Made by a program: the position numbers and the translations under genes. Below, piece by piece: positions 1 to 64,000 of a stretch of 64,000 nucleotides of DNA. The notes under the pieces were generated by a model that was given only the letters and a program-made list of their open reading frames with translations, ran no database searches and was not told the origin of the DNA. The stretch's first letter is position 1. Every line of letters begins with the position of its first letter. Origin of the DNA: Nocardioides panacis (lineage in GTDB: Bacteria; Actinomycetota; Actinomycetes; Propionibacteriales; Nocardioidaceae); the NCBI RefSeq assembly GCF_019039255.1, contig NZ_CP077062.1, positions 1-64,000 on the forward strand, written 5' to 3'.

Positions 1-847
1 GCACGACCACGCCGGGCAGGCTGGCGACCAGCACCAGGACGCCGTACGTGACCGCGGTGGCGACGCCGGCGGAGGCGCCGAGCCCGGCCGCGGAGAATGC
101 CCAGGCGGCGACCCCCTCGCGCGGGCCCCAGCCGGCGACGTTGGTCGGCACCGCCATCGCCAGCAGCACGAGCAGCGCGAGCGGCAGCAGCCGGACCGGT
201 GACGCGGGTACCCCGGCGGTGCGGGCCGCGACCCAAAAGACCGCCAGGTGGCCGACGACCGCGAGGCCGGACAGCAGCGCCACCCCGAGCGGTGACCCGC
301 GGGTGGCGAGGGCGTGCAGGTCCGTGCGGAGCACCGGCACCGCGACGCGGACGACGAGCAGACCCACCGCGGCCGCGGCGACCGCGACGAGCAGCACGCG
401 CGGCATCGAGGAGCGGACCGGGGACGGCAGCACCAGCAGGACCACCACCGCCACGGCCCCCTGGGTGACCTGCCCCGCCACCCGCTCCCAGGCGACCGCC
501 CGCAGCGCGCGACCGGTGGCCCGGACCTCCCGGCCGTGCCGCACCCCCCGGTGCACGTCGCCGACGACGCCGCCGGGCAGCGTGGTGTTGAGCAGCTGGG
601 CACGGTACGACGCCGCGACCGCCGTCCGCAGGGGCAGGTCCAGGCCCAGGCCGGCGGCGACCAGCCGCCACCGCCACGCACCGCAGACCGTGGTCGCGAC
701 GGTGACCGCGGACGCGGCGCCGACCGCCCAGGCGTCGAGGGCGCGCAGCCCGTCGACGAACGGGCCGGCGCCGACCCGGGCGACCAGCAGCACCAGCACG
801 CCGGCGCCGGCCAGCAGCCGCGCCCACCGCCAGCGCCCGGCGGTCAC
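1..847 (-). CDS. Flippase-like membrane protein (LPG_synthase_TM / UPF0104 family), partial
   Basis: The 3' end lies outside the window; about 282 residues are visible from a GTG at 847. The product is highly hydrophobic with several membrane segments. It has the two family signatures: NTTLPGGVVGDVHRG near residue 86, and VPTNVAGWGPREG in the C-terminal third. This family is the integral-membrane part of lysylphosphatidylglycerol synthases and occurs alone in many lipid and glycolipid clusters, where lipid translocation is suspected but rarely shown. Its start overlaps the glycosyltransferase stop (GTGA), implying translational coupling and a shared pathway. The substrate is unknown. Confidence 0.82.
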   Translation of the reverse strand, partial: MTAGRWRWARLLAGAGVLVLLVARVGAGPFVDGLRALDAWAVGAASAVTVATTVCGAWRWRLVAAGLGLDLPLRTAVAASYRAQLLNTTLPGGVVGDVHRGVRHGREVRATGRALRAVAWERVAGQVTQGAVAVVVLLVLPSPVRSSMPRVLLVAVAAAAVGLLVVRVAVPVLRTDLHALATRGSPLGVALLSGLAVVGHLAVFWVAARTAGVPASPVRLLPLALLVLLAMAVPTNVAGWGPREGVAAWAFSAAGLGASAGVATAVTYGVLVLVASLPGVVV

Positions 848-1897
848 GCGGCCACCCCGCACAGCACGCGGGCGACCCGCTCGGTGGTCGCCGGCCAGCC
901 CGCGAGAGCCTCGCGCCGGGCCCGGGCGGCCTCCCGCAGCCCGGCGCGCAGCGCCGCGCTCGGTCAGCCACCGCTCCAGCGCCGTGCCCAGCGCGTCGGC
1001 GTCGTGCGGCGGCACCAGCAGCCCGGGGCGCCGGCCGTCCGGCAGCGTGCCCAGCGCCTCGGGGACGCCGCCGACGGTGGTCGCGACCACCGGCAGCCCG
1101 CGGGCGAGCGCCTCGGTGACGACCATCCCGTAGCTCTCCAGCCGGGTCGGCAGCACCAGCAGGTCCGCCGACGCGTACGCCGCGGCGAGGGCGTCACCGC
1201 GCAGGGCGTCGTGGAAGCAGACCCGGTCCGCCAGGCCGGCGCCCGCCACCTGGCGCCGGACCCGGGCGACGTACGCCGGGTCGCGGGTCAGCGAGCCGAC
1301 GACGCTGCACCGCCAGGGCAGGCCGGAGACGCCGGCGAGCGCCGAGACCAGCAGGTCGTGGCCCTTGTGCCGGGACACCGCCGCGACGCAGAGCAGCCGG
1401 CCGCCGGTCGGCGTGCCCCGCGCCAGGCCGGCGGGGTCGACCCCGGGCTCGGCGACGTGCACCCGCTCGGGACGCAGGCCGTGCCGCTCGAGCAGCAGGC
1501 AGCGGGTCCACCGGCTCGTGGTCAGCACCGCCCCGGCGGCGGCCAGCACCGCGTGCTCGGCCGCGCCGAGCGGCATGTGCACCAGGACGACCAGCCGCAC
1601 CCGGGCGGACTGCGGCACCAGCACGGCGGCCGCGGCCGCGGCGACCAGGCCGTCCACCAGCAGCAGCACGTCGTCCGGCACCCCCGCCACGACGGAGGCC
1701 AGCGCGGCGAGCGCCGCGGCGTCCGGTCGCGGCCAGCACCCCGGCACGGCGTGCTCGTGCACCCTCCAGCCCGCCGACCGCAGGCCGTCGAGCACCCGCC
1801 GGTCGTAGGCGTTGCCGCCACTCGGCCGGGCCGGGTCGTCCAGCCCCTCGGGCACGACGGCGTGCACGGTGCCCGTGCGCGGCGGCCGGCCGGTCAC
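844..1897 (-). CDS. Family 4 glycosyltransferase (GT-B fold)
   Basis: About 350 residues starting at GTG 1897, which overlaps the upstream stop (GTGA). The C-terminal nucleotide-sugar domain shows the GT4 pattern: [16 protein letters not shown], then a [17 protein letters not shown] motif whose E...E pair binds the donor, then TTVGGVPE. The last roughly 30 codons make sense only after deleting one base near 952-962, giving a helix ending in LCGVAA and a TGA at 844 coupled to the flippase-like gene. Neighbours (PTPS-like protein, dehydrogenase, flippase-like protein) suggest it glycosylates a lipid or pterin-like acceptor. That role is inferred; the sugar and acceptor cannot be read from sequence. 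Confidence 0.85.
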
Positions 1898-2292
1898 GGT
1901 GCCCGCTCGTAGCTGGCCCACGCGACGGGCGACTCGTGCAGCGTCACCGCGATCGCGGCGAGCTCGTCGGCGTCGAGGCCGAGGGCGCCCTGCCGGACCC
2001 GGTCGGCCAGCCGGTCCGCGACGACCTGCGCGAGCACCTCGGTGGTGGTGTTCAGCCCGGCCAGCGACGGGTCCTCGTCGAGGTTGCCGTAGGACAGCGC
2101 GCCGACGACGGCGTGCAGCTCCTCGGCCGCCCGCCCGATGTCGACGACTATCCCGTCGGCGTCCAGCCGCGCGCGGCGGAACGTCACGTCCACCACGAAC
2201 GTGGCCCCGTGCAGCTGCTGCGCCGGGCCGAACACCTCGCCGCGCAGGCTGTGGGCGACCATCATGTGGTCGCGGACCGTCACGCTGAACAC
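1894..2292 (-). CDS. 6-pyruvoyl-tetrahydropterin synthase / QueD-like protein with altered active site
   Basis: 132 residues, the normal size of a T-fold PTPS/QueD protein. GTG 2292 is chosen because the family begins MFSVTVRDH there; it overlaps the upstream dehydrogenase by 13 bp. The AHS motif supplies one zinc-type histidine, but the canonical HGH is HGA (QLHGATF), the usual catalytic cysteine between them is absent, and the LDH histidine motif reads LSY ([10 protein letters not shown]). The NTTTEVLA helix and the late VTLHES glutamate motif remain. Classical PTPS or QueD catalysis is therefore unlikely. This looks like a distinct actinobacterial subfamily that keeps the pterin-binding fold with another role. 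Confidence 0.85.
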
Positions 2293-3278
2293 GGCACCGC
2301 CCCCGTCCCGTAGGTGAGTGAGTGGCACAGCGCCGGCAGGTCGCCGGTGGCGAGTCGCGGCATCACCTCCGGCAGCTCCTCGAACCGGGACTCGCCGGTC
2401 AGCAGGACGTCGTACGCCGGGTCGCGCAGCAGGTCCAGGGCGAGGGCGAGCCGCTCGCGGGTGGTCCGGCGGCCGCGGCGCGCCGCCGCGACGGTGCCCA
2501 CCTGGCTGGCCCGCACCGCCAGCCGCCCCGAGTGGAACGAGCCGCCCAGCGACACGGTGGTCTCCGCGTCGCCGTACCAGCTCAGCTCGAGCACCTCCGC
2601 CTCCGGCGCCAGCAGGTCGAGGGACAGCTGCAGCCCCGCGGACGTGGCGGTGGTGTGCACCACCAGGTCGCGGCCCCCGGGCGCGGCGTCGGGCTCCGCG
2701 AACGACGCGCCCAGCGCGGCCGCGACGGGCGCCCGGCCGGCGTCCACGTCGACGAGCGTCACCTCGACGCCGGGGACCTGCGCGAGCAGCCGGGCGACGC
2801 AGCAGCCGACCATGCCGGCCCCGACCACGGCGACCCGGTCGCCGAGGAGGGGAGCGGCGTCCCACAGGGCGTTCACGGCGGTCTCGACGGCCCCGGCGAG
2901 CACCGCCCGGGCGGTCGGCACCCCGTCGGGGACCAGCGTGAGCGCGTCGACGGGGACGACGTACGCCGTCTGGTGCGGGTAGAGGCAGAACACCGTCCGT
3001 CCCCGCAGCGCGGCCGGTCCCTCCTCCACGACTCCGACGCTGAGGTAGCCGTACTTGACCGGTCCCGGGAAGTCGCCGTCCTGGAACGGCGCCCGCATCA
3101 CCGCGTGCTGGCTGACCGGCACCCCGCCGCGGAACACCAGCGACTCGGTGCCGCGGCTCACCCCGGACCGCAGGGTGCGCACCAGCGCCTCGCCCGCGCC
3201 CGGCCGCGGCAGCCGGACGCGGCGGATCTCGCCGGCACCGGGGCCGCTCACCCAGAACGCCTGCGCCTCAGTCTCCAT
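2280..3278 (-). CDS. Zinc-less medium-chain dehydrogenase (MDR family, BchC-like)
   Basis: 332 residues. It has a GroES-like N-terminal half and a Rossmann half with [17 protein letters not shown] near residue 150. The Cys-x-x-Asp of zinc alcohol dehydrogenases is replaced by GVSRGTES, and the GHE zinc site reads VKYGYLSVG, as in bacteriochlorophyllide dehydrogenase (BchC)-type MDR proteins. An NAD(P)-dependent oxidoreductase without catalytic zinc is expected. It is the first gene of a leftward operon (dehydrogenase, PTPS-like, GT4, flippase-like), all with overlapping ends, so it probably modifies the same product. Confidence 0.85.
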
Positions 3279-3364
3279 CGGCCCTTCCCACCCGCCCCCG
3301 TTGAACCGGGACCGCCACCCGTCCGTCTACCTGCTGTCCCCCCATGAACGGAGGCCGGGTGCCG
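3279..3364. promoter_or_regulatory. Divergent intergenic region of the pterin-like/glycolipid cluster
   Basis: This 86-bp gap separates the leftward dehydrogenase operon from the rightward CDP-alcohol phosphatidyltransferase operon, so it must carry both promoters or lie between them. The ribosome binding site GGAGG at 3350-3354 is 10 nt before ATG 3365. The earlier ATG at 3344 has no such site, which decides the start of the rightward gene. No clear operator palindrome is visible. Confidence 0.5.
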
Positions 3365-4070
3365 ATGGTTCAACGTGGTCCGATGCTCGGCCTGCTCGCG
3401 CAGCTGTCCGTGCTGGCCGGGCTCGCCGCGACGGTCGGGCTCGGCGCCCCCGGCTGGGCGGTCGGCCTGGCCTGCGGCTCCGTCACGGCGGGCGCCCTGA
3501 CGGTGGCGCTGCCCGCCCATGGTCTGGACCGGTTGGGCCCGGCGGACCGGGTCACGCTGACCCGCGCCGTGCTCGTCGGCGGGGTCGCCGCGCTGGTGGC
3601 CGCCCACCCGGCGCCGGTGGCGCTGCTCGTCGGGCTGGCCGCGGTGGCGCTGGTGCTCGACCGGGTGGACGGCGAGGTGGCGCGGCGCACCGGATCGGTC
3701 TCCGGGTTCGGTGCGGCGTTCGACATGGAGGTCGACGCGTTCCTGGTCCTCGTGCTCAGCGTGTACGTCGCCCGCACCGCCGGGGCGTGGGTCCTGCTGA
3801 TCGGTCTCGCGCGCTACGCGCTCTGGGTCGCGGGGCGGTTCGCGCCATGGCTGCGGGAGCCGGTGCCGACCCGGCCGTGGGCCAAGGTGGTCGCCGCCGT
3901 CCAGGGGGGTGGTGCTGACCGCGGTCGCGGCCGACCTGCTCCCCGCCGCGGTGGAGGTGACCGCTCTCGTGCTGGCCCTGGTCCTGCTCACCGAGTCCTT
4001 CGCCCACCAGGTCCTCTGGCTCCGGCGGCACCGGGTGCCTGCCCCGGTCCGGGTCGGGGTGCCGACGTGA
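3365..4070 (+). CDS. CDP-alcohol phosphatidyltransferase family membrane protein (apparent frameshift)
   Basis: About 234 residues after repair. The full CDP-alcohol phosphotransferase signature D-x2-DG-x2-AR-x8-G-x3-D-x3-D is present near residues 100-125 (DRVDGEVARR...GAAFDMEVD), with flanking membrane helices. The reading frame breaks at the G6 run 3904-3909. Removing one G continues into VVLTAVAADLLPAAV and a TGA at 4068-4070 that overlaps the next start (GTGA). Such enzymes transfer a phospho-alcohol from CDP-alcohol to a membrane or soluble acceptor; the acceptor is unknown. It belongs with the downstream sulfatase-fold gene. Confidence 0.85.
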
Positions 4071-5683
4071 GGGCCGCCGGCCGGACAGCGACGGGGGTGC
4101 TGACCGGCCTGGCCCTCGCGCTGGTGTGGGTCGCGCTCGTGGTGCCGGACCAGCTCGCGCTGCTCACCCCGTCGGCGGCCGTGCGGATCCCGCTCGAGGT
4201 CGTGCTGCTCGGCCTGCTGGTGCTGGTCGTGCCCTGGCGGGCCGCCCGGGTCGTGCTGGTGCTGCTCGGGGTGCTGCTCGGCCTGCTGACCGTGGTCAAG
4301 GTGCTCGACATGGGGTTCTACGCGAGCCTCAACCGCCCCTTCGACTCGGTGATCGACTGGCGCTACCTGGGCTCGGCCGTCGGGCTGGTCGACGACTCCG
4401 TGGGCCGGCCGGCCGCGGTCGCCGCGGTGGTCCTCGCGGCGCTGGCCGTGCTGGCGCTGCTGGTGGTGATGCCGCTGGCGCTGCTGCGACTGGCGCGGGT
4501 CGCCACCCGGCACCGGCAGGGCACGCTGCGCGGCGTCGTCGCGCTCGGCACCGCCTGGGTGCTCTGCGCGGTGCTCGGCGTGCACGCGGCGCAGGGCGCG
4601 GACGTCGCGTCGACCAGCACGTCGACGTACGCCATCGGCCAGGTGCGCCGGATCCCCTCGGAGCTCCGCGACCAGCGGGCCTTCGCCCGGGCGGCGCAGG
4701 CCGACCCTCTGCGCCGCACGCCGGGAAGCCGGCTGCTGACCGGGCTCCGCGGCAAGGACGTGCTGTTCGTGTTCGTGGAGAGCTACGGCCGGGTCGCGGT
4801 CCAGGACTCCTCGATGGCGCCCGGCGTGGACCGGGTGCTGGCCGACGGCACCCGGCGGCTGGACGCCGCGGGCTTCGGGTCGCGCAGCGCCTTCCTCACC
4901 TCCCCGACGTTCGGCGCGATCAGCTGGCTGGCGCACTCCACGCTGCAGTCCGGGCTCTGGGTCGACAGCCAGCAGCGGTACGACGCGCTGGTCACCAGCC
5001 CGCGCTTCACGCTCAGCCAGGCCTTCGGGCGGGCCGGCTGGCGCACCGTGAGCGACGTGCCGGCCGACACCCACGACTGGCCGCAGGGCGCGTTCTACCA
5101 CTACGACCGGCTCTACGACTCGCGCAACGTCGGCTACCGCGGGCCCCGGTTCGGCTACCCGACGATGCCCGACCAGTACACCCTGGACGCGTTCCACCGT
5201 CTCGAGCTCGCCCGGCAGCACCGGCGGCCGGTGATGGCCGAGATCGACCTGATCAGCAGCCACGCCCCGTGGTCCCGGACCCCGCACCTGATCGACCAGG
5301 CCGCGGTCGGGGACGGGTCGGTGTTCGACGGGATGCCCGAGACGCTGCCCTCCGAGACGCAGGTCTGGCGGTCGCCGGAGCGGGTGCGGGCGGCCTACGG
5401 GCAGTCGATCGAGTACTCCCTGTCGGCGATCGTGTCCTACCTCGAGCACTACGGCGACGACCGGACGGTGCTCGTGTTCCTCGGCGACCACCAGCCGGCC
5501 CCGGTGGTCTCCGGGGCCGGTGCCGACCACGACGTGCCGGTGACCGTGGTGGCCAAGGACCCCGCGGTGCTGCACCGGATCGACTCCTGGCACTGGCAGC
5601 CCGGACTGCACCCGTCGCCGGCCGCCCCGGTGTGGCGGATGGACGCGTTCCGGGACCGGTTCCTCTCCGCGTTCGGGCCGTGA
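4067..5683 (+). CDS. Membrane-anchored sulfatase-fold protein (alkaline phosphatase superfamily)
   Basis: 538 residues from GTG 4067. The first 170 or so form about four membrane helices. The rest is an extracellular sulfatase-like domain: a metal-binding start (VLFVFVESYG), a threonine in SPTFGAISWL as likely nucleophile, and the late FLGDHQP metal motif. The layout resembles LTA synthase or phosphoethanolamine-transferase-type phosphotransferases more than true sulfatases, since no CxPSR formylglycine site is present. It may transfer or remove a phospho-group on the product of the preceding phosphatidyltransferase, to which it is translationally coupled. Confidence 0.8.
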   Translation: MRAAGRTATGVLTGLALALVWVALVVPDQLALLTPSAAVRIPLEVVLLGLLVLVVPWRAARVVLVLLGVLLGLLTVVKVLDMGFYASLNRPFDSVIDWRYLGSAVGLVDDSVGRPAAVAAVVLAALAVLALLVVMPLALLRLARVATRHRQGTLRGVVALGTAWVLCAVLGVHAAQGADVASTSTSTYAIGQVRRIPSELRDQRAFARAAQADPLRRTPGSRLLTGLRGKDVLFVFVESYGRVAVQDSSMAPGVDRVLADGTRRLDAAGFGSRSAFLTSPTFGAISWLAHSTLQSGLWVDSQQRYDALVTSPRFTLSQAFGRAGWRTVSDVPADTHDWPQGAFYHYDRLYDSRNVGYRGPRFGYPTMPDQYTLDAFHRLELARQHRRPVMAEIDLISSHAPWSRTPHLIDQAAVGDGSVFDGMPETLPSETQVWRSPERVRAAYGQSIEYSLSAIVSYLEHYGDDRTVLVFLGDHQPAPVVSGAGADHDVPVTVVAKDPAVLHRIDSWHWQPGLHPSPAAPVWRMDAFRDRFLSAFGP

Positions 5684-5736
5684 CCGGCCACACTGAACCT
5701 CCGGGAGCGGTGCCCCGTTACACCAGGGGAGGTGAG

Positions 5737-6249
5737 ATGGCAGACCACGAGGTCGCACTCATGCAGCAGCTGCACGACGAGCACGCCGCTGCGCTGTGGG
5801 GCTACTGCCTGAGCCTGACCGGCCACGACCGGGCCCGCGCCGAGGACGTCACGCAGGAGACCCTGCTGCGCGCCTGGCGCAACCGTGCCGTGCTCGACCG
5901 GCCCGGGTCCGCGGTCCGTGCCTGGCTGTTCACCGTCGCCCGCAACATCGTCATCGACGAGTGGCGGACCCGCCGCTCGCAGTCCGAGCTGACCGTGGCC
6001 GAGGTCCCCGAGCGGGCCGACGACGGCGACCGCACCGACCGGCTGCTGCTGTCCTGGGTGGTCGACGACGCGCTCACCCGGCTCTCGGAGGAGCACCGCG
6101 CGGTGCTGCTCGAGTGCTACTACCGGGGGATGCCGGTCGCCGAGGCAGCCCGTCACCTCGGGGTGCCGGAGGGCACAGTGAAGTCCCGCACGCACTACGC
6201 GCTGCGGGCGCTGAGGCTGGCGCTGGAGGAGATGGGGGTGACCGCATGA
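5737..6249 (+). CDS. ECF-family RNA polymerase sigma factor
   Basis: 170 residues with a strong ribosome binding site (GGGGAGGTGAG) before ATG 5737. Region 2 includes GYCLSLTGHDRARAEDVTQE and the -10-reading helix around RAWLFTVARNIVIDEWR. Region 4 has LLECYYRGMPVAEAARHLGV and GTVKSRTHYALRAL, the -35 helix-turn-helix. Its stop overlaps the start of the anti-sigma gene (ATGA). It is expected to direct a small envelope-stress-type regulon and often its own promoter; targets are not evident here. Confidence 0.93.
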   Translation: MADHEVALMQQLHDEHAAALWGYCLSLTGHDRARAEDVTQETLLRAWRNRAVLDRPGSAVRAWLFTVARNIVIDEWRTRRSQSELTVAEVPERADDGDRTDRLLLSWVVDDALTRLSEEHRAVLLECYYRGMPVAEAARHLGVPEGTVKSRTHYALRALRLALEEMGVTA

Positions 6250-6947
6250 GCTGCGAGTTCGCGCACCAGGACGGCTCCTACGTCCTGGGCGCCCTGTCCT
6301 CGAGCGAGCGGATGGCGTTCGAGCACCACCTGGCGGCCTGCCCCGACTGCGCCCGGGCGGTGCGCCGGCTGGCCGGGCTCCCCGGGCTGCTGGCGCGGGT
6401 CGACGGGTCGGTGCTGGAGGGCGCGCCCGTCGCCGAGCCGGTGCCCGGGACGCTGCTGCCCCGGCTGGTCGCGGACGTACGACGGACCCGGCACCGCCGC
6501 ACCGTGCTCACCGGAGCCGTCGCGGCCGCTGCGCTGGTGGTCGCCGGCGTCGTGCCGGTCGTGGTCGCCGAGGCGCTGTCGCACGACCGGCCCTCGGCGG
6601 CGGCACCGGCCGTCACCGGCAGCCCGGCACCCGGCACCCCCATGGTGCCGCTGGGCGGCGCGCCGGTGCGGGCCACGATCGCCCTCGACCCCGTCGCGTG
6701 GGGGACCCGGCTGGACCTGGCCTGCACCTACGAGCCGCGTGCCGACCAGTACGAGCTGCCGGCCGTGGCGACGTACGTCCTGGTCGTGCGCACCCGCGAC
6801 GGCCGCACCGAGCAGGTCGGCACCTGGCGGTCGATCGGCGGCCGGACGATGCGGCTCACCGCCGCCACCTCGGTGCGGCGCTCGCAGATCGCCTCAGTGG
6901 AGGTGCGCACCACGAGCGGCAGACGGGTGCTGCAGCTGACCGCGTGA
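6246..6947 (+). CDS. Zinc-associated anti-sigma factor (ZAS, membrane-anchored)
   Basis: 233 residues. The N-terminal zf-HC2/ZAS motif HHLAACPDC (H-x3-C-x2-C) is at about residues 28-36. One membrane helix (LTGAVAAAALVVAGVVPVVV) lies near residues 88-108, followed by an extracellular beta-rich C-terminal domain of about 120 residues. It is coupled to the sigma factor by a 4-bp overlap and should hold it inactive at the membrane. Its 3' end overlaps the convergent membrane-protein gene by 54 bp. Confidence 0.9.
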   Translation: MSCEFAHQDGSYVLGALSSSERMAFEHHLAACPDCARAVRRLAGLPGLLARVDGSVLEGAPVAEPVPGTLLPRLVADVRRTRHRRTVLTGAVAAAALVVAGVVPVVVAEALSHDRPSAAAPAVTGSPAPGTPMVPLGGAPVRATIALDPVAWGTRLDLACTYEPRADQYELPAVATYVLVVRTRDGRTEQVGTWRSIGGRTMRLTAATSVRRSQIASVEVRTTSGRRVLQLTA

Positions 6948-7301
6948 GTCGGCACGCAGCGTGCCGGCCAGCAGCACGGCGCCCCCGACGATGGCCACGA
7001 CCTCGCTGACCGCCGCGGTCCAGACCGGCCAGCCGATCCAGTGCTCGTGCACGCCGAAGAGCCCCACCGTCGCCGCCACGACGAAGGCGCCGAGCGTCGA
7101 GACCCCGAAGCCGAGCGCCAGCAGCGCGGGCAGCCAGTGCCGCCACCGCACCAGCAGCACCGCGATGACCAGGCCGCCGGCGGCGTTCAGCAGGAACGCC
7201 GGACCGATCACGGCCTGGCCGCTGAAGACGTCGAACCACAGGTAGAGGTGCACGGCCGCCGAGACCAGCACCGCTGCGGCCGTCACGAGTCGCATGTTCA
7301 T
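6894..7301 (-). CDS. Small four-helix membrane protein, function unknown
   Basis: 135 residues with four predicted membrane segments (LVTAAAVLVSAAVHLYLWF, AFLLNAAGGLVIAVLLV, LPALLALGFGVSTLGAFVV, AAVSEVVAIVGGAVLLAG). HLYLWF in helix 1 recalls small actinobacterial integral-membrane proteins of unknown role. Two start ATGs (7301, 7295) follow a GGAGAG site. The tail overlaps the convergent anti-sigma gene by 54 bp; the last codons (QLQHPSAARGAHLH) are non-hydrophobic and may be dispensable. Confidence 0.65.
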   Translation of the reverse strand: MNMRLVTAAAVLVSAAVHLYLWFDVFSGQAVIGPAFLLNAAGGLVIAVLLVRWRHWLPALLALGFGVSTLGAFVVAATVGLFGVHEHWIGWPVWTAAVSEVVAIVGGAVLLAGTLRADSRGQLQHPSAARGAHLH

Positions 7302-7646
7302 GACACTCTCCGCTCTCCGAGTCGCTCCGGCGGGCGCCGGGCCTCATCGGAGAGACGGAGCGGGGCAACGGACGGTTCATCGGGGCCACACTCCCGACGA
7401 CGGGTCAATGGCCCGACCGGTCCGATCTGCTCACCGTTTCAGTCCTCTTGATGGTGCTATAAGGCTATTTCACTTTTTATGGCAAGTTGCGGCTTAAGTT
7501 ACGTGTCAAGGTGGTGCCCTGGCCGGTTCCACCGGCCGGGAGCGGGGCAGTGATACGTCCGGGTGATTGGTCGCCCAGGTGCCGGACGAGGAGCCAGAGG
7601 CGAAACCGACGCTCGTCGAGTCGGTCCGCGCCCAAGGGGTTCCCGC
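7302..7646. other. 345-bp intergenic region with an AT-rich island and a hairpin
   Basis: No convincing gene. Positions about 7440-7500 are markedly AT-rich for this genome (TGCTATAAGGCTATTTCAC and following), a likely promoter or regulatory region for the secreted protease gene at 7647. Downstream, GGCCGG (7521-7526) and CCGGCC (7532-7537) form a short perfect hairpin in the presumed leader. No T-tract follows, so it is not an obvious terminator. Confidence 0.45.
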
Positions 7647-8429
7647 ATGAGCATCACGCGTACGGTCATGGCCGCACTCACCGTCCTCGCGGCGCTGACG
7701 TCGCAGGCCCCGCTCGACGCCGCGTCCCACGGCACAGTGGTGGTCGCCTCCTCCTCGGTCGACCTGGCCCGCTACGGGAGCCCGGCCGTGCCGCGGACCG
7801 CGAGCGCGCGGCGTGCGGCGACCCGGTACAGCTTCCTGAACACCGACGACCTGGGGCGCCCGGCCCGCTGGAACCCCTGCAAGCCGATCACCTGGCGCTA
7901 CAACCCGGCCCGGCAGCGCGGGGCCAGCGACCTGCGTGACGTCCGGGCGAGCGTCGCCCGGCTGGCCGCGGCCACCGGGCTCCGGTACGTGTACGCCGGC
8001 ACCACCAGCGACCAGCCCTACCGCCCGCAGAAGGGCAACAGCACCGACGAGGACCTGCTGATCGGCTGGGGCAACCAGGCCACCCTCCCGGACCTGGCCG
8101 GCTCGGTGGCCGGGTACGGCGGCACCACCACGCGCTACCAGATCAGCGCGGACGGCGTCCGGGGGCCGCAGGAGATCGTGTCGGCGCAGTTGGTGCTGGA
8201 CCACGACGGTGCGGCGCTGGCGCCGGGCCTGGGTCACGGGTACTCCCTGGGCGCACTGGTCCTGCACGAGCTCGGTCACACCGCCGGCCTGGGGCACAGC
8301 GCCTTCGCAGGCGACGTGATGTACCCAAACGTCAACGGGGCGTTCACCGGCGGCTACGCCGCCGGCGACCTGGCCGGCCTGCGGCTGCTCGGTGCGACGA
8401 ACGGGTGCTTCGCCTCGCCGCTGCGCTAG
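7647..8429 (+). CDS. Secreted matrixin-like zinc metalloprotease
   Basis: 260 residues. The N-terminus (MSITRTVMAALTVLAAL...APLDA) looks like a signal peptide ending near residue 26. The metzincin zinc site HELGHTAGLGH is at about residue 211, with the third histidine in place and a Met-turn candidate MYPNV shortly after. The central region (NPCKPITWRYNP, ISAQLVLD-type strands) matches bacterial matrixin/peptidase M10A-like proteins. Start ATG 7647 has a weak AAGGGG site. It probably acts outside the cell; substrate unknown. Confidence 0.85.
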   Translation: MSITRTVMAALTVLAALTSQAPLDAASHGTVVVASSSVDLARYGSPAVPRTASARRAATRYSFLNTDDLGRPARWNPCKPITWRYNPARQRGASDLRDVRASVARLAAATGLRYVYAGTTSDQPYRPQKGNSTDEDLLIGWGNQATLPDLAGSVAGYGGTTTRYQISADGVRGPQEIVSAQLVLDHDGAALAPGLGHGYSLGALVLHELGHTAGLGHSAFAGDVMYPNVNGAFTGGYAAGDLAGLRLLGATNGCFASPLR

Positions 8430-8441
8430 CCGGCGGACGGA

Positions 8442-8894
8442 CTACCGCAGGGCGGCCAGCCGTCGGCGCACCAGGAGCGCGCCGACCGTCGCGACCAGGA
8501 CCTCCTGCGGCATCCGCTTCGTCGACTCGACCTGGATCCGGCCGTGGAAGTCGTCCCACCCCTGCGGGAACGGCGACCCGCCGACGAACAGGTCCCACGG
8601 CTTGTCGGTGTCGGGGAAGGCGGCGCCCAGCATGCCCGCCACCACCCGGGTGCGGCGTCCGCGCGGCGTGGCCCGCGCGACCAGCGTCATCGCGGCCAGT
8701 CCGACGAGCCCGTCGGCGACCGCGATCGGCAGCACGTCGCGGATCGAGGTCCCGCCCCAGTGCGGCACGGCGTCCATCGCGAAGTGCGACACGACGCCGG
8801 CGGCGAACGCGCAGACGGGTCCCGGGGCGACGCTCCCGATCAGCGCACCGGCGAGCACGTGGTTGGTGATGAGCACCCCTGGAGGGTAGGTCAC
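8442..8894 (-). CDS. Small membrane protein resembling YdjM/DUF457 metal-dependent hydrolases
   Basis: About 150 residues. The hydrophobic stretches and the spaced histidine/aspartate pattern (NHVLAGALIG, VVSHFAMDAVPHWGG, AFPDTDKPWDLF) resemble membrane-bound YdjM-type predicted hydrolases. The start may be GTG 8894 or GTG 8876 (VLITNHV), which better fits the first helix. It is divergent from the GH13 gene with under 50 bp between them. Function unknown. Confidence 0.6.
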   Translation of the reverse strand: MTYPPGVLITNHVLAGALIGSVAPGPVCAFAAGVVSHFAMDAVPHWGGTSIRDVLPIAVADGLVGLAAMTLVARATPRGRRTRVVAGMLGAAFPDTDKPWDLFVGGSPFPQGWDDFHGRIQVESTKRMPQEVLVATVGALLVRRRLAALR

Positions 8895-8938
8895 CCACCT
8901 GAGAGCACCCGGGACCGACGTTGTGGAAGGGTTGGCCC

Positions 8939-10639
8939 ATGAATCCTGATGCCCGTTCGGCCGACTGGTGGAAGTCGGCAGTCGTCTACCAGATCTACCC
9001 CCGCTCGTTCCTGGACAGCAACGGGGACGGGATCGGGGACATCCCCGGGATCACCTCGAAGCTCGACTACCTCGCCGACCTCGGCATCGACGTGCTCTGG
9101 CTCTCGCCGGTCTACTCCTCGCCGATGGACGACAACGGCTACGACATCAGCAACTACGAGGACGTCGACCCGCTGTTCGGGTCGCTGACCGACCTCGACG
9201 ACCTGATCGCCGGCGCCCACGAGCGCGGCATCAAGCTGGTGATGGACCTGGTCGTGAACCACACCTCCGACGAGCACACCTGGTTCCAGGAGTCCCGCGA
9301 CCCCGCATCGCCGAAGGCCGACTGGTACTGGTGGCGGCCGCCGCGCGAGGGCTTCGAGGGCGGCACCGAGGGGGCCGAGCCGAACAACTGGGCGTCGGTC
9401 TTCTCCGGGTCCGCCTGGCAGTACGACGAGCGGCGCGGGGAGTACTTCCTGCACGTCTTCAGCAAGAAGCAGCCCGACCTCAACTGGGAGAACCCCGAGG
9501 TCCGCGACGCGGTCTACGCGATGATGCGCCGCTGGGTCGAGCGCGGCGTCGACGGCTTCCGGATGGACGTCATCAACCTGATCTCCAAGGACCCGTCGCT
9601 GCCGGACGGCACGAGGCAGCCCGGCAAGAAGTACGCCTCGAGCGAGGGGGCGGTGGCCAACGGTCCGCGGCTGCACGAGTTCCTCGCCGAGATGAACCGC
9701 GAGGTGGGGCTCTCGGCGCAGAACCTGCTCACGGTCGGGGAGATGCCGGGCAGCACCATCGAGCTGGCCCGCGAGGTCACCGACCCGGCGCGCGACGAGC
9801 TCAACATGGTCTTCACCTTCGAGCACGTCGGGCTCGACGAGCAGACCGGGCTCGGCAAGTGGGCGCTGCTGGACCTCGAGCTCCCGGTCCTGAAGTCCAA
9901 CCTCGCCGAGTGGCAGCGCGGCCTGGCCGACGTGGGCTGGAACTCCCTCTACCTCGACAACCACGACCAGCCGCGGGCGGTCTCGCGGTTCGGCGACGAC
10001 AGCCCGGAGCACCGGGTCTCCTCGGCCAAGACGCTGGCGACGGTGCTGCACCTGCACCGCGGCACGCCCTACGTCTACCAGGGCGAGGAGCTCGGGATGA
10101 CGAACAGCTACTTCACCAGCATCGAGCAGTACCAGGACCTCGAGGCGATCAACTGGTACCGCGAGGAGCTCGAGGCGGGCCGCGACAGCGCGGACCTGCT
10201 CCGGTCCCTGGCCGCCAAGGGTCGCGACAACGCGCGCACCCCGATGCACTGGGACGACTCCGAGCACGCCGGCTTCACGACCGGCGAGCCGTGGCTCCCC
10301 GCGCACCCCAACAAGGACCACATCAACGCCGCCGCGGCGGTGGCCGACGAGGACTCGGTCTTCCACCACTTCCGCAGGCTCATCGCGCTGCGGCACGCCG
10401 ACCCGGTCGTGGTCGACGGCACCTTCGACCTGCTGCTGCCCGAGGACGAGCAGCTGTGGGTGTTCACCCGGACCCTCGGCGACGACGTCCGCCTGGTGCT
10501 GGCGAACTGCTCCTCGGAGCCCGCGAAGGTCGAGGCGTCCGACGTACCCGACCTCGCGGCGGCGACCCTGCTGCTGGGCACGCACGAGGGGGACGGGCTC
10601 GAGCTGGCGCCCTGGGAGTCGCGGATCTACGCGCTGTGA
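8939..10639 (+). CDS. GH13 alpha-glucosidase (oligo-1,6-glucosidase type)
   Basis: 566 residues from ATG 8939, preceded by a GGAAGG site. All GH13 motifs are visible: DLVVNHTSDEH, the nucleophile in DGFRMDVIN (Asp about 208), the acid/base Glu268 in TVGEMPG, and the NHDQPR aspartate (about 343). A Val after the nucleophile plus QPDLNWENPEV matches the MalL/isomaltase subgroup, suggesting alpha-1,6 activity on short oligosaccharides; trehalulose-type or alpha-1,4 activity cannot be excluded. There is no signal peptide, so it is cytoplasmic. Its 3' end overlaps the convergent GGDEF-EAL gene by 13 bp. Confidence 0.92.
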   Translation: MNPDARSADWWKSAVVYQIYPRSFLDSNGDGIGDIPGITSKLDYLADLGIDVLWLSPVYSSPMDDNGYDISNYEDVDPLFGSLTDLDDLIAGAHERGIKLVMDLVVNHTSDEHTWFQESRDPASPKADWYWWRPPREGFEGGTEGAEPNNWASVFSGSAWQYDERRGEYFLHVFSKKQPDLNWENPEVRDAVYAMMRRWVERGVDGFRMDVINLISKDPSLPDGTRQPGKKYASSEGAVANGPRLHEFLAEMNREVGLSAQNLLTVGEMPGSTIELAREVTDPARDELNMVFTFEHVGLDEQTGLGKWALLDLELPVLKSNLAEWQRGLADVGWNSLYLDNHDQPRAVSRFGDDSPEHRVSSAKTLATVLHLHRGTPYVYQGEELGMTNSYFTSIEQYQDLEAINWYREELEAGRDSADLLRSLAAKGRDNARTPMHWDDSEHAGFTTGEPWLPAHPNKDHINAAAAVADEDSVFHHFRRLIALRHADPVVVDGTFDLLLPEDEQLWVFTRTLGDDVRLVLANCSSEPAKVEASDVPDLAAATLLLGTHEGDGLELAPWESRIYAL

Positions 10640-12502
10640 CCCCGACCGGGTGCGCTGCCCGCCGGGCGGTGCAGCGCCCCCGGGGCCGCGGCTTGGAGCA
10701 GGCCGTCGATGCCGGCGGCCGGGAGCGGGTGGGCGAAGTAGTAGCCCTGGGCCTGGTCGGCGCCGATCGAGGTCAGCACCTCGCGCTGCCTGCGCGTCTC
10801 GACCCCCCTCGGCCACCACCACGAGGTCGAGGGCGTGCGCGAGGTTGGTGACCGCGGCGACGATCGCCGCACCCCGTGACCCGTGCTCCACGTCGGCCAC
10901 GAAGCTCTGGTCGATCTTGAGCACGTCGATCGGCAGCCGGTGCAGGTAGCTCAGCGACGAGTAGCCGGTGCCGAAGTCGTCGAGCGCGATCCGCACCCCG
11001 AGCGCCTTGAGGTGGTGCAGCACCAGCAGCGCCCGCTCGCTGTCCTCGATGAGGATCGTCTCGGTCACCTCGAGCACCAGGCTCCGCGGCGCGATCCCGG
11101 TGGCCGCGAGGACGGAGGTCACCTCGGCCACGAAGTCGGGCTGCATGAGCTGCCGGGCCGACACGTTCACCGCGAGGTCGAACGGTGAGTCGGGGTGGTC
11201 GATCCGCCAGCGCACCGCGTCGGTGCAGGCCTGTGTGAGCACCCAGGTGCCGAGCCGGTTCATCAGGCCGCTCTGCTCGGCCACGGCGACGATCGACGGC
11301 GGCGAGATCGGCCCCCGGTCCGGGTGGTTCCAGCGCAGCAGCGCCTCCACGCCGCAGACCAGTCCGTCCCGGCAGCGCACCAGCGGCTGGTAGACGAGAT
11401 CCAGCCCGTTCTCGGTGAGCGCGGTCCGCAGGTCGCGGCTCAGCCGTCCGGACTCGTTGTGCTGCACCGCGTCCCGCAGGTCGACGACCTCGTGGACGAG
11501 GCCGCGGCGCTTCGCGTCGTACATCGCACTGTCGGCCTCGGCGATCAGCACCTCGGTGACGTACTCGCCCGGGCCGGCGAAGGCGACCCCGATGCTGGCG
11601 GTCAGGGTCAGCGCGGTGCCGGAGGTCGCGAACGGCGTGGAGAACGCGCTGCGGATCCGGTCGGCGAGCACCTCCACGTCCCTCAGGTCGTCGAGGTCCT
11701 CGCACAGCAGCACGAACTCGTCGCCGTACAGCCGGGCCAGGGTGTCGCTCGGCCGCAGCAGCCCGGACAGCCGACGACCCACCCCGCGCAGCAGCTCGTC
11801 GCCCACCTGGTGGCCGTGCGTGTCGTTGACCTGCTTGAAGCGGTCGAGGTCGATGAACAGGATCGCCGCCTGGGCGCCGGAGCGCTGCGCACGACGGCTG
11901 GCCTGCTCGATCCGTTCCTGCAGCAGGAGCCGGTTCGGCAGGCCGGTCAGGGCGTCGTGCATGGCCAGGTGCTGGAACCGGGCATGGCTGCGGGTGGTCT
12001 CCTCGCGGGCCCGGGCGTTGAGCAGGTAGGCCGCGGCCACGTTCGCGAGGGTCTGGGCGACCTCCATGGCGTGGCCGCTGAGGTCACCCGGGGTTCCGCG
12101 GTACAGGTCGAGGGCACCGAAGCGGCCGTCCGCGTGGCGCAGCGGGAACGTGAAGACCGCCGCGAGGCCCGCCTCCACCGCGGCCGGCCCGAACTCCGGG
12201 AAGCGGTGGTCCACACTCAGGTCGGGGACGGCCACCGCGCTGCCCGACTCGAAGGCGAGCACGCACGGGCCCTGGGCCAGGTCGGTCTGCAGCCGCTCGA
12301 ACAGCAGCGCGGACTCGTCCGACGCGGCGACGTAGCGCGGGCTGACCCCGGGGTCGATCAGCGTGACCCCGGCGGAGGTGACCGGCAGGACGTCGACGAT
12401 CCGTTCGACCAGGTGGTCCAGGATGGCCGTGAGGGGGAAGTCGGTCGCGAGCGTGAACGCCAGCTCGCTGAGGACCGCTGACAGCTTGCCTTCGTCGACC
12501 AT
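10627..12502 (-). CDS. GAF-GGDEF-EAL c-di-GMP signalling protein (apparent frameshift)
   Basis: About 625 residues after repair. Order: GAF (residues 20-165), GGDEF domain (180-340), EAL domain (355-600). The cyclase signature is YGDEF rather than GGDEF (RLYGDEFVLLCEDL), so cyclase activity is doubtful. The EAL part is canonical: VEALLRW, NVSARQL, VTETILIED, DDFGTGYSSLSYL, KIDQSFV. The frame breaks at the C6 run 10803-10808; deleting one base restores VVAEGVETRRQ and the AQGYYFAHPL end of EAL domains, with a stop at 10627. Most likely a GAF-regulated phosphodiesterase. No membrane segment is visible. Confidence 0.88.
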
Positions 12503-12814
12503 GTGTTTTCCCCCGCGCAGGAGTGGTCCCGCGCGCGGTCCGGACAGGGTGGCGCTGTCAGCGTAAGCGCGGCGAGCCGGCGAGGGGGGTGTGCCGGCCG
12601 ATGTCGGGACGAGTTTTGGGCGCCGGGAAGGATACCTGTCCCTTCTGCCCGATTTCGCGGTGGACGGTCGCTCTTGGCATCATGGGTGGCTGTCCGCGTC
12701 AGGACCGCCCGGCTGCCTGTTCCCGGGTCCGGGGTTCGGGCCCTCGCGTAGGCTGTGCCTGCCGGGCCCGGACGCTCTCCGTCCGATCACCGAACACGAA
12801 CGCTGGACCTGCCC
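12503..12814. other. 312-bp divergent intergenic region, no gene seen
   Basis: This lies between the divergent GGDEF-EAL and LCP genes and presumably holds both promoters. It contains a native G6 run near 12580 and a locally less GC-rich stretch around 12610-12690. No convincing coding, RNA or palindromic feature was found. Confidence 0.4.
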
Positions 12815-13990
12815 TTGTCTGAGTCGACACCGCGACACCGCGACCGCGTGCGCTCCAAGCACCGCGTCCTCAAGACCGTGGCCCTTTCCTTGGCCGTGGT
12901 CCTGGTCGTGGTCCTCACCGGCGGGTTCTTCGTCTACCGGCACCTGAACAACAACATCACCGGCATCGACATCACCGACGCGCTCGGCACCGACCGCCCT
13001 GCCGCGGTGAAGAAGGAGACCCCGCAGCAGCCGCTGAACATCCTGCTGCTCGGCTCCGACACCCGCGAGGGGCAGACCGGCCACATCGGCGGCGACACCC
13101 CCGGGCTGTCCGACACCACGATCCTGCTGCACATCTCCGGGGACCGGAAGCTGGCGTACGGCGTGAGCCTGCCCCGCGACGCGATGGTCGAGCGACCCAC
13201 GTGCGAGCGCAAGGACGGCAACGGCACCGACCCCGGCGGCCTGAGCATGTTCAACGCGGCGTACGCCGTGGGCGGCCCGGCCTGCACGATCAAGACGGTC
13301 GAGAAGCTCACGAACGTGCGGATCAACCACTTCGTGGTCATCGACTTCAACGGCTTCCGCAAGATGGTCGACGCCCTCGGCGGTGTCGAGGTCTGCGTGC
13401 CCAAGGAGGTCAACGACACCACCGGGCACATCACGCTGCCGGCCGGCACCTACAACGTGAAGGGCCAGCGGGCGCTCGACTACGTCCGGGTCCGGCACGT
13501 CATCTCCGACAACGGGGACATCGGACGGATGAAGCGCCAGCAGACCTTCCTCGCCTCGATGGCGAACAAGGCGGTCTCCGCCGGCACGCTGGCCAACCCG
13601 GTGCGGCTCGTGCGCTTCCTCGACGCGGCCACCAAGTCGTTGACCACCGACACGGGGCTGTCCAGCCTGCAGAAGCTCGGTGGCCTCGCCAAGTCGCTCC
13701 AGGGCGTCGGCCTCGACCAGGTCCAGTTCCTCACCGTGCCGTTCGAGTCCTACGAGCCGGACCCGAACCGGCTGCAGTGGGCGCCCGGCGCCGACCGGCT
13801 CTGGTACCGCATCCGCAACGACATGCCGATCAACAAGCGGTTCGCCTCCGAGGTGACCACCGCCGCCAAGGACCCGTCGGCGTCGGCGTCGCCGAAGCCG
13901 GGTGCGAGCAGCACGCCCAGCCCGAGCGCCGACCCCTCCACCGACGAGGCAGCCGCCGCCAAGGCCGCCGAGAACGGGCTCTGCGCCTAG
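12815..13990 (+). CDS. LytR-CpsA-Psr (LCP) family cell-wall glycopolymer ligase
   Basis: About 391 residues from TTG 12815 (LSESTPRHRD); the ORF stays open upstream but without a better start. A short basic N-terminus precedes one membrane helix (TVALSLAVVLVVVLTGGFFV). The extracellular LCP domain has ILLLGSDTREG, DTTILLHIS, SLPRDAMV, MFNAAYAVGG and VIDFNGFRKMVDALGGVEV, with the catalytic-pocket arginines of the family, and the QRALDYVRVRH motif. The C-terminus is a Ser/Pro/Ala-rich tail. LCP enzymes attach teichoic-acid-like or arabinogalactan-like polymers to peptidoglycan; the polymer here is unknown. Confidence 0.92.
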   Translation: MSESTPRHRDRVRSKHRVLKTVALSLAVVLVVVLTGGFFVYRHLNNNITGIDITDALGTDRPAAVKKETPQQPLNILLLGSDTREGQTGHIGGDTPGLSDTTILLHISGDRKLAYGVSLPRDAMVERPTCERKDGNGTDPGGLSMFNAAYAVGGPACTIKTVEKLTNVRINHFVVIDFNGFRKMVDALGGVEVCVPKEVNDTTGHITLPAGTYNVKGQRALDYVRVRHVISDNGDIGRMKRQQTFLASMANKAVSAGTLANPVRLVRFLDAATKSLTTDTGLSSLQKLGGLAKSLQGVGLDQVQFLTVPFESYEPDPNRLQWAPGADRLWYRIRNDMPINKRFASEVTTAAKDPSASASPKPGASSTPSPSADPSTDEAAAAKAAENGLCA

Positions 13991-14136
13991 GCCCTGCGGG
14001 TGGCCGGTACGACGCAGGCCGCCGTCACCGGGGCACCTTCGCAGCAGGGCCGGATGTAGCCGCACCGGTCGCACCGCGAGTGCGAGGTCTCCCAGCGCAT
14101 CGTGGCGCCGCAGTTGTCGCAGTCCATGTCGTTCAT
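13987..14136 (-). CDS. Small zinc-ribbon protein
   Basis: 49 residues from ATG 14136, preceded by an AGGATG-type site. Two CxxC pairs (CDNCG...CDRCGYIRPCCEG) form a zinc ribbon. It is convergent with the LCP gene, and the stops overlap by 4 bp. Small single-ribbon proteins like this are common in actinobacteria, with no assigned function. An in-frame ATG at 14145 is an alternative start. Confidence 0.65.
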   Translation of the reverse strand: MNDMDCDNCGATMRWETSHSRCDRCGYIRPCCEGAPVTAACVVPATRRA

Positions 14137-14270
14137 CGTTCGCATCCTGCCAGGGGAGGCCCTGGCGGCAGCGGTATGACGCGGGAAGACTCTCGAAAAG
14201 TTCTGCACAACCGGGCTCCACGGGGCTGTTCGTGGGCGGTTCTGTCGGTGGTTGCTGGGAGAGTTTCCTC

Positions 14271-15936
14271 ATGCAGGCAACGAGATCGGCCCCCGACAGC
14301 GTGGTGGCGACGCTGGAGGCGGTGTCGCGGCTGCACGCGGTCCGGACCGATGCGGACGCGGCGTTGTTCGAGCTGGCGGCGGTGTTCGCCGACCAGCACA
14401 GCGGGGACACGCTGCCCCGCTCGGACCGGGGGCCGGCGGGCGGCGAGCGGGCGGTCCGGGTCGGTGGGGTCGGCACCCCGCGGGTCGCGGAGTTCGCGTG
14501 CGCGGAGCTCGGCGCGCGGCTGCAGATCAGTCCCTGGTCCGCGCGGCGGCTGGTCGCCGACGCCCTCGACGTGCGGCACCGGCTGCCGCTGACCTGGGCC
14601 CAGGTCACCGGCCGGCGGGCCCGGGTCTCGCACGCCCGCCGGGTCGCGGCCGCCACCCGGCACCTCTCGGCCGACGCGGCCGCCCACGTCGATGCGGCGA
14701 TGGTCGAGCACCTGGACGGCTCGCTGTCCTGGGGCCGCTTCGAGGCCCGGCTGGCCGGCAAGGTGGTGGCCGCCGACCCCGCGACCGCGGCGGCCCGCGA
14801 GGACGCCGCCACCACCGAGCAGTTCGCCCACCGGACCCGGTCCAGCGAGCACGGCACCGCCGGGTTCTACCTCCGCTCCACGGTCGGGGTGATCGCCCGG
14901 CTGGAGGCCACCGTGGCGTTCCTGGCCGACGCGCTGGCCGCGTTCGGGGACCGCGACACCGAGGACCTGCGCCGGGTCAAGGCCGTCGCGCTGCTGGCCA
15001 ACCCGGTCCGCGCCGTGGAGCTGCTCGCCGCCTTCGCCGCGCTCCGCGCCGCCACCCTCGACGTCCCGCTCCCCGACCCGGAACCCGAGCCGGAGCCCGA
15101 CCTGGACCCCGGTGGCAACGAAGCCGGACACGAAGACCGGGCTAGCGACGCGTTGGCCCGGATGGACGCGTTCGCCCGCCGGGTCGGGTTCACCCCGCAC
15201 CGGCTGCCCGCCTGGCTGACCCCGACGCCACCGACATCGCCTCCCCGGCCATCCGGCAGTGCCCCACCACCCGATCCACCCGACCCAACAACCGGCCCGG
15301 ACCCCGATCCGCCCGATCCACCGGGACCGGAGTTCCGGTTCGACTGGTCCCGGCTGCTGCCCGCCCTGACCCTCTACCTGCACCTGTCCGCCGACGACCT
15401 GGCCACCGGCCAGGGTGGGGTGGTGCGCTGGGAGGGCGAGGGACCGGTCACCCACGCCTTCGTGCACCAGCACCTACGCCCACTGCACGACTACGTCATC
15501 AAACCGGTCCTGGACCTCGCCCAGCAGGCCCCGGTGGACGCCTACGAGCTGCCCGACCGGCTCCGCGAAGCCGTCCGGCTGCTCTACCCCACCGACGTGT
15601 TCCCCTACGCCTGCGCCCCCCAGCGCGCGCCTCGACCTCGACCACACCGTGCCCTACGACGCGACCCGCACCGGCGGACCCGAAAAGCAGTGGGCCACCC
15701 GGATCGGCAACCTCGGCCCGCTGACCCGCACCCACCACCGGATCAAGACCCACGGCCACTGGACCCTGCGCCAACCGTTCCCCGGCATCTACCTGTGGCG
15801 CGACCCGCACGGCCTGCTCTACCTCCAGGACCACACCGGCACCCACCCCGTCGGCACCGCCCGCACCCACGACCCCGACCTCGACCTCTACCCCACCGAC
15901 CTCCTCATCGAGACCGACCTCGGGCAACAGGCCTAG
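14271..15936 (+). CDS. DUF222 / 13E12-type HNH endonuclease-like protein (apparent frameshift)
   Basis: About 554 residues after repair. Residues 1-260 match the DUF222 helical domain of the 13E12 repeat family. A Pro/Asp/Glu-rich linker (about 265-355) follows, and a C-terminal HNH domain has LDLDHTVPYD...NLGPLTRTHHRIKTHG, giving the D-H, N and H of the nuclease motif. The frame breaks at the C6 run 15616-15621; removing one C joins FPYAC to the HNH half. DUF222-HNH proteins are multicopy in many actinobacteria. A mobile or selfish origin is suspected, but no ends or repeats are seen here. Confidence 0.85.
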
Positions 15937-16590
15937 GGCCGGTCGGCCTGCTCCGGGCCGGCCGGGTGTCGCGGGCGGCCGGCGATCCCCACCGGCGTCG
16001 CGTGCGTCTCGAGGTACGCCGTGACCAGCGCGATGCCCTCGTCGATGACGTGCGGGTCGCCGGTGAGCGAGTCCTCGAAGGCGATCTGCAGGATCCGGTC
16101 GGCGACCTCGACGGCCAGCTCGGCGTACAGCCCGTCCGAGCCCTCCACGACCATCCCCGCCGAGCGGGCCACGTGGAACAGGTCGCGCGCCATCCGGCGG
16201 TTGTGCTCGCGGCAGTAGCCCGCGACGGCGGCGTTGGTGCGGCCCCGGAACCAGATCACCACGAACGGCGGACGTCGGTGGTAGACCTTCACGAATGCGC
16301 GCATCGTGGCCTCGACCAGGTCGCGGACGCTCATCGTGGCGAGTGCCGCGATGTCCTCGGCGAGCTGGACCTGCAGGTCCGCGACGTCCCGCTCCACGAG
16401 CGCGAGGAGGACGGCCTCCTTGTCGGCGAAGTACTGGTAGAGCGAGGCGACCGGCAGGCCCGCCCCGGTGGCGACGGCGCGGGTCGTGACGGCCTCGACG
16501 CCGTCGGCGACGACGATCTCGCCGGCGACCTCGAGGATCCGCTCCACCCGGTCGCGGCTGCGCACCTGCTGCGGGACGCGTCGCTTCCAT
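15933..16590 (-). CDS. TetR-family transcriptional regulator
   Basis: About 218 residues. The N-terminal helix-turn-helix is clear: RILEVAGEIVVADGVEAVTTRAVATGAGLPVASLYQYFADKEAVLLALV. No normal start exists in that frame except GTG 16565. If one base is removed from the CC pair at 16587-16588 (context CTTCCATG), ATG 16590 reads MKRRVPQQVRSRDR, a typical TetR start; I use this. It is next to, and possibly co-transcribed with, the PfpI-family gene. Ligand and targets are unknown. Confidence 0.82.
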
Positions 16591-16654
16591 GGCGTCAGGC
16601 TAACCGGCCGCGTCCCGCGGGGTCGGCCGTCCGAGTGCGCCGCAGCGCACCCGG

Positions 16655-17207
16655 TCACCGCGCGGCGGCGACCAGCTCGACGAGCCGGGCGGAGAAGGCG
16701 GGGAGGTCGTCGGGGTTGCGGCTGGTGACGAGGTTCCCGTCGACGACGACCTCCTCGTCGACCCAGGTGCCGCCGGCGTTGCGGATGTCGGTCCGCAGGC
16801 TCGGCCAGGAGGTGAGCGTGCGGCCGGCCAGGACGTCCGCCTCGATCAGCGTCCAGGGGGGCGTGGCAGATGGCCGCGACCGGCTTGCCGCTGGCCACGA
16901 AGTCCCGCACGAACGCGACGGCCTTCTCGTCGGTGCGCAGGGCGTCCGGGTTCGCCACCCCGCCGGGCAGCACCAGCGCGTCGTACGACGCCACGTCGGC
17001 CCCGGACACCGTCTCGTCGACGTCGAACGTGTCCGCCTTGTCGAGGTGGTTGAAGGCCTGCACGGTGCCGCTCTCGGGGGAGAGCAGCCGCGGCGTCCCC
17101 CCGGCCTCCTGCACGGCCTTCCACGGCTCGGTCAGCTCCACCTGCTCGATCCCCTCGGCGGCCACCAGGAACGCGATGGTCCGGCCCTGCAACGTCTGCT
17201 CGCTCAT
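16655..17207 (-). CDS. DJ-1/PfpI family protein (apparent frameshift)
   Basis: About 184 residues from ATG 17207, with a good GAGGAGAC site. The nucleophile elbow AAICHAPW, with catalytic Cys-His, is at about residue 115, after [14 protein letters not shown]. The frame breaks inside the G6 run 16856-16861; removing one base restores [20 protein letters not shown] and the C-terminal [13 protein letters not shown]. This is the YhbO/PfpI-type glyoxalase, deglycase or stress-protein family; the actual substrate is debated in the field. Confidence 0.88.
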
Positions 17208-17323
17208 GTCGTCTCCTCGCTCGGTGATGGCTGTCACCCGCGCGGTAACCCGGCGTCACGTGACCAAACCTGTTTTGCGCCTGTCAGCACGGGTACACGG
17301 TCCGACGGAGAGGGAGTGGTGGA

Positions 17324-18472
17324 GTGGTCTCGACGGGAGCGGACGCGCGCGCCCAGATCCGCGAGAACCTGCGTGACCCGGTCAGGTGGACCGAGGTCCT
17401 GCAGCTGGTCAAGACCGTGGCGGCGGCCGTCCTGGCGTGGGTGCTGGCGTCGCAGGTGTTCGCGCTGCCGCAGGCGTTCCTGGCACCCTGGGCGGCGCTG
17501 CTGGTCGTGCACGCGACGGTCTACCGGACCTTCTCGCGCGGCCTGCGGCAGGTCGCCGGAGCGGTCCTCGGGGTGCTGCTCGCCTGGGTGGTCGGCAACT
17601 ACCTCGGGCTGACCACGTTCGCGGTCTCGACTCTGCTCGTGGTCGGCCTGCTGGCCGGAAGCGTGCGGTGGTTCCGGGACGAGAGCACCGCCGTCGCCGC
17701 GACCGGGCTGATCGTGCTGACCACGGGCTTCAGCACCCACGACCAGGTCCTCCTGGACCGGCTGTTCGACACCGCGATCGGGATCGTGGTGGGGCTCGCG
17801 GTCAACATGGTCGTCTGGCCGCCGCTGCGCGACTACTCCTCGGCCAAGGCCATCGACGCCGTCGACGACACCGTCGGGGAGCTGCTCAGCGACATCGCCC
17901 GCGAGCTGCGCGAGAAGCGCTGCACCGAGGACGACGTCCGCGGCTGGGTGGCCCGCACCCGGACGCTCGACCAGGACATCGAGCGGGCCTGGGCGCTGCT
18001 GCGCCAGGCCAAGGAGAGCGGCCGGCTCAACCCGCGGCGCGCGGCGCAGTCGGTGAAGAAGACCGACGTGTTCGAGGAGCTCCTGGAGCTCAACGAGCAG
18101 GCGGTCGCCGAGCTGCGCAGCATGGCCCGCACCCTCGGGCACGGGATCGACAGCCTCGTCGAGTGGGAGCCCGCGTTCCGGGACCGCTGGCTGGCGCTGC
18201 TCGCCGAGGCGGGGGAGGCCATCGGCGTGCCGGACTCCGCGCGCGTGGCCCAGGTGCGCGCCGACCTCAACCGGCTCGCGCACGAGCTGAGCACCGAGGA
18301 GCTCTCCGGGCTGCACTGGCCGGAGTACGGCGCCCTGATCATGAACCTGCGCAACATCGTGGCGTCGATGGTCCGCGTCGCGGAGCAGAACCCGGTGGTG
18401 CTGCCCCGCTACGCCCGACGGGACCGGCTGCTGCGCAGCTCGATCCCCCGTCGGCACCCCGTCAGGGGATGA
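17324..18472 (+). CDS. FUSC/ArAE-type aromatic acid exporter-like membrane protein
   Basis: 382 residues from GTG 17324 (GAGAGGGAG upstream). Residues 20-165 hold about six membrane helices, including FLAPWAALLVVHATVYRTFSRG, typical of the FUSC module. The remaining 210 residues are soluble and helical. Proteins of this kind are proposed efflux pumps for aromatic acids or other organic anions. It is a single gene whose stop overlaps the convergent glgC end by about 11 bp. Confidence 0.8.
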   Translation: MVSTGADARAQIRENLRDPVRWTEVLQLVKTVAAAVLAWVLASQVFALPQAFLAPWAALLVVHATVYRTFSRGLRQVAGAVLGVLLAWVVGNYLGLTTFAVSTLLVVGLLAGSVRWFRDESTAVAATGLIVLTTGFSTHDQVLLDRLFDTAIGIVVGLAVNMVVWPPLRDYSSAKAIDAVDDTVGELLSDIARELREKRCTEDDVRGWVARTRTLDQDIERAWALLRQAKESGRLNPRRAAQSVKKTDVFEELLELNEQAVAELRSMARTLGHGIDSLVEWEPAFRDRWLALLAEAGEAIGVPDSARVAQVRADLNRLAHELSTEELSGLHWPEYGALIMNLRNIVASMVRVAEQNPVVLPRYARRDRLLRSSIPRRHPVRG

Positions 18473-19680
18473 CCAGCTGGTCCTTGGCCAGGGCGACGAC
18501 GCCCCCGTCACTGACCGTGGAAGCCGCGCCGCCGGTCCTCCTCGACGTCGACCCCGATCACCATCCCGTCGGGGACGATCACGTTCTTGTCCAGGATCGC
18601 GTTGCGGACGATCGCCCCGCGACCGATCGTGACGTTGTCGAAGATGACGCTGCGCTCGACCTTCGCGCCCGCTCCGACGTACACGTTGCTGCCGATCACC
18701 GAGCTGTCGACGTTGGCGCCGGACACGATGGAGCCGCCGCAGACGATCGTGTCGCGGGCGAACGCGTTCTCGACGAACTTGGCGCCGGGCAGCTGCGGGT
18801 GCGAGGTGAAGATCGGCCAGTCGGTGTTGTAGAGGTTGAAGATCGGCTCGACGGAGACCAGGTCGAGGTGCGCCTCGTGGTAGGAGTCGAGCGTTCCCAC
18901 GTCGCGCCAGTAGTCCCGGTCGCGGTCGGTCGCGCCGGGCACGACGTTGTCCTTGAAGTCGTAGACGCAGGCCTTCTGCTGCCCGACGAGCATCGGGATG
19001 ATGTCGCCGCCCATGTCGTGCCGGGAGTTCGGGTCGGCCGCGTCCTTCTCCAACGCGTCGACCAGGACGTCGGTGGAGAACACGTAGTTGCCCATCGAGG
19101 CGAACACCTCGTCGGGGGAGTCCGCGAGCCCGGGCGGGTCGGCCGGCTTCTCCAGGAACTCCTCGATCGTGAGCCCGTCGGCCGCGGCCTTGATCACGCC
19201 GAACTGGTAGGCCTCCTTGCGCGGCACCCGGATGCCCGCGACGGTGACGCCGGCGCCGGACTCGACGTGCGCCCGGACCATCTGCGAGGCGTCCATCCGG
19301 TAGACGTGGTCCGCGCCGAACACCACGATGATGTCCGGGTGCGCGTCGTTGATCAGGTTCATCGACTGGTAGATCGCGTCGGCGCTGCCGAGGTACCACT
19401 GCGGGCCGCGCCGCTGCTGGGCCGGCACCGGGGTGACGAAGTTGCCGAGCAGCGTCGACATCCGCCAGGTCACCGAGATGTGCCGGTCGAGCGAGTGCGA
19501 CTTGTACTGCGTCAGCACGGCGCACTGCAGGTAGCCGGCATTGACCAGGTTCGACAGCGCGAAGTCGATCAGCCGGTAGCTGCCGCCGAACGGCACCGCG
19601 GGCTTGGCCCGGTCCAGAGTCAACGGCATCAGCCGCTTGCCTTCGCCGCCCGCCAGGACGATCCCCAACACCTTCGGCAT
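18462..19680 (-). CDS. glgC: Glucose-1-phosphate adenylyltransferase (apparent 3' frameshift)
   Basis: About 405 residues after repair. It makes ADP-glucose from ATP and glucose-1-phosphate for glycogen synthesis. [19 protein letters not shown] is the nucleotide loop; [10 protein letters not shown] holds a metal/catalytic aspartate; a left-handed beta-helix ([15 protein letters not shown]...) closes the protein. As written, a stop occurs at 18508 after RRGFHGQ. Removing one base from the GG at 18519-18520 gives [22 protein letters not shown], the usual GlgC tail, ending at 18462. It is divergent from the glycogen synthase gene. Confidence 0.95.
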
Positions 19681-19771
19681 GTGCAGTGCTCCTGTCCGCC
19701 CTTGGAACCTGGAACTTCCGTGTTCGGCTCGACCCTAGGGCCTTGCCGGTCGCACGCACTAGATTGCGGCC

Positions 19772-20935
19772 ATGCGAGCAGCCATCCTGACCCGAGAGTT
19801 CCCGCCCGACGTGTACGGCGGCGCCGGCGTGCACGTCGACTTCCTCGTCCGGGAGCTCCGCAAGCTCATCGACGTCGACGTGCACTGCATGGGCGAGCCG
19901 CGCGACGGCGCCACCGCGCACACCGAGAAGGAGGAGCGGCTCGCCGGCGCGAACGCGGCCCTCCAGGTGCTGTCCACCGACGTGGCGATGACCGCGGGGA
20001 TCGGGGCCGCCGGCTCGGTCGACGTCGTGCACTCGCACACGTGGTACGCCAACATGGCCGGGCACTGGGCCAAGCTGCTCTACGACGTCCCGCACGTCGT
20101 CACCGCGCACAGCCTGGAGCCGCAACGGCCTTGGAAGGCCGAGCAGCTCGGCGGCGGCTACCGGATCAGCTCCTGGGCGGAGCGCACCGCCTACGAGGCG
20201 GCCGACGCCGTGGTGGCGGTCAGCAACGGCATGAAGGCCGACATCCTCGCGTCGTACCCCGCGCTCGACCCGGGCAAGCTGCACGTCGTCTACAACGGCA
20301 TCGACACCGACTTCTACCGGCCCGACCCGGACACCTCCGTGCTGGAGCGGATCGGGGTCGACCTGACCCGGCCGTACGTCGCCTTCGTCGGGCGGATCAC
20401 CCGGCAGAAGGGCGTGCCGCACCTGCTGCGCGCCGGCCTCGCCTTCGACCGCGACCTGCAGATCGTGCTGCTGGCCGGTGCGGCCGACACCCCGGAGCTC
20501 AAGGCCGAGACGGACGCGCTGATCGCCGACCTGCGGGCCGAGCGCGACGGGGTGTTCGTGGTGTCCGAGATGCTGCCGCGCGACCAGGTCCGCCAGGTGC
20601 TCACCGGCGCGCTGGCGTTCCTGTGCCCCTCGGTCTACGAGCCGCTCGGCATCGTCAACCTCGAGGCGATGGCGTGCGAGACGGCCGTCGTGGCCAGCAA
20701 CGTGGGCGGCATCCCCGAGGTCGTCGTCGACGGCGAGACCGGGGTGGTCGTGGCCTACGACGCCGACGACGCGAAGGGTTTCGAGCGGGGCATCGCCGAG
20801 GGGGTGAACCGGCTCGCGGCCGACCCGGAGCTGGCCGCTCGGTTCGGCCGGGCGGGCCGGGAGCGGGCGGTGTCGTCCTTCGCCTGGGACGCGATCGCCG
20901 AGCAGACGGTGCGGCTGTACGAGTCGCTGCGCTGA
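19772..20935 (+). CDS. glgA: Actinobacterial GlgA/GlgM-type glycogen (maltose-1-phosphate) synthase
   Basis: 387 residues, a GT4 enzyme of the short actinobacterial type. Motifs: REFPPDVYGGAGVH with the N-terminal glycine loop, VAFVGRITRQKGV, and CPSVYEPLGIVNLEAMA with the E...E donor site. It uses ADP-glucose from the adjacent glgC product. The M. tuberculosis homologue (GlgM, Rv1212c) mainly forms maltose-1-phosphate for the GlgE route, so that activity is plausible; the two cannot be told apart from sequence alone. It is divergent from glgC across 91 bp. Confidence 0.92.
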   Translation: MRAAILTREFPPDVYGGAGVHVDFLVRELRKLIDVDVHCMGEPRDGATAHTEKEERLAGANAALQVLSTDVAMTAGIGAAGSVDVVHSHTWYANMAGHWAKLLYDVPHVVTAHSLEPQRPWKAEQLGGGYRISSWAERTAYEAADAVVAVSNGMKADILASYPALDPGKLHVVYNGIDTDFYRPDPDTSVLERIGVDLTRPYVAFVGRITRQKGVPHLLRAGLAFDRDLQIVLLAGAADTPELKAETDALIADLRAERDGVFVVSEMLPRDQVRQVLTGALAFLCPSVYEPLGIVNLEAMACETAVVASNVGGIPEVVVDGETGVVVAYDADDAKGFERGIAEGVNRLAADPELAARFGRAGRERAVSSFAWDAIAEQTVRLYESLR

Positions 20936-21018
20936 TCCGGCGGTCTGGACCACTCCGTCCTGCCAGACGGGGTGAGAAGTGCGGATCGTCCGCTGACCGG
21001 ACGCTCGGCGCGGAGATT

Positions 21019-21051
21019 TAACGGCCGGTCCGGTCGTCCGGCTTGCCGTTA
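21019..21051. terminator. Hairpin downstream of glgA
   Basis: TAACGGC (21019-21025) and GCCGTTA (21045-21051) pair perfectly around an inner CCGG/CCGG stem. It lies 84 bp after the glgA stop and about 105 bp before the epimerase start. There is no T-run, so it may be an intrinsic terminator of the GC-rich type or a regulatory palindrome. Confidence 0.4.
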
Positions 21052-21157
21052 TCAGTCCGTTACCCGACACTGAGGCGGTCAGGGCGACGCCGCGATGCAC
21101 CGTTCGCGCGTCGTCGACCCGGGTCCGGGGGGACCTCAGACCGCGAAAGGTCCTCGT

Positions 21158-22073
21158 ATGAGGGTGGCTGTCACCGGCGCCACGGGCGTCATCGGCTCTG
21201 TCGTCGTGCCCTTCCTGGTCTCCTCCGGCCACGACGTGGTCGGCCTCGCCCGCACGCCGGAGAAGGCCCGCTTCCTGGAGGCGCTGGGTGCCTCGGCGGC
21301 CCGCACCACCCTGTTCGACGGCGACGGCCTGGCCGCGATGTTCGACGGCGCCGACGCGGTCTGCAACCTGGCCACGCACATCCCGATCGGGCTGTCCGGC
21401 CTGCGGCCCGGGGCGTGGCGGGTCAACGACCGGCTGCGCACCGAGGGCGTACGTCGCGTGGTGGAGGCCGCGCGCGAGGCGGGCGTCCGCCGGGTCGTGC
21501 AGGAGAGCGTCTCGTTCCTCTACGCCGACCAGGGCGACGAGTGGGTCGCGGAGGACTCCCCGCTCGCGATCACCCGGGCCACCGAGCCGGCGTCGGTGGG
21601 GGAGTCGCACGTCCAGGAGTACGCCTGCGGCTCGCGCACCGGCGTCGTGCTGCGGCTGGGCACGATCATCGGCGACGACCCGATGACCCGCTTCCAACTG
21701 CGCTCCCTCCGGCACGGACGCCCGATCGGCCTCGGCTCGCCGGAGGGCTGGGCGCACGTCGTGCACACCGACGACCTCGCCGGGGCGGTGCTCGCCGCGC
21801 TGAGCGCGCCGAGCGGGGTCTACAACGTCGGCGCCGAGCCGGTCCGCCGCTTCGAGATGGTCGCCGGTTTCGCGGCGCACGCCGGGCGCGAGAGCATCGA
21901 CTTCCATGGGACCCCTGCTGCACCGCGTCGGCGGTGCCCGCCTCGAGCCGTTGGCCCGGTCGCTGCGCGTGAGCTCGGACCACTTCACCGCCTCGACGGG
22001 GTGGAGCCCGCAGCGCGCCAAGTTCGACTCGACCTGGTTCGACTCCGCGAGACCCAGCGAGACGCTGCGATGA
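21158..22073 (+). CDS. NAD(P)-dependent epimerase/dehydratase family protein (apparent frameshift)
   Basis: About 304 residues from ATG 21158. The Rossmann motif VAVTGATGVIGSVVVPFL opens an extended short-chain dehydrogenase, and VVQESVSFLYAD occupies the active-site region. The usual YxxxK is not clearly present (VGESHVQEYA), so catalysis may be atypical. The frame breaks at the CC pair 21904-21905 (CTTCCATG). Deleting one C restores ESIDFMGPLLHRVGGARLE through a TGA at 22071-22073 that overlaps the next ATG. Confidence 0.8.
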
Positions 22074-22277
22074 GCCCGACGCCCGACCCCGACGAGCGGC
22101 CGGTCCCGGCCACCCCCGAGCTGTCGGAGGCGGAACGGCGCCGGCGTCGTGCGCTGGTGTTCGGGGACGTGCTGCCGGACAGCACCCGCGACGAGCGCGG
22201 CGACGAGGGTGAGGGCGAGCCGCGCGAGGGCAGCGACGAGTGGTTCCGCCGTCAGGTCCCCCCCGCACCACGGCTGA
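22070..22277 (+). CDS. Small charged hypothetical protein (apparent frameshift)
   Basis: About 68 residues starting at ATG 22070, coupled to the epimerase stop (ATGA). It is rich in Asp, Glu and Arg (ELSEAERRRRRALVFGDVLP), probably soluble and partly disordered. The ending WFRRQVPPHHG followed by TGA appears only after removing one base from the C7 run 22258-22264. Small proteins with a similar WFRRQVPPHH end are, from memory, common in Nocardioides. Function unknown. Confidence 0.6.
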
Positions 22278-22283
22278 GCCGTC

Positions 22284-22469
22284 CTACTCGCGGGCGATCC
22301 GGGCGAGGTCCGCGGTCAGGTCCATCACGAGCTCGACGGTGTGCAGCACGCCCAGCACCACCGCCACCAGGACCGTCGACCCCACCCGGAGCCAGACCTC
22401 CTCCTCGGTCAGCCCGGTCCCGTCGGCCACGGCACGGACGATCTGGTGGGTACGGCTGGTCGGGCTCAC
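22284..22469 (-). CDS. Small single-helix membrane protein
   Basis: 61 residues from GTG 22469, chosen because GGAGG lies 7 nt upstream. The N-terminal half is helical and acidic (QIVRAVADGTGLTEEEVWLRVG); the C-terminal half has one membrane segment (STVLVAVVLGVLHTVELVM). It is convergent with the small charged gene; the two stops are 6 bp apart. Function unknown. Confidence 0.55.
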   Translation of the reverse strand: MSPTSRTHQIVRAVADGTGLTEEEVWLRVGSTVLVAVVLGVLHTVELVMDLTADLARIARE

Positions 22470-22614
22470 GGTGTCGCCTCCGGGACGGGCGGATGGTCGC
22501 CGACCACCCTCTCCCGCCCGGGCCGGCCCCACCTCACCCCCTGCGGACGACCCGCCAGAGTCGCCGGGTGGGCGGGAGGTTGACGCGGACGCGGAGGCTG
22601 CCGAGAGTGGAGAC

Positions 22615-22986
22615 ATGATCCGTCTTCTCTCTCACATGCCGGCCGGCGTGCTCGGGCTGGAGGCGGTCGACGACGTGGAGAAGGAGGACTACGAGAACGT
22701 CGTCGTCCCCGCGATCGAGGCGGCCGTCGCGGAGCACGGCAAGGTCCGCCTCGTCTACGTCCTCGGGCCGGAGTTCGACGACTACGAGGGCGAGGCCGTC
22801 TGGGAGGACCTCAAGCTCGGCGCGCGGCACCCGACGGCGTTCGAGCGGATGGCCGTCGTGACCGATGCGCGCTGGGCCGGGCCGGCGATCAAGGTGCTCA
22901 GCCTGCTGTGGCCGGGGCAGGCGCGCGCGTTCCCGTTCGCCGACCTGGAGGCCGCGAAGCGCTGGGCCGCCGAGGACGCCGGCTGA
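22615..22986 (+). CDS. SpoIIAA-like (STAS-fold) protein
   Basis: 123 residues from ATG 22615 with a GGAG site. The sequence (MPAGVLGLEAVDDVEKEDYENVVVP, RLVYVLGPEFDDYEGEAVWEDLKLG, FPFADLEAAKRWA) matches the SpoIIAA-like family of small cytosolic proteins, which resemble STAS/CRAL-TRIO folds and bind hydrophobic ligands. The biological role is not established. Confidence 0.8.
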   Translation: MIRLLSHMPAGVLGLEAVDDVEKEDYENVVVPAIEAAVAEHGKVRLVYVLGPEFDDYEGEAVWEDLKLGARHPTAFERMAVVTDARWAGPAIKVLSLLWPGQARAFPFADLEAAKRWAAEDAG

Positions 22987-22999
22987 CCCGGCGTGCCCG

Positions 23000-23416
23000 C
23001 TACGGGTTCGCCCAGTCCTCGCGGAGCCGCCTGCACAGCGCCCAGATCACCGCGACGTCCACGGCGATGATGGTCAGCGCCCACAGCGGGTAGTAGGGCA
23101 TGAACAGGAACTGGGTGAGCGCCGACAGCGCGGCCAGGAAGATGCCGGTGAAGAACGCCCAGGACTGGCCCGCGACGATCGCGATGCCGGTCGCCACGGC
23201 GAGCGCGCCGACCACGAGGTGGAACCACCCCCACACGGTCAGGTCGAACTCGTAGACGTACTGCGGCGTGGACGCGTAGACCTTGTCCTTGCGGACGGCG
23301 GAGACCCCTTCGAAGAACTGGAAGAGCCCCGCGGTGGCCAGGATGATCCCGCCGAAGAGCGAGACCCCGTGGGCCAGCCCGCTGCGGGCGAGGATGTCGT
23401 CGTCGGTGCTTGCCAT
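23000..23416 (-). CDS. DUF7144-type four-helix membrane protein
   Basis: 138 residues with four membrane helices (SLFGGIILATAGLFQFFEG, WFHLVVGALAVATGIAIV, FFTGIFLAALSALTQFLF, LWALTIIAVDVAVIWAL). The FQFFEG and WGWFHLVVGA motifs are typical of a widespread actinobacterial membrane family without known function. It stands alone, convergent with the SpoIIAA-like gene. Confidence 0.7.
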   Translation of the reverse strand: MASTDDDILARSGLAHGVSLFGGIILATAGLFQFFEGVSAVRKDKVYASTPQYVYEFDLTVWGWFHLVVGALAVATGIAIVAGQSWAFFTGIFLAALSALTQFLFMPYYPLWALTIIAVDVAVIWALCRRLREDWANP

Positions 23417-23511
23417 GGCGGTCCCCTTCGCTGCCGGCTCCCGACGCTAGGGGCGGTGGGGCGGCCCCGTCATCATCCGGGTCGGACGAGACCTGGGCGG
23501 CCGGTGGCGGG

Positions 23512-23899
23512 TCAGTCCCAGCCGGTGAGGGTCGAGGAGCTGCTGGCGCAGAACACCAGGCCCTCGGGGTCCTCCAGCACCGCCCACGTGTCCGGGTTCG
23601 CCAGCGTGTCCGGGTCCTGGCGGAACTCGACCAGGCGCGCCCCGAGCCCGGTCAGGCGGTCCACCTCGTCGGTGAGGGGTCCGTCGGTGACCACGTCCAG
23701 GTGGAGGCGGTTCTTCTGGGTCCGGGGCTCGGGGACCTTCATGGAAGTAGAGAGGAGCAGCCAGCCCGGCCGGGTCGCGCACCAGGAACTCCTCGGTGTT
23801 GCGCTCGACCACCTCGTAGGACAGCACCTGGGACCAGAACCCCGCCTGCCGGCCCGGCTCGGCGCAGTCCACGACGACCGCGAGCAGCGATGCCGACAC
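23512..23899 (-). CDS. VOC/glyoxalase-like domain protein (apparent frameshift)
   Basis: About 128 residues after repair. GTG 23899 is preferred because AGGAGG lies 8 nt upstream; GTG 23908 is the alternative. VVVDCAEPGRQAGFWSQVL opens the fold, and KNRLHLDVV provides a metal-type histidine. The frame breaks at the GG pair 23743-23744 (coding-strand context CTTCCATG); removing one base gives LYFMKVPEPRTQKNRLHLDV, the normal family sequence. Function unknown. Confidence 0.78.
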
Positions 23900-23932
23900 G
23901 ACGCCCACCTCCTGGCTGTCAGATGCCCCCCC

Positions 23933-24634
23933 TCACGCCATGCTGCCACCGCGGACCCGGGCCCGGAAGCCTGTCCCGCTCGCCTGCACGCGGGGCCGGA
24001 ACAGCAGCAGCGTCACCGCGGACAGCCAGACCAGCGCGAGCAGCAGCGCGGTCAGCACGTCGGTCAGGTGGTGGGCGCCCTGGTACATCCGGGCGGCCAT
24101 CGTGAGGACCGGGACGAGCGCGAGGAGCAGGGTGGCCGGGCGCGACACCCGGGTGAACGTCCAGAGCAGGAGCAGCAGCGTCCACACCACGGCCGTCGAC
24201 GTCATCGTGTGACCGGACGGGAAGCTGTGGTCCGGCACCAGCCCCTTGTCGAGGATCTCGACGGGCGGCCGGTCCCGCGGGTCGAGCTGGGTCGCGACGA
24301 GGTAGACGCCGAGCAGGCCGCCGTACCCGACGGCGACGAAGGCGAACGGCACCCAGGTCCGGCGCCACAGCGAGAAGCCGACGCCGAGCAGCAGCAGCGC
24401 GACGATGCCCGCGAGGGTGTCCCCGAGGAAGGTGCCCACCTCGGCCACCGTGTCGAGCGTCGGGGTGCGCTGGTCGGCGAACCAGCGAGCGAGGTCGTTC
24501 TCCCGGACGCCGACCGAGCCGGCCAGCGGGCCGGTGAGCAGCCGGCCGACGCCGACCACGGCGGCGCACAGCACCAGCCAGCAGGCGGCGAGCAGACCGG
24601 CCGTGCGTGCGGTGGAGGGCGCGGAGCGGTTCAG
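23933..24634 (-). CDS. PAP2-family membrane phosphatase
   Basis: About 233 residues with roughly six membrane helices. The phosphatase motifs are present: TQLDPRDRPP (C1-like), FPSGHTMTS (C2) and RMYQGAHHLTDVL (C3). No ATG or GTG lies before the first helix. A CTG at 24634 overlapping the mscL stop (CTGA) is the likely start; the next GTG at about 24577 would cut helix 1. Expected role: dephosphorylation of undecaprenyl pyrophosphate or another lipid phosphate on the outer membrane face. Overlaps mscL by 4 bp. Confidence 0.8.
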   Translation of the reverse strand: MNRSAPSTARTAGLLAACWLVLCAAVVGVGRLLTGPLAGSVGVRENDLARWFADQRTPTLDTVAEVGTFLGDTLAGIVALLLLGVGFSLWRRTWVPFAFVAVGYGGLLGVYLVATQLDPRDRPPVEILDKGLVPDHSFPSGHTMTSTAVVWTLLLLLWTFTRVSRPATLLLALVPVLTMAARMYQGAHHLTDVLTALLLALVWLSAVTLLLFRPRVQASGTGFRARVRGGSMA

Positions 24635-25029
24635 CTGAGACCGCCCCCGCCCCGGACGTTCGTGCTGCCGGCGCGACCGGCGAGCAGGTCGCGGATCTCG
24701 GTCAGCAGCGCGATGTCGGGTGCCGGGGGAGTGGGCTCCTCGCCCCTCGACATCCGCTCCTGCAGCTTGTTGTAGGGCGTCACGACCAGGAAGTAGACGA
24801 CCGCGGCCATGATCAGGAACGAGATCACGGCGGTCAGCCAGGCGCCGATCGAGATGCCGCCGGGGCTGTAGCTGGAGAAGTCCGGGGTGCCGCCCACCTT
24901 GCCGACGAGGTCCATGATCAGCGCGACGGTGGCGGTGACCACGGTGGCGAACGCCGCGCCGATGACGAACGCGACGGCGAGCTCCACCAGGTTGCCGCGC
25001 ATCACGAAGTCCTTGAAACCCTTGAGCAT
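24631..25029 (-). CDS. mscL: Large-conductance mechanosensitive channel
   Basis: 132 residues, normal length. The N-terminus LKGFKDFVMRGNLVELAVAFVIGAAF and first pore helix are classic MscL. A second helix (SFLIMAAVVYFLVV) and cytoplasmic helix (PDIALLTEIRDLL) follow. It opens under membrane tension during osmotic downshock. Its stop overlaps the presumed start of the PAP2 gene. The position next to the SAF and FmdB genes matches the mycobacterial arrangement. Confidence 0.95.
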   Translation of the reverse strand: MLKGFKDFVMRGNLVELAVAFVIGAAFATVVTATVALIMDLVGKVGGTPDFSSYSPGGISIGAWLTAVISFLIMAAVVYFLVVTPYNKLQERMSRGEEPTPPAPDIALLTEIRDLLAGRAGSTNVRGGGGLS

Positions 25030-25082
25030 GACTGTCTCCTCCGAGAAGGCCGAGGGGCTGGCTGGTGCGGACAGGCAGCACG

Positions 25083-25709
25083 CTAGCGGGTCAGCACCAC
25101 CGACAGGAATGCCGTGACCGAGGCCTGTGCGACGGTTGGGGCGGTGAGGTCCGGAACGCCGAGCACGACGAGCGCGCCCGAGGTGAGGCCGGGGGACTCC
25201 GGCCCGGCCCGCGGGATCGCCAGCACCGGTGCGTCCCGCCCCACGAGGCGTGCCGCCGAGTCGGACTGCGGGTCCGCCGCGAGCAGGTCGACGCGGTCCC
25301 CGACCCGCAGCAGGCGTACGGCGGCCGGGTCGCCGATCCGCACCGGGACCGCGACCAGCCCCGGGTAGCCGGCGAGCAGCGACCGGGTCACCAGCCGGGC
25401 GTCGGTGACCGCCTCGCCCGCGCGCACCGGCCCGGTCGTCGTACGCCCGACGGCTGCCGCGGCCGGGAGCACGCCCGCGGGCACGCTGCCCGGGTCGAAC
25501 GGGGTCCGGACCAGGTCACCGGACCGCACCACCGTGCCGGCAGGGAGGTCGCGCGCCGCGGTCAGCACGAGGGTGCGGGGCGGGGGAGGCGCCGCGTTGG
25601 CCTGCAGGGCCGCGGCCACCGCGACCGCCGCGCACAGCGCCGTGAGGGGACGGCGGTGGGTGAGCGCGACGCGACGCAGGCGGCGCAACGAGGCCGGGAG
25701 ACGGGGCAT
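25083..25709 (-). CDS. SAF-domain protein (CpaB/RcpC-like)
   Basis: 208 residues. A basic N-terminus and one membrane helix (LTALCAAVAVAAALQANA) are followed by an SAF domain (DLPAGTVVRSGDLVRTPFD...GRTTTGPVRAGEAVTDARL) and an RcpC-like C-terminal region. SAF/CpaB proteins assist Flp pilus assembly, but no pilus genes are nearby. It keeps its conserved place between mscL and the FmdB gene, so another envelope role is possible. Confidence 0.8.
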   Translation of the reverse strand: MPRLPASLRRLRRVALTHRRPLTALCAAVAVAAALQANAAPPPPRTLVLTAARDLPAGTVVRSGDLVRTPFDPGSVPAGVLPAAAAVGRTTTGPVRAGEAVTDARLVTRSLLAGYPGLVAVPVRIGDPAAVRLLRVGDRVDLLAADPQSDSAARLVGRDAPVLAIPRAGPESPGLTSGALVVLGVPDLTAPTVAQASVTAFLSVVLTR

Positions 25710-25784
25710 CGACCCAGGCTAGGAGCCCCGCCGGGACCGCGTCGGCCGTCGTCCACAGGGCCCGGGTCGGGTGGGACCGAGGGG

Positions 25785-26159
25785 TCAGGCGGCGCTGGGG
25801 GAGTTGCTGGACGAGGTCGCGGCGGACGTGTCCGACGACTTCTTCGACGACGAGCCGGCCGGGCTCGACTTCTCCGAGGACTTCTCCGATGCGGTGGAGG
25901 AGGACGAGTCGCCGCTGCTGCCGGAGTGGTCCGAGGTCGCGGGAGACTTCGGCGCGGAGCCGTTGCCGGCGGACTTGCCGTCGGTGCGGCTGTCGTTGCG
26001 GTAGAAGCCGGACCCCTTGAACACCACACCGACGGCGTTGAACACCTTGCGCAGGCGACCCTCGCAGACGGGGCACACGGTGAGTGCGTCGTCGGTGAAG
26101 CTCTGGAACTGCTCGAACGAGTGGGTGCACTCGGTGCAGGCGTACTGGTAGGTGGGCAC
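25785..26159 (-). CDS. FmdB-family zinc-ribbon protein with disordered Ser-rich tail (Ruc-like)
   Basis: 124 residues. MPTYQYACTECTHSFEQFQ and VCPVCEGRLRKVFN give two CxxC pairs of the FmdB zinc ribbon (residues 1-45). After VGVVFKGSGFYRNDSR the chain becomes almost entirely Ser/Lys/Gly/Ala and should be disordered. The M. tuberculosis Rv0991c protein in the equivalent position has the same design and was reported as a redox-regulated chaperone (Ruc). Orthology is inferred from this layout and motif match. Confidence 0.85.
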   Translation of the reverse strand: MPTYQYACTECTHSFEQFQSFTDDALTVCPVCEGRLRKVFNAVGVVFKGSGFYRNDSRTDGKSAGNGSAPKSPATSDHSGSSGDSSSSTASEKSSEKSSPAGSSSKKSSDTSAATSSSNSPSAA

Positions 26160-26323
26160 GGGTCCTCCACGGGATGCTCATACGTCGTCCCCGGGGGTCT
26201 CGACTGGCACTCCGGGGACTCGACTGCCAAGTATCGCAACGTCGGGACGATTCACAAACTTCCCGGCCGTGCCGCGTGGGGGCGCGGCGGGAGCGGGGGA
26301 CCGCAACAGGCACAATTGCCGCC

Positions 26324-28957
26324 GTGCCCGACACCCCCGCAGCGACGCCCGCTCCCTCCTCGACGGCGGCGCCGCGACGTGGCTTCCGGGCCTGGCCGCG
26401 CTGGAGCCGCTGGTCGGCGTACGGCGTCCTGGCGGTCGTCCTGCTCCTGGTGGCCGCGCTCGTCGCGGGCGTCGTGGTGGTCCGCCAGTCCTTCCCGCAG
26501 ACCTCCGGCGACCTGTCGCTGCAGGGCCTGGACGGCACCGTCAAGGTGCTCCGCGACGACCACGGCATCCCGCAGGTCTACGCCGGGACCAGCCACGACC
26601 TGTTCTACGCGCAGGGGTTCGTGCAGGCCCAGGACCGGTTCTTCGAGATGGACGTCCGCCGGCACACGACCGCCGGACGGCTCTCGGAGATGTTCGGCGA
26701 GGCCACCCTCGAGACGGACAAGACGATCCGGACCATGGGGTGGCGCCGGGTCGCGGAGCAGGAGCTGTCCCGGCTCCAGCCGGCGACGCTGGCCTACCTG
26801 CAGGCCTACAGCAACGGCGTGAACGCCTACCTGCACCGGCACTCGCCCTCGGAGATCTCGCTGGAGTACACCGTGCTCGGGCTGAAGAACTCCGACTACC
26901 AGATCGAGGACTGGACGCCGGCGGACTCCGTCGCGTGGCTCAAGGCGATGGCGTGGGACCTGCGCGGCAACATGGACGACGAGATCGAGCGCGGCCTGAT
27001 GTCGGCGACCCGGACGCCGGCGGAGATCGCCGAGCTGTTCCCGCCCTACCCCTACGACCGGCACCGCCCGATCGTCGACCAGGGCGCGGTCGTGGACAAG
27101 GTGTTCGAGCAGGACGCCACCCGCGGCGGCACTCGCAAGCCGTCCCGCCCACCCGTCTCGAGGGCGGCCGAGGGCGCCCTGGAGCGGGTGCACCGGGCGG
27201 TGCGCGACCTGCCGGCCCTGCTCGGCAAGGGCGACGGGCTCGGCTCGAACGCGTGGGTCGTGGACGGCGACCACTCCACGACCGGCGAGCCGATCCTGGC
27301 CAACGACCCGCACCTCGGGGTCTCGATGCCGGGCATCTGGTACCAGATGGGCCTGCACTGCACGACGCTCACCGACGACTGCCCCTTCGACGTCTCCGGG
27401 TTCACCTTCTCCGGCCTGCCGGGCGTGGTCATCGGCCACAACCAGCAGGTCGCCTGGGGCTTCACCAACCTCGGCCCGGACGTCATCGACCTCTACCTCG
27501 AGAAGGTCGAGGGCAGGACCTACCTCTACGACGGCGCGCAGCGCCCGATGCGGATGCGCGACGAGGAGATCAAGGTCCTCGGCCGCTCGAAGCCGTTCCG
27601 GTTCACCGTCCGGGCCACCCGGCACGGTCCGCTGCTGTCCGACGTGTCGCCCGAGCTCAGCACCGTGGGCGCGAACGCCCCGGCGGGCGAGGACGCCCCG
27701 GACCGCGGCAACGGCTACGCCGTGTCGCTCGCCTGGACCGCGCTCACTCCGGGCAGCACGGCGGACGCGATCTTCGAGATCGACAAGTCGGGCGACTGGG
27801 AGCAGTTCCGGGCCGCGGCCGCCGACTTCGCGGTGCCCTCGCAGAACCTCGTCTACGCCGACCGGGCCGGCAACATCGGCTACCAGGCCCCCGGCCGGAT
27901 CCCGATCCGCAAGTCCGGCAACACCGGTGACTACCCGGCCCTGGGCTGGCTGAAGTCCGACGACTGGACCGGCAGGTACGTCCCGTACGCGGCGCTGCCC
28001 AGCGTGCTGAACCCCTCTGACGGGTTCGTCGCGACCGCCAACCAGGCGGTGATCGGGACGGACTACCCCTACTACCTCGGCGACTCGTGGGCGCCGGGCT
28101 ACCGCAGCCAGCGGATCGCGGACCTCCTGCAGCGCCGCGCCAAGGTCAGCGTCGCGGACATGTCGAGGATCCAGCGGGACACCCGCAACGGGTTCGCGCC
28201 CACGTTCGTGCCCTACCTGCTGAAGATCTTCATGCCCTCGGAGTACCTCGCCGGCGGTCAGCGGCTGCTGAACGGCTGGGACTTCAAGCAGGGTCCGGGC
28301 TCGGCCGCCGCGGCGTACTACAACGCGGTGTGGAAGAACACCCTCGCGCTGACCTTCCACGACGAGCTCAAGCAGTCGGTCTGGCCCGACGGCGGCGGCC
28401 GCTGGTTCGAGGTGATGCGCCGCCTGCTCGCCCAGCCGGACAGCCACTGGTGGGACGACGTCCGCACCGACGGCGTGATCGAGACCCGCGACGACATCCT
28501 CGAGAAGGCGATGGCCCAGGCCCGCGACGAGCTGGTCCGGCGGCAGGCCCGGCGCGCCGTCGACTGGACGTGGGGCCACCAGCACCAGCTCGACCTGCGC
28601 AGCCCGGCGCTGGGCGGCGACACCGTCCCGGCGCCGGTGCGCTGGCTGTTCAACCGGGGCGGCTACCAGGTCGGCGGCGGCGGCGAGATCGTCGACGCCA
28701 CCGCGTGGGACGCGGCGGCCGACGACTACACCGTGACCGCGGCGCCGTCGATGCGGATGGTGGTGTCCCTCGCGAACCCGGACGACTCGCGCTGGGTGAA
28801 CCTCACCGGTGTCTCCGGGCACGCGTTCGACCCGCACTACGCCGACCAGACCAAGCTGTGGGTCGACGGCTCGACGCTGCCCTGGGTGTCCAGCCCGCGG
28901 GCCGTCGAGCGGGCCACCGACGCGACGCTGACGCTGCGCCCCGCGAACGACGACTGA
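26324..28957 (+). CDS. Penicillin acylase family Ntn-hydrolase
   Basis: 877 residues from GTG 26324; a membrane or signal helix (YGVLAVVLLLVAALVAGVVVV) follows a short proline-rich start. The precursor is predicted to cleave itself before Ser308 in DGLGSNAWVV, making that serine the N-terminal nucleophile of the beta chain. NDPHLG, GLPGVVIGHN and RHGPLLS match the family. Length and layout fit penicillin/cephalosporin acylases and AHL acylases; the natural substrate may be N-acyl homoserine lactones or other amides. It sits between fmdB and the cyclo-ligase gene, where mycobacteria, as I recall, have none. Confidence 0.9.
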   Translation: MPDTPAATPAPSSTAAPRRGFRAWPRWSRWSAYGVLAVVLLLVAALVAGVVVVRQSFPQTSGDLSLQGLDGTVKVLRDDHGIPQVYAGTSHDLFYAQGFVQAQDRFFEMDVRRHTTAGRLSEMFGEATLETDKTIRTMGWRRVAEQELSRLQPATLAYLQAYSNGVNAYLHRHSPSEISLEYTVLGLKNSDYQIEDWTPADSVAWLKAMAWDLRGNMDDEIERGLMSATRTPAEIAELFPPYPYDRHRPIVDQGAVVDKVFEQDATRGGTRKPSRPPVSRAAEGALERVHRAVRDLPALLGKGDGLGSNAWVVDGDHSTTGEPILANDPHLGVSMPGIWYQMGLHCTTLTDDCPFDVSGFTFSGLPGVVIGHNQQVAWGFTNLGPDVIDLYLEKVEGRTYLYDGAQRPMRMRDEEIKVLGRSKPFRFTVRATRHGPLLSDVSPELSTVGANAPAGEDAPDRGNGYAVSLAWTALTPGSTADAIFEIDKSGDWEQFRAAAADFAVPSQNLVYADRAGNIGYQAPGRIPIRKSGNTGDYPALGWLKSDDWTGRYVPYAALPSVLNPSDGFVATANQAVIGTDYPYYLGDSWAPGYRSQRIADLLQRRAKVSVADMSRIQRDTRNGFAPTFVPYLLKIFMPSEYLAGGQRLLNGWDFKQGPGSAAAAYYNAVWKNTLALTFHDELKQSVWPDGGGRWFEVMRRLLAQPDSHWWDDVRTDGVIETRDDILEKAMAQARDELVRRQARRAVDWTWGHQHQLDLRSPALGGDTVPAPVRWLFNRGGYQVGGGGEIVDATAWDAAADDYTVTAAPSMRMVVSLANPDDSRWVNLTGVSGHAFDPHYADQTKLWVDGSTLPWVSSPRAVERATDATLTLRPANDD

Positions 28958-28980
28958 GGCTCAGCGCCGGCGCAGCCGGG

Positions 28981-29547
28981 TCACGCCGGAGGGGTGGCCA
29001 CGGCCGTCACCGGCCGGTCGTGCGGGGCCGAGGGCACCACGTCGAGCAGCTCGCCGTCGTAGAGCAGCGTGCAGGTGAACGTGCCCACCGGGACCCGGCC
29101 CAGGGCCCGGTCGTAGCAGCCGCCGCCCTGTCCCAGGCGCATCCCGGTCCGGTCCACGGCGAGTCCCGGGGTCAGCACCACGTCGGCGGTGGCGACCGCG
29201 TCCAGGCCGAGCCGCTCCCCGGTGGGCTCGAGCAGCCCGCGCCGTGCGCGGGCCAGGGCACCCGGTCCGTCGTACACCGCCCACTCGAGGTCGAGGTCGG
29301 GCAGCACCACCGGCAGGATCACCCGCCGTCCGCTCGCGGTGAGCGCGTCGAGCAGCGGGCCGGTGCCGGGCTCGGTGCCGATCGAGACGTACGCCGCGAC
29401 GGTGGCGGCGCGGCGTACCTCCGGGGTGTCGAGCAGGTGCTCGGCGAGGGACCGCGCCGACCGGGACACCTCCAGCAGCGACCGGCGCCCGCGGGCGGTG
29501 ACGAGCTGGTCCCGCAGGGCGAGCTTCTGGGCGGCGGTGGCTTCCAC
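28981..29547 (-). CDS. 5-formyltetrahydrofolate cyclo-ligase family protein
   Basis: 188 residues from GTG 29547. It converts 5-formyl-THF to 5,10-methenyl-THF with ATP. RDQLVTARGRRS near the start and DVVLTPGLAVDRTGMRLGQGGGCYDRAL (residues 125-155) form the ATP/Mg site. Length is typical. It is divergent from galU with 57 bp between, and convergent with the penicillin acylase gene, the place it holds in mycobacteria (Rv0992c). Confidence 0.92.
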   Translation of the reverse strand: MEATAAQKLALRDQLVTARGRRSLLEVSRSARSLAEHLLDTPEVRRAATVAAYVSIGTEPGTGPLLDALTASGRRVILPVVLPDLDLEWAVYDGPGALARARRGLLEPTGERLGLDAVATADVVLTPGLAVDRTGMRLGQGGGCYDRALGRVPVGTFTCTLLYDGELLDVVPSAPHDRPVTAVATPPA

Positions 29548-29604
29548 ACCCCGGACGGTACCCACTGGCTCCGCACGCCCCGGGCCGGTCGGTAACCTCG
29601 GCGC

Positions 29605-30981
29605 ATGAGCGACGAGGGCCTGCAGCAGGCACGGGCGAAGATGGCGGACGCGGGCGTGGACCCGGTGGCCGTCGACGTCTTCGAGCACTACTACCGGATG
29701 GTGGAGAGCGGCGAGACCGGGATGATCCCCGAGTCCACCGTCGAGCCGGTCGACATCCCCGCGCTGGCGGACGCCGACCTGCCCTCCCCGGTGCCAGTCG
29801 ACGGCCTCGGCCGCACGGTCGTGGTGAAGCTGAACGGCGGCCTGGGCACGTCGATGGGCCTGGACCGGGCCAAGTCGCTGCTCGAGGTGCGCGAGGGCCT
29901 GACCTTCCTCGACGTGATCGCCCGGCAGGTGCTCTGGGCCCGCGAGGAGTACGGCGTCCGGCTGCCCCTGGTGTTCATGGACAGCTTCCGCACCTCGGCC
30001 GACACCACGCAGGCGCTGGCCGGCTACGACCTCTCGGCGGACGGGCTGCCGCTGGACTTCCTGCAGAACAAGGAGCCCAAGCTCCGCGCCGACGACCTGA
30101 CCCCGGTCACCTGGGAGCCCGACCCGGACCTCGAGTGGTGCCCGCCGGGCCACGGCGACCTGTACCCCGCGCTGCGCGGCAGCGGCCTGCTCGACCGGCT
30201 CATCGAGGCCGGCTACACCCAGGCGTTCGTCTCCAACTCCGACAACCTCGGTGCGACCCCCGACCCGGGCGTGGCCGAGTGGTTCGCCCGCTCCGGCGCC
30301 CCGTTCGCCATCGAGGCGGTGCGTCGTACCCCCTCCGACCGCAAGGGCGGCCACTTCGCCCGTCGTACGGCGGACGGCCGGATCGTGCTGCGCGAGACCG
30401 CCCAGACCCTCGAGGAGGACCAGGACGCGCTGGCCGACCTGTCCCGCCACAAGTTCTGCTCCACCAACAACCTGTGGTTCGACCTGGTGGCGATGCGCGA
30501 CGAGCTCGACCGGCGCGACGGCGTGCTCGGGCTCGCGCTGATCAAGAACACCAAGACCGTCGACCCGTCGGACCCCTCGAGCCCCGAGGTGATCCAGATC
30601 GAGTCGGCGATGGGCGCGGCCGTCGAGGTGTTCGCCGACGCCCAGCTCATCGAGGTGACCCGGGCCCGCTTCCTGCCGGTGAAGACCACCAACGACCTGC
30701 TGGTGCTGCGCTCGGACTGCTACCGCCTCGAGGAGAGCCACCACCTGGTGCTGGAGGACGGCGTCGACGCGGTGCCGTTCGTGGACCTGGACCCGAAGCA
30801 CTTCAAGCTCGTCGGCGGGTTCGACGCGCGCTTCCCCGACGGCGTGCCGTCGCTGAAGGCCGCCGAGGAGCTCGTCGTCGAGGGCGACTGGACGTTCGGG
30901 GCCGGGGTGACGGTGACCGGGCGCGCGCACCTGCAGGGCCCGGGCGGACGCGTCGACGAAGGCGTGACGCTCTCGGGCTAA
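29605..30981 (+). CDS. galU: UTP-glucose-1-phosphate uridylyltransferase (eukaryotic-type UDPGP)
   Basis: 458 residues of the UDPGP (Pfam UDPGP) type rather than the short bacterial GalU. The uridine-binding loop VVVKLNGGLGTSMGLDRAKSL is at about residue 73; later motifs include FVSNSDNLGA, NNLWFD and KTTNDLLVLRSDCY. It produces UDP-glucose for wall polysaccharides, glycolipids and glycogen/trehalose. First gene of the galU-glp-moaC-mog-rimJ-glpR operon, with only 9 bp to the next gene. Confidence 0.93.
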   Translation: MSDEGLQQARAKMADAGVDPVAVDVFEHYYRMVESGETGMIPESTVEPVDIPALADADLPSPVPVDGLGRTVVVKLNGGLGTSMGLDRAKSLLEVREGLTFLDVIARQVLWAREEYGVRLPLVFMDSFRTSADTTQALAGYDLSADGLPLDFLQNKEPKLRADDLTPVTWEPDPDLEWCPPGHGDLYPALRGSGLLDRLIEAGYTQAFVSNSDNLGATPDPGVAEWFARSGAPFAIEAVRRTPSDRKGGHFARRTADGRIVLRETAQTLEEDQDALADLSRHKFCSTNNLWFDLVAMRDELDRRDGVLGLALIKNTKTVDPSDPSSPEVIQIESAMGAAVEVFADAQLIEVTRARFLPVKTTNDLLVLRSDCYRLEESHHLVLEDGVDAVPFVDLDPKHFKLVGGFDARFPDGVPSLKAAEELVVEGDWTFGAGVTVTGRAHLQGPGGRVDEGVTLSG

Positions 30982-30990
30982 GGTCGCCCC

Positions 30991-32241
30991 ATGGCTGCCA
31001 ACCTCATGCCGACCGACCGGCTGAGCACCGTGGACGAGCACGTCGAGCGGATCGTCGAGTCGCTCGTGCCCCTCCACCCCTACGACCAGCCGCTGCTCGA
31101 GGCGCTCGGGCTCCCGGTCTGCGAGAGCATCTCCGCGCCGATGGACCTGCCGAGCTTCGACAACTCGGCGATGGACGGGTACGCCGTCTACTACGACGAC
31201 GTGGTCTCCGCCTCCCTCGACCACCCGGTGCACCTGCCGGTGGTCGGCGAGATGGCCGCGGGACAGACCAAGCACATCGCGCTGTCCCCGGGCACCGCGG
31301 TGCGGATCATGACCGGCGCCCCGGTGCCGCAGGGCTCGGACGCGATCGTGCCGATCGAGTGGACCGACGGCGGCATCGCCTCGGTGCGGATCACCCAGGC
31401 CCCCCAGCGGGACCAGCACGTCCGGCACCGTGGCGAGGACGTGCAGACCGGCGACGTGCTGCTCGAGGACGGCAGCATCCTCGGCCCCCGCCAGCTCGGC
31501 CTGCTCGCCTCGGTCGGCCGCTCCCAGGTGCGCTCGCGGCCCCGCCCGCGGGTCGTGATCATGTCCACCGGTGCGGAGCTGCGCGAGCCGGGTACGGCGC
31601 TGGGCCACGACTCGATCTACGACGCGAACTCCTACATGCTCGCCGCCGCGGCCCGCTCCGCCGGTGCGATCGCCTACCGCGTCGGCATCGTCTCCGACGA
31701 CCCGGGCGAGTTCGGCGACGCGCTCTCCGACCAGCTGGTGCGCGCCGACCTGGTGGTCACCAGCGGCGGCGTGAGCAAGGGCGCCTACGACGTGGTCAAG
31801 GAGGTGCTGTCCGAGCTCGGCACGGTCTCCTTCGGCGAGGTCGCGATGCAGCCCGGCAAGCCCCAGGGCTTCGGGTTCGTCGGTGAGGACGCCACCCCGA
31901 TCATCACGCTGCCGGGCAACCCGGTCTCCTCCTACGTCTCCTTCGAGGTCTTCGTCCTGCCGGCGCTCCGCCGGATGATGGGCCGCCTGCCCTACCGCCG
32001 GCCGATGGTCAGAGCCCTGTGCTCGCAGGGGTTCTCCTCCGCGCCGGACCGCGAGCAGTACGTCCGGGCCCAGTTCGGGATCGACGGCAAGGGCGCCCAC
32101 GTCACTCCGGTCGGCGGGCACGGCTCGCACCTGCTCGGTGACCTGTCCGAGGCGAACGCCCTGATCGTCGTACCCGCCGCGGTCACGTCGGTGCAGGGCG
32201 GCAGCCAGGTGCAGGTGCTCGTGCTGGACCGGGACTTCTGA
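30991..32241 (+). CDS. moeA: Molybdopterin molybdotransferase-like protein / gephyrin-like Glp
   Basis: 416 residues with a full MoeA fold: [46 protein letters not shown] and the [18 protein letters not shown] loop. It could insert molybdenum into molybdopterin. However, its neighbours (galU, rimJ, a GlpR/SepX-like membrane protein) match the corynebacterial and mycobacterial locus where this MoeA paralogue (Glp) acts in cell division with the GlpR receptor. Both roles are possible here because moaC and mog directly follow. Its stop overlaps the moaC start. Confidence 0.92.
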
Positions 32242-32720
32242 TGGCCGAGCAGAGCCGTCTGACGCACGTCGACGAGACCGGCGCTGCCCGGATGGTCGAC
32301 GTCTCCGACAAGGAGACCTCGCGCCGCCAGGCCGTGGCGACCGGCCGGGTGCTGGTCTCACCGACCGTGGTCGGCCTGCTGCGCGGCGAGGGGGTGCCCA
32401 AGGGCGACGCGCTCGGCGTGGCCCGGGTCGCCGGCATCATGGCCGCCAAGCGCACCCCCGACCTCGTCCCGCTGTGCCACCCGCTCGCCATCTCGGGGGT
32501 CACCGTCGACCTGGTGGTCACCGACGAGGCCGTGGAGATCACCGCGACCGTGCGCACCACCGACCGCACCGGCGTCGAGATGGAGGCGCTCACGTCGGTC
32601 TCGGTCGCCGCGCTGACGGTCGTGGACATGGTCAAGGCCGTGGACAAGGCCGCGGTGATCACCGACATCCGGGTCGAGACCAAGACCGGCGGCAAGAGCG
32701 GGGACTGGTCCCGCCCGTGA
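32241..32720 (+). CDS. moaC: Cyclic pyranopterin monophosphate synthase
   Basis: 159 residues, typical length. [20 protein letters not shown] opens the protein; LCHPLAIS carries catalytic residues, and [33 protein letters not shown] is the conserved core. It forms cPMP in molybdenum cofactor synthesis together with MoaA, which is not in the window. Start overlaps moeA by one base; stop overlaps the mog start (GTGA). Confidence 0.96.
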
Positions 32721-33187
32721 AGGCCACCGTCGTCTGCGCGTCGAACCGGGCCGCCGCGGGCGTCTACGAGGACACCACCGGCCCCTTGATCGTCGAGTCG
32801 CTGGCGGCTCTGGGCTTCGAGGTGACCGGCCCGGTCGTCGTACCCGACGGCGACCCCGTCGGCGCGGCCATCCGGGACGCGGTGGACGCCGGGGCCCGGG
32901 CGGTCGTGACCACCGGCGGCACCGGCCTCACCCCCACCGACCTGACCCCCGAGGTGACCCGCCCGCTCCTGGACCGGGAGGTGCCGGGCATCGCCGAGGC
33001 GATCCGGGCGTACGGCGCCGCCAAGGGCGTCCCCACCGCCGCGCTGTCCCGCGGCCTCGCCGGCATCCGCGGCAGCGCGCTCGTGGTGAACCTCCCCGGC
33101 TCGCGCGGCGGGGTGAAGGACGGCCTCGCGGTCCTGGAGCCGCTGCTGGTGCACGCGGTCGAGCAGATCACCGGGAGCGACCACTGA
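32717..33187 (+). CDS. mog: MogA/MoaB-type molybdopterin adenylyltransferase
   Basis: 156 residues from GTG 32717. The family loop [34 protein letters not shown] is intact, and [16 protein letters not shown] provides the second MPT-binding motif. It adenylates molybdopterin before metal insertion by MoeA. It lies between moaC and the acetyltransferase gene in the operon; its stop overlaps the presumed CTG start of the next gene. Confidence 0.93.
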
Positions 33188-33939
33188 GCAGGGGGTGGGA
33201 CAACGCCTGGCGCGTCGAGCTGCGCGCCGGCCGGGTCGGTCTGCGGCCGCTGTCCTCTGCCGACGCGAAGGCCTGGAACGAGGTGCGCCGCCGCAACCTC
33301 GACTGGCTGCGGCCCTGGGAGGCGACGGTCCCGCCGGGGGACTCCACCGCGCCGCGCACCTTCCGGGCCCTGGTCCGCGACCTGCGCCGGCAGGCCCGCG
33401 AGCACCGGGCGCTGCCGTTCGCGGTGACCGTCGACGACGAGTTCGCCGGGCAGCTGACCGTCACCAACATCGTCGGCGGCTCGGCGCGCTGGGGCCAGGT
33501 CGGCTACTGGGTGGACCGCCGGCACGCCGGTCAGGGCGTGATCCCCACCGCGGTCGCGCTGGTCGTCGACTACTGCCTGCTCGAGCTGCACCTGCACCGC
33601 ATCGAGGTGGCGATCCGGCCGGAGAACACCGCCAGCCTCCGGGTCGTGGAGAAGCTCGGCTTCACCGAGATCGGGTACGCCCCCGGCTACCTGCACATCG
33701 ACGGCGACTGGCGCGACCACAAGCTGTTCGCGGTCACGTCGGAGGACATCGAGGGCGGGATGCTCCGCCGCTACAAGGGCGACCCCCGCCCCCGCGGTGA
33801 CGCCGACCCGGGCCGTCGTACGACGGGACGGGTGCTGGGTGCCGGTTTCCGGGACTTTCACATGAGTCACACGAGTTCGCTTGCGACACACCGCCCCGCC
33901 TGCGGGAGCAACCGTGCCCACGCTTTTATCGTTCGGGAC
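33184..33939 (+). CDS. rimJ: GNAT (RimJ/RimL-type) N-acetyltransferase, reading frame runs on into the next gene
   Basis: About 200 residues of clear GNAT domain: LRPLSSADAKAWNEVRRRNLDWL, GQVGYWVDRRHAGQGVIPTA (acetyl-CoA loop), LHRIEVAIRPENTASLRVVEKLGF. Homology starts upstream of the first GTG (33283), so the start is probably CTG 33184, overlapping the mog stop (CTGA). No stop codon follows: after RRYKGDPRPRG the frame stays open through about 150 bp of low-similarity sequence into GlpR/SepX. Deleting one C around 33783-33793 would instead give a stop near 33862. It probably acetylates a protein N-terminus. Confidence 0.8.
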
Positions 33940-34881
33940 GTGGACTTGTCAGGAATCATCTTCGTGGTGCTCGCCGTGGCGTGGGCCGTCTACCTGATTC
34001 CCAAGGCGCTCCGGCACCACGACGAGGTCGCCCGTACCCGGTCGATCGACCGCTTCTCGACGGCGATGCGCGTGCTCGCCCGCCGCGAGCCGGTCAACCG
34101 TCGTGACGCCCGCCTGGTGGTCACCCCGGCCCGGTCGGCCGGCAACCCCCGCGTGCTGGCGCCGACGCGTCCCGCGTCCGCGGACGAGCAGGCCGTGACG
34201 GAGGTGACGGTCGTGACCGAGGGGTCCGAGACCCAGGTCGAGATCCGCCCGGCCGTGCCGCGGGCCCGGATCGTCGCCCGTCGCAAGGCCGCCCGGGCCG
34301 CGGCCCGTCGCCGCCGCCTGCTGCTCACCGTCCTGCTGCTGTGCACCGCGGCCACCGTGGTCGTGGCCGCCGTCGGGGTGGCGCCCTGGTGGTCCGTCGC
34401 GGTCCCCGGCGGCCTCACGCTGGTCTACCTCGTGCTCTGCCGCACCCAGGTCCGCCGCGAGTCGCTGCACGACTTCGACCTGCTCGACCGCCGCCCGGCG
34501 CAGGAGGACGAGACCACCCTCGTCCGCGCGGCCCGGGTCGACGTCACGCAGGTCGCCCCGGCCGACGTCGACGAGCACGGCGTCGCGGAGTTCGACGACA
34601 CCGAGGACACCGTCGGCATCGAGGTCGCCCTGCTCGACGCGATCATCATCCCGACCGAGGACGGCGGCTCGCTCTGGGACCCGCTCCCGGTCACCCTGCC
34701 GACGTACGTCACCAAGCCGAAGGCCCGGCGCACGGTCCGCACGATCGACCTCGGCGAGCCCGGCACCTGGACGTCGGGACGCACCGCCGAGGACTCCCGG
34801 ATCGTCGCCCAGGCCGAGGCCGAGCAGGCCGAGACGAAGGCCGCCGGCGAGGGCGACCAGCAGCGCGCGGTCGGCTCCTGA
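33940..34881 (+). CDS. sepX: GlpR/SepX-like divisome membrane protein
   Basis: 313 residues from GTG 33940. A first membrane helix is followed by YLIPKALRHHDEVARTRSIDRFS, a conserved juxtamembrane segment of this family. A disordered basic loop follows (to about residue 125), then two helices (LLLTVLLLCTAATVVVAAV, WWSVAVPGGLTLVYLVL) and an acidic disordered C-terminus. Corynebacterium GlpR binds the gephyrin-like Glp, and Streptomyces SepX is a division protein. Position after galU-glp-rimJ supports this assignment, which is from memory of these studies. Confidence 0.82.
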   Translation: MDLSGIIFVVLAVAWAVYLIPKALRHHDEVARTRSIDRFSTAMRVLARREPVNRRDARLVVTPARSAGNPRVLAPTRPASADEQAVTEVTVVTEGSETQVEIRPAVPRARIVARRKAARAAARRRRLLLTVLLLCTAATVVVAAVGVAPWWSVAVPGGLTLVYLVLCRTQVRRESLHDFDLLDRRPAQEDETTLVRAARVDVTQVAPADVDEHGVAEFDDTEDTVGIEVALLDAIIIPTEDGGSLWDPLPVTLPTYVTKPKARRTVRTIDLGEPGTWTSGRTAEDSRIVAQAEAEQAETKAAGEGDQQRAVGS

Positions 34882-34944
34882 CCGGTTTCGGGTGCCGCTC
34901 GACCGGGTGGTATCTTTTCGTCTCGCCGGTCCGACCGGCGTCTC

Positions 34945-35019
<75 letters not shown>

Positions 35020-35026
35020 GAGAAGG

Positions 35027-35074
35027 AAAACCCCGTCCCACCAGCGGTCACACCGCAGGAGGGGCGGGGTTTTT
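35027..35074 (+). terminator. Intrinsic terminator of tRNA-Ala
   Basis: AAAACCCCGTCC (from 35027) pairs with GGGGCGGGGTTTT (ending 35074) around a loop of about 23 nt and ends in a T5 run. It is the clearest rho-independent terminator in the window. Confidence 0.85.
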
Positions 35075-35261
35075 CGCGGTCGCGCACGTCGGCGACGACG
35101 CGCGTGGACCCTCGAGGTCGTTCACGCGTCCCTCGCCGGGGATGATGACTCGCCGGTCGGGTCGCCGGAGTGTCGAGGAGCGGGTTCGCAGGACGCGCAC
35201 ACCACTCACCGGGCGCCCGTGCAGCAGTGTGAGGGCGCCGACGACGACGCGGAGACCTCAC

Positions 35262-37673
35262 ATGACCAGCCCCGACCGCAGGACCCTGCCGTTGACCGCA
35301 CCGGAGTTCGCCGGGACCGCACACCGCACCCTCCGGGGCTCGCAGCCGGACTGGAACCTGATCAGCCATCCGGAACCTCCCGAAGGCGCCCCGAACGTGC
35401 TGCTGGTGCTGATCGACGACGCCGGGTTCGGGAACCCGAGCACCTTCGGGGGGGCCCATCCAGACCCCGAGCTATACCCGGACGGCCGAGGGGGGCTTGC
35501 GCTACAACCGCTTCCACGTCACCGCCCTCTGTTCTCCCACCCGCGCCGCGCTGCTGACAGCGCGGAACAACCACGCCGTCGGCTTCGGGTCGATCGGTGA
35601 GTTCTCCAGCGGGTTCCCCGGGTACACCGCGATGCTGCCGCAGGAGTGTGCTCCCCTCCCGCGGATCCTGCGTGACAACGGCTACAGCACGGCCGCCTTC
35701 GGGAAGTGGCACCTGACCCCGGACGGGCAGCAGGGACCCGCCGGCCCACTGGACCGGTGGCCGACCGGGTGGGGCTTCGACTACTTCTACGGCTTCCTGG
35801 GCGGCGACGCGGGGCAGTGGGATCCGATGCTGGCGGAGAACCAGAAGATCATCGGGACACCGGCGGAGTACGACGACGAGGAGAACCCCTACTACCTGCC
35901 CGACGCGATGGCCGACCGGACCATCGAGTGGCTGCACGGGGTGCGGGCCCAGGACCCGCACAAGCCGTTCTTCGTCTACTTCTCCACCGGCTGCAGCCAC
36001 GCCCCGCACCACGTCGCCTCGGAGTGGGCCGACCGGTACGCCGGGCAGTTCGACCAGGGCTGGGACCGCCTGCGGGAAGTGGTGTTCGCCCGGCAGAAGG
36101 AGCTGGGAGTCGTCCCGGCGGACGCGGAGCTCACGGCCCGGGACGATGCCTTCCCGGCCTGGGACGACGTTCCCCCCACGACTGCAGAGGTTCTACGCAC
36201 GACAGATGGAGGTCTACGCCGGCTTCTCCGAGAACGCGGACCACAACGTCGGCCGGGTCATCGACGCGGTCGACGAGCTCGGCGAGCTCGACAACACCCT
36301 GATCATCTGGATCTGGGGGGGACAACGGCGCCAGCATGGAGGGCACCGTCACCGGATCGTTCAACGAGATGACCATGCAGAACGGCATCCCGCTCACCGA
36401 CGAGATGCAGCTGCAGCTCGCCGAGCGCTACGGCGGCAACGAGTCCTGGGGCGGCCCGATCATGGACCCGCACTACTCGGCCGCGTGGGCGTGGGCCGGG
36501 AACACGCCGTTCAAGTGGGGCAAGCAGGTCGGTTCCCACCTGGGTGGCACCCGCGACCCGATGGTCGTGCACTGGCCCGAGCGGATCCACGACCTCGGAG
36601 GCGTGCGCACCCAGTTCACCCACGTCACCGACGTCGGCGCCACGATCCTCGACGTGGCCGGCATCCCGGCACCCACCCGGGTCGACGGCATCAAGCAGGA
36701 ACCCCTCCACGGCGTCAGCTTCGCCGACTCGCTGGTCGACGCCGACGCGCCCGAGCGGCACACCCAGCAGTACTTCGAGACCATCGGCAACCGCGCGATG
36801 TACAAGGACGGCTGGTGGCTCGCGATGAAGACACCCCGGATCCCGTGGGTGCTGACTCCCGAGGCGCTGAAGCCGTACGCGCCCAAGGTCTGGGACCCCG
36901 ACTCCGACCCGGCCGAGCTGTACTACCTCCCCGACGACTTCACCCAGGCCCGCGACCTCGCCGACCAGCACCCCGAGAAGGTCCAGGAGCTCAGGGACCT
37001 GTTCTGGGAGGAGGCGGAGCGGTACAAGGTGCTTCCGCTGCTGGCCACGCTGTCGGCCTTCTTCGGCATCACCCCGCCCCTGGAGGCGGCCGACAGGATC
37101 GAGCTCCGCGGCGGCGTCCAGAACATCGCCCCCGGCATGATCCCGCGCATCTACAACCGCTCGTACGCGATCAGCGCGGACCTGCGGGTGCCCGAGGAGG
37201 GCGCCGAAGGGGTGATCGTCGCGGAGGCGGACCACCTCGGTGGGTTCTCGCTGTTCGTCGACGGCGGCCGGCTCACGCACTGCTACTCGATGATGGGCGT
37301 GTTCGTCTATCGCCAGCAGGCCGACACTCCTCTGCCGGTCGGCGAGGTGAACGTGCGGCTCGAGTTCGCGGCCGACGCCGCGACACCTGCCACCGGGGGA
37401 CAGGTCACGCTGTTCGTGAACGACACCGAGGTGGGCGGTGGACGGATGGACCACACGGTGCCGATGCGGTTCTCGGCGTACGCCGGCATGGACGTCGGCC
37501 GCGACAACGGCGGCGTGGTGGACCTCAGCTACGCCGACAGACGCCCGTTCGCGTTCAACGGCACGGTCAAGAAGGTCGTGTTCGACATCAAGCCACACCG
37601 CAAGGCCAAGGACGAGAAGGCCGTCCACACGGTCGCCCACCACGCCCACGCAGCCCACGGACTCTCCTCATGA
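35262..37673 (+). CDS. Arylsulfatase-type sulfatase (three apparent frameshifts)
   Basis: About 802 residues after repair. NVLLVLIDDAGFGNPSTFGG supplies metal ligands; Cys90 in CSPTR is the formylglycine site; FGKWHLTP and GDNGAS follow as in arylsulfatases, and HLGGTRDPMVVHWP is near the C-terminal subdomain. The frame breaks at G7 35448-35454, C6 36172-36177 and G7 36315-36321; each is fixed by deleting one base. Without repair this would be called a pseudogene. No signal peptide is evident. ATG 35262 has a GGAG site; the stop overlaps the DUF1269 gene. No formylglycine-generating enzyme gene is in the window. Confidence 0.88.
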
Positions 37674-38221
37674 ACCCCGCCGCCGGACTCAAGATCCTGT
37701 CCCTGCCCTTCGACAACGAGACGACCGACGTCCTGATCGGCAGCTACCTGTCGCGCGACGCCGCCCATGACGACTACCAGGCCGCGCTGGCCTGCGGCGC
37801 CTACCTGCACGGCGCGATCGTGGTCGCCAAGGACCTGGCCGGCACGGTCACGGTGGAGCAGTCGGACCACATGGTCCGCGAGATGGCCCAAGGACTGGGG
37901 ACCGTCGGGTTCCTGACCGGACTGGCCGTCTTCCCGCTCATCCCCCTCACGACCGGGTTCGGCGCCGTGGTCGGTGGGGTCGTCGGCGGAGCCCTGCACC
38001 TGGCGACCGAGACCAAGGTGAAGGGCCAGGGAGCGACGACGGTGCCGCTCGGCTGCGCGGCGCTGATCCTGGCCTTCCCGCGTTCCTCGGCCGGCACCGT
38101 GGAACCCGTCGTGACGAGGGCGGTCAGCAAGGTCACCGCCGAGGGGAGCGGTCACCACGTGCAGGCTCTCAGGCAGGCACTCGGCGGTGCCCAGCAGCAG
38201 ATGGCGGCGATGGGACCCTAG
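37670..38221 (+). CDS. DUF1269 family protein
   Basis: 183 residues from ATG 37670, coupled to the sulfatase by ATGA. A central Gly-rich hydrophobic hairpin (GLGTVGFLTGLAVFPLIPLTTGFGAVVGGVVGGALHL) is flanked by charged segments, including ALACGAYLHGAIVVAKDL. This is typical of DUF1269 proteins, which have no known function but are often linked to stress or membrane association. Tight coupling to an arylsulfatase is unusual in my experience. Confidence 0.75.
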   Translation: MNPAAGLKILSLPFDNETTDVLIGSYLSRDAAHDDYQAALACGAYLHGAIVVAKDLAGTVTVEQSDHMVREMAQGLGTVGFLTGLAVFPLIPLTTGFGAVVGGVVGGALHLATETKVKGQGATTVPLGCAALILAFPRSSAGTVEPVVTRAVSKVTAEGSGHHVQALRQALGGAQQQMAAMGP

Positions 38222-38436
38222 GAACGCGGACGGACCCCGGCCATGGCAGCGAGCGCCTGCGCGAGCAGCGCGTAGGTGTCCTCGACGGCCTCGGGCGTGG
38301 ACGACCACCAGCCACCGAGCAGCGGGCGCAGGCGGTCGATGTCCAGGTCGAGGGTCCCCGGGTGCCGGTCGGCGTAGGGCGCCGACCCTAGAGCCCCGGC
38401 GGCGCGGGATCGGCGTCCGGCAGCCGGGGCTGCCAT
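38218..38436 (-). CDS. Possible small protein overlapping the EAL-gene 3' end
   Basis: 72 codons, but only the last 50 lie outside the preceding gene. That part (TLDLDIDRLRPLLGGWWSSTPEAVEDTYALLAQALAAMAG) looks protein-like and helical. It could be a small gene, a remnant, or the true C-terminus of the EAL protein if a further single-base error exists near 38390-38430. No ribosome binding site or homology is recognised. Confidence 0.3.
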   Translation of the reverse strand: MAAPAAGRRSRAAGALGSAPYADRHPGTLDLDIDRLRPLLGGWWSSTPEAVEDTYALLAQALAAMAGVRPRS

Positions 38437-40973
38437 CCGGCGATCAGCTCGTCGGTCCGGTCCGCGGGGACCGGCCGGGACAGGAGGTAGCCCTGCGCGA
38501 AGTCGCAGCCGAGCTCGATCACCCGGGCGTGCTGCTCGGGGGTCTCCACGCCCTCGGCGCAGACCTGCAGCCCGAAGGCCCGACCGAGCCCGACCACCGC
38601 TTGTACGACGGCCTCGCCGCGGGTGCCCTCGCCGAGGAAGGAGCGGTCGATCTTGAGCACGTCGACCACCGGGAACCGCTGCAGGTAGCTCAGCGAGCTG
38701 TAGCCGGTGCCGAAGTCGTCGATCAGCAGCGAGACACCCGCGTCGCGGAGCCGGGTGAGGGTGTCCTGGGTGACCTTGTCGTCGTCGACGAAGATCGACT
38801 CGGTGATCTCCAGGCCGAGCAGCCGGGCCGGCAGCCCGGTCTGCTCCAGGGTGGTCATCACCTCGTCGTAGAAGGTGCTGCTGCGCAGCTCGTGCGGGCT
38901 GGAGTTCACCCGGACGCCGACCTCGCGGTGCTGCTGCCAGGCCACCGCCTGCTCGGCGGCCGCGCGCAGCACGGCCGCACCGAGCTCGCCGATCAGGCCG
39001 GTCTCCTCCGCGACCGGGATGAACACGTCCGGCGGCACCCGCTCACCGGCCTCGTTGGTCCACCGGGCCAGCGCCTCCATCGCGACCACCTCGCCGGTGG
39101 CCAGGTCCACGATCGGCTGGTAGTCGATCGTCAGGCCCCCCGAGCGGATCGCGGTGCGCAGCTCGCCGGCCACGTTGATCCGGCCGAGCACGTCGCCGCG
39201 CATCGCCTCGTCGAAGATCCGGTAGGTGCCGGGCCGGTCGCGCTTGGCGCGGTACATCGCGATGTCCGCCTCGCTGAGCAGCGCGGTGGTGTCGCCCTCG
39301 CCGCCGACCGCCAGCGCGACACCGGCGCTCGCGGACAGGCTGATCCGGCGACCGCCGATCTCGACGGGCCTGGCGCAGGTCTCGAGCAGCGCCTCGACCG
39401 TGAAGGCGACCTCCTGCTCGCCGGCGAGGTCCTCGCAGACCACCACGAACTCGTCGCCGCCGAGCCGGGCCACCGTGTCGCCCCGGCGCACCACCTGCTC
39501 GAAGCGGGTGGCGAGCTCGGTGAGCATCTCGTCGCCGCTGCCGTGCCCGAGCGAGTCGTTGACGGTCTTGAAGTCGTCGAGGTCGAGCAGCACCACCGCG
39601 AGCAGCCCGCCGCGGCGGACGGCGCGGTCCAGCGCGGTGTCGATCCGGTCGAGCACGAGCGCCCGGTTCGGCAGCCCGGTCAGCGGGTCGTGCAGGGCCT
39701 GGTGCTGCAGCTGGCTCTCCAGCTCGTGCCGGCGTACGGCGGCCCCCAGCGTCGCGGCCACCGACTCCACGAACGCGACGTCGTCCTCGGTCCAGCGCCG
39801 GGGGTCCGGGCCGGACGCGCCGACGATCCCCCAGGGGTGCTCGTCGCCGGGGATCGGGCAGCACAGCGCGGACCGCATCCCGAACCGGGTGGTCGCCTCG
39901 GCGTGCGGGAAAGCGGGGTCCTCGATCACGTCGTCGGTGTAGACCAGCTCGTTGCGCAGCAGCGCCCGGCCGGTGAGCGAGTCCTCCTCGAGGTCGAGCA
40001 CGATCGGCACCCAGTTGGGCAGCGAGGACGCCACCATCTCGGTGGTGCGGCCGTCCTCGGAGCGCCGCAGCACCCCGGCGATGAGCCGGGGGTAGCGGGC
40101 CTGGATGAGCTGGACGGTCTCGCGCATCAGCTGGTTCAGCGGCATGGTCAGCGCGAGCCGGCCGAGCTCGGCGACGGCGCGCTGCTCCTGGGCCCGCACG
40201 GCCAGCGCGCGCTCCTGGCGGAGCCGCTGCCGCAGGTCGCGCTGCACGGTCGCCAGGGCGAGCGGGGTGCCGTCGGAGGAGCGGGTGACCAGGAACGAGT
40301 TGGCCGACACCGGGATCGCCTCCCCGGTGCCGAAGTGCCGCAGCTGGGTCTCGCCCTCCCAGTAGCCGTGCTCGCGCACCGACTCCTCGATCTCCCGGGA
40401 CTTGGCCTTCCCCTGCTCGGTGAAGTAGTCGGTCGTGGGACGGCCCAGCGCGTCCTCGTCGCTGTGCAACCCCACCAGCGCCCGGCCGGCGCGGTTCACG
40501 AAGGTCACGGTGCCGTCGAGGTCGGCGATCGCGATGAAGTCCTTGGAGAGCTCGATGAGGGCGCCGAACTGCTCGTTGAGCGACTCCTTCTCGGTGAGCT
40601 CCTGGTGCACCTCGGCCTCGTCGGCGAAGGTCAGCACGGCGACGGCCCCGGCCGGGGTGCCGTCCTCCTCGTGCAGCGGGTGGGCGGCCACCAGCCAGGT
40701 CCGGCCGTTGAGCACCGTGGTCCGTGCGGCGTGCTCCCCGGCCAGCGCCGCGCGGACCACCGCGCAGACCTCCTGGTCCTGGACCAGCTCGGTGAACCGA
40801 CGGCCGACGACGTCCTCGCGGCGGTAGCCGAGCCGCTCCGCCAGGGCCCCGTCGAGGGCGAGCAGGGTCTCGTCGGGCGCGACCAGCCCGACGACGACGG
40901 GGGCGTGCTCGGACACCAGCGAGGCCGCGACGTCTCGGAGGGTCGCGGCCGGGTCACTCCCCCCGATAGGCAC
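38388..40973 (-). CDS. PAS-PAS-GAF-GGDEF-EAL c-di-GMP signalling protein
   Basis: 861 residues, reading frame intact. Order: two PAS modules (residues about 10-260), GAF (270-420), GGDEF (430-590) with the canonical RLGGDEFVVVCEDL, and EAL (605-850) with VAMEALARW, EITESIFVDDD, DDFGTGYSSLSYL and KIDRSFL. Both catalytic signatures are complete, so it may make and degrade c-di-GMP. No membrane helix is seen; sensing is presumably through PAS/GAF. Together with the gene at 10.6-12.5 kb this gives two such proteins in the window. A native G6 run (minus strand, near 39138) is in frame here. Confidence 0.92.
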   Translation of the reverse strand: MPIGGSDPAATLRDVAASLVSEHAPVVVGLVAPDETLLALDGALAERLGYRREDVVGRRFTELVQDQEVCAVVRAALAGEHAARTTVLNGRTWLVAAHPLHEEDGTPAGAVAVLTFADEAEVHQELTEKESLNEQFGALIELSKDFIAIADLDGTVTFVNRAGRALVGLHSDEDALGRPTTDYFTEQGKAKSREIEESVREHGYWEGETQLRHFGTGEAIPVSANSFLVTRSSDGTPLALATVQRDLRQRLRQERALAVRAQEQRAVAELGRLALTMPLNQLMRETVQLIQARYPRLIAGVLRRSEDGRTTEMVASSLPNWVPIVLDLEEDSLTGRALLRNELVYTDDVIEDPAFPHAEATTRFGMRSALCCPIPGDEHPWGIVGASGPDPRRWTEDDVAFVESVAATLGAAVRRHELESQLQHQALHDPLTGLPNRALVLDRIDTALDRAVRRGGLLAVVLLDLDDFKTVNDSLGHGSGDEMLTELATRFEQVVRRGDTVARLGGDEFVVVCEDLAGEQEVAFTVEALLETCARPVEIGGRRISLSASAGVALAVGGEGDTTALLSEADIAMYRAKRDRPGTYRIFDEAMRGDVLGRINVAGELRTAIRSGGLTIDYQPIVDLATGEVVAMEALARWTNEAGERVPPDVFIPVAEETGLIGELGAAVLRAAAEQAVAWQQHREVGVRVNSSPHELRSSTFYDEVMTTLEQTGLPARLLGLEITESIFVDDDKVTQDTLTRLRDAGVSLLIDDFGTGYSSLSYLQRFPVVDVLKIDRSFLGEGTRGEAVVQAVVGLGRAFGLQVCAEGVETPEQHARVIELGCDFAQGYLLSRPVPADRTDELIAGWQPRLPDADPAPPGL

Positions 40974-41036
40974 TCGTCAAGGGTCCCCGCCCGCGCCGGT
41001 GCCCGCAACCGAATCGGGAAGTTCGTGCGGACCCGC

Positions 41037-42701
41037 TCAGATCCAGCGGCTGAACCAGATCCGGTCCAGCCACTGCGGGGTGGTGATCAGGTCGCCGACG
41101 TAGATCGGCCAGAACCACGCGAAGTTCACGATCACCAGGACCACGAACGCGCCGGCGACCGCCGTCCCCCACATGCGGCGGCGGTCGGAGGCCCGCGGAC
41201 CGCCGATCATCGTGCCCAGGCAGAGCACGATCGCGAGGATCGTGAAGGGGATGATCGCCACCGCGTAGTAGGAGAAGATCGGCCGGTCGTCGTTCGGGAT
41301 CCAGGGCAGCCAGGAGGCGAGGACGCCGACGACCGCGACGCCGAAGCGCCAGTCCCGCTTGCCCAGCCAGCCGAAGACGGCATAGACCAGTGCGAGCACC
41401 CCGCCCCACCACAGCGCCGGGGTGCCGAGCAGCAGCACCTGGCGCAGGCAGGTGCTGCCGGCCGGAGCGGTGCAGCCCTGCTCGCCGGGCTTGATGCCGA
41501 GGTCGGCCTGCACGCCGACCGGACGGTTCAGGATCAGCCAGCCCTGCGGGGTGGACTGGTAGGTGTGCTTGGCGCCGTCGAGGAACTTGGTGTGGAAGGC
41601 GTAGACGTCGTGGTGGTAGTGCCACAACGACCGCAGGGACCGTTCGAGGTGCGGGAAGAAGCCGTGCACGTCGTGCTTGAGGTAGCTGCCCCAGTAGGGG
41701 CCGTACTGCGTGTCCGACAGCGCCTTCTCGTAGACGTCGGCGTGCAGCAGCCAGCCGGTCCAGCTCGCGACGTACACCACGAGGGCGACCAGGACGAGGT
41801 AGCAGAACGCCGGCAGCGCGTCGACCACCAGCGAGCGGAGCCGCGGCATCCGGATCCCGATCGCCCGCCGGGCGCCCGCGTCCCACGTCCACACCAGGAC
41901 CCCGAACGCGGCCAGCGGGAAGATCGCGTTCCACTTCGTCGCGCAGGCCAGGCCGAAGCAGACGCCGGCGGCCAGCCGCCAGGGCCGCCAGAGCAGCGCG
42001 CGGACCGGGCCCCAGTCCGAGGCCGTCGCCCGGAAGTCGCCGGGCACGAGGCGGGCGATCCGCAGCCGTCCCCAGTCCCGGTCCGCGACCAGGCAGGCGA
42101 CCGCGCTGAGCAGGAAGAACGCCAGGAAGATGTCGAGCAGCGCCAGCCGGGACAGCACGAGCTCGAGGCCGTCGAAGCACAGCAGCAGGCCGGCGACGCA
42201 GCCGAGCAGCGTGGAGCCGGTCAGCCGCCGGGCCAGCCGGATCATCACCGCGACCATCAGCGTGCCGGCGACGGCCGAGGCGAACCGCCAGCCGAACGGC
42301 GTCATCCCGAAGACCTCCTCGCCCAGGGCGATCAGCCACTTCCCGGCCTCGGGGTGCACGACCATGCTGGGGGAGTCGGTCCACAGGCCGGTGAGCCGGC
42401 CGGACAGGATCTTCTCGTTGGCGTCGGGGACGTAGCCGGTGACGTAGCCGTGGTGCCACAGCGACCAGGCGTCCTTGGCGTAGTAGGTCTCGTCGAACAG
42501 GAACGCCTTGGAGCGGCCGAGCTGCCACAGCCGCAGGAACCCGGCGAGCAGGGTGATCGCCACGGTCGCGGCCCAGGCCACGAAGCGGTCGTCGTCGCGC
42601 AGCGCGGGGGCGAGCCGACGGCGGGCGCTCGGCACCCGCCGGGCGTCGGCCGTGGTGGAGAGCCCCGTCGTACGGCGGGGCGGCTGGTCCACGACGGTCA
42701 C
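41037..42701 (-). CDS. pmt: Protein O-mannosyltransferase
   Basis: 554 residues from GTG 42701 (GTG 42692 is also possible). A GT39 integral-membrane enzyme with about eleven helices. FLFDETYYAKDAWSLWHHGY carries the catalytic Asp-Glu of the first extracytoplasmic loop; VHPEAGKWLIALGE and RLALLDIFLAFFLL are conserved. It transfers mannose from polyprenyl-phosphate mannose to Ser/Thr of exported proteins, as M. tuberculosis Rv1002c does. It is divergent from rsmI across 57 bp, the conserved arrangement. Confidence 0.93.
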   Translation of the reverse strand: MTVVDQPPRRTTGLSTTADARRVPSARRRLAPALRDDDRFVAWAATVAITLLAGFLRLWQLGRSKAFLFDETYYAKDAWSLWHHGYVTGYVPDANEKILSGRLTGLWTDSPSMVVHPEAGKWLIALGEEVFGMTPFGWRFASAVAGTLMVAVMIRLARRLTGSTLLGCVAGLLLCFDGLELVLSRLALLDIFLAFFLLSAVACLVADRDWGRLRIARLVPGDFRATASDWGPVRALLWRPWRLAAGVCFGLACATKWNAIFPLAAFGVLVWTWDAGARRAIGIRMPRLRSLVVDALPAFCYLVLVALVVYVASWTGWLLHADVYEKALSDTQYGPYWGSYLKHDVHGFFPHLERSLRSLWHYHHDVYAFHTKFLDGAKHTYQSTPQGWLILNRPVGVQADLGIKPGEQGCTAPAGSTCLRQVLLLGTPALWWGGVLALVYAVFGWLGKRDWRFGVAVVGVLASWLPWIPNDDRPIFSYYAVAIIPFTILAIVLCLGTMIGGPRASDRRRMWGTAVAGAFVVLVIVNFAWFWPIYVGDLITTPQWLDRIWFSRWI

Positions 42702-42758
42702 GGCGCCACTGTACGTACCCCGCGCACGCCCGCCGGGTCCGTGCGGGATGATCGCGGC

Positions 42759-43622
42759 GTGGACGACAACGAGGGTCTCGGCGTGCTCGTGCTGGCCGCG
42801 ACCCCGATCGGCCGGGTCGCCGACGCGCCCCCGCGACTGGCCGACGAGCTCGCCACCGCGGACGTCGTCGCGGCCGAGGACACCCGCCGGCTGCGGAGGC
42901 TGACCACCGACCTCGGGGTCACGGTGACCGGGCGGGTGGTGTCCTACTTCGAGGGCAACGAGTCCGCCCGCACACCGGTGCTGGTCGAGGCCCTCGAGGC
43001 CGGCCAGCGCGTGCTGCTGGTCACCGACGCCGGGATGCCGTCGGTGTCCGACCCCGGCTACCGGCTGGTGGTGGCCGCGGTGGAGCGCGGCATCACGGTC
43101 ACCGCGGTGCCCGGCCCGTCGGCGGTGCTCACCGCGCTCGCGGTCTCCGGGCTGCCGGTCGACCGGTTCTGCTTCGAGGGCTTCCTGCCCCGCAAGGCCG
43201 GCGAGCGCGGCCGGCGGCTGGCCGCGCTGCGCGGCGAGCAGCGGACGATGGTGTTCTTCGAGGCGCCGCACCGCACCGAGGCCGCGCTGGCCTCGATGGC
43301 CGAGGCGTTCGGCGCCGACCGGCGTGGTGCGGTGTGCCGGGAGCTGACCAAGACCCACGAGGAGGTACGACGGGCCGGGCTCGCCGACCTCGCCGCGTGG
43401 GCCGCCGACGGGGTCCGGGGAGAGGTGACGATCGTCGTGGAGGGCGACGTCACGGCGGTCGACGTCCCGTCCGACCCGGCGTCGCTGGCCGCGCTGGTCG
43501 CCGAGGAGGAGGAGGCCGGCGCCACCCGCAAGGAGGCGATCCTCGACGTGGCCAGGCGGGCCGCGCTGCCCAAGCGGGTCGTCTACGACGCGGTCCACAA
43601 GCCGCAGGTGCCGGGCTCGTGA
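42759..43622 (+). CDS. rsmI: 16S rRNA (cytidine(1402)-2'-O)-methyltransferase
   Basis: 287 residues from GTG 42759. LVLAATPIGRVADAPPRLADELATADVVAAEDTRR is the RsmI/tetrapyrrole-methylase start; LVTDAGMPSVSDPGYRLV and VPGPSAVLTALAVSGLP form the SAM pocket. It modifies C1402 in the ribosomal decoding centre. Its stop overlaps the tatD start (GTGA). Confidence 0.95.
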   Translation: MDDNEGLGVLVLAATPIGRVADAPPRLADELATADVVAAEDTRRLRRLTTDLGVTVTGRVVSYFEGNESARTPVLVEALEAGQRVLLVTDAGMPSVSDPGYRLVVAAVERGITVTAVPGPSAVLTALAVSGLPVDRFCFEGFLPRKAGERGRRLAALRGEQRTMVFFEAPHRTEAALASMAEAFGADRRGAVCRELTKTHEEVRRAGLADLAAWAADGVRGEVTIVVEGDVTAVDVPSDPASLAALVAEEEEAGATRKEAILDVARRAALPKRVVYDAVHKPQVPGS

Positions 43623-44464
43623 GCCGGGACCGCAGCAGGCCGCCGGTGCCCGAGCCGCTGCCGCACCCGGTGGTCGACAACCACTGCCACCTCGACATCG
43701 CCGACGGGCCGGACGGCTCCTGGCTGCAGACCCGCGAGGCGATCGCGCAGGCCGCCGCGGTGGGCGTCACCCGGATCGTGCAGATCGGCTGCGACCTGCC
43801 GGGTGCGCGCTGGGCCGTCGAGGCGGCGAGCGCCCACGACGCGCTGGTCGCCGGGGTCGCGCTGCACCCCAACGAGGCGCCGCTGCTGGCCGAGGCCGGT
43901 GAGCTCGACGCGGCCCTGGAGGAGATCGCCTCGCTGGCCGCCGGGGACCGGGTCCGCGCGGTCGGCGAGACCGGCCTCGACTACTTCCGGACCGGCGAGG
44001 ACGGCCGGGCGGCCCAGCAGCTGTCCTTCCGGCGGCACGTCGACCTCGCCAAGCGGCTCGACCGGACCCTGGTGATCCACGACCGCGACGCCCACGAGGA
44101 CGTGCTGCGGATCCTCGACGAGGAGGGCGTGCCCGAGCGGTTCGTCATGCACTGCTTCTCCGGGGACGCCGGGTTCGCCCGGGCCTGCCTGGACCGCGGC
44201 GGCTGGCTGTCGTTCGCCGGCACCGTGACGTTCAAGAACGCCGAGCCGCTCCGCGAGGCACTGCGGGTGGTGCCGCAGGACCGGGTGCTGGTCGAGACGG
44301 ACGCGCCGTACCTCACGCCGATGCCCTACCGCGGCCGGCCCAACGCGTCGTACCTCGTGCCGCTGACGATGCGGTCGATGGCGGAGACCCGCGGCGAGGA
44401 CCTGGCCGAGCTGTGCGCGGCCGTGGACGCGAACACCGAGGCCGCGTTCGGTGGCACCTGGTGA
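43619..44464 (+). CDS. tatD: TatD-family metal-dependent deoxyribonuclease
   Basis: 281 residues from GTG 43619. Metal ligands are visible: NHCHLD, GETGLDYF, VIHDRDAHEDVL, MHCFSG and VETDAPYLTP. Cytoplasmic 3'-5' DNase/RNase of the TatD/YcfH type, possibly involved in DNA repair or turnover. Coupled to rsmI and upstream of rpfB, as in mycobacteria (Rv1008). Confidence 0.93.
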   Translation: MSRDRSRPPVPEPLPHPVVDNHCHLDIADGPDGSWLQTREAIAQAAAVGVTRIVQIGCDLPGARWAVEAASAHDALVAGVALHPNEAPLLAEAGELDAALEEIASLAAGDRVRAVGETGLDYFRTGEDGRAAQQLSFRRHVDLAKRLDRTLVIHDRDAHEDVLRILDEEGVPERFVMHCFSGDAGFARACLDRGGWLSFAGTVTFKNAEPLREALRVVPQDRVLVETDAPYLTPMPYRGRPNASYLVPLTMRSMAETRGEDLAELCAAVDANTEAAFGGTW

Positions 44465-44791
44465 TCCGAGTAGCCCGCGGGCACCACCCCAGGTAGCCCG
44501 ACCTGACTAGGCCACCACGCCCGTCGGGGTGATCTCCGGCACCATGAAAGCCCGCAAACTCGTACATATCCTGGCAGGACATTTGGTGCTCCGGTGGGGC
44601 TTCCGTATGGTCATGTGCTTGTTGGCCGGGAGCGGGGAAGTTCTCGGGCGACAGCCACAGGGCCCCTGTGCGTGACCCCCGGAGAACGTCGTCCGGGGCG
44701 CGCCGAGGGCCGCTTCGTTGTGCGGGCCGACCCGGCCGCGGACGTCGCGCTGTCGCTCCCGCGGCCCGGAGAGCCCGATCATGGGAGCAGC
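44465..44791 (+). promoter_or_regulatory. 327-bp leader region of rpfB with a nested hairpin
   Basis: No gene seen. A less GC-rich stretch at about 44555-44630 is a likely promoter. Downstream, GTTCTCGGG (from 44640) pairs with CCCGGAGAAC (to about 44687, one bulge) around an inner perfect CACAGG/CCTGTG hairpin. Actinobacterial rpf genes can be controlled by c-di-AMP (ydaO) riboswitches, but I could not match that consensus, so the structure stays unassigned. Confidence 0.4.
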
Positions 44792-45923
<1,132 letters not shown>

Positions 45924-45943
45924 TCCCGGATAGGGTCGCCTGC

Positions 45944-46831
45944 GTGGTGGCCGACGAGAACATCCCCTCCGCCGGTCCGAGGTTCCTCGGGCCGGCGGAG
46001 GTGCGTCTGCTGGCCGAGGAGCTCGGCCTGCGGCCCACCAAACAGCGGGGCCAGAACTTCGTCATCGACCCCAACACCGTGCGCCGCATCGTGCGCGCGT
46101 CCGGGGTCGGCCCCGACGACGTGGTCCTCGAGGTCGGTCCCGGCCTCGGCTCGCTGACCCTGGCGCTGCTGGAGTCCGTGGACCGGGTCGTCGCGGTGGA
46201 GATCGACCCGGTGCTGGCCCGGGCGCTGCCCGCCACCATCGCGGCGTACGCGCCGGACCTGGCCGGCCGCTGCGAGGTCGTCGAGGCCGACGCGCTCCGG
46301 GTCGAGGCGATCCCCGGGCCGCCGCCCACCGCGCTGGTCGCCAACCTGCCCTACAACGTGTCGGTGCCCGTGCTGCTCCACCTGATGGCGCTGCTGCCCT
46401 CGCTGCGGCACGGGCTGGTGATGGTCCAGGCCGAGGTCGCCGACCGGCTGGCCGCGCCCCCCGGCTCCAAGACCTACGGCGTCCCGTCGGTGAAGGCCGC
46501 CTGGTACGCCGACGTACGACGGGCGGGGTCGGTCAGCCGCTCGGTGTTCTGGCCGGCGCCGAACGTCGACTCCGGCCTGGTCGCCTGGACCCACCGGGAG
46601 CCGCCGGCGGTCTCCGCGACCCGCGAGCAGGTGTTCCGGGTCGTCGACGCCGCGTTCGCCCAGCGCCGCAAGATGCTGCGCTCCACGCTCAAGGACCTGG
46701 CCGGCTCGGCCGCCGCGGCGGAGGCCGCCCTCGCGCACGCCGGCGTCGACCCGATGGCCCGCGGCGAGGCCATCGGCGTGCAGCAGTTCGCGCTGATCGC
46801 CGAGGGGCTGGCGCTGGGGGTGCAGGCATGA
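45944..46831 (+). CDS. rsmA: 16S rRNA (adenine(1518)-N6/adenine(1519)-N6)-dimethyltransferase
   Basis: 295 residues from GTG 45944 or 45947. [34 protein letters not shown] and [18 protein letters not shown] are the KsgA/RsmA hallmarks, including the NLPY catalytic motif. It dimethylates two adjacent adenines near the 3' end of 16S rRNA. Its stop overlaps the ispE start (ATGA). A native C6 run (near 46457, AAPPGS) is in frame here. Confidence 0.95.
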
Positions 46832-47757
46832 GCGGCGCCGTGACCGCCGCCGCCCCCGCCAAGATCAACCTGTCGCTGGGCGTCGGGACGCGGCGCCCCG
46901 ACGGCTTCCACCCGCTGGCGACCGTCTACCAGGCGATCGGGCTCTACGACCGGGTCACGGTCACCGACGCCGACGACCTGACCGTCTCGGTGACCGCGCA
47001 ACCGCGGATCCCCGTCGACGGGGTCCCGCTCGACGACACCAACATCGCGGTGCGCGCGGCCCGGACGCTGCGCGAGCACCACGGCGGCATCCGCCGCGGC
47101 GCCCACCTCGCGATCGACAAGGGCATCCCGGTCGCCGGCGGGATGGCCGGCGGCAGCGCCGACGCGGCTGCCGCCCTGCTCGCGCTGGACCACCTCTGGG
47201 GCCTGGGCACCCCGCGCGCCGAGCTGATGCGGATCGCCGCCGGGCTCGGCAGCGACGTGCCGTTCGCGCTGGTCGGCGGCACCGCGATCGGCTCCGGCCG
47301 CGGCGAGGTGGTGGTGCCGCTGATCACCGTCGGGGAGTACTGGTGGGTGGTGCTGGAGTCCGAGCGCGGCCTGTCCACGCCGTCGGTCTACGACGAGTTC
47401 GACGTGCTGCGCGACGGCAGCTCGGTGCCGGACCCGGAGATCCCCGACGCCCTGATGACCGCGCTGCGGGTCCACGACGTGGCGGCGCTCGGCGCCAGCC
47501 TGTCCAACGACCTGCAGGTCGCCGCGCTCCGGCTGCGGCCCGAGCTCGCCCGGGCCCTCGAGCAGGGCCGCCTGGAGTCCGCGCACGGCGCGATCGTGTC
47601 CGGCTCCGGACCCAGCTGCCTGTTCCTGTGCGAGGGCCGCTCGCACGCCGTCCAGGTGGCCGGGGGACTCCGGTCCCTCGACCTCGGGCCGGTGTCCTTC
47701 GCCCCCGGTCCGGTGCACGGCGCCCGGGTGGTCACCACCGACGACGGACGGGTCTGA
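46828..47757 (+). CDS. ispE: 4-diphosphocytidyl-2-C-methyl-D-erythritol kinase
   Basis: 309 residues. [30 protein letters not shown] opens the GHMP kinase; [21 protein letters not shown] is the ATP loop; [11 protein letters not shown] is the third motif. It phosphorylates CDP-ME in the MEP isoprenoid pathway. Coupled to rsmA by ATGA and one base before the ABC-F gene. Confidence 0.95.
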
Positions 47758-47758
47758 G

Positions 47759-49555
<1,797 letters not shown>

Positions 49556-49562
49556 CCCGGGC

Positions 49563-49650
49563 CCGGGACAAGCCCGACCCGGGTCCAGGACCAGGCCGAC
49601 CCGGGCCCGGCAACAGGTCGAGTCGTGCCCGGGACAAAGCCGAGCCGGGC
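49563..49650. repeat. Four degenerate 22-bp tandem repeats
   Basis: Units start at 49563, 49585, 49607 and 49629. Each begins CC(G/A)G and most end (C/G)CCGGGC-like; all are exactly 22 bp but differ at up to about nine positions. Together with the inverted array downstream they fill the gap between the ABC-F stop and the osmoprotectant operon. Confidence 0.75.
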
Positions 49651-49675
49651 CTTGCGTCTCGCAAGACCCGGCTCG
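49641..49675. terminator. Hairpin at the junction of the inverted 22-bp arrays
   Basis: CGAGCCGGG (49641-49649) pairs with CCCGGCTCG (49667-49675), and TTGCG (49652-49656) with CGCAA (49660-49664), loop TCT. Its left arm belongs to repeat unit 4 and its right arm to the first copy of the inverted array. Positioned between two convergent operons, it probably ends both, although no T-tract is present. Confidence 0.6.
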
Positions 49676-49772
49676 GGGTGTACCAAGACCCGGCTCGGGG
49701 TGTACCAAGACCCGGCTCGGGGTGTACCAAGACCCGGCTCGGGGTGAACCAAGACCCGGCTCGGGGTGAGCT
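49663..49772. repeat. Five near-perfect 22-bp tandem repeats (inverted relative to the first array)
   Basis: Copies start at 49663, 49685, 49707, 49729 and 49751. Each carries AAGACCCGGCTCGGGGTG; copies 1-3 continue TACC, copy 4 AACC, and copy 5 diverges. The reverse complement shares the CCGAGCCGGG core with unit 4 of the upstream array. The near identity suggests recent amplification. There are no spacers. Confidence 0.9.
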
Positions 49773-49774
49773 GG

Positions 49775-50701
49775 TCAGCCGATGTTGTTGGCGTCCAGGA
49801 ACTCCTTGGCCACGGTGGCCGAGTCCTTCTTGTCGACGGCGACCTCGGCGAGGTACTTCGTCAGGTCCTCGGTGGTGAGCGCCTTGGAGACCTCGTTGAC
49901 GGCGGACTTCACGGTGTCGTCGACCTTGGAGGAGCGGATCACCGGCACGATGTTCTGCGCGAGGAACAGGTTCTTGGTGTCCTCGAGCACGACCAGGTGG
50001 TCGGTCTCGATCGTGGAGTCGGTGGAGAAGATGTTGGCGACCTGGATGTCGCCCTTCTTCAGCGCCGCCTTGGTGAGCGGGCCGCCCGGGTCGAGCGGCT
50101 TGAACTCCTTGAACTTGATGCCGTACAGCTTGTCCAGCCCGACGACGCCCTGGTAGCGCTTGGCGAACTCCGGGCCGGCGCCGAGCACCAGCTTGCTCGC
50201 GACCGGCTTGAGGTCGTCGATGGTCTTGAGGTTGTACTTGCTGGCGGTCTCCGAGGTGACGGTCAGCGTGTCCTTGTCCTCGGCGGCCGACTGCTCGAGC
50301 GTCTCGGTGCCCTTGGGCAGCACCTTCTGCAGGGCCGCGTAGACCTCGTCGGGGGTGCTGACGTCGTTCGGCACGGTCCCGCCCTCGGACAGCGCTGCGA
50401 GGAGCGCGCCGTTGTACTCCGGGATCATGTCGATCGAGCCGTCGCCGAGCGCCTTGAGGTAGAGCTCGCGGGCACCGATGTTGAACTTGCGGTTGACCTT
50501 GACGTCCTTGGCCTCCAGGGCCTGGGCGTACATCTCGGCGAGCAGCTCGTTCTCGGGGAAGTTCGCCGAGCCGATGGTGATGGTCGAGGAGTCGGACGAG
50601 CCGGAGCCACCAGCGCTCGTCGGGTCACCCCCGCAGGCACTGAGCGGCAGGACCGCCGCCACCACCGCGGCGATCGCGATGAGCTTGGACTTCCTGGGCA
50701 T
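49775..50701 (-). CDS. Osmoprotectant (glycine betaine/choline) ABC transporter substrate-binding lipoprotein
   Basis: 308 residues. The signal peptide ends in the lipobox LSAC (Cys about 23) followed by a Ser/Gly linker. ITIGSANFPENELLAEMYAQAL and IDMIPEYNGALLAAL are typical of the OpuAC/QAT family. It should capture betaine, choline or related quaternary amines outside the membrane. Last gene of the leftward operon, 23 bp after the second permease; its stop borders the repeat block. Confidence 0.93.
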   Translation of the reverse strand: MPRKSKLIAIAAVVAAVLPLSACGGDPTSAGGSGSSDSSTITIGSANFPENELLAEMYAQALEAKDVKVNRKFNIGARELYLKALGDGSIDMIPEYNGALLAALSEGGTVPNDVSTPDEVYAALQKVLPKGTETLEQSAAEDKDTLTVTSETASKYNLKTIDDLKPVASKLVLGAGPEFAKRYQGVVGLDKLYGIKFKEFKPLDPGGPLTKAALKKGDIQVANIFSTDSTIETDHLVVLEDTKNLFLAQNIVPVIRSSKVDDTVKSAVNEVSKALTTEDLTKYLAEVAVDKKDSATVAKEFLDANNIG

Positions 50702-50724
50702 GGGTGGAACCTTTCGTTTGGCCG

Positions 50725-51468
50725 CTAGCGGGAGGTGCCGGCGGTGCGGGCTGGGGGTGAGGCGGGCGCGGGACGGGTGCGCCGGGTGCCGCGGCTCTGG
50801 ATGCCGGGCGAGACGACCGCGCGCTCGGTGGCCGCGCCGAGCAGGTCGAAGGCGATCGCGAGCAGCGCGACGAGCACGGCGCCGGCGAACACCTGGTCGT
50901 AGGCGTTGAAGCTCAGCCCGTCGATCAACAGCCGGCCGAGCCCGCCGAAGCCGACGTACGCCGCGACCGTGGCCGTCGCGCAGACCTGCAGGGTGGCGCT
51001 GCGCAGGCCGCTGATGATCAGCGGCAGCGCCATCGGCACCTCGGCGCGGAACAGCACCTGCGTCGGCCGCATGCCCATGCCCACCGCGGCGTCCACCGCC
51101 GAGCGGTCGACCGACCGGATCCCGGCGTACGTCGCGGCCAGGATCGGCGGCACGGCCAGGACGACCAGTGCCACCAGCACCGGAAGCGTGCCGATGCCGA
51201 CGAGGGTGACCATCAGGCTCAGCAGCCCGAAGGTCGGCAGCGAGCGTCCGGCGTTGCCGATGTTGATCGCCAGGAAGGCGCCCCGGTTGGTGTGCCCGAT
51301 CAGCAGCCCGACCGGCAGCGCGATGGCGGCGCTGATCAGCACCGCGACCAGGGTGTACTCGATGTGCTGGAGCAGCAGGTGCGGGATCGAGCCGCTCGTC
51401 GACCAGGCCCAGTTGGCGCCGTCGAGGAGGTAGCCGAAGTAGTTGATCATCGGCGTGACGGCGGTCAT
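50725..51468 (-). CDS. Osmoprotectant ABC transporter permease (second subunit)
   Basis: 247 residues from ATG 51468, overlapping the upstream permease stop (ATGA). Five to six membrane helices with the BPD permease motif AAVGMGMRPTQVLFRAEVPMALPLIISGLR, the EAA loop that contacts the ATPase. The C-terminal 30 residues are basic and Pro/Thr-rich. It pairs with the other permease to form the membrane pore. Confidence 0.92.
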   Translation of the reverse strand: MTAVTPMINYFGYLLDGANWAWSTSGSIPHLLLQHIEYTLVAVLISAAIALPVGLLIGHTNRGAFLAINIGNAGRSLPTFGLLSLMVTLVGIGTLPVLVALVVLAVPPILAATYAGIRSVDRSAVDAAVGMGMRPTQVLFRAEVPMALPLIISGLRSATLQVCATATVAAYVGFGGLGRLLIDGLSFNAYDQVFAGAVLVALLAIAFDLLGAATERAVVSPGIQSRGTRRTRPAPASPPARTAGTSR

Positions 51469-52109
51469 CGTGCCACCACCCGGGTCCAGGGGGTGAGCCG
51501 GCGCTGGGTGAGCACCAGGGCCAGGTCGCACAGCCCGGCGAGCAGCACCGACAAGATGATGCCGATCAGGATCGGCTCGATGAAGTCCAGCTGGAGGCCG
51601 CGGGTGAACAGGGCGCCGAGGCCGCCGATGCCCACGAAGGCACCGACGCTGACCAGGCTGATGCTGGACACCGTGGCGACCCGGAGGCCGGCGAACATCA
51701 CCGGCAGCGCCATCGGCAGCTCGACACCCAGCAGCTGGCGCACCGGGCGGTAGCCCAGCGCGTGCGCGGCCCGGGTGGTCTCGCCCTGGACCGACAGCAG
51801 CGCGTCGGCGACGGTCCGCGCCATCAGCGCGAGGGTGTAGATCGTCAGCGCGATCACGATGTTCAAGGGGGACAGCACGCCGATGCCGACGACGGCCGGG
51901 ATCACCACGAACAGCGCCAGCGACGGGATGGAGTAGAGCACCCCGCCGATGTTCACGATCGGCTGGTAGAGCGAGCGGTAGCGGACCGCGAGGTAGCCGA
52001 TCGGCAGCGCGATCAGGGTGCCGAGGAGCACCGGCACGAGCGAGAGCCAGATGTGCTGGCCGAGCGCGTCCAGGATCGTGGAGCGGTTGTTCACCGCGTA
52101 GTCGATCAT
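51465..52109 (-). CDS. Osmoprotectant ABC transporter permease (first subunit)
   Basis: 214 residues from ATG 52109. The EAA-type loop is AHALGYRPVRQLLGVELPMALPVMFAGLR. Hydrophobic helices cover most of the chain. It overlaps both neighbours by 4 bp, so the operon is translated as a coupled unit. Confidence 0.92.
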   Translation of the reverse strand: MIDYAVNNRSTILDALGQHIWLSLVPVLLGTLIALPIGYLAVRYRSLYQPIVNIGGVLYSIPSLALFVVIPAVVGIGVLSPLNIVIALTIYTLALMARTVADALLSVQGETTRAAHALGYRPVRQLLGVELPMALPVMFAGLRVATVSSISLVSVGAFVGIGGLGALFTRGLQLDFIEPILIGIILSVLLAGLCDLALVLTQRRLTPWTRVVAR

Positions 52110-53179
52110 CGGGCCGCCTGGGACCGGTCCCGCTCGTTGCCGACGTGCCGGAGCCCGGTGAGGTGCCGGGCGATCGCCTCGTGCGCGACGATCCCGTCGG
52201 CCACCCCGTCGCGGTCGACGCGGACCGCGGCGCCGGCGGGCGAGGTGATCGCGAGGTCGGTGACCAGGCGGAGCGTGTCGGTGCCGGTGAACGTGCCGGG
52301 CAGCGGCCGCAGCCGCTCGGACCCGTCGACCGACCAGCCGCGCGGCCGGCCGTCGTCGTCCAGCACCAGGCGTACGGCGTCCAGCCGGTCGACGTACGCG
52401 GTGACCGGCTCGACCTCGAGCTCGGCGGCGGTGAGGAACGACAGCCCGCGGAAGCCCCGGTCCCGGCCCACGAAGTCCGCGACGAAGTCGTCGGCGGGGT
52501 TGTCGAGCAGGTCCTGCGGGGAGCCGAGCTGGGCGAGGTGACCGCCCTCGCGGAAGATCGCCACGTTGTCGCCGAGCTTGATCGCCTCGTCGATGTCGTG
52601 GGTGACGAACGCGATGGTCTTGCCGAGCTCGGCCTGCAGGCGCAGGAACTCCTTCTGCAGCCCGTCCCGGACGATCGGGTCGACGGCGCTGAACGGCTCG
52701 TCCATCAGCATCACCGGCGGGTCGGCGGCCAGCGCCCGGGCGACGCCGACGCGCTGCTGCTGCCCGCCGGAGAGCTGTGCGGGGTAGCGGTGCGCCAGCG
52801 AGCTGTCGAGGCCGACCCGGGTGAGCAGCTCGGCGGCCTGCTCGCGGGCCTGCTTCTTGTTCACGCCGTTGAGCAGCGGCACCGTCGCGATGTTGTCCAC
52901 GATCGTGCGGTGCGGGAACAGCCCGGCGTTCTGGATGACGTAGCCGATCTTGCGGCGCAGCAGCGCCGCGTCCTGCTTCGACACGTCCTCGCCGTCGATC
53001 GAGATCACCCCGGAGGTCGGCTCGATGGTGCGGTTGATCATCCGCAGGCTGGTGGTCTTGCCGCACCCGGACGGCCCGACGAAGACGGTGATCTGCCCGG
53101 TCGGGAGCTCCAGCGAGAGGTTGTCGACCGCGACGCTCCCACCCGGAAAGGTCTTGGTCACCTCGTCGAACGTGATCAT
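52106..53179 (-). CDS. Osmoprotectant ABC transporter ATP-binding protein
   Basis: 357 residues. Walker A GPSGCGKTTSL, signature LSGGQQQRVGVARAL, Walker B PVMLMDEPFSAVDP and the switch histidine THDIDEA are all present. Residues 240-350 form a CBS-like regulatory tail, as in OpuA/OpuC ATPases that sense ionic strength. First gene of the operon ATPase-permease-permease-binding protein. Confidence 0.94.
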   Translation of the reverse strand: MITFDEVTKTFPGGSVAVDNLSLELPTGQITVFVGPSGCGKTTSLRMINRTIEPTSGVISIDGEDVSKQDAALLRRKIGYVIQNAGLFPHRTIVDNIATVPLLNGVNKKQAREQAAELLTRVGLDSSLAHRYPAQLSGGQQQRVGVARALAADPPVMLMDEPFSAVDPIVRDGLQKEFLRLQAELGKTIAFVTHDIDEAIKLGDNVAIFREGGHLAQLGSPQDLLDNPADDFVADFVGRDRGFRGLSFLTAAELEVEPVTAYVDRLDAVRLVLDDDGRPRGWSVDGSERLRPLPGTFTGTDTLRLVTDLAITSPAGAAVRVDRDGVADGIVAHEAIARHLTGLRHVGNERDRSQAAR

Positions 53180-53254
53180 CGAGCTCTCCGAACTTCTGGG
53201 TCCGTCACCGGGTGTCGCGGGTACCGAGAGATAATCTACTGGGTAGGTAGGGAT

Positions 53255-54781
53255 TCAGGGGGTATCGCGCGCGGGGTGGAACGCCGCGTCGGCGGGGGCG
53301 TGGAGTACGTCGTGTGCCCAACCTACGCCGAGCACAAACGCAATGGCACGGACGTCGCGGCCGAAATGCCGATCCGTTATCTGGTCGGGCAGGACCTCAG
53401 AAGCCTTGCGCAACACCAGTTGCAGCGTCGCGGAGCCGCGCGGCCGGTCGGGTCCGAGCAGCGTCGCCTGGTGGACGGCGAGCAGCTCGCAGGCGGTGAC
53501 GTCGCGCAGCACGGCGAGCGCGTCCTGCAGCGCCTGCGCGCTCTCGAGGCCGAAGCTCTGCACGTCCTCCTGGCCCAGGGAGGTCTCGGTGGCGCCGAGC
53601 GACGCCGGTGCCGCCGTACGACGGGCCGCGTGCACGAGGCCCACCGCGCGCTTGTGCACCACGACCAGGCCGGCCTGCCGCCCGGGGTCGGCGGACAGCT
53701 GCGGGGCGAGGCCGGTGACCCGGGCGTCGAGCATCCGGTGCAGCCGCGCCGCACCGGTCTCGGCGAGGTGCAGCACCGCGAGGCGGACGCCGTCGGCGCA
53801 GGCCGCGAGGTCGAACCCGTCGAAGCCGGCGGTGCCGAGGAACCGGCCGTCGACCAGCGCGGGGGAGGTGCTGACCGCGGCCAGCGACCGGTCGACGGCG
53901 TCCTCGAGGTGCCGGGCGCTGCGCAGCAGGTGAGCGATCGCCGGGCCGGTGACCCGGAACGACACCGGTGCCTGGAGCATCCGCGGGCCGGGCTCGTCGC
54001 CGGCCAGCCGGAGCAGCCCTTCGTGCACCGCGGCCAGCACCTCGTCGCCGCGGGCCAGGGCGGCGACGTACGGGTCCCGGGGCGCACGCAGCACCGCGAC
54101 CTCCGCGGCGGCGACGGCCAGCGCCTGCGCGGCGTGCACCCGGGCGTCGTGGGCGAGCAGGACCGCGCGGGCGGTGGCGACCGGCACGCCCTGCAGCAGC
54201 GCGACGCCCTCCTTGGTGCCGCAGGTGTACGGCGCGAGGCCGGCCCGGGCCAGCGCGTCCGCGGCCGCCAGCGTCGTGCCGTCCGCCGCGAGCGCGTCGC
54301 CGCTGCCGGTGAGCAGCCCGCCCAGGTGGGCCAGCGGGATGATCTCGCCGGCCGCGCCGTTGGCGGTGGCGGGCAGCGCCGGCAGGACGTCGGCGTCGAG
54401 CAGCGCGACCAGCGCGGTCGCGAGCGCGGGGGAGATCCCGGTCTCCGGGTCGAGCAGGGTGCGCAGCCGGGTGGCCAGCACGGCACGCGTGGTGCGCCGG
54501 TCCAGCCACGGGGCCGTGCCCACGGCCCGCGCGAGCATCAGGTCGCCCTGGTAGGCCGGCTGCTCCGCGGCGCCCACGGCGAGGTGTGACTGGAGGCCCA
54601 TGCCGGTGGTGACGCCGTACACCGGGCCGGCGTCGGTCAGCGTCGCCACCGTCAGGTCGCGGGAGACCTGCAGCGCGGCCAGCAGGTCGGGGTCGAGCCG
54701 GAGCCGGGCGCCGTCGGCCACCGCGAGCACGGCCGCGGCGTCGAGGTCGGGGGCCTCCCGCACGTGGACGGTGCCGGTCAT
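53255..54781 (-). CDS. Aromatic amino acid lyase (HAL/PAL family) lacking the MIO serine
   Basis: 508 residues, usual length. YGVTTGMGLQSHL matches the lid region (YGxxTGFG), and the TATANGAAGEIIPLAHLGGLL segment aligns with GASGDLAPLAH. The MIO cofactor normally forms from Ala-Ser-Gly; here the triad is Ala143-Ala144-Gly145, with the middle codon GCC at 54350-54352. GFDGFDLAACADGVRL and the C-terminal QEDVQSFG motif (QEDxxS) are kept. Ordinary ammonia elimination would be lost, so it may be an atypical or non-catalytic member. Coupled (ATGA) to the OCD-family gene. Confidence 0.85.
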   Translation of the reverse strand: MTGTVHVREAPDLDAAAVLAVADGARLRLDPDLLAALQVSRDLTVATLTDAGPVYGVTTGMGLQSHLAVGAAEQPAYQGDLMLARAVGTAPWLDRRTTRAVLATRLRTLLDPETGISPALATALVALLDADVLPALPATANGAAGEIIPLAHLGGLLTGSGDALAADGTTLAAADALARAGLAPYTCGTKEGVALLQGVPVATARAVLLAHDARVHAAQALAVAAAEVAVLRAPRDPYVAALARGDEVLAAVHEGLLRLAGDEPGPRMLQAPVSFRVTGPAIAHLLRSARHLEDAVDRSLAAVSTSPALVDGRFLGTAGFDGFDLAACADGVRLAVLHLAETGAARLHRMLDARVTGLAPQLSADPGRQAGLVVVHKRAVGLVHAARRTAAPASLGATETSLGQEDVQSFGLESAQALQDALAVLRDVTACELLAVHQATLLGPDRPRGSATLQLVLRKASEVLPDQITDRHFGRDVRAIAFVLGVGWAHDVLHAPADAAFHPARDTP

Positions 54782-55789
54782 CGGTAGCGCAGCATCGTGC
54801 CGGCGTCGACCGCCTCGGCCCGCTGCAGGATCAGGTGCGCGACGGCCACGTCGAGGATCGAGAGGCCGCGGTGCCAGAGCAGGATCCGCTCGTCGTCGCT
54901 CTCGCGCCCCGGCTTCTGCCCGGACACGACCTGCCCCAGCTCGGCGTACAGCGTCTCTGGGCTCAGCCGGCCGGTGTCGACGTGCGCACGCAGCGCGCCG
55001 AACCGGCCGGACTGCGCCTCGCGCCAGTCGTCGACCACGACCTTGTCCATCACGTCGAGCAGGTCGAGCTCGACGGCGCTGACCGTGCCGTAGGGCACCA
55101 CGAACGCACCGGGCTTCCACGGCAGCGGTGCGCAGCAGCGGCGCCGGGGTGGTCAGCCGGGTGGCCTCGACCAGGATGTCGGCGTCGTCGAAGGCCTCCT
55201 CGACGGTGGCGACGACCCGCACCGGGGTGTCGGTGGCGGCCCGCAGCTGCTCGCCGAAGGCCTCCCGGGACTCGGCGCGCCGGCTGGCCACCCGGATCTC
55301 GTCGAGGTCGAAGAGCGCGTCGAGCATGGTGACGTTGGAGAACGCGGTGCCGCGGGCGCCGGCGTGGCCGAGCACCTTGCTGTCCGGACGGGCCAGGTGC
55401 TTGGCGCCGACCGCGGTCATCGCGCCGGTGCGGGCCTCGGTGATCAAGGTGGCGTCCATCACCGACAGCGGGACGCCGGTGTGCGGGTCGTAGAGGGTGG
55501 CCAGCCCGAGCTCGCTGGGCAGCCCGTGCTCGTAGTTGGGCACGAAGTCGCCGACGACCTTGATGCCGGACACGCCGCGCTCGCCGAGCGTGGAGACGTG
55601 CCCGCGCAGCACGTTGAAGTGCCCCACCCCGCCGTTGTCGGGCACCAGGTGCACGCGCGGCTCGAACACCGTCTCGCCCCGGCCGTGCGCGGCCACCACC
55701 GACTCCACCGCGTCGATGATGTCGGTGCTGCCCAGGCCGAGCCCGTCGATGTCGGGACCGGACAGGAACCGCAGCCAGATCTCGCGCAT
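54778..55789 (-). CDS. Ornithine cyclodeaminase/mu-crystallin family protein (tyramine oxidase subunit B-like, apparent frameshift)
   Basis: About 337 residues from ATG 55789 after repair. GVSGIKVVGDFVPNYEHGLPSE and TEARTGAMTAVGAKHLARPD carry the substrate Lys/Arg; GHAGARGTAFSNVTMLDAL is the nucleotide loop. The frame breaks at CC 55117-55118 (CTTCCACG); removing one base gives LLRTAAVKPGAFVVPYGTVSA. Related database proteins are named tyramine oxidase subunit B, although no amine-oxidase subunit lies nearby. It is between marR and the lyase gene in one operon. An alternative GTG start is at 55792. Confidence 0.82.
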
Positions 55790-56283
55790 CACGCCTCCCG
55801 CTCGAAGGGGACCACCAGCGCGCGCAGCAGGTCGGCGAGCCGGCGCTGGTCGTCGGCGTCGAGCCCGGCGAGCAACGCCCGCTCCCGCGACAGCAGGCCC
55901 TCGAGGGCGCCGTCGACGGTGCTGCGCCCGGTGCCGGTCAGCCGGACCAGCACCCCGCGCCGGTCGCGCGGGTCGGGCAGCCGCTCGACGAGACCGCGGG
56001 CGGCCAGCCGGTCGACGCGGTTGGTCATCGTCCCGCTGGTCACGAGGGTCTCCTTGAGCAGCCGGCCGGGGGACAGCTCGTACGGCGTGCCCGCCCGGCG
56101 CAGCGCCGCGAGCACGTCGAACTCCCAGGACTCGATGGCGTGCTCGGCGAAGGCCTGCCGGCGGGCCCGGTCGAGGTGGTGGCCCAGCCGGGTGACCCGG
56201 CTGAGCACCTCCATCGGCTGCAGGTCGAGGTCGGCGCGTTCCCGCTGCCAGGCCTCGACGAGCCGGTCGACCTCGTCACGCAT
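55789..56283 (-). CDS. MarR-family transcriptional regulator
   Basis: 164 residues from ATG 56283; ATG 56295 and 56316 are alternatives. Winged helix: WEFDVLAALRRAGTPYELSPGRLLKETLVTSGTMTNRVDRLAARGLVERLPDPRDRRGVLVRLT. It heads a leftward operon with the OCD and lyase genes and is divergent from tam, with two TCTTGAC-type palindromes between. It probably represses both directions until a ligand binds. Confidence 0.9.
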   Translation of the reverse strand: MRDEVDRLVEAWQRERADLDLQPMEVLSRVTRLGHHLDRARRQAFAEHAIESWEFDVLAALRRAGTPYELSPGRLLKETLVTSGTMTNRVDRLAARGLVERLPDPRDRRGVLVRLTGTGRSTVDGALEGLLSRERALLAGLDADDQRRLADLLRALVVPFEREA

Positions 56284-56307
56284 GCCGCCGATCATAGCCG
56301 TCGAGAT

Positions 56308-56355
56308 TCTTGACATCGAGAGACCGGGGACGGCAGAGTTATCTTGACGTCAAGA
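56308..56355. promoter_or_regulatory. Two MarR-type operator palindromes between marR and tam
   Basis: A perfect 14-bp palindrome TCTTGACGTCAAGA lies at 56342-56355, and an imperfect copy TCTTGACATCGAGA at 56308-56321, with centres 34 bp apart. The second is 15 bp before the tam start; the first is just upstream of marR. Similar CTTGA-TCAAG sites are typical MarR operators, which supports autoregulation and control of tam. Confidence 0.75.
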
Positions 56356-56370
56356 GACTTGGGAGCCGCG

Positions 56371-57186
56371 ATGAGCCAGCACTGGGACCCCGACCGCTAC
56401 CTGGTCTACGCCGACGAGCGCGGCCGGCCGTTCGTCGACCTGCTCGCCCGGGTGGGTGCGGCCGCGCCGGCCCGGGTCGTCGACCTCGGCTGCGGGCCGG
56501 GGAACCTGACCGCCCTGCTCGCGCAGCGCTGGCCGGCCGCCGAGGTGGTCGGCGTGGACTCCTCGCCGGAGATGGTGGCGCGCGCGGTCGACGTACCCGG
56601 GGTGCGCTGCGAGCAGGGCGACCTGCGCACCTGGCGGCCCGAGCGCCCCGTCGACGTGTTGTTCTCCAACGCCACCCTCCAGTGGGTGCCCGGGCACCTC
56701 GACCTGCTCCCGGACCTGGTCGGGCAGGTCGCCCCGGACGGCTGGCTCGCCTTCCAGGTGCCCGGCAACCACGGGGAGCCCAGCCACGTGCTGCTGCACG
56801 AGCTGGCCGCGGACCCGCGCTTCGCCGGCTTCACCGAGGGCGTCGCCCGGCCGCACTCCCACGACCCGGGCGTGTACGCCGACCGGCTGCGCGACCTCGG
56901 GCTGGAGGTGGACGCCTGGGAGACGACGTACCTGCACCTGCTGCCCGGCGAGGACCCGGTGTTCACCTGGATCAGCGGCACCGGCGCCCGCCCGACGCTG
57001 CAGGCGCTGCCCGACGACCTGCGCGCGGTGTTCGTCGAGGAGTACAAGGCGCTGCTGCGCGAGGCTTACCCGCCCGGTCCGCACGGCACCACCCTGCCGT
57101 TCCGCCGCGTCTTCGTCGTCGCCCACCCGTCACCCGTGCACCGCGACACGCGTGTTCCCGCTGCACGAGTGACGGGTCGGCGATGA
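56371..57186 (+). CDS. tam: Trans-aconitate 2-methyltransferase
   Basis: 271 residues from ATG 56371. SAM motif I ARVVDLGCGPGNLTALL is followed by VVGVDSSPEMVARA and DVLFSNATLQWVPGH, the Tam hallmark. LAFQVPGNHGEPSH is also conserved in the family. It methylates trans-aconitate, relieving inhibition of aconitase. It is divergent from marR with operator palindromes between, and its stop overlaps the next start. Confidence 0.88.
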   Translation: MSQHWDPDRYLVYADERGRPFVDLLARVGAAAPARVVDLGCGPGNLTALLAQRWPAAEVVGVDSSPEMVARAVDVPGVRCEQGDLRTWRPERPVDVLFSNATLQWVPGHLDLLPDLVGQVAPDGWLAFQVPGNHGEPSHVLLHELAADPRFAGFTEGVARPHSHDPGVYADRLRDLGLEVDAWETTYLHLLPGEDPVFTWISGTGARPTLQALPDDLRAVFVEEYKALLREAYPPGPHGTTLPFRRVFVVAHPSPVHRDTRVPAARVTGRR

Positions 57187-57560
57187 GGATCCACCACGTG
57201 CAGGTGTCGTGCCCGCCCGGCGGCGAGGACCTCGCCCGCCGGTTCTACGGCGAGGGCCTCGGGCTGCCCGAGGTCCCCAAGCCGCCGGCGCTGGCGACCC
57301 GGGGCGGCTGCTGGTTCCGCGGCGCCGACGGGGGCGGCGTCGAGGTGCACGTGGGGGTCGAGACCGGGTTCACGCCGGCCCGCAAGGCGCACCCGGCCTT
57401 CCTGCTCGAGGACGGCGCGGCGCTCGACGCGACCGGCGTACGGCTGGAGCGGCTGGGGTTCGTCGTGGACCGCACCGAGGAGCACACGTTCCCGGGGCAC
57501 CGCCGGTTCCACGCCGCCGACGGCCACGGCAACCGGGTAGAGCTGCTCGCGGTTTTCTGA
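57183..57560 (+). CDS. VOC/glyoxalase family protein
   Basis: 125 residues from ATG 57183, coupled to tam (ATGA). IHHVQVSCPPGGEDLARRFYGEGLGLPEV and the C-terminal RFHAADGHGNRVELLA are typical of small VOC proteins (glyoxalase or fosfomycin-resistance fold). Metal-ligand candidates are His5, Glu (VEVHV) and a C-terminal Glu. Substrate unknown. It probably shares the MarR-controlled transcript. Confidence 0.82.
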   Translation: MRIHHVQVSCPPGGEDLARRFYGEGLGLPEVPKPPALATRGGCWFRGADGGGVEVHVGVETGFTPARKAHPAFLLEDGAALDATGVRLERLGFVVDRTEEHTFPGHRRFHAADGHGNRVELLAVF

Positions 57561-57574
57561 CGGCGAGCCTCGCT

Positions 57575-57595
57575 ACCTACGGTTGCGTAGGTTAC
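57575..57595. promoter_or_regulatory. TetR-type operator upstream of the acyl-ACP desaturase
   Basis: The site contains the palindrome CCTACG-N4-CGTAGG, 30 bp before the GTG start. The reverse complement matches the site in front of the tetR gene at 60718-60738 in 20 of 21 positions. This strongly suggests that the TetR protein represses both genes. Confidence 0.8.
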
Positions 57596-57624
57596 CGTCG
57601 AAGGAAGCGACGCGAGGAGACGAA

Positions 57625-58567
57625 GTGAGCGGACCGATGAGCACGACCCAGCTGCTGCTCGAGCTGGAGCCGGTGGTCGAGACGAACCTCAACCGGCACC
57701 TGTCGATGGCCAAGGAGTGGTTCCCCCCACGAGTACGTCCCGTGGAGCGACGGCCGCAACTTCGACGGCCCGCTCAACGGTGACCCGTGGACGGTCGAGG
57801 ACTCCCAGATGTCCGACGTCGCGCGCTCCGCGCTGATCGTCAACCTGCTCACCGAGGACAACCTCCCGAGCTACCACCACGAGATCGCCACGCTCTTCGG
57901 CCGGGAGGCCGCCTGGGGCGACTGGGTGCACCGCTGGACCGCGGAGGAGGGTCGGCACGGCATCGCGATCCGCGACTACCTGCTGACCTCCCGGGCCGTC
58001 GACCCGATCCAGCTCGAGCGGCTCCGGATGGACCACATGTCCACCGGCTACACCGCGCTGCACGACGACATGATCCGGTCCCTGGCCTACGTCTCGTTCC
58101 AGGAGCTGGCCACCCGGGTCTCGCACCGCAACACCGGCAAGATCACCGGCGACGCGGTCGGTGACCAGCTGCTCGCCCGGGTCGCGGCCGACGAGAACCT
58201 GCACATGGTCTTCTATCGCAACCTGCTCGGCGCGGCCCTGGAGCTCGACCCCAGCCAGACGATGCGCGCGATCACCGACGTGGTGACGAACTTCGCGATG
58301 CCCGGCACCGACATCGCCGGCTTCCAGCGCAAGGCCGTCGAGATGGCGATCGCCGGCGTCTACGACATCCGCCAGCACCGCGACGACGTGGTCGCGCCCG
58401 TGCTGCGGTTCTGGAACGTCTTCGAGATCGAGGGCCTCGACGCCGAGGGCGAGCGGGCCCGCACCGAGCTGACCGACTTCATGGCCGAGCTCGAGAAGCA
58501 GGCGCTCCGCTTCGAGGACAAGCGGGACGCGCTGAAGGCCCGGATGGCCGCCCGCGCCGAGCGCTGA
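57625..58567 (+). CDS. Acyl-ACP desaturase (DesA-type, apparent frameshift)
   Basis: About 313 residues after repair, starting at GTG 57625 with GAGGAGACG upstream (internal ATG 57637 possible). Di-iron ligands: a Glu in LLTEDNLPSYHHEI, then EEGRHG, and DENLHMVFYRN in the second half, as in plant-type acyl-ACP desaturases. The frame breaks at C6 57723-57728; removing one C gives EWFPHEYVPWSDGRNFDG. It introduces a double bond into acyl-ACP or mycolate-type chains. A shared operator with the TetR gene at 60.0 kb indicates regulation by that protein. Confidence 0.92.
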
Positions 58568-58627
58568 GCTTCCCCGGGGAGTCGGATAACCGGTCGCCCG
58601 CGGGCGCCGCGGTTGAGACCATCGCGC

Positions 58628-59206
58628 ATGCACTTCGTGTTCGTCTTCGGTCCGCCCGCCGTCGGGAAGATGACGGTGGGCCGCGCGCTGGCCGCCCGCA
58701 CCGGCTACAAGCTGCTGCACAACCACATGACCGTGGAGCCGGTGCTGGGGATCTTCGAGTTCGGCTCGCCGCCGTTCGGCCGGCTGGTGAACGAGTTCCG
58801 GCGCCGGGTCATCGAGGAGGCCCTCGCCGCCGACCTCGACGGCCTGGTGTTCACGATGGTCTGGGGCCTCGAGCTCGACGTGGACCGCGCCCTCGTCTCG
58901 TCGTACGTCGACCTGGTGCAGGGCGCAGGCGGACGCGTGTCGTTCGTCGAGCTCTACGCCGACCTGGCCGAGCGCCTGGTCCGGAACCGCACCGAGCTGC
59001 GGCTCGCCGAGAAGCGCTCGAAGCGCGACCTGGAGTTCTCGCACGGCAACGTGCTGGCGCTCGAGGAGAGCTACGTCATGAACACCGGGGGAGACCGCAC
59101 GGTGGGCCAGGACGTGCTCGACGGGTGCGAGCACCTGCGGATCGACAACACCACGCTCTCCGCCGACGAGGTGGCCGACCGGGTCGTGGCGGCGCTGGGG
59201 CTGTGA
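58628..59206 (+). CDS. P-loop kinase-like protein (AAA/shikimate-kinase-like)
   Basis: 192 residues from ATG 58628. Walker A GPPAVGKMTVGRAL is followed by LLHNHMTVEPVLGIFEFG and a lid-like basic segment (RNRTELRLAEKRSKRD). This small P-loop family is common in bacteria and is usually called AAA family ATPase or kinase-like. The phosphate acceptor is unknown. Confidence 0.78.
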   Translation: MHFVFVFGPPAVGKMTVGRALAARTGYKLLHNHMTVEPVLGIFEFGSPPFGRLVNEFRRRVIEEALAADLDGLVFTMVWGLELDVDRALVSSYVDLVQGAGGRVSFVELYADLAERLVRNRTELRLAEKRSKRDLEFSHGNVLALEESYVMNTGGDRTVGQDVLDGCEHLRIDNTTLSADEVADRVVAALGL

Positions 59207-59210
59207 CGCC

Positions 59211-59969
59211 TCAGGCGTGGGCGCGCACGCACCAGGCGGACGCCTCGATCTCGAACGGGCCGTCCGGCAGCCGCTGCGCGCAGCGCGCCCGGAGCTCCTC
59301 GCGACGGTCGGGGCCGAGCCGGGCGACGTACGCACCGGCGGGCCCGACCCCCAGCGTGTAGGGCGCCCACCAGTCCTCGAAGTCGGTGAACCCCACCCGC
59401 ACGCTCAGCACGCCCGGCCGCGCGTCGGGCAGGCCGGCCTCGGCGAACAGCGCGGCCAGGTGTCCTTCGCGGGTCCCGGGCAGGCGGGACTCGTCGAGCG
59501 CGCCGGGGTCGAGGTCCTTGACCGCCTCCCAGAACGCGGACAGCGGGCCGCCGCCGGAGGAGTGGTCCCAGACGCTGGCCGCCACGGTCCCGCCGGGCCG
59601 GGTCACCCGGGCCATCTCGCGCAGGCCGGCCACCGGGTCGGCCATGAAGTGCACGACGAGCTGCGCGAGCGCCAGGTCGAACGCGTCGTCCTCGAAGGGC
59701 AGGTGCTCGGCGGCGGCCTCGCGGACGTCGAGACCGGGCAGCCGCTCGCGCACCGACGCCACGAACGGCTCCGACGGGTCCACCGCCGCGACCGCGTCGA
59801 CGCCGAGCAGCCCGACCAGCGGCACGGTGAGCGCCCCGGGCCCGCAGCCGACGTCCAGCGCGCGCTGCCCCGGCCGGGGGCCGAGGAGGTCGACGAACTG
59901 CTCGGCCAGGGGCGAGGAGAACCGGCCCATGAACCGGGCATAGGCGTCGGCGGTGACGTCGAAGGTCAC
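59211..59969 (-). CDS. Class I SAM-dependent methyltransferase
   Basis: 252 residues. AYARFMGRFSSPLAEQFVDLLG precedes motif I ALDVGCGPGALTVPL; AAEHLPFEDDAFDLALAQLVVHF is motif II of the UbiE/Methyltransf_11 type; GGTVAASVWDHSSGGGP follows. Convergent with the P-loop gene, stops 4 bp apart. Substrate unknown. Confidence 0.85.
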   Translation of the reverse strand: MTFDVTADAYARFMGRFSSPLAEQFVDLLGPRPGQRALDVGCGPGALTVPLVGLLGVDAVAAVDPSEPFVASVRERLPGLDVREAAAEHLPFEDDAFDLALAQLVVHFMADPVAGLREMARVTRPGGTVAASVWDHSSGGGPLSAFWEAVKDLDPGALDESRLPGTREGHLAALFAEAGLPDARPGVLSVRVGFTDFEDWWAPYTLGVGPAGAYVARLGPDRREELRARCAQRLPDGPFEIEASAWCVRAHA

Positions 59970-60001
59970 GTCCCGACTCTAGGGCGCCGGAGCCGGTCCG
60001 G

Positions 60002-60682
60002 CTATGGCGTGCGCGAGCGCAGCGTCGGCGCGGGCTGCAGCCCGGCCAGCCCGTGCCAGGCCAGGTTCACCAGGTGCGCCGCGACGACGTCCTTGGACGG
60101 CTCCCGGGCGTCGAGCCACCACTGGCCCGTCGTACCGACCATCCCGACCAGCATCTGGGCGTACATCGGAGCGGCCCGGTCGTCGAGGCCGCGGGCGGTG
60201 AACTCCGCGGCCAGGATGTGCTCGACCCGGGAGGCGACGTCCCCGATGATCGAGACGAACGAGCCGGACGCCGAGCCGACCGGGCTGTCCCGGACCAGGA
60301 TCCGGAAGCCGTCCGAGGACTGCTCGATGTAGTCGAGCAGCGCGAGGGTGGCCTGCTCCAGCAGCACGCGTGGGTGCCCGCCGGTCAGCGACTCCTGCAT
60401 CAGCGCGAGCAGGCTGCGCACCTCGCGGTCCACCACCACGGCGTACAGCCCCTCCTTGCCGCCGAAGTGCTCGTAGACCACCGGCTTGGAGACCCCGGCG
60501 CGGGCCGCGACCTCCTCGACCGACGTGCCGTCGAAGCCGCGCTGCGCGAACAGCCCGCGGGCAGTCCCGATGAGCTGCTCGCGCCGCTGCGCCGCCGTCA
60601 TCCGGCTGCGCGCCGGACGACGGCCCAGCGTCTCGTCGGGCAGCTCCCCGCCGTCGCTCGCAGGGGTGGACGGTGGCGTCAT
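60002..60682 (-). CDS. TetR-family regulator, MadR-like, probable desaturase repressor
   Basis: 226 residues from ATG 60682 (ATG 60601, MTAAQRREQL, is the alternative). The HTH is LFAQRGFDGTSVEEVAARAGVSKPVVYEHFGGKEGLYAVVVDREV. The C-terminal domain has LDYIEQSSDGFRILVRDSP and WWLDAREPSKDVVAAHLVNLAWHGL, close to what I recall of mycobacterial MadR (Rv0472c), an acyl-CoA-responsive repressor of desA genes. Its own operator is upstream and recurs before the acyl-ACP desaturase. The place next to glmU matches Rv1019 in M. tuberculosis, so the exact orthology is open. Confidence 0.85.
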   Translation of the reverse strand: MTPPSTPASDGGELPDETLGRRPARSRMTAAQRREQLIGTARGLFAQRGFDGTSVEEVAARAGVSKPVVYEHFGGKEGLYAVVVDREVRSLLALMQESLTGGHPRVLLEQATLALLDYIEQSSDGFRILVRDSPVGSASGSFVSIIGDVASRVEHILAAEFTARGLDDRAAPMYAQMLVGMVGTTGQWWLDAREPSKDVVAAHLVNLAWHGLAGLQPAPTLRSRTP

Positions 60683-60717
60683 GGGGTCCTCAGGAGGTCG
60701 GGGCTACCGACGCGAAC

Positions 60718-60738
60718 GTAACCTACGCAACCGTAAGT
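60718..60738. promoter_or_regulatory. TetR-type operator upstream of the madR-like gene
   Basis: GTAACCTACGCAACCGTA (from 60718) is identical for 18 bp to the reverse complement of the desaturase site and lies 36 bp before the tetR start. The core is CCTACG-N4-CGTAAG, one mismatch from a perfect palindrome. Indicates autoregulation. Confidence 0.8.
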
Positions 60739-60812
60739 TCCTAGGTGTCCCAGGCGCGGGACGTGCGCCCACCGGCGGCCGGGCCCTACTCTTGGCCGCG
60801 TTCCCGATGCAG

Positions 60813-60895
60813 TCCCCGGTTGGTCTGTCGGTAGGGCCCGCCGCACTTTGAATGCGGATAAAGCGACGTAGGTTCGACTCCTACCCGGGGAGCCA
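60813..60895 (+). tRNA. tRNA-Gln (anticodon TTG)
   Basis: Acceptor TCCCCGG pairs with CCGGGGA, discriminator G, CCA encoded (60893-60895). The D stem is GGTC/GGCC, the anticodon stem CCGCA/TGCGG with loop CTTTGAA (anticodon TTG), and the T arm GTAGG-TTCGACT-CCTAC. The length is 83 nt because the variable region is ten nucleotides and one extra base lies before the anticodon stem. The tRNA-Gln/glmU association is known in mycobacteria. Confidence 0.85.
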
Positions 60896-60932
60896 GTGCT
60901 CAGTCCAGCGTCCCCGATCGGCAGGAGAGACC

Positions 60933-62453
60933 GTGACCGACCCGGCCCCGCAGCACCCCCGTCCCGCAGCCGTGGTGGTGCTCGCCGCCGGCAACGGGAC
61001 CCGGATGAGGTCCAAGCTGATGAAGGTGCTGCACCCGGTCGGCGGCCGCAGCATGATCGGCCACGTGCTCACCGCGGCGCTGCACGTCGAGCCGGCGTAC
61101 CTCGTCGCGGTGGTCGGCAACAGCCGGGAGCAGGTCGGCCCGCACATCCTCGAGCAGGTGCCGAGCGCGCTGCTGGCCGTGCAGGAGACCCAGGAGGGCA
61201 CCGGGCACGCGGTCCGCGTCGCCCTGGACGCGCTCCGCGAGGCCGCCGGTACGACGGACGGGGTGGTCGTGGTGATGGCGGGGGACACCCCGCTGATGCA
61301 GGGCGAGACGCTCACCGGGCTGGTCGAGGCGCACGCGGCGGCCGGGCAGGCCGTCACGGTGCTGACCGCCGAGGTGCCCGACCCGTTCGGCTACGGCCGG
61401 ATCCTGCGCGACGAGTCGGGGGCGGTCACCGCGATCGTCGAGGAGAAGGAGGCCACCCCCGAGCAGGCGGCGGTGCGCGAGATCAACAGCGGCATCTTCG
61501 CCTTCGACGGGGCCTTCCTGGCCGACGCGCTGGCCCGGATCACCAACGACAACGCCAAGGGCGAGTACTACCTCACCGACGTGGTGCACATCGCCCGCGG
61601 GGACGGCCGGGCCGTCGGGGCGCACCGGATCGTCGACGTGATGCAGACCGAGGGCGTCAACGACCGCGCCCAGCTGGCCGGGCTGGGCGCCGAGCTGAAC
61701 CGCCGGGTCCTGGACCGCTGGATGCGCGCGGGGGTGACGGTGGTGGACCCGGCGACCACCTGGATCGACGCCGACGTGGTGCTGGAGCGGGACGTGACGA
61801 TCCTGCCCGGGGTGCAGCTGCTCGGCGCGACGGTGGTCGGCGAGGACGCCGTCGTCGGACCGGACTGCACGCTCAAGGACGTCGAGGTCGGTCCCGGCGC
61901 GAAGGTCGTCCGCACGCACGGCGAGCTGGCGGTGATCGGGGCGCGGGCGAGCGTCGGGCCGTTCTCCTACCTCCGGCCCGGCACCGAGCTCGGGGCCGGC
62001 GGCAAGATCGGCGGCTTCGTGGAGACCAAGAACGCCCAGATCGGCGACGGCGCCAAGGTGCCGCACCTCTCCTACGTCGGGGACGCCGAGATCGGTGCGG
62101 GTGCCAACATCGGCGCCGGCACGATCTTCGCCAACTACGACGGCGTCACGAAGAGCCGCACCAAGATCGGCAAGCAGGCCCGGACCGCCTCGAACAACAC
62201 GTTCGTCGCCCCGGTGGAGGTCGGCGACGGCGCGGCCACGGGTGCCGGGACCGTCGTACGGCGGGACGTGCCCGCCGGCGCGCTGGCGGTGTCGGCCGGT
62301 CCCCAGCGGGAGATTCCGGGCTGGACCCTGCGCAAGCGGGCCGGCACGCCGATGGCCGCGGCGGCCGAGGCAGCGCTCGCCGCGAGTGCGACGTCTCACA
62401 CGGACCCCACCGGGTTGGCCCGGGACGACGACTCCGGGGCACAATCCGAGTAG
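60933..62453 (+). CDS. glmU: Bifunctional N-acetylglucosamine-1-phosphate uridyltransferase / glucosamine-1-phosphate acetyltransferase
   Basis: 506 residues from GTG 60933 (GGAGAG site). The N-terminal pyrophosphorylase has VVVLAAGNGTRMRSKLMKVLHPVGG and VVMAGDTPLM. The C-terminal left-handed beta-helix carries SYLRPGTELG, KIGGFVETKNAQIG and GAGTIFANYDGVTKSRTKIG with acetyltransferase residues. The C-terminal tail (about 45 residues, ending DDDSGAQSE) is longer than in E. coli, as usual in actinobacteria. Makes UDP-GlcNAc for peptidoglycan. 43 bp before prs. Confidence 0.97.
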   Translation: MTDPAPQHPRPAAVVVLAAGNGTRMRSKLMKVLHPVGGRSMIGHVLTAALHVEPAYLVAVVGNSREQVGPHILEQVPSALLAVQETQEGTGHAVRVALDALREAAGTTDGVVVVMAGDTPLMQGETLTGLVEAHAAAGQAVTVLTAEVPDPFGYGRILRDESGAVTAIVEEKEATPEQAAVREINSGIFAFDGAFLADALARITNDNAKGEYYLTDVVHIARGDGRAVGAHRIVDVMQTEGVNDRAQLAGLGAELNRRVLDRWMRAGVTVVDPATTWIDADVVLERDVTILPGVQLLGATVVGEDAVVGPDCTLKDVEVGPGAKVVRTHGELAVIGARASVGPFSYLRPGTELGAGGKIGGFVETKNAQIGDGAKVPHLSYVGDAEIGAGANIGAGTIFANYDGVTKSRTKIGKQARTASNNTFVAPVEVGDGAATGAGTVVRRDVPAGALAVSAGPQREIPGWTLRKRAGTPMAAAAEAALAASATSHTDPTGLARDDDSGAQSE

Positions 62454-62496
62454 CCAGGCATTCCCCCCATCGGCCAAAGCACAGGAGAGTTCCGTC

Positions 62497-63481
62497 GTGA
62501 GCGGACTGAAGCGGACGACCGAGAAGAACCTGATGGTCTTCAGCGGCCGGGCACATCCCGAGCTGTCCGAGGAGGTCGCGGAGATGCTCGGCACCGGCCT
62601 GGTGCCGACGTCGGCCTACGAGTTCGCGAACAGCGAGATCTACGTCCGGTTCGAGGAGTCCGTGCGCGGCTCGGACGCGTTCGTGATCCAGAGCCACACG
62701 GCTCCGGTCAACGAGTGGATCATGGAGCACCTGATCATGGTCGACGCGCTCAAGCGGGCGTCGGCCAAGCGGATCACCGTGGTGATGCCGTTCTACGGCT
62801 ACGCCCGCCAGGACAAGAAGCACCGGGGCCGCGAGCCGATCTCGGCCCGGCTGATGGCCGACCTGTTCAAGACCGCGGGCGCCGACCGGCTGATCGCCGT
62901 GGACCTGCACACCGCGCAGATCCAGGGCTTCTTCGACGGTCCGGTCGACCACCTGATGGCGCTGCCGATCCTCTCCGAGCACGTGCGCGCGAAGTACGGC
63001 AACGAGAAGCTCGCGGTCGTGTCCCCGGACGCCGGCCGGATCAAGGTCGCCGAGCAGTGGTCCAGCCGGCTCGGGGGGCGCCCCGCTGGCCTTCATCCAC
63101 AAGACCCGCGACGTGAACCGGCCCAACGAGTCGGTGGCGAACCGGGTCGTCGGTGACGTGACGGACCGGATCTGCGTGCTGGTCGACGACATGATCGACA
63201 CCGGCGGCACGATCGTGAAGGCCACCGAGGCGCTGATGAACGACGGCGCCGCAGGCGTGATCATCGCCGCGACCCACGCGATCCTCTCCGACCCGGCCGT
63301 CGACCGGCTGAAGAACTGCTCGGCGGTCGAGGTGGTCGTCACCAACACGCTGCCGATCCCGCCGGAGCGCCAGTTCGACAAGCTCACGGTGCTCTCCATC
63401 GCGCCGCTGATCAGCCGGGCGATCCGCGAGGTCTTCGAGGACGGCTCGGTCACCAGCCTGTTCGACGGCCACGCGCAGTAG
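62497..63481 (+). CDS. prs: Ribose-phosphate pyrophosphokinase (apparent frameshift)
   Basis: About 327 residues after repair, from GTG 62497 (GGAGAG site). LMVFSGRAHPELSEEVA, ANSEIYVRFEESVRGSDAFV, MPFYGYARQDKKHRGREPISARL (ATP site) and LVDDMIDTGGTIVKA (PRPP motif) are intact. The frame breaks in G6 63073-63078; deleting one G gives SSRLGGAPLAFIHKTRD and completes the enzyme. As prs is normally essential, the break is almost surely a sequence error. Makes PRPP for nucleotide, His/Trp and decaprenyl-phosphoryl-arabinose synthesis. Confidence 0.96.
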
Positions 63482-63706
63482 CGGCCGGCCCGGGTCTGCA
63501 CCGGATTCGCGTGGACCCGCCGGCGTCGCTAGACTCGGGCAGTTGCCTCGGCGAGGGAGAGCTTCAGCTCCGTGATCGACGTGGTCCGGCCCGGTCTCCG
63601 ACCGTGTGGTCGCGCCCAGGTCTTGCGGCGCCTCTCCCCAGCTGAGCAGCACCCGACGTGCACACCGTGCAGAAGACGTGTCCAGATCAGCTGAGGAGCA
63701 AGTCCC

Positions 63707-64000
63707 GTGGCCCAGAGCGCCGACAGCAACATCACCGCAGAGTCCCGCACCGAGTTCGGCAAGGGCGCGGCCCGCCGCATCCGGCGCGCCAACAAGGTGC
63801 CCGCCGTTCTCTACGGTCACGGCACCGACCCGGTCCACATCACCCTGCCGGGCCACGACACGATGCTGGCCCTCAAGCACGGCGGCGCGAACGCCCTGCT
63901 GACGATCACCTTCGACGGCGCCGAGCAGATGGCGCTGCCCAAGCAGATCCAGAAGGACCCGATCCGGGGCTTCCTGGAGCACCTCGACCTGCTGATCGTC
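63707..64000 (+). CDS. rplY: 50S ribosomal protein L25/general stress protein Ctc, partial
   Basis: 98 residues visible from GTG 63707 (GAGGAG site); the gene continues past the window end. ITAESRTEFGKGAARRIRRANKVPAVLYGHG is the L25/Ctc start, which binds 5S rRNA; QKDPIRGFLEHLDLL matches the domain end, and a Ctc C-terminal extension probably follows. The 225 bp before it hold no gene and probably a separate promoter. Confidence 0.94.
   Translation, partial: MAQSADSNITAESRTEFGKGAARRIRRANKVPAVLYGHGTDPVHITLPGHDTMLALKHGGANALLTITFDGAEQMALPKQIQKDPIRGFLEHLDLLIV

Follow-up and report, generated by a model that had tools for sequence, protein, structure and literature searches.

The question raised by the first kilobases of this window, a stretch of 64,000 nucleotides that forms the start of the Nocardioides panacis contig NZ_CP077062.1, is what product could call for a PTPS-like protein, a dehydrogenase, a glycosyltransferase, a flippase-like protein, a CDP-alcohol phosphatidyltransferase (CDP-AP) and a sulfatase-fold enzyme encoded in two divergent gene groups. 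The reading proposed here, to which we give a probability of about one half and which derives from sequence comparison, is that the locus would encode a dedicated, sigma-controlled pathway that starts at GTP, passes through a ribityl-diaminopyrimidine and ends in an exported compound, glycosylated and anchored to a lipid.

The last ~27.8 kb of this one-contig genome repeat window positions 1-27807, and since the contig ends overlap in this way the left flank beyond position 1 can be read. The two copies differ by 11 one-base gaps and 0 mismatches; relative to the other copy, the window has a single extra base at each of three places (near 959, 3338 and 3904) and is one base short near 5007. 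Because of such one-base indels, the open reading frames 2-1921(-) and 3344-5683(+), which read as a GT4-flippase and a CDP-alcohol transferase-sulfatase fusion, are artefacts and not real fusions, the genes being separate in the other copy and in relatives. On the minus strand lie an MDR-type dehydrogenase (ADH), distantly BchC-like (2280..3278), the PTPS-like T-fold protein (1894..2292; 132 aa from an upstream GTG start as in relatives), the GT4 glycosyltransferase (846..1897, with its frame broken in the window by the extra base near 959 but not in the other copy) and the flippase-like protein (LPG_synthase_TM; 1..849, cut by the window edge, with its remainder at the contig end, L003). The expectation of the initial annotation that more genes lie to the left was borne out: RibD_C (L003:15241-15930 = G000:C1:4873240-4873929) and a second GTP cyclohydrolase II, RibA (L003:14607-15239 = G000:C1:4872606-4873238), both with matches in Pfam and NCBIfam, follow on the same strand as the flippase gene. 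On the plus strand, CDP-AP (3344..4070, frame broken by the extra base near 3904 and intact in the other copy) precedes the sulfatase-fold gene (4067..5683), whose product has an N-terminal hydrophobic region and is distantly LTA-primase-like. The cluster extends beyond the span 1..5683 first delimited and on the right reaches ~7.38 kb, including an ECF sigma factor (5737..6249, plus strand; NF007227, 223.7 bits against a cut-off of 202), an anti-sigma factor with a zf-HC2 domain and HxxxCxxC (6246..6947, plus strand) and a small membrane protein (6894..7301, minus strand) with relatives near the cluster in 7/120 loci. The family assignments made earlier agree with Pfam (PTPS 6.8e-25, GT4 3.4e-26, LPG_synthase_TM 6.4e-23, CDP-OH_P_transf 2.7e-12, Sulfatase 3.8e-07), and the GTGA overlaps are present at the ADH/PTPS, PTPS/GT4, GT4/flippase and CDP-AP/sulfatase junctions.

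That the two divergent halves form one system, and that similar groupings occur in other actinobacteria, had also been claimed, and both statements hold in the genomes surveyed. Among 296 genomes sampled from the class, strong matches to the PTPS-like protein and to the dehydrogenase fall in the same 43, a count that omits G156, G168 and G196, which have weak PTPS matches only, as well as a second, weak match in G190. CDP-AP is found in 41 of these 43, less than 10 kb away in 37 and not co-localised with the PTPS-like gene in the other 4; PTPS without CDP-AP occurs in 2 genomes and CDP-AP without PTPS in 4. The co-occurrence is far above chance (Fisher p = 4e-43, kinship uncorrected). The cluster, of about ten genes, is common to many soil actinobacteria, many named Streptomyces and Micromonospora among them. 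Across 120 loci, which were drawn from two collections that may share repeats and which include L192 (a QueD-like PTPS, no cluster) as well as L155 and L156 (two contigs of one genome), the gene content comprised GT4 in 119, ADH in 118, flippase in 106, CDP-AP in 103, methyltransferase in 91, RibA in 88 and RibD_C in 71. The sulfatase, found in 44/120, is accessory. Some surveys used gene calls from a simple caller, so that inside/intergenic labels are approximate.

The lipid side of the proposed pathway would involve CDP-AP, which lies above the Pfam cut-off and in which all eight residues of the CDP-alcohol phosphotransferase motif, D-x2-DG-x2-AR-x8-G-x3-D-x3-D, are invariant in 25 aligned rows. 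The sulfatase-fold enzyme gave a weak profile match to the LTA primase 4uop (E 0.0022), and none from the single sequence. A surface phosphoglycolipid is a possible product, suggested by families only (the intact CDP-AP motif, the flippase-like protein, GT4 and the distant LTA-type fold). The same genes could instead make a glycoside of pterin or diaminopyrimidine type that is soluble, with the membrane proteins merely exporting it or serving a neighbouring envelope function; pterin glycosides are known in cyanobacteria, and GT4, methyltransferase and PTPS-like genes make up the tightest core of the 120 loci. This we regard as unlikely, for CDP-AP accompanies the PTPS-like gene in nearly all of the genomes that carry it (41/43), with its motif intact, and it is not apparent what an intact CDP-alcohol transferase would do in the synthesis of a soluble glycoside.

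The PTPS-like protein lies above the Pfam PTPS cut-off, has T-fold sequence similarity and keeps an alignment-invariant E117, presumably the ring-binding Glu. Relative to PTPS and QueD enzymes it has substitutions at the catalytic Cys, at the Asp-His pair and at one zinc His. At the catalytic position that precedes the HGH motif, the window protein and the distant L191 have Ala, and the QueD-like L192 and 2g64 have Cys; of the zinc histidines, H11 and H25 are kept and the third is Ala27, an invariant Ala in 28 aligned relatives, while L191 and L192 both have this third His. The dehydrogenase reaches no Pfam cut-off; among NCBIfam models BchC scores best (32 bits, cut-off 291), and a profile comparison with the PDB finds MDR alcohol dehydrogenases. 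A PTPS-like protein without catalytic residues would also suit a surface glycolipid that contains no pyrimidine, in which this protein, RibA and RibD_C provide cofactor supply or act as sensors. In keeping with this, RibA or RibD_C is absent near many of the 120 loci, some of them cut by contig ends, and several Nocardioidaceae-type loci have RibD_C with no RibA nearby. Such a pyrimidine-free product is nevertheless improbable given the occurrence of PTPS and ADH in the same 43/296 genomes, the presence of dedicated second copies of both RibA and RibD_C, and a RibA-RibD_C fusion inside a cluster. Distant loci show both RibA-RibD_C and GT4-methyltransferase fusions, which speak for the main reading.

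Finding RibA and RibD_C makes a GTP-derived pyrimidine or pterin component more likely. The cluster RibA (Pfam 1.7e-54) lies above the NF001591 cut-off and below that of TIGR00505, and keeps the active-site Tyr (AYALQ). RibD_C has as its best NCBIfam match TIGR01508 (6e-37; 126.9 bits, below the cut-off of 186.45), the archaeal-type reductase of 2,5-diamino-6-ribosylamino-4(3H)-pyrimidinone 5'-phosphate (DARoPP), and its top PDB relatives include 5xv5, 6p8c and 2azn, of which 6p8c is a DARoPP reductase. Among 87 loci with a RibA above 150 bits, a creatininase gene was present in 45/45 with a non-Tyr RibA vs 0/42 with a Tyr RibA (one of the 42, L192, being no cluster). On a tree of the 85 loci with a strong ADH, which leaves out L180 and L192, the pattern is one change, and the association counts for less as support because of it. 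The creatininase of Streptomyces-type clusters (Pfam Creatininase 1.4e-60) passes no NCBIfam cut-off, the nearest being mycofactocin MftE (127/172 bits), with ArfB weak (36/180). As RibA and RibD_C act early in riboflavin synthesis, the locus might be read as a flavin-related side branch, giving extra riboflavin precursor or a flavin lipid. We hold this to be quite unlikely because no later riboflavin gene (RibB, RibH or RibE) is among those identified between L003:14607 and window position 7379, and because the N. panacis genome has a further RibA and RibD outside the cluster; Pfam finds no deaminase domain in RibD_C. Queuosine or deazapurine-type chemistry, to which the PTPS-like protein points by its weak likeness to QueD (37.7 bits against the NCBIfam cut-off of 89.25), is extremely improbable given the catalytic residues that this protein lacks, and neither QueE nor QueC was found among the identified genes of the window's cluster or, by eye, in the 40 most frequent neighbour families. 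Of the pterin- or deazapurine-like component first suggested, the pterin part is supported, widened to a diaminopyrimidine type by RibA and RibD_C, and the deazapurine part is disfavoured by the lost QueD catalytic residues and by the absence of any queuosine gene among the identified cluster genes.

The N. panacis cluster is probably switched on by its own adjoining stress-type ECF sigma factor, as judged from predicted promoters. A TGAACC-N16-CGT motif stands ahead of four transcription units: CDP-AP/sulfatase (3302..3327, plus strand, ending CGTC), ADH-PTPS-GT4-flippase-RibD_C-RibA (3347..3372, minus strand, CGTT), the ECF sigma/anti-sigma pair itself (5694..5719, plus strand, CGTT) and the small membrane protein (7354..7379, minus strand, CGTC). 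The motif was first spotted by eye in the window, which makes the window count post hoc; better tests come from scanning the genome and from relatives. Elsewhere in the genome the exact motif (CGTY form) occurs at 31 further sites, 1 of them ahead of a gene start, and in relatives of the same family the motif precedes ADH in 11/14, CDP-AP in 13/14 and ECF in 8/10. It is missing ahead of ADH or CDP-AP in Streptomycetaceae (0/42) and in family f18 (ADH 0/10, CDP-AP 0/9), and ECF control is therefore not general.

Gene content, co-occurrence, the conserved motifs and the promoter motifs are direct observations. In the pathway from GTP to a lipid-anchored compound, of which the first steps and the lipid coupling are inferred from the families and the order of steps, the ring chemistry and the final product are speculative, RibA would open GTP to DARoPP. 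In Streptomyces-type clusters where the active-site Tyr of RibA is replaced by Met, Leu, His or Gln, the enzyme would halt at a formylated intermediate, to be deformylated by their creatininase-family hydrolase. RibD_C would then reduce the ribosyl to a ribityl chain, keeping the 2-amino group, and the PTPS-like protein, devoid of the catalytic triad, may together with the dehydrogenase bind or rearrange the 2-amino-4-oxo-pyrimidine or pterin ring. GT4 would attach a sugar, and methylation would fall to a methyltransferase, for which a search of the N. panacis genome without positive control gave no match. CDP-AP would couple the unit to a lipid phosphate and the flippase-like protein would carry it outward; outside the cell, the sulfatase-fold enzyme of those loci that have one may modify it. 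In Nocardioidaceae these genes would be under the adjacent SigL-type ECF sigma factor. More tentatively, and at low probability, the product might represent a new membrane-lipid class: a phospholipid that is glycosylated and has as its headgroup a readily oxidised ribityl-diaminopyrimidine or reduced pterin derived from guanine. It would be made on demand, once the zinc-thiol anti-sigma factor responds to oxidative damage at the envelope, and would act in the membrane as an antioxidant or redox carrier. Such a cluster would link nucleotide-ring chemistry with membrane-lipid assembly, and the adjoining ECF sigma factor provides an easy way to turn it on and find the product. Searches of open-licence literature gave no paper with a title or abstract describing the cluster, subscription literature lying outside them.

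Several known systems resemble parts of this locus. SCO6650 of Streptomyces coelicolor belongs to the same PTPS-like family as the window protein (profile match 8.8e-70, full length); its solved structure, 3d7j, carries the PDB label 'Uncharacterized protein', and in the structure paper by Spoonamore and others (2008) it is said to be without zinc and without PTPS activity. No pathway assignment for SCO6650 was found in the searchable literature, and the cluster could assign a function to this structure. The sulfatase-fold likeness to lipoteichoic acid synthase/primase enzymes is weak, too weak for membership, and the sulfatase gene is missing from most cluster loci. Cyanobacterial pterin glycosides share a pterin-type ring and a glycosyltransferase with the proposed pathway but differ in the start enzyme, and their system is not known to include a CDP-alcohol transferase or flippase. 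SigL-type regulons combine an autoregulated ECF sigma factor with a zinc anti-sigma factor and TGAACC-N16-18-CGT promoters. The mycobacterial SigL-RslA regulon resembles the locus in these elements (an ECF sigma factor, an HxxxCxxC zinc anti-sigma factor and the TGAACC-N16-CGT motif); its targets differ. Its redox-sensitive zinc anti-sigma factor controls cell-wall and polyketide genes (PMC2877774). The archaeal ArfA/ArfB/ArfC route and the bacterial formamidase BrbF would share with the cluster the opening of GTP, reduction before deamination and, in Streptomyces-type clusters, a creatininase-fold deformylation. BrbF, a creatininase-family enzyme, deformylates the same GTP-derived intermediate, and its report leaves distant homologues open, one having failed to complement (PMC9478397). 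The cluster RibD_C is closest to archaeal-type reductases, as in the Arf riboflavin route; the cluster differs from that route in starting with a GCH II-type RibA instead of ArfA, in having no deaminase or later riboflavin genes, and in the addition of GT4, CDP-AP and the flippase-like protein.

Nocardioides panacis is assembled as one contig of 4.90 Mb, whose initial 64 kb constitute the window, and window positions 1-27807 are repeated at the contig end (G000:C1:4873978-4901775, about 27.8 kb) with 99.96% identity, 11 one-base gaps and no mismatches. This is the pattern expected of a circular assembly with untrimmed ends, and it provides a second reading of the locus as well as access to its left flank. 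The window copy has frame breaks near 959 and 3904; in the second copy the glycosyltransferase (GT4) stops at the flippase junction and the CDP-alcohol phosphatidyltransferase (CDP-AP) just upstream of the sulfatase, whose frame is broken near 5007. Since the two copies differ solely by those gaps, sequencing errors are the probable cause of the frame breaks close to the contig ends. The fused ORFs 2-1921(-) and 3344-5683(+) are rejected as artefacts of the breaks near 959 and 3904, as the second copy separates the genes; GT4 and flippase, and CDP-AP and sulfatase, are likewise separate genes in relatives. All protein families named in the initial annotation are present at the locus, and the GTGA overlaps it described are seen at four junctions. 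Its expectation of further genes past the left edge of the window is borne out: a RibD_C reductase (Pfam 1.4e-38) and RibA, a GTP cyclohydrolase II (Pfam 1.7e-54), are located there, in the same direction as the cluster. Beyond these two, an M1-peptidase-like gene with a broken frame (L003:12414-14685, in the contig-end region) converges on the RibA end.

A profile search with the PTPS-like protein matched at least 583 encoding stretches in GTDB genome contigs; the best 80 of these, kept with their flanks, and 40 further regions form a Streptomyces-rich set of 120 loci, several of them cut by contig ends. In this set PTPS (120) is accompanied by GT4 (119), the MDR-type dehydrogenase ADH (118), flippase (106), CDP-AP (103), a methyltransferase (91), RibA (88), RibD_C (71), creatininase (46) and sulfatase (44). 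Among 296 genomes of the class, in counts that leave out three genomes with weak PTPS matches alone, the genomes with strong PTPS matches and those with ADH matches are the identical 43. CDP-AP is present in 45, two genomes having PTPS without it and four the reverse. In this neighbourhood comparison, the check that the initial annotation had proposed, the two divergent halves therefore co-occur: CDP-AP is shared by 41 of the 43 PTPS genomes, in 37 of the 41 at a distance of 10 kb or less, and the case for one co-inherited system is strong. Within the window's family its presence is patchy: a PTPS match was obtained in 26 of 120 genomes and is weak in one. Across a sample of the phylum the profile matched 79 of 396, mostly weakly, and these weak matches may be ordinary PTPS/QueD.

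Several loci depart from the usual arrangement. GT4-methyltransferase fusions occur in two distant loci, L166 and L191, and a RibA-RibD_C fusion in L166, where a polyketide-cyclase/START-like protein (L166:15063-15542, Pfam) adjoins CDP-AP; by eye, a similar-looking protein lies near ADH at L153:5843-6469. A second, distinct methyltransferase family is found near the cluster in 10 of the 120 loci (L071:16832-17596; also L076, L080, L141, L156, L158, L161, L162, L181 and L183), some of which do not have the usual one. The contig of L068 (SCSG01000020.1), recorded under a Burkholderiaceae MAG, has a cluster of the usual actinobacterial type with a 70% identical PTPS; either misbinning or a transfer may explain it.

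Elsewhere in the genome, a second GTP cyclohydrolase II match lies at 2322236, within a 689-aa frame and 55% identical to the cluster RibA across 169 residues. For RibD_C there is a better match at 2324720, and ten weaker matches to its family were also seen. The cluster RibD_C is nearest to archaeal-type reductases of 2,5-diamino-6-ribosylamino-4(3H)-pyrimidinone 5'-phosphate, with a score below the equivalog cut-off, and a Pfam scan found no deaminase domain in it. An active-site Tyr of RibA is retained in 42 loci (among them L192, which is not a cluster locus), with creatininase in none and a RibD_C match in all 42; it is replaced in 45 (Met 39, Leu 3, His 2, Gln 1), with creatininase in all 45 and RibD_C nearby in 11. 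Work on S. coelicolor homologues reportedly found that RibA without this Tyr gives a formylated product. For the creatininase-family protein BrbF of Sinorhizobium, deformylation of that product has been published (PMC9478397). The nearest NCBIfam model of the cluster creatininase is MftE, no cut-off being passed. The Tyr/creatininase pattern corresponds to a single change on the ADH tree, and so fits the chemistry without being repeated evidence for it.

Against the PDB, the PTPS-like family profile matches 3d7j, 'Uncharacterized protein SCO6650' (8.8e-70). Compared with a canonical PTPS and with a QueD-like relative, the family has Ala in place of both the catalytic Cys and the third zinc His, has an altered Asp-His pair (His to Tyr), and retains Glu117. 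A distant RibD_C-ADH-PTPS-GT4/methyltransferase run is present at L191 (G460:C1:688000-707500), in a genome from another class of the same phylum. The PTPS of this run has the HGH zinc motif and the third zinc His but not the Cys, and the run may represent an older version of the system. The CDP-AP motif is invariant at 8 of 8 residues in 25 aligned rows, and the sulfatase-fold enzyme shows a weak relation to LTA primase.

Right of the sulfatase lie genes for an ECF sigma factor (NF007227, 223.7 bits, cut-off 202), an anti-sigma factor (zf-HC2 domain and HxxxCxxC) and a small membrane protein. In 12 loci, each belonging to the window's family, an anti-sigma relative lies no more than a few kb from the cluster, in variable orientation; an ECF gene was called in 10 of them. 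The window contains seven copies of the motif TGAACC-N15..17-CGT, where 1.2 would be expected, and 0 of 100 shuffles reached seven; four of the seven, all N16, are just upstream of the CDP-AP, ADH, ECF and small-membrane-protein genes. Genome-wide, TGAACC-N16-CGTY has 39 matches (35 without the repeated contig end; reversed control, 6). The remaining 31 sites comprise 28 within called genes and 3 intergenic, and one of the 31 is within 200 bp before a called gene start: this site, in L200 (G000:C1:1245300-1247300), is separated by 29 bases from a small lipoprotein-like gene downstream, 844-1350(-), a possible further regulon member. Among 14 relatives from the window's family, the exact TGAACC-N16-CGT stands before ADH in 11 and before CDP-AP in 13, and before the ECF gene in 8 of 10. 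Some loci of other families, f15, f41 and Micromonosporaceae (5 of 20) among them, likewise have it before ADH and/or CDP-AP; it was found before neither in Streptomycetaceae (0/42) nor in family f18 (ADH 0/10, CDP-AP 0/9). These sequence patterns argue strongly for a predicted shared ECF control in the window's family. The motif resembles the mycobacterial SigL promoter. SigL is described with a redox-sensitive zinc anti-sigma factor (PMC2877774, PMC13002591).

The simplest account, judged from gene content, is a dedicated GTP-derived pathway to a lipid-attached compound that would be moved outward. GTP would be converted to a ribityl-diaminopyrimidine, which the PTPS-like protein, the dehydrogenase, GT4 and often the methyltransferase may elaborate; CDP-AP would then couple the elaborated unit to lipid before its outward movement. 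Confidence is good for a probable GTP-derived start at loci whose cluster includes RibA; it is moderate for attachment to a lipid and weak for the exact product. Searches of an open-licence library turned up no paper whose title and abstract describe the cluster, and subscription-journal work may exist. What would be new is the union of steps like those of early riboflavin synthesis with coupling to lipid and export.
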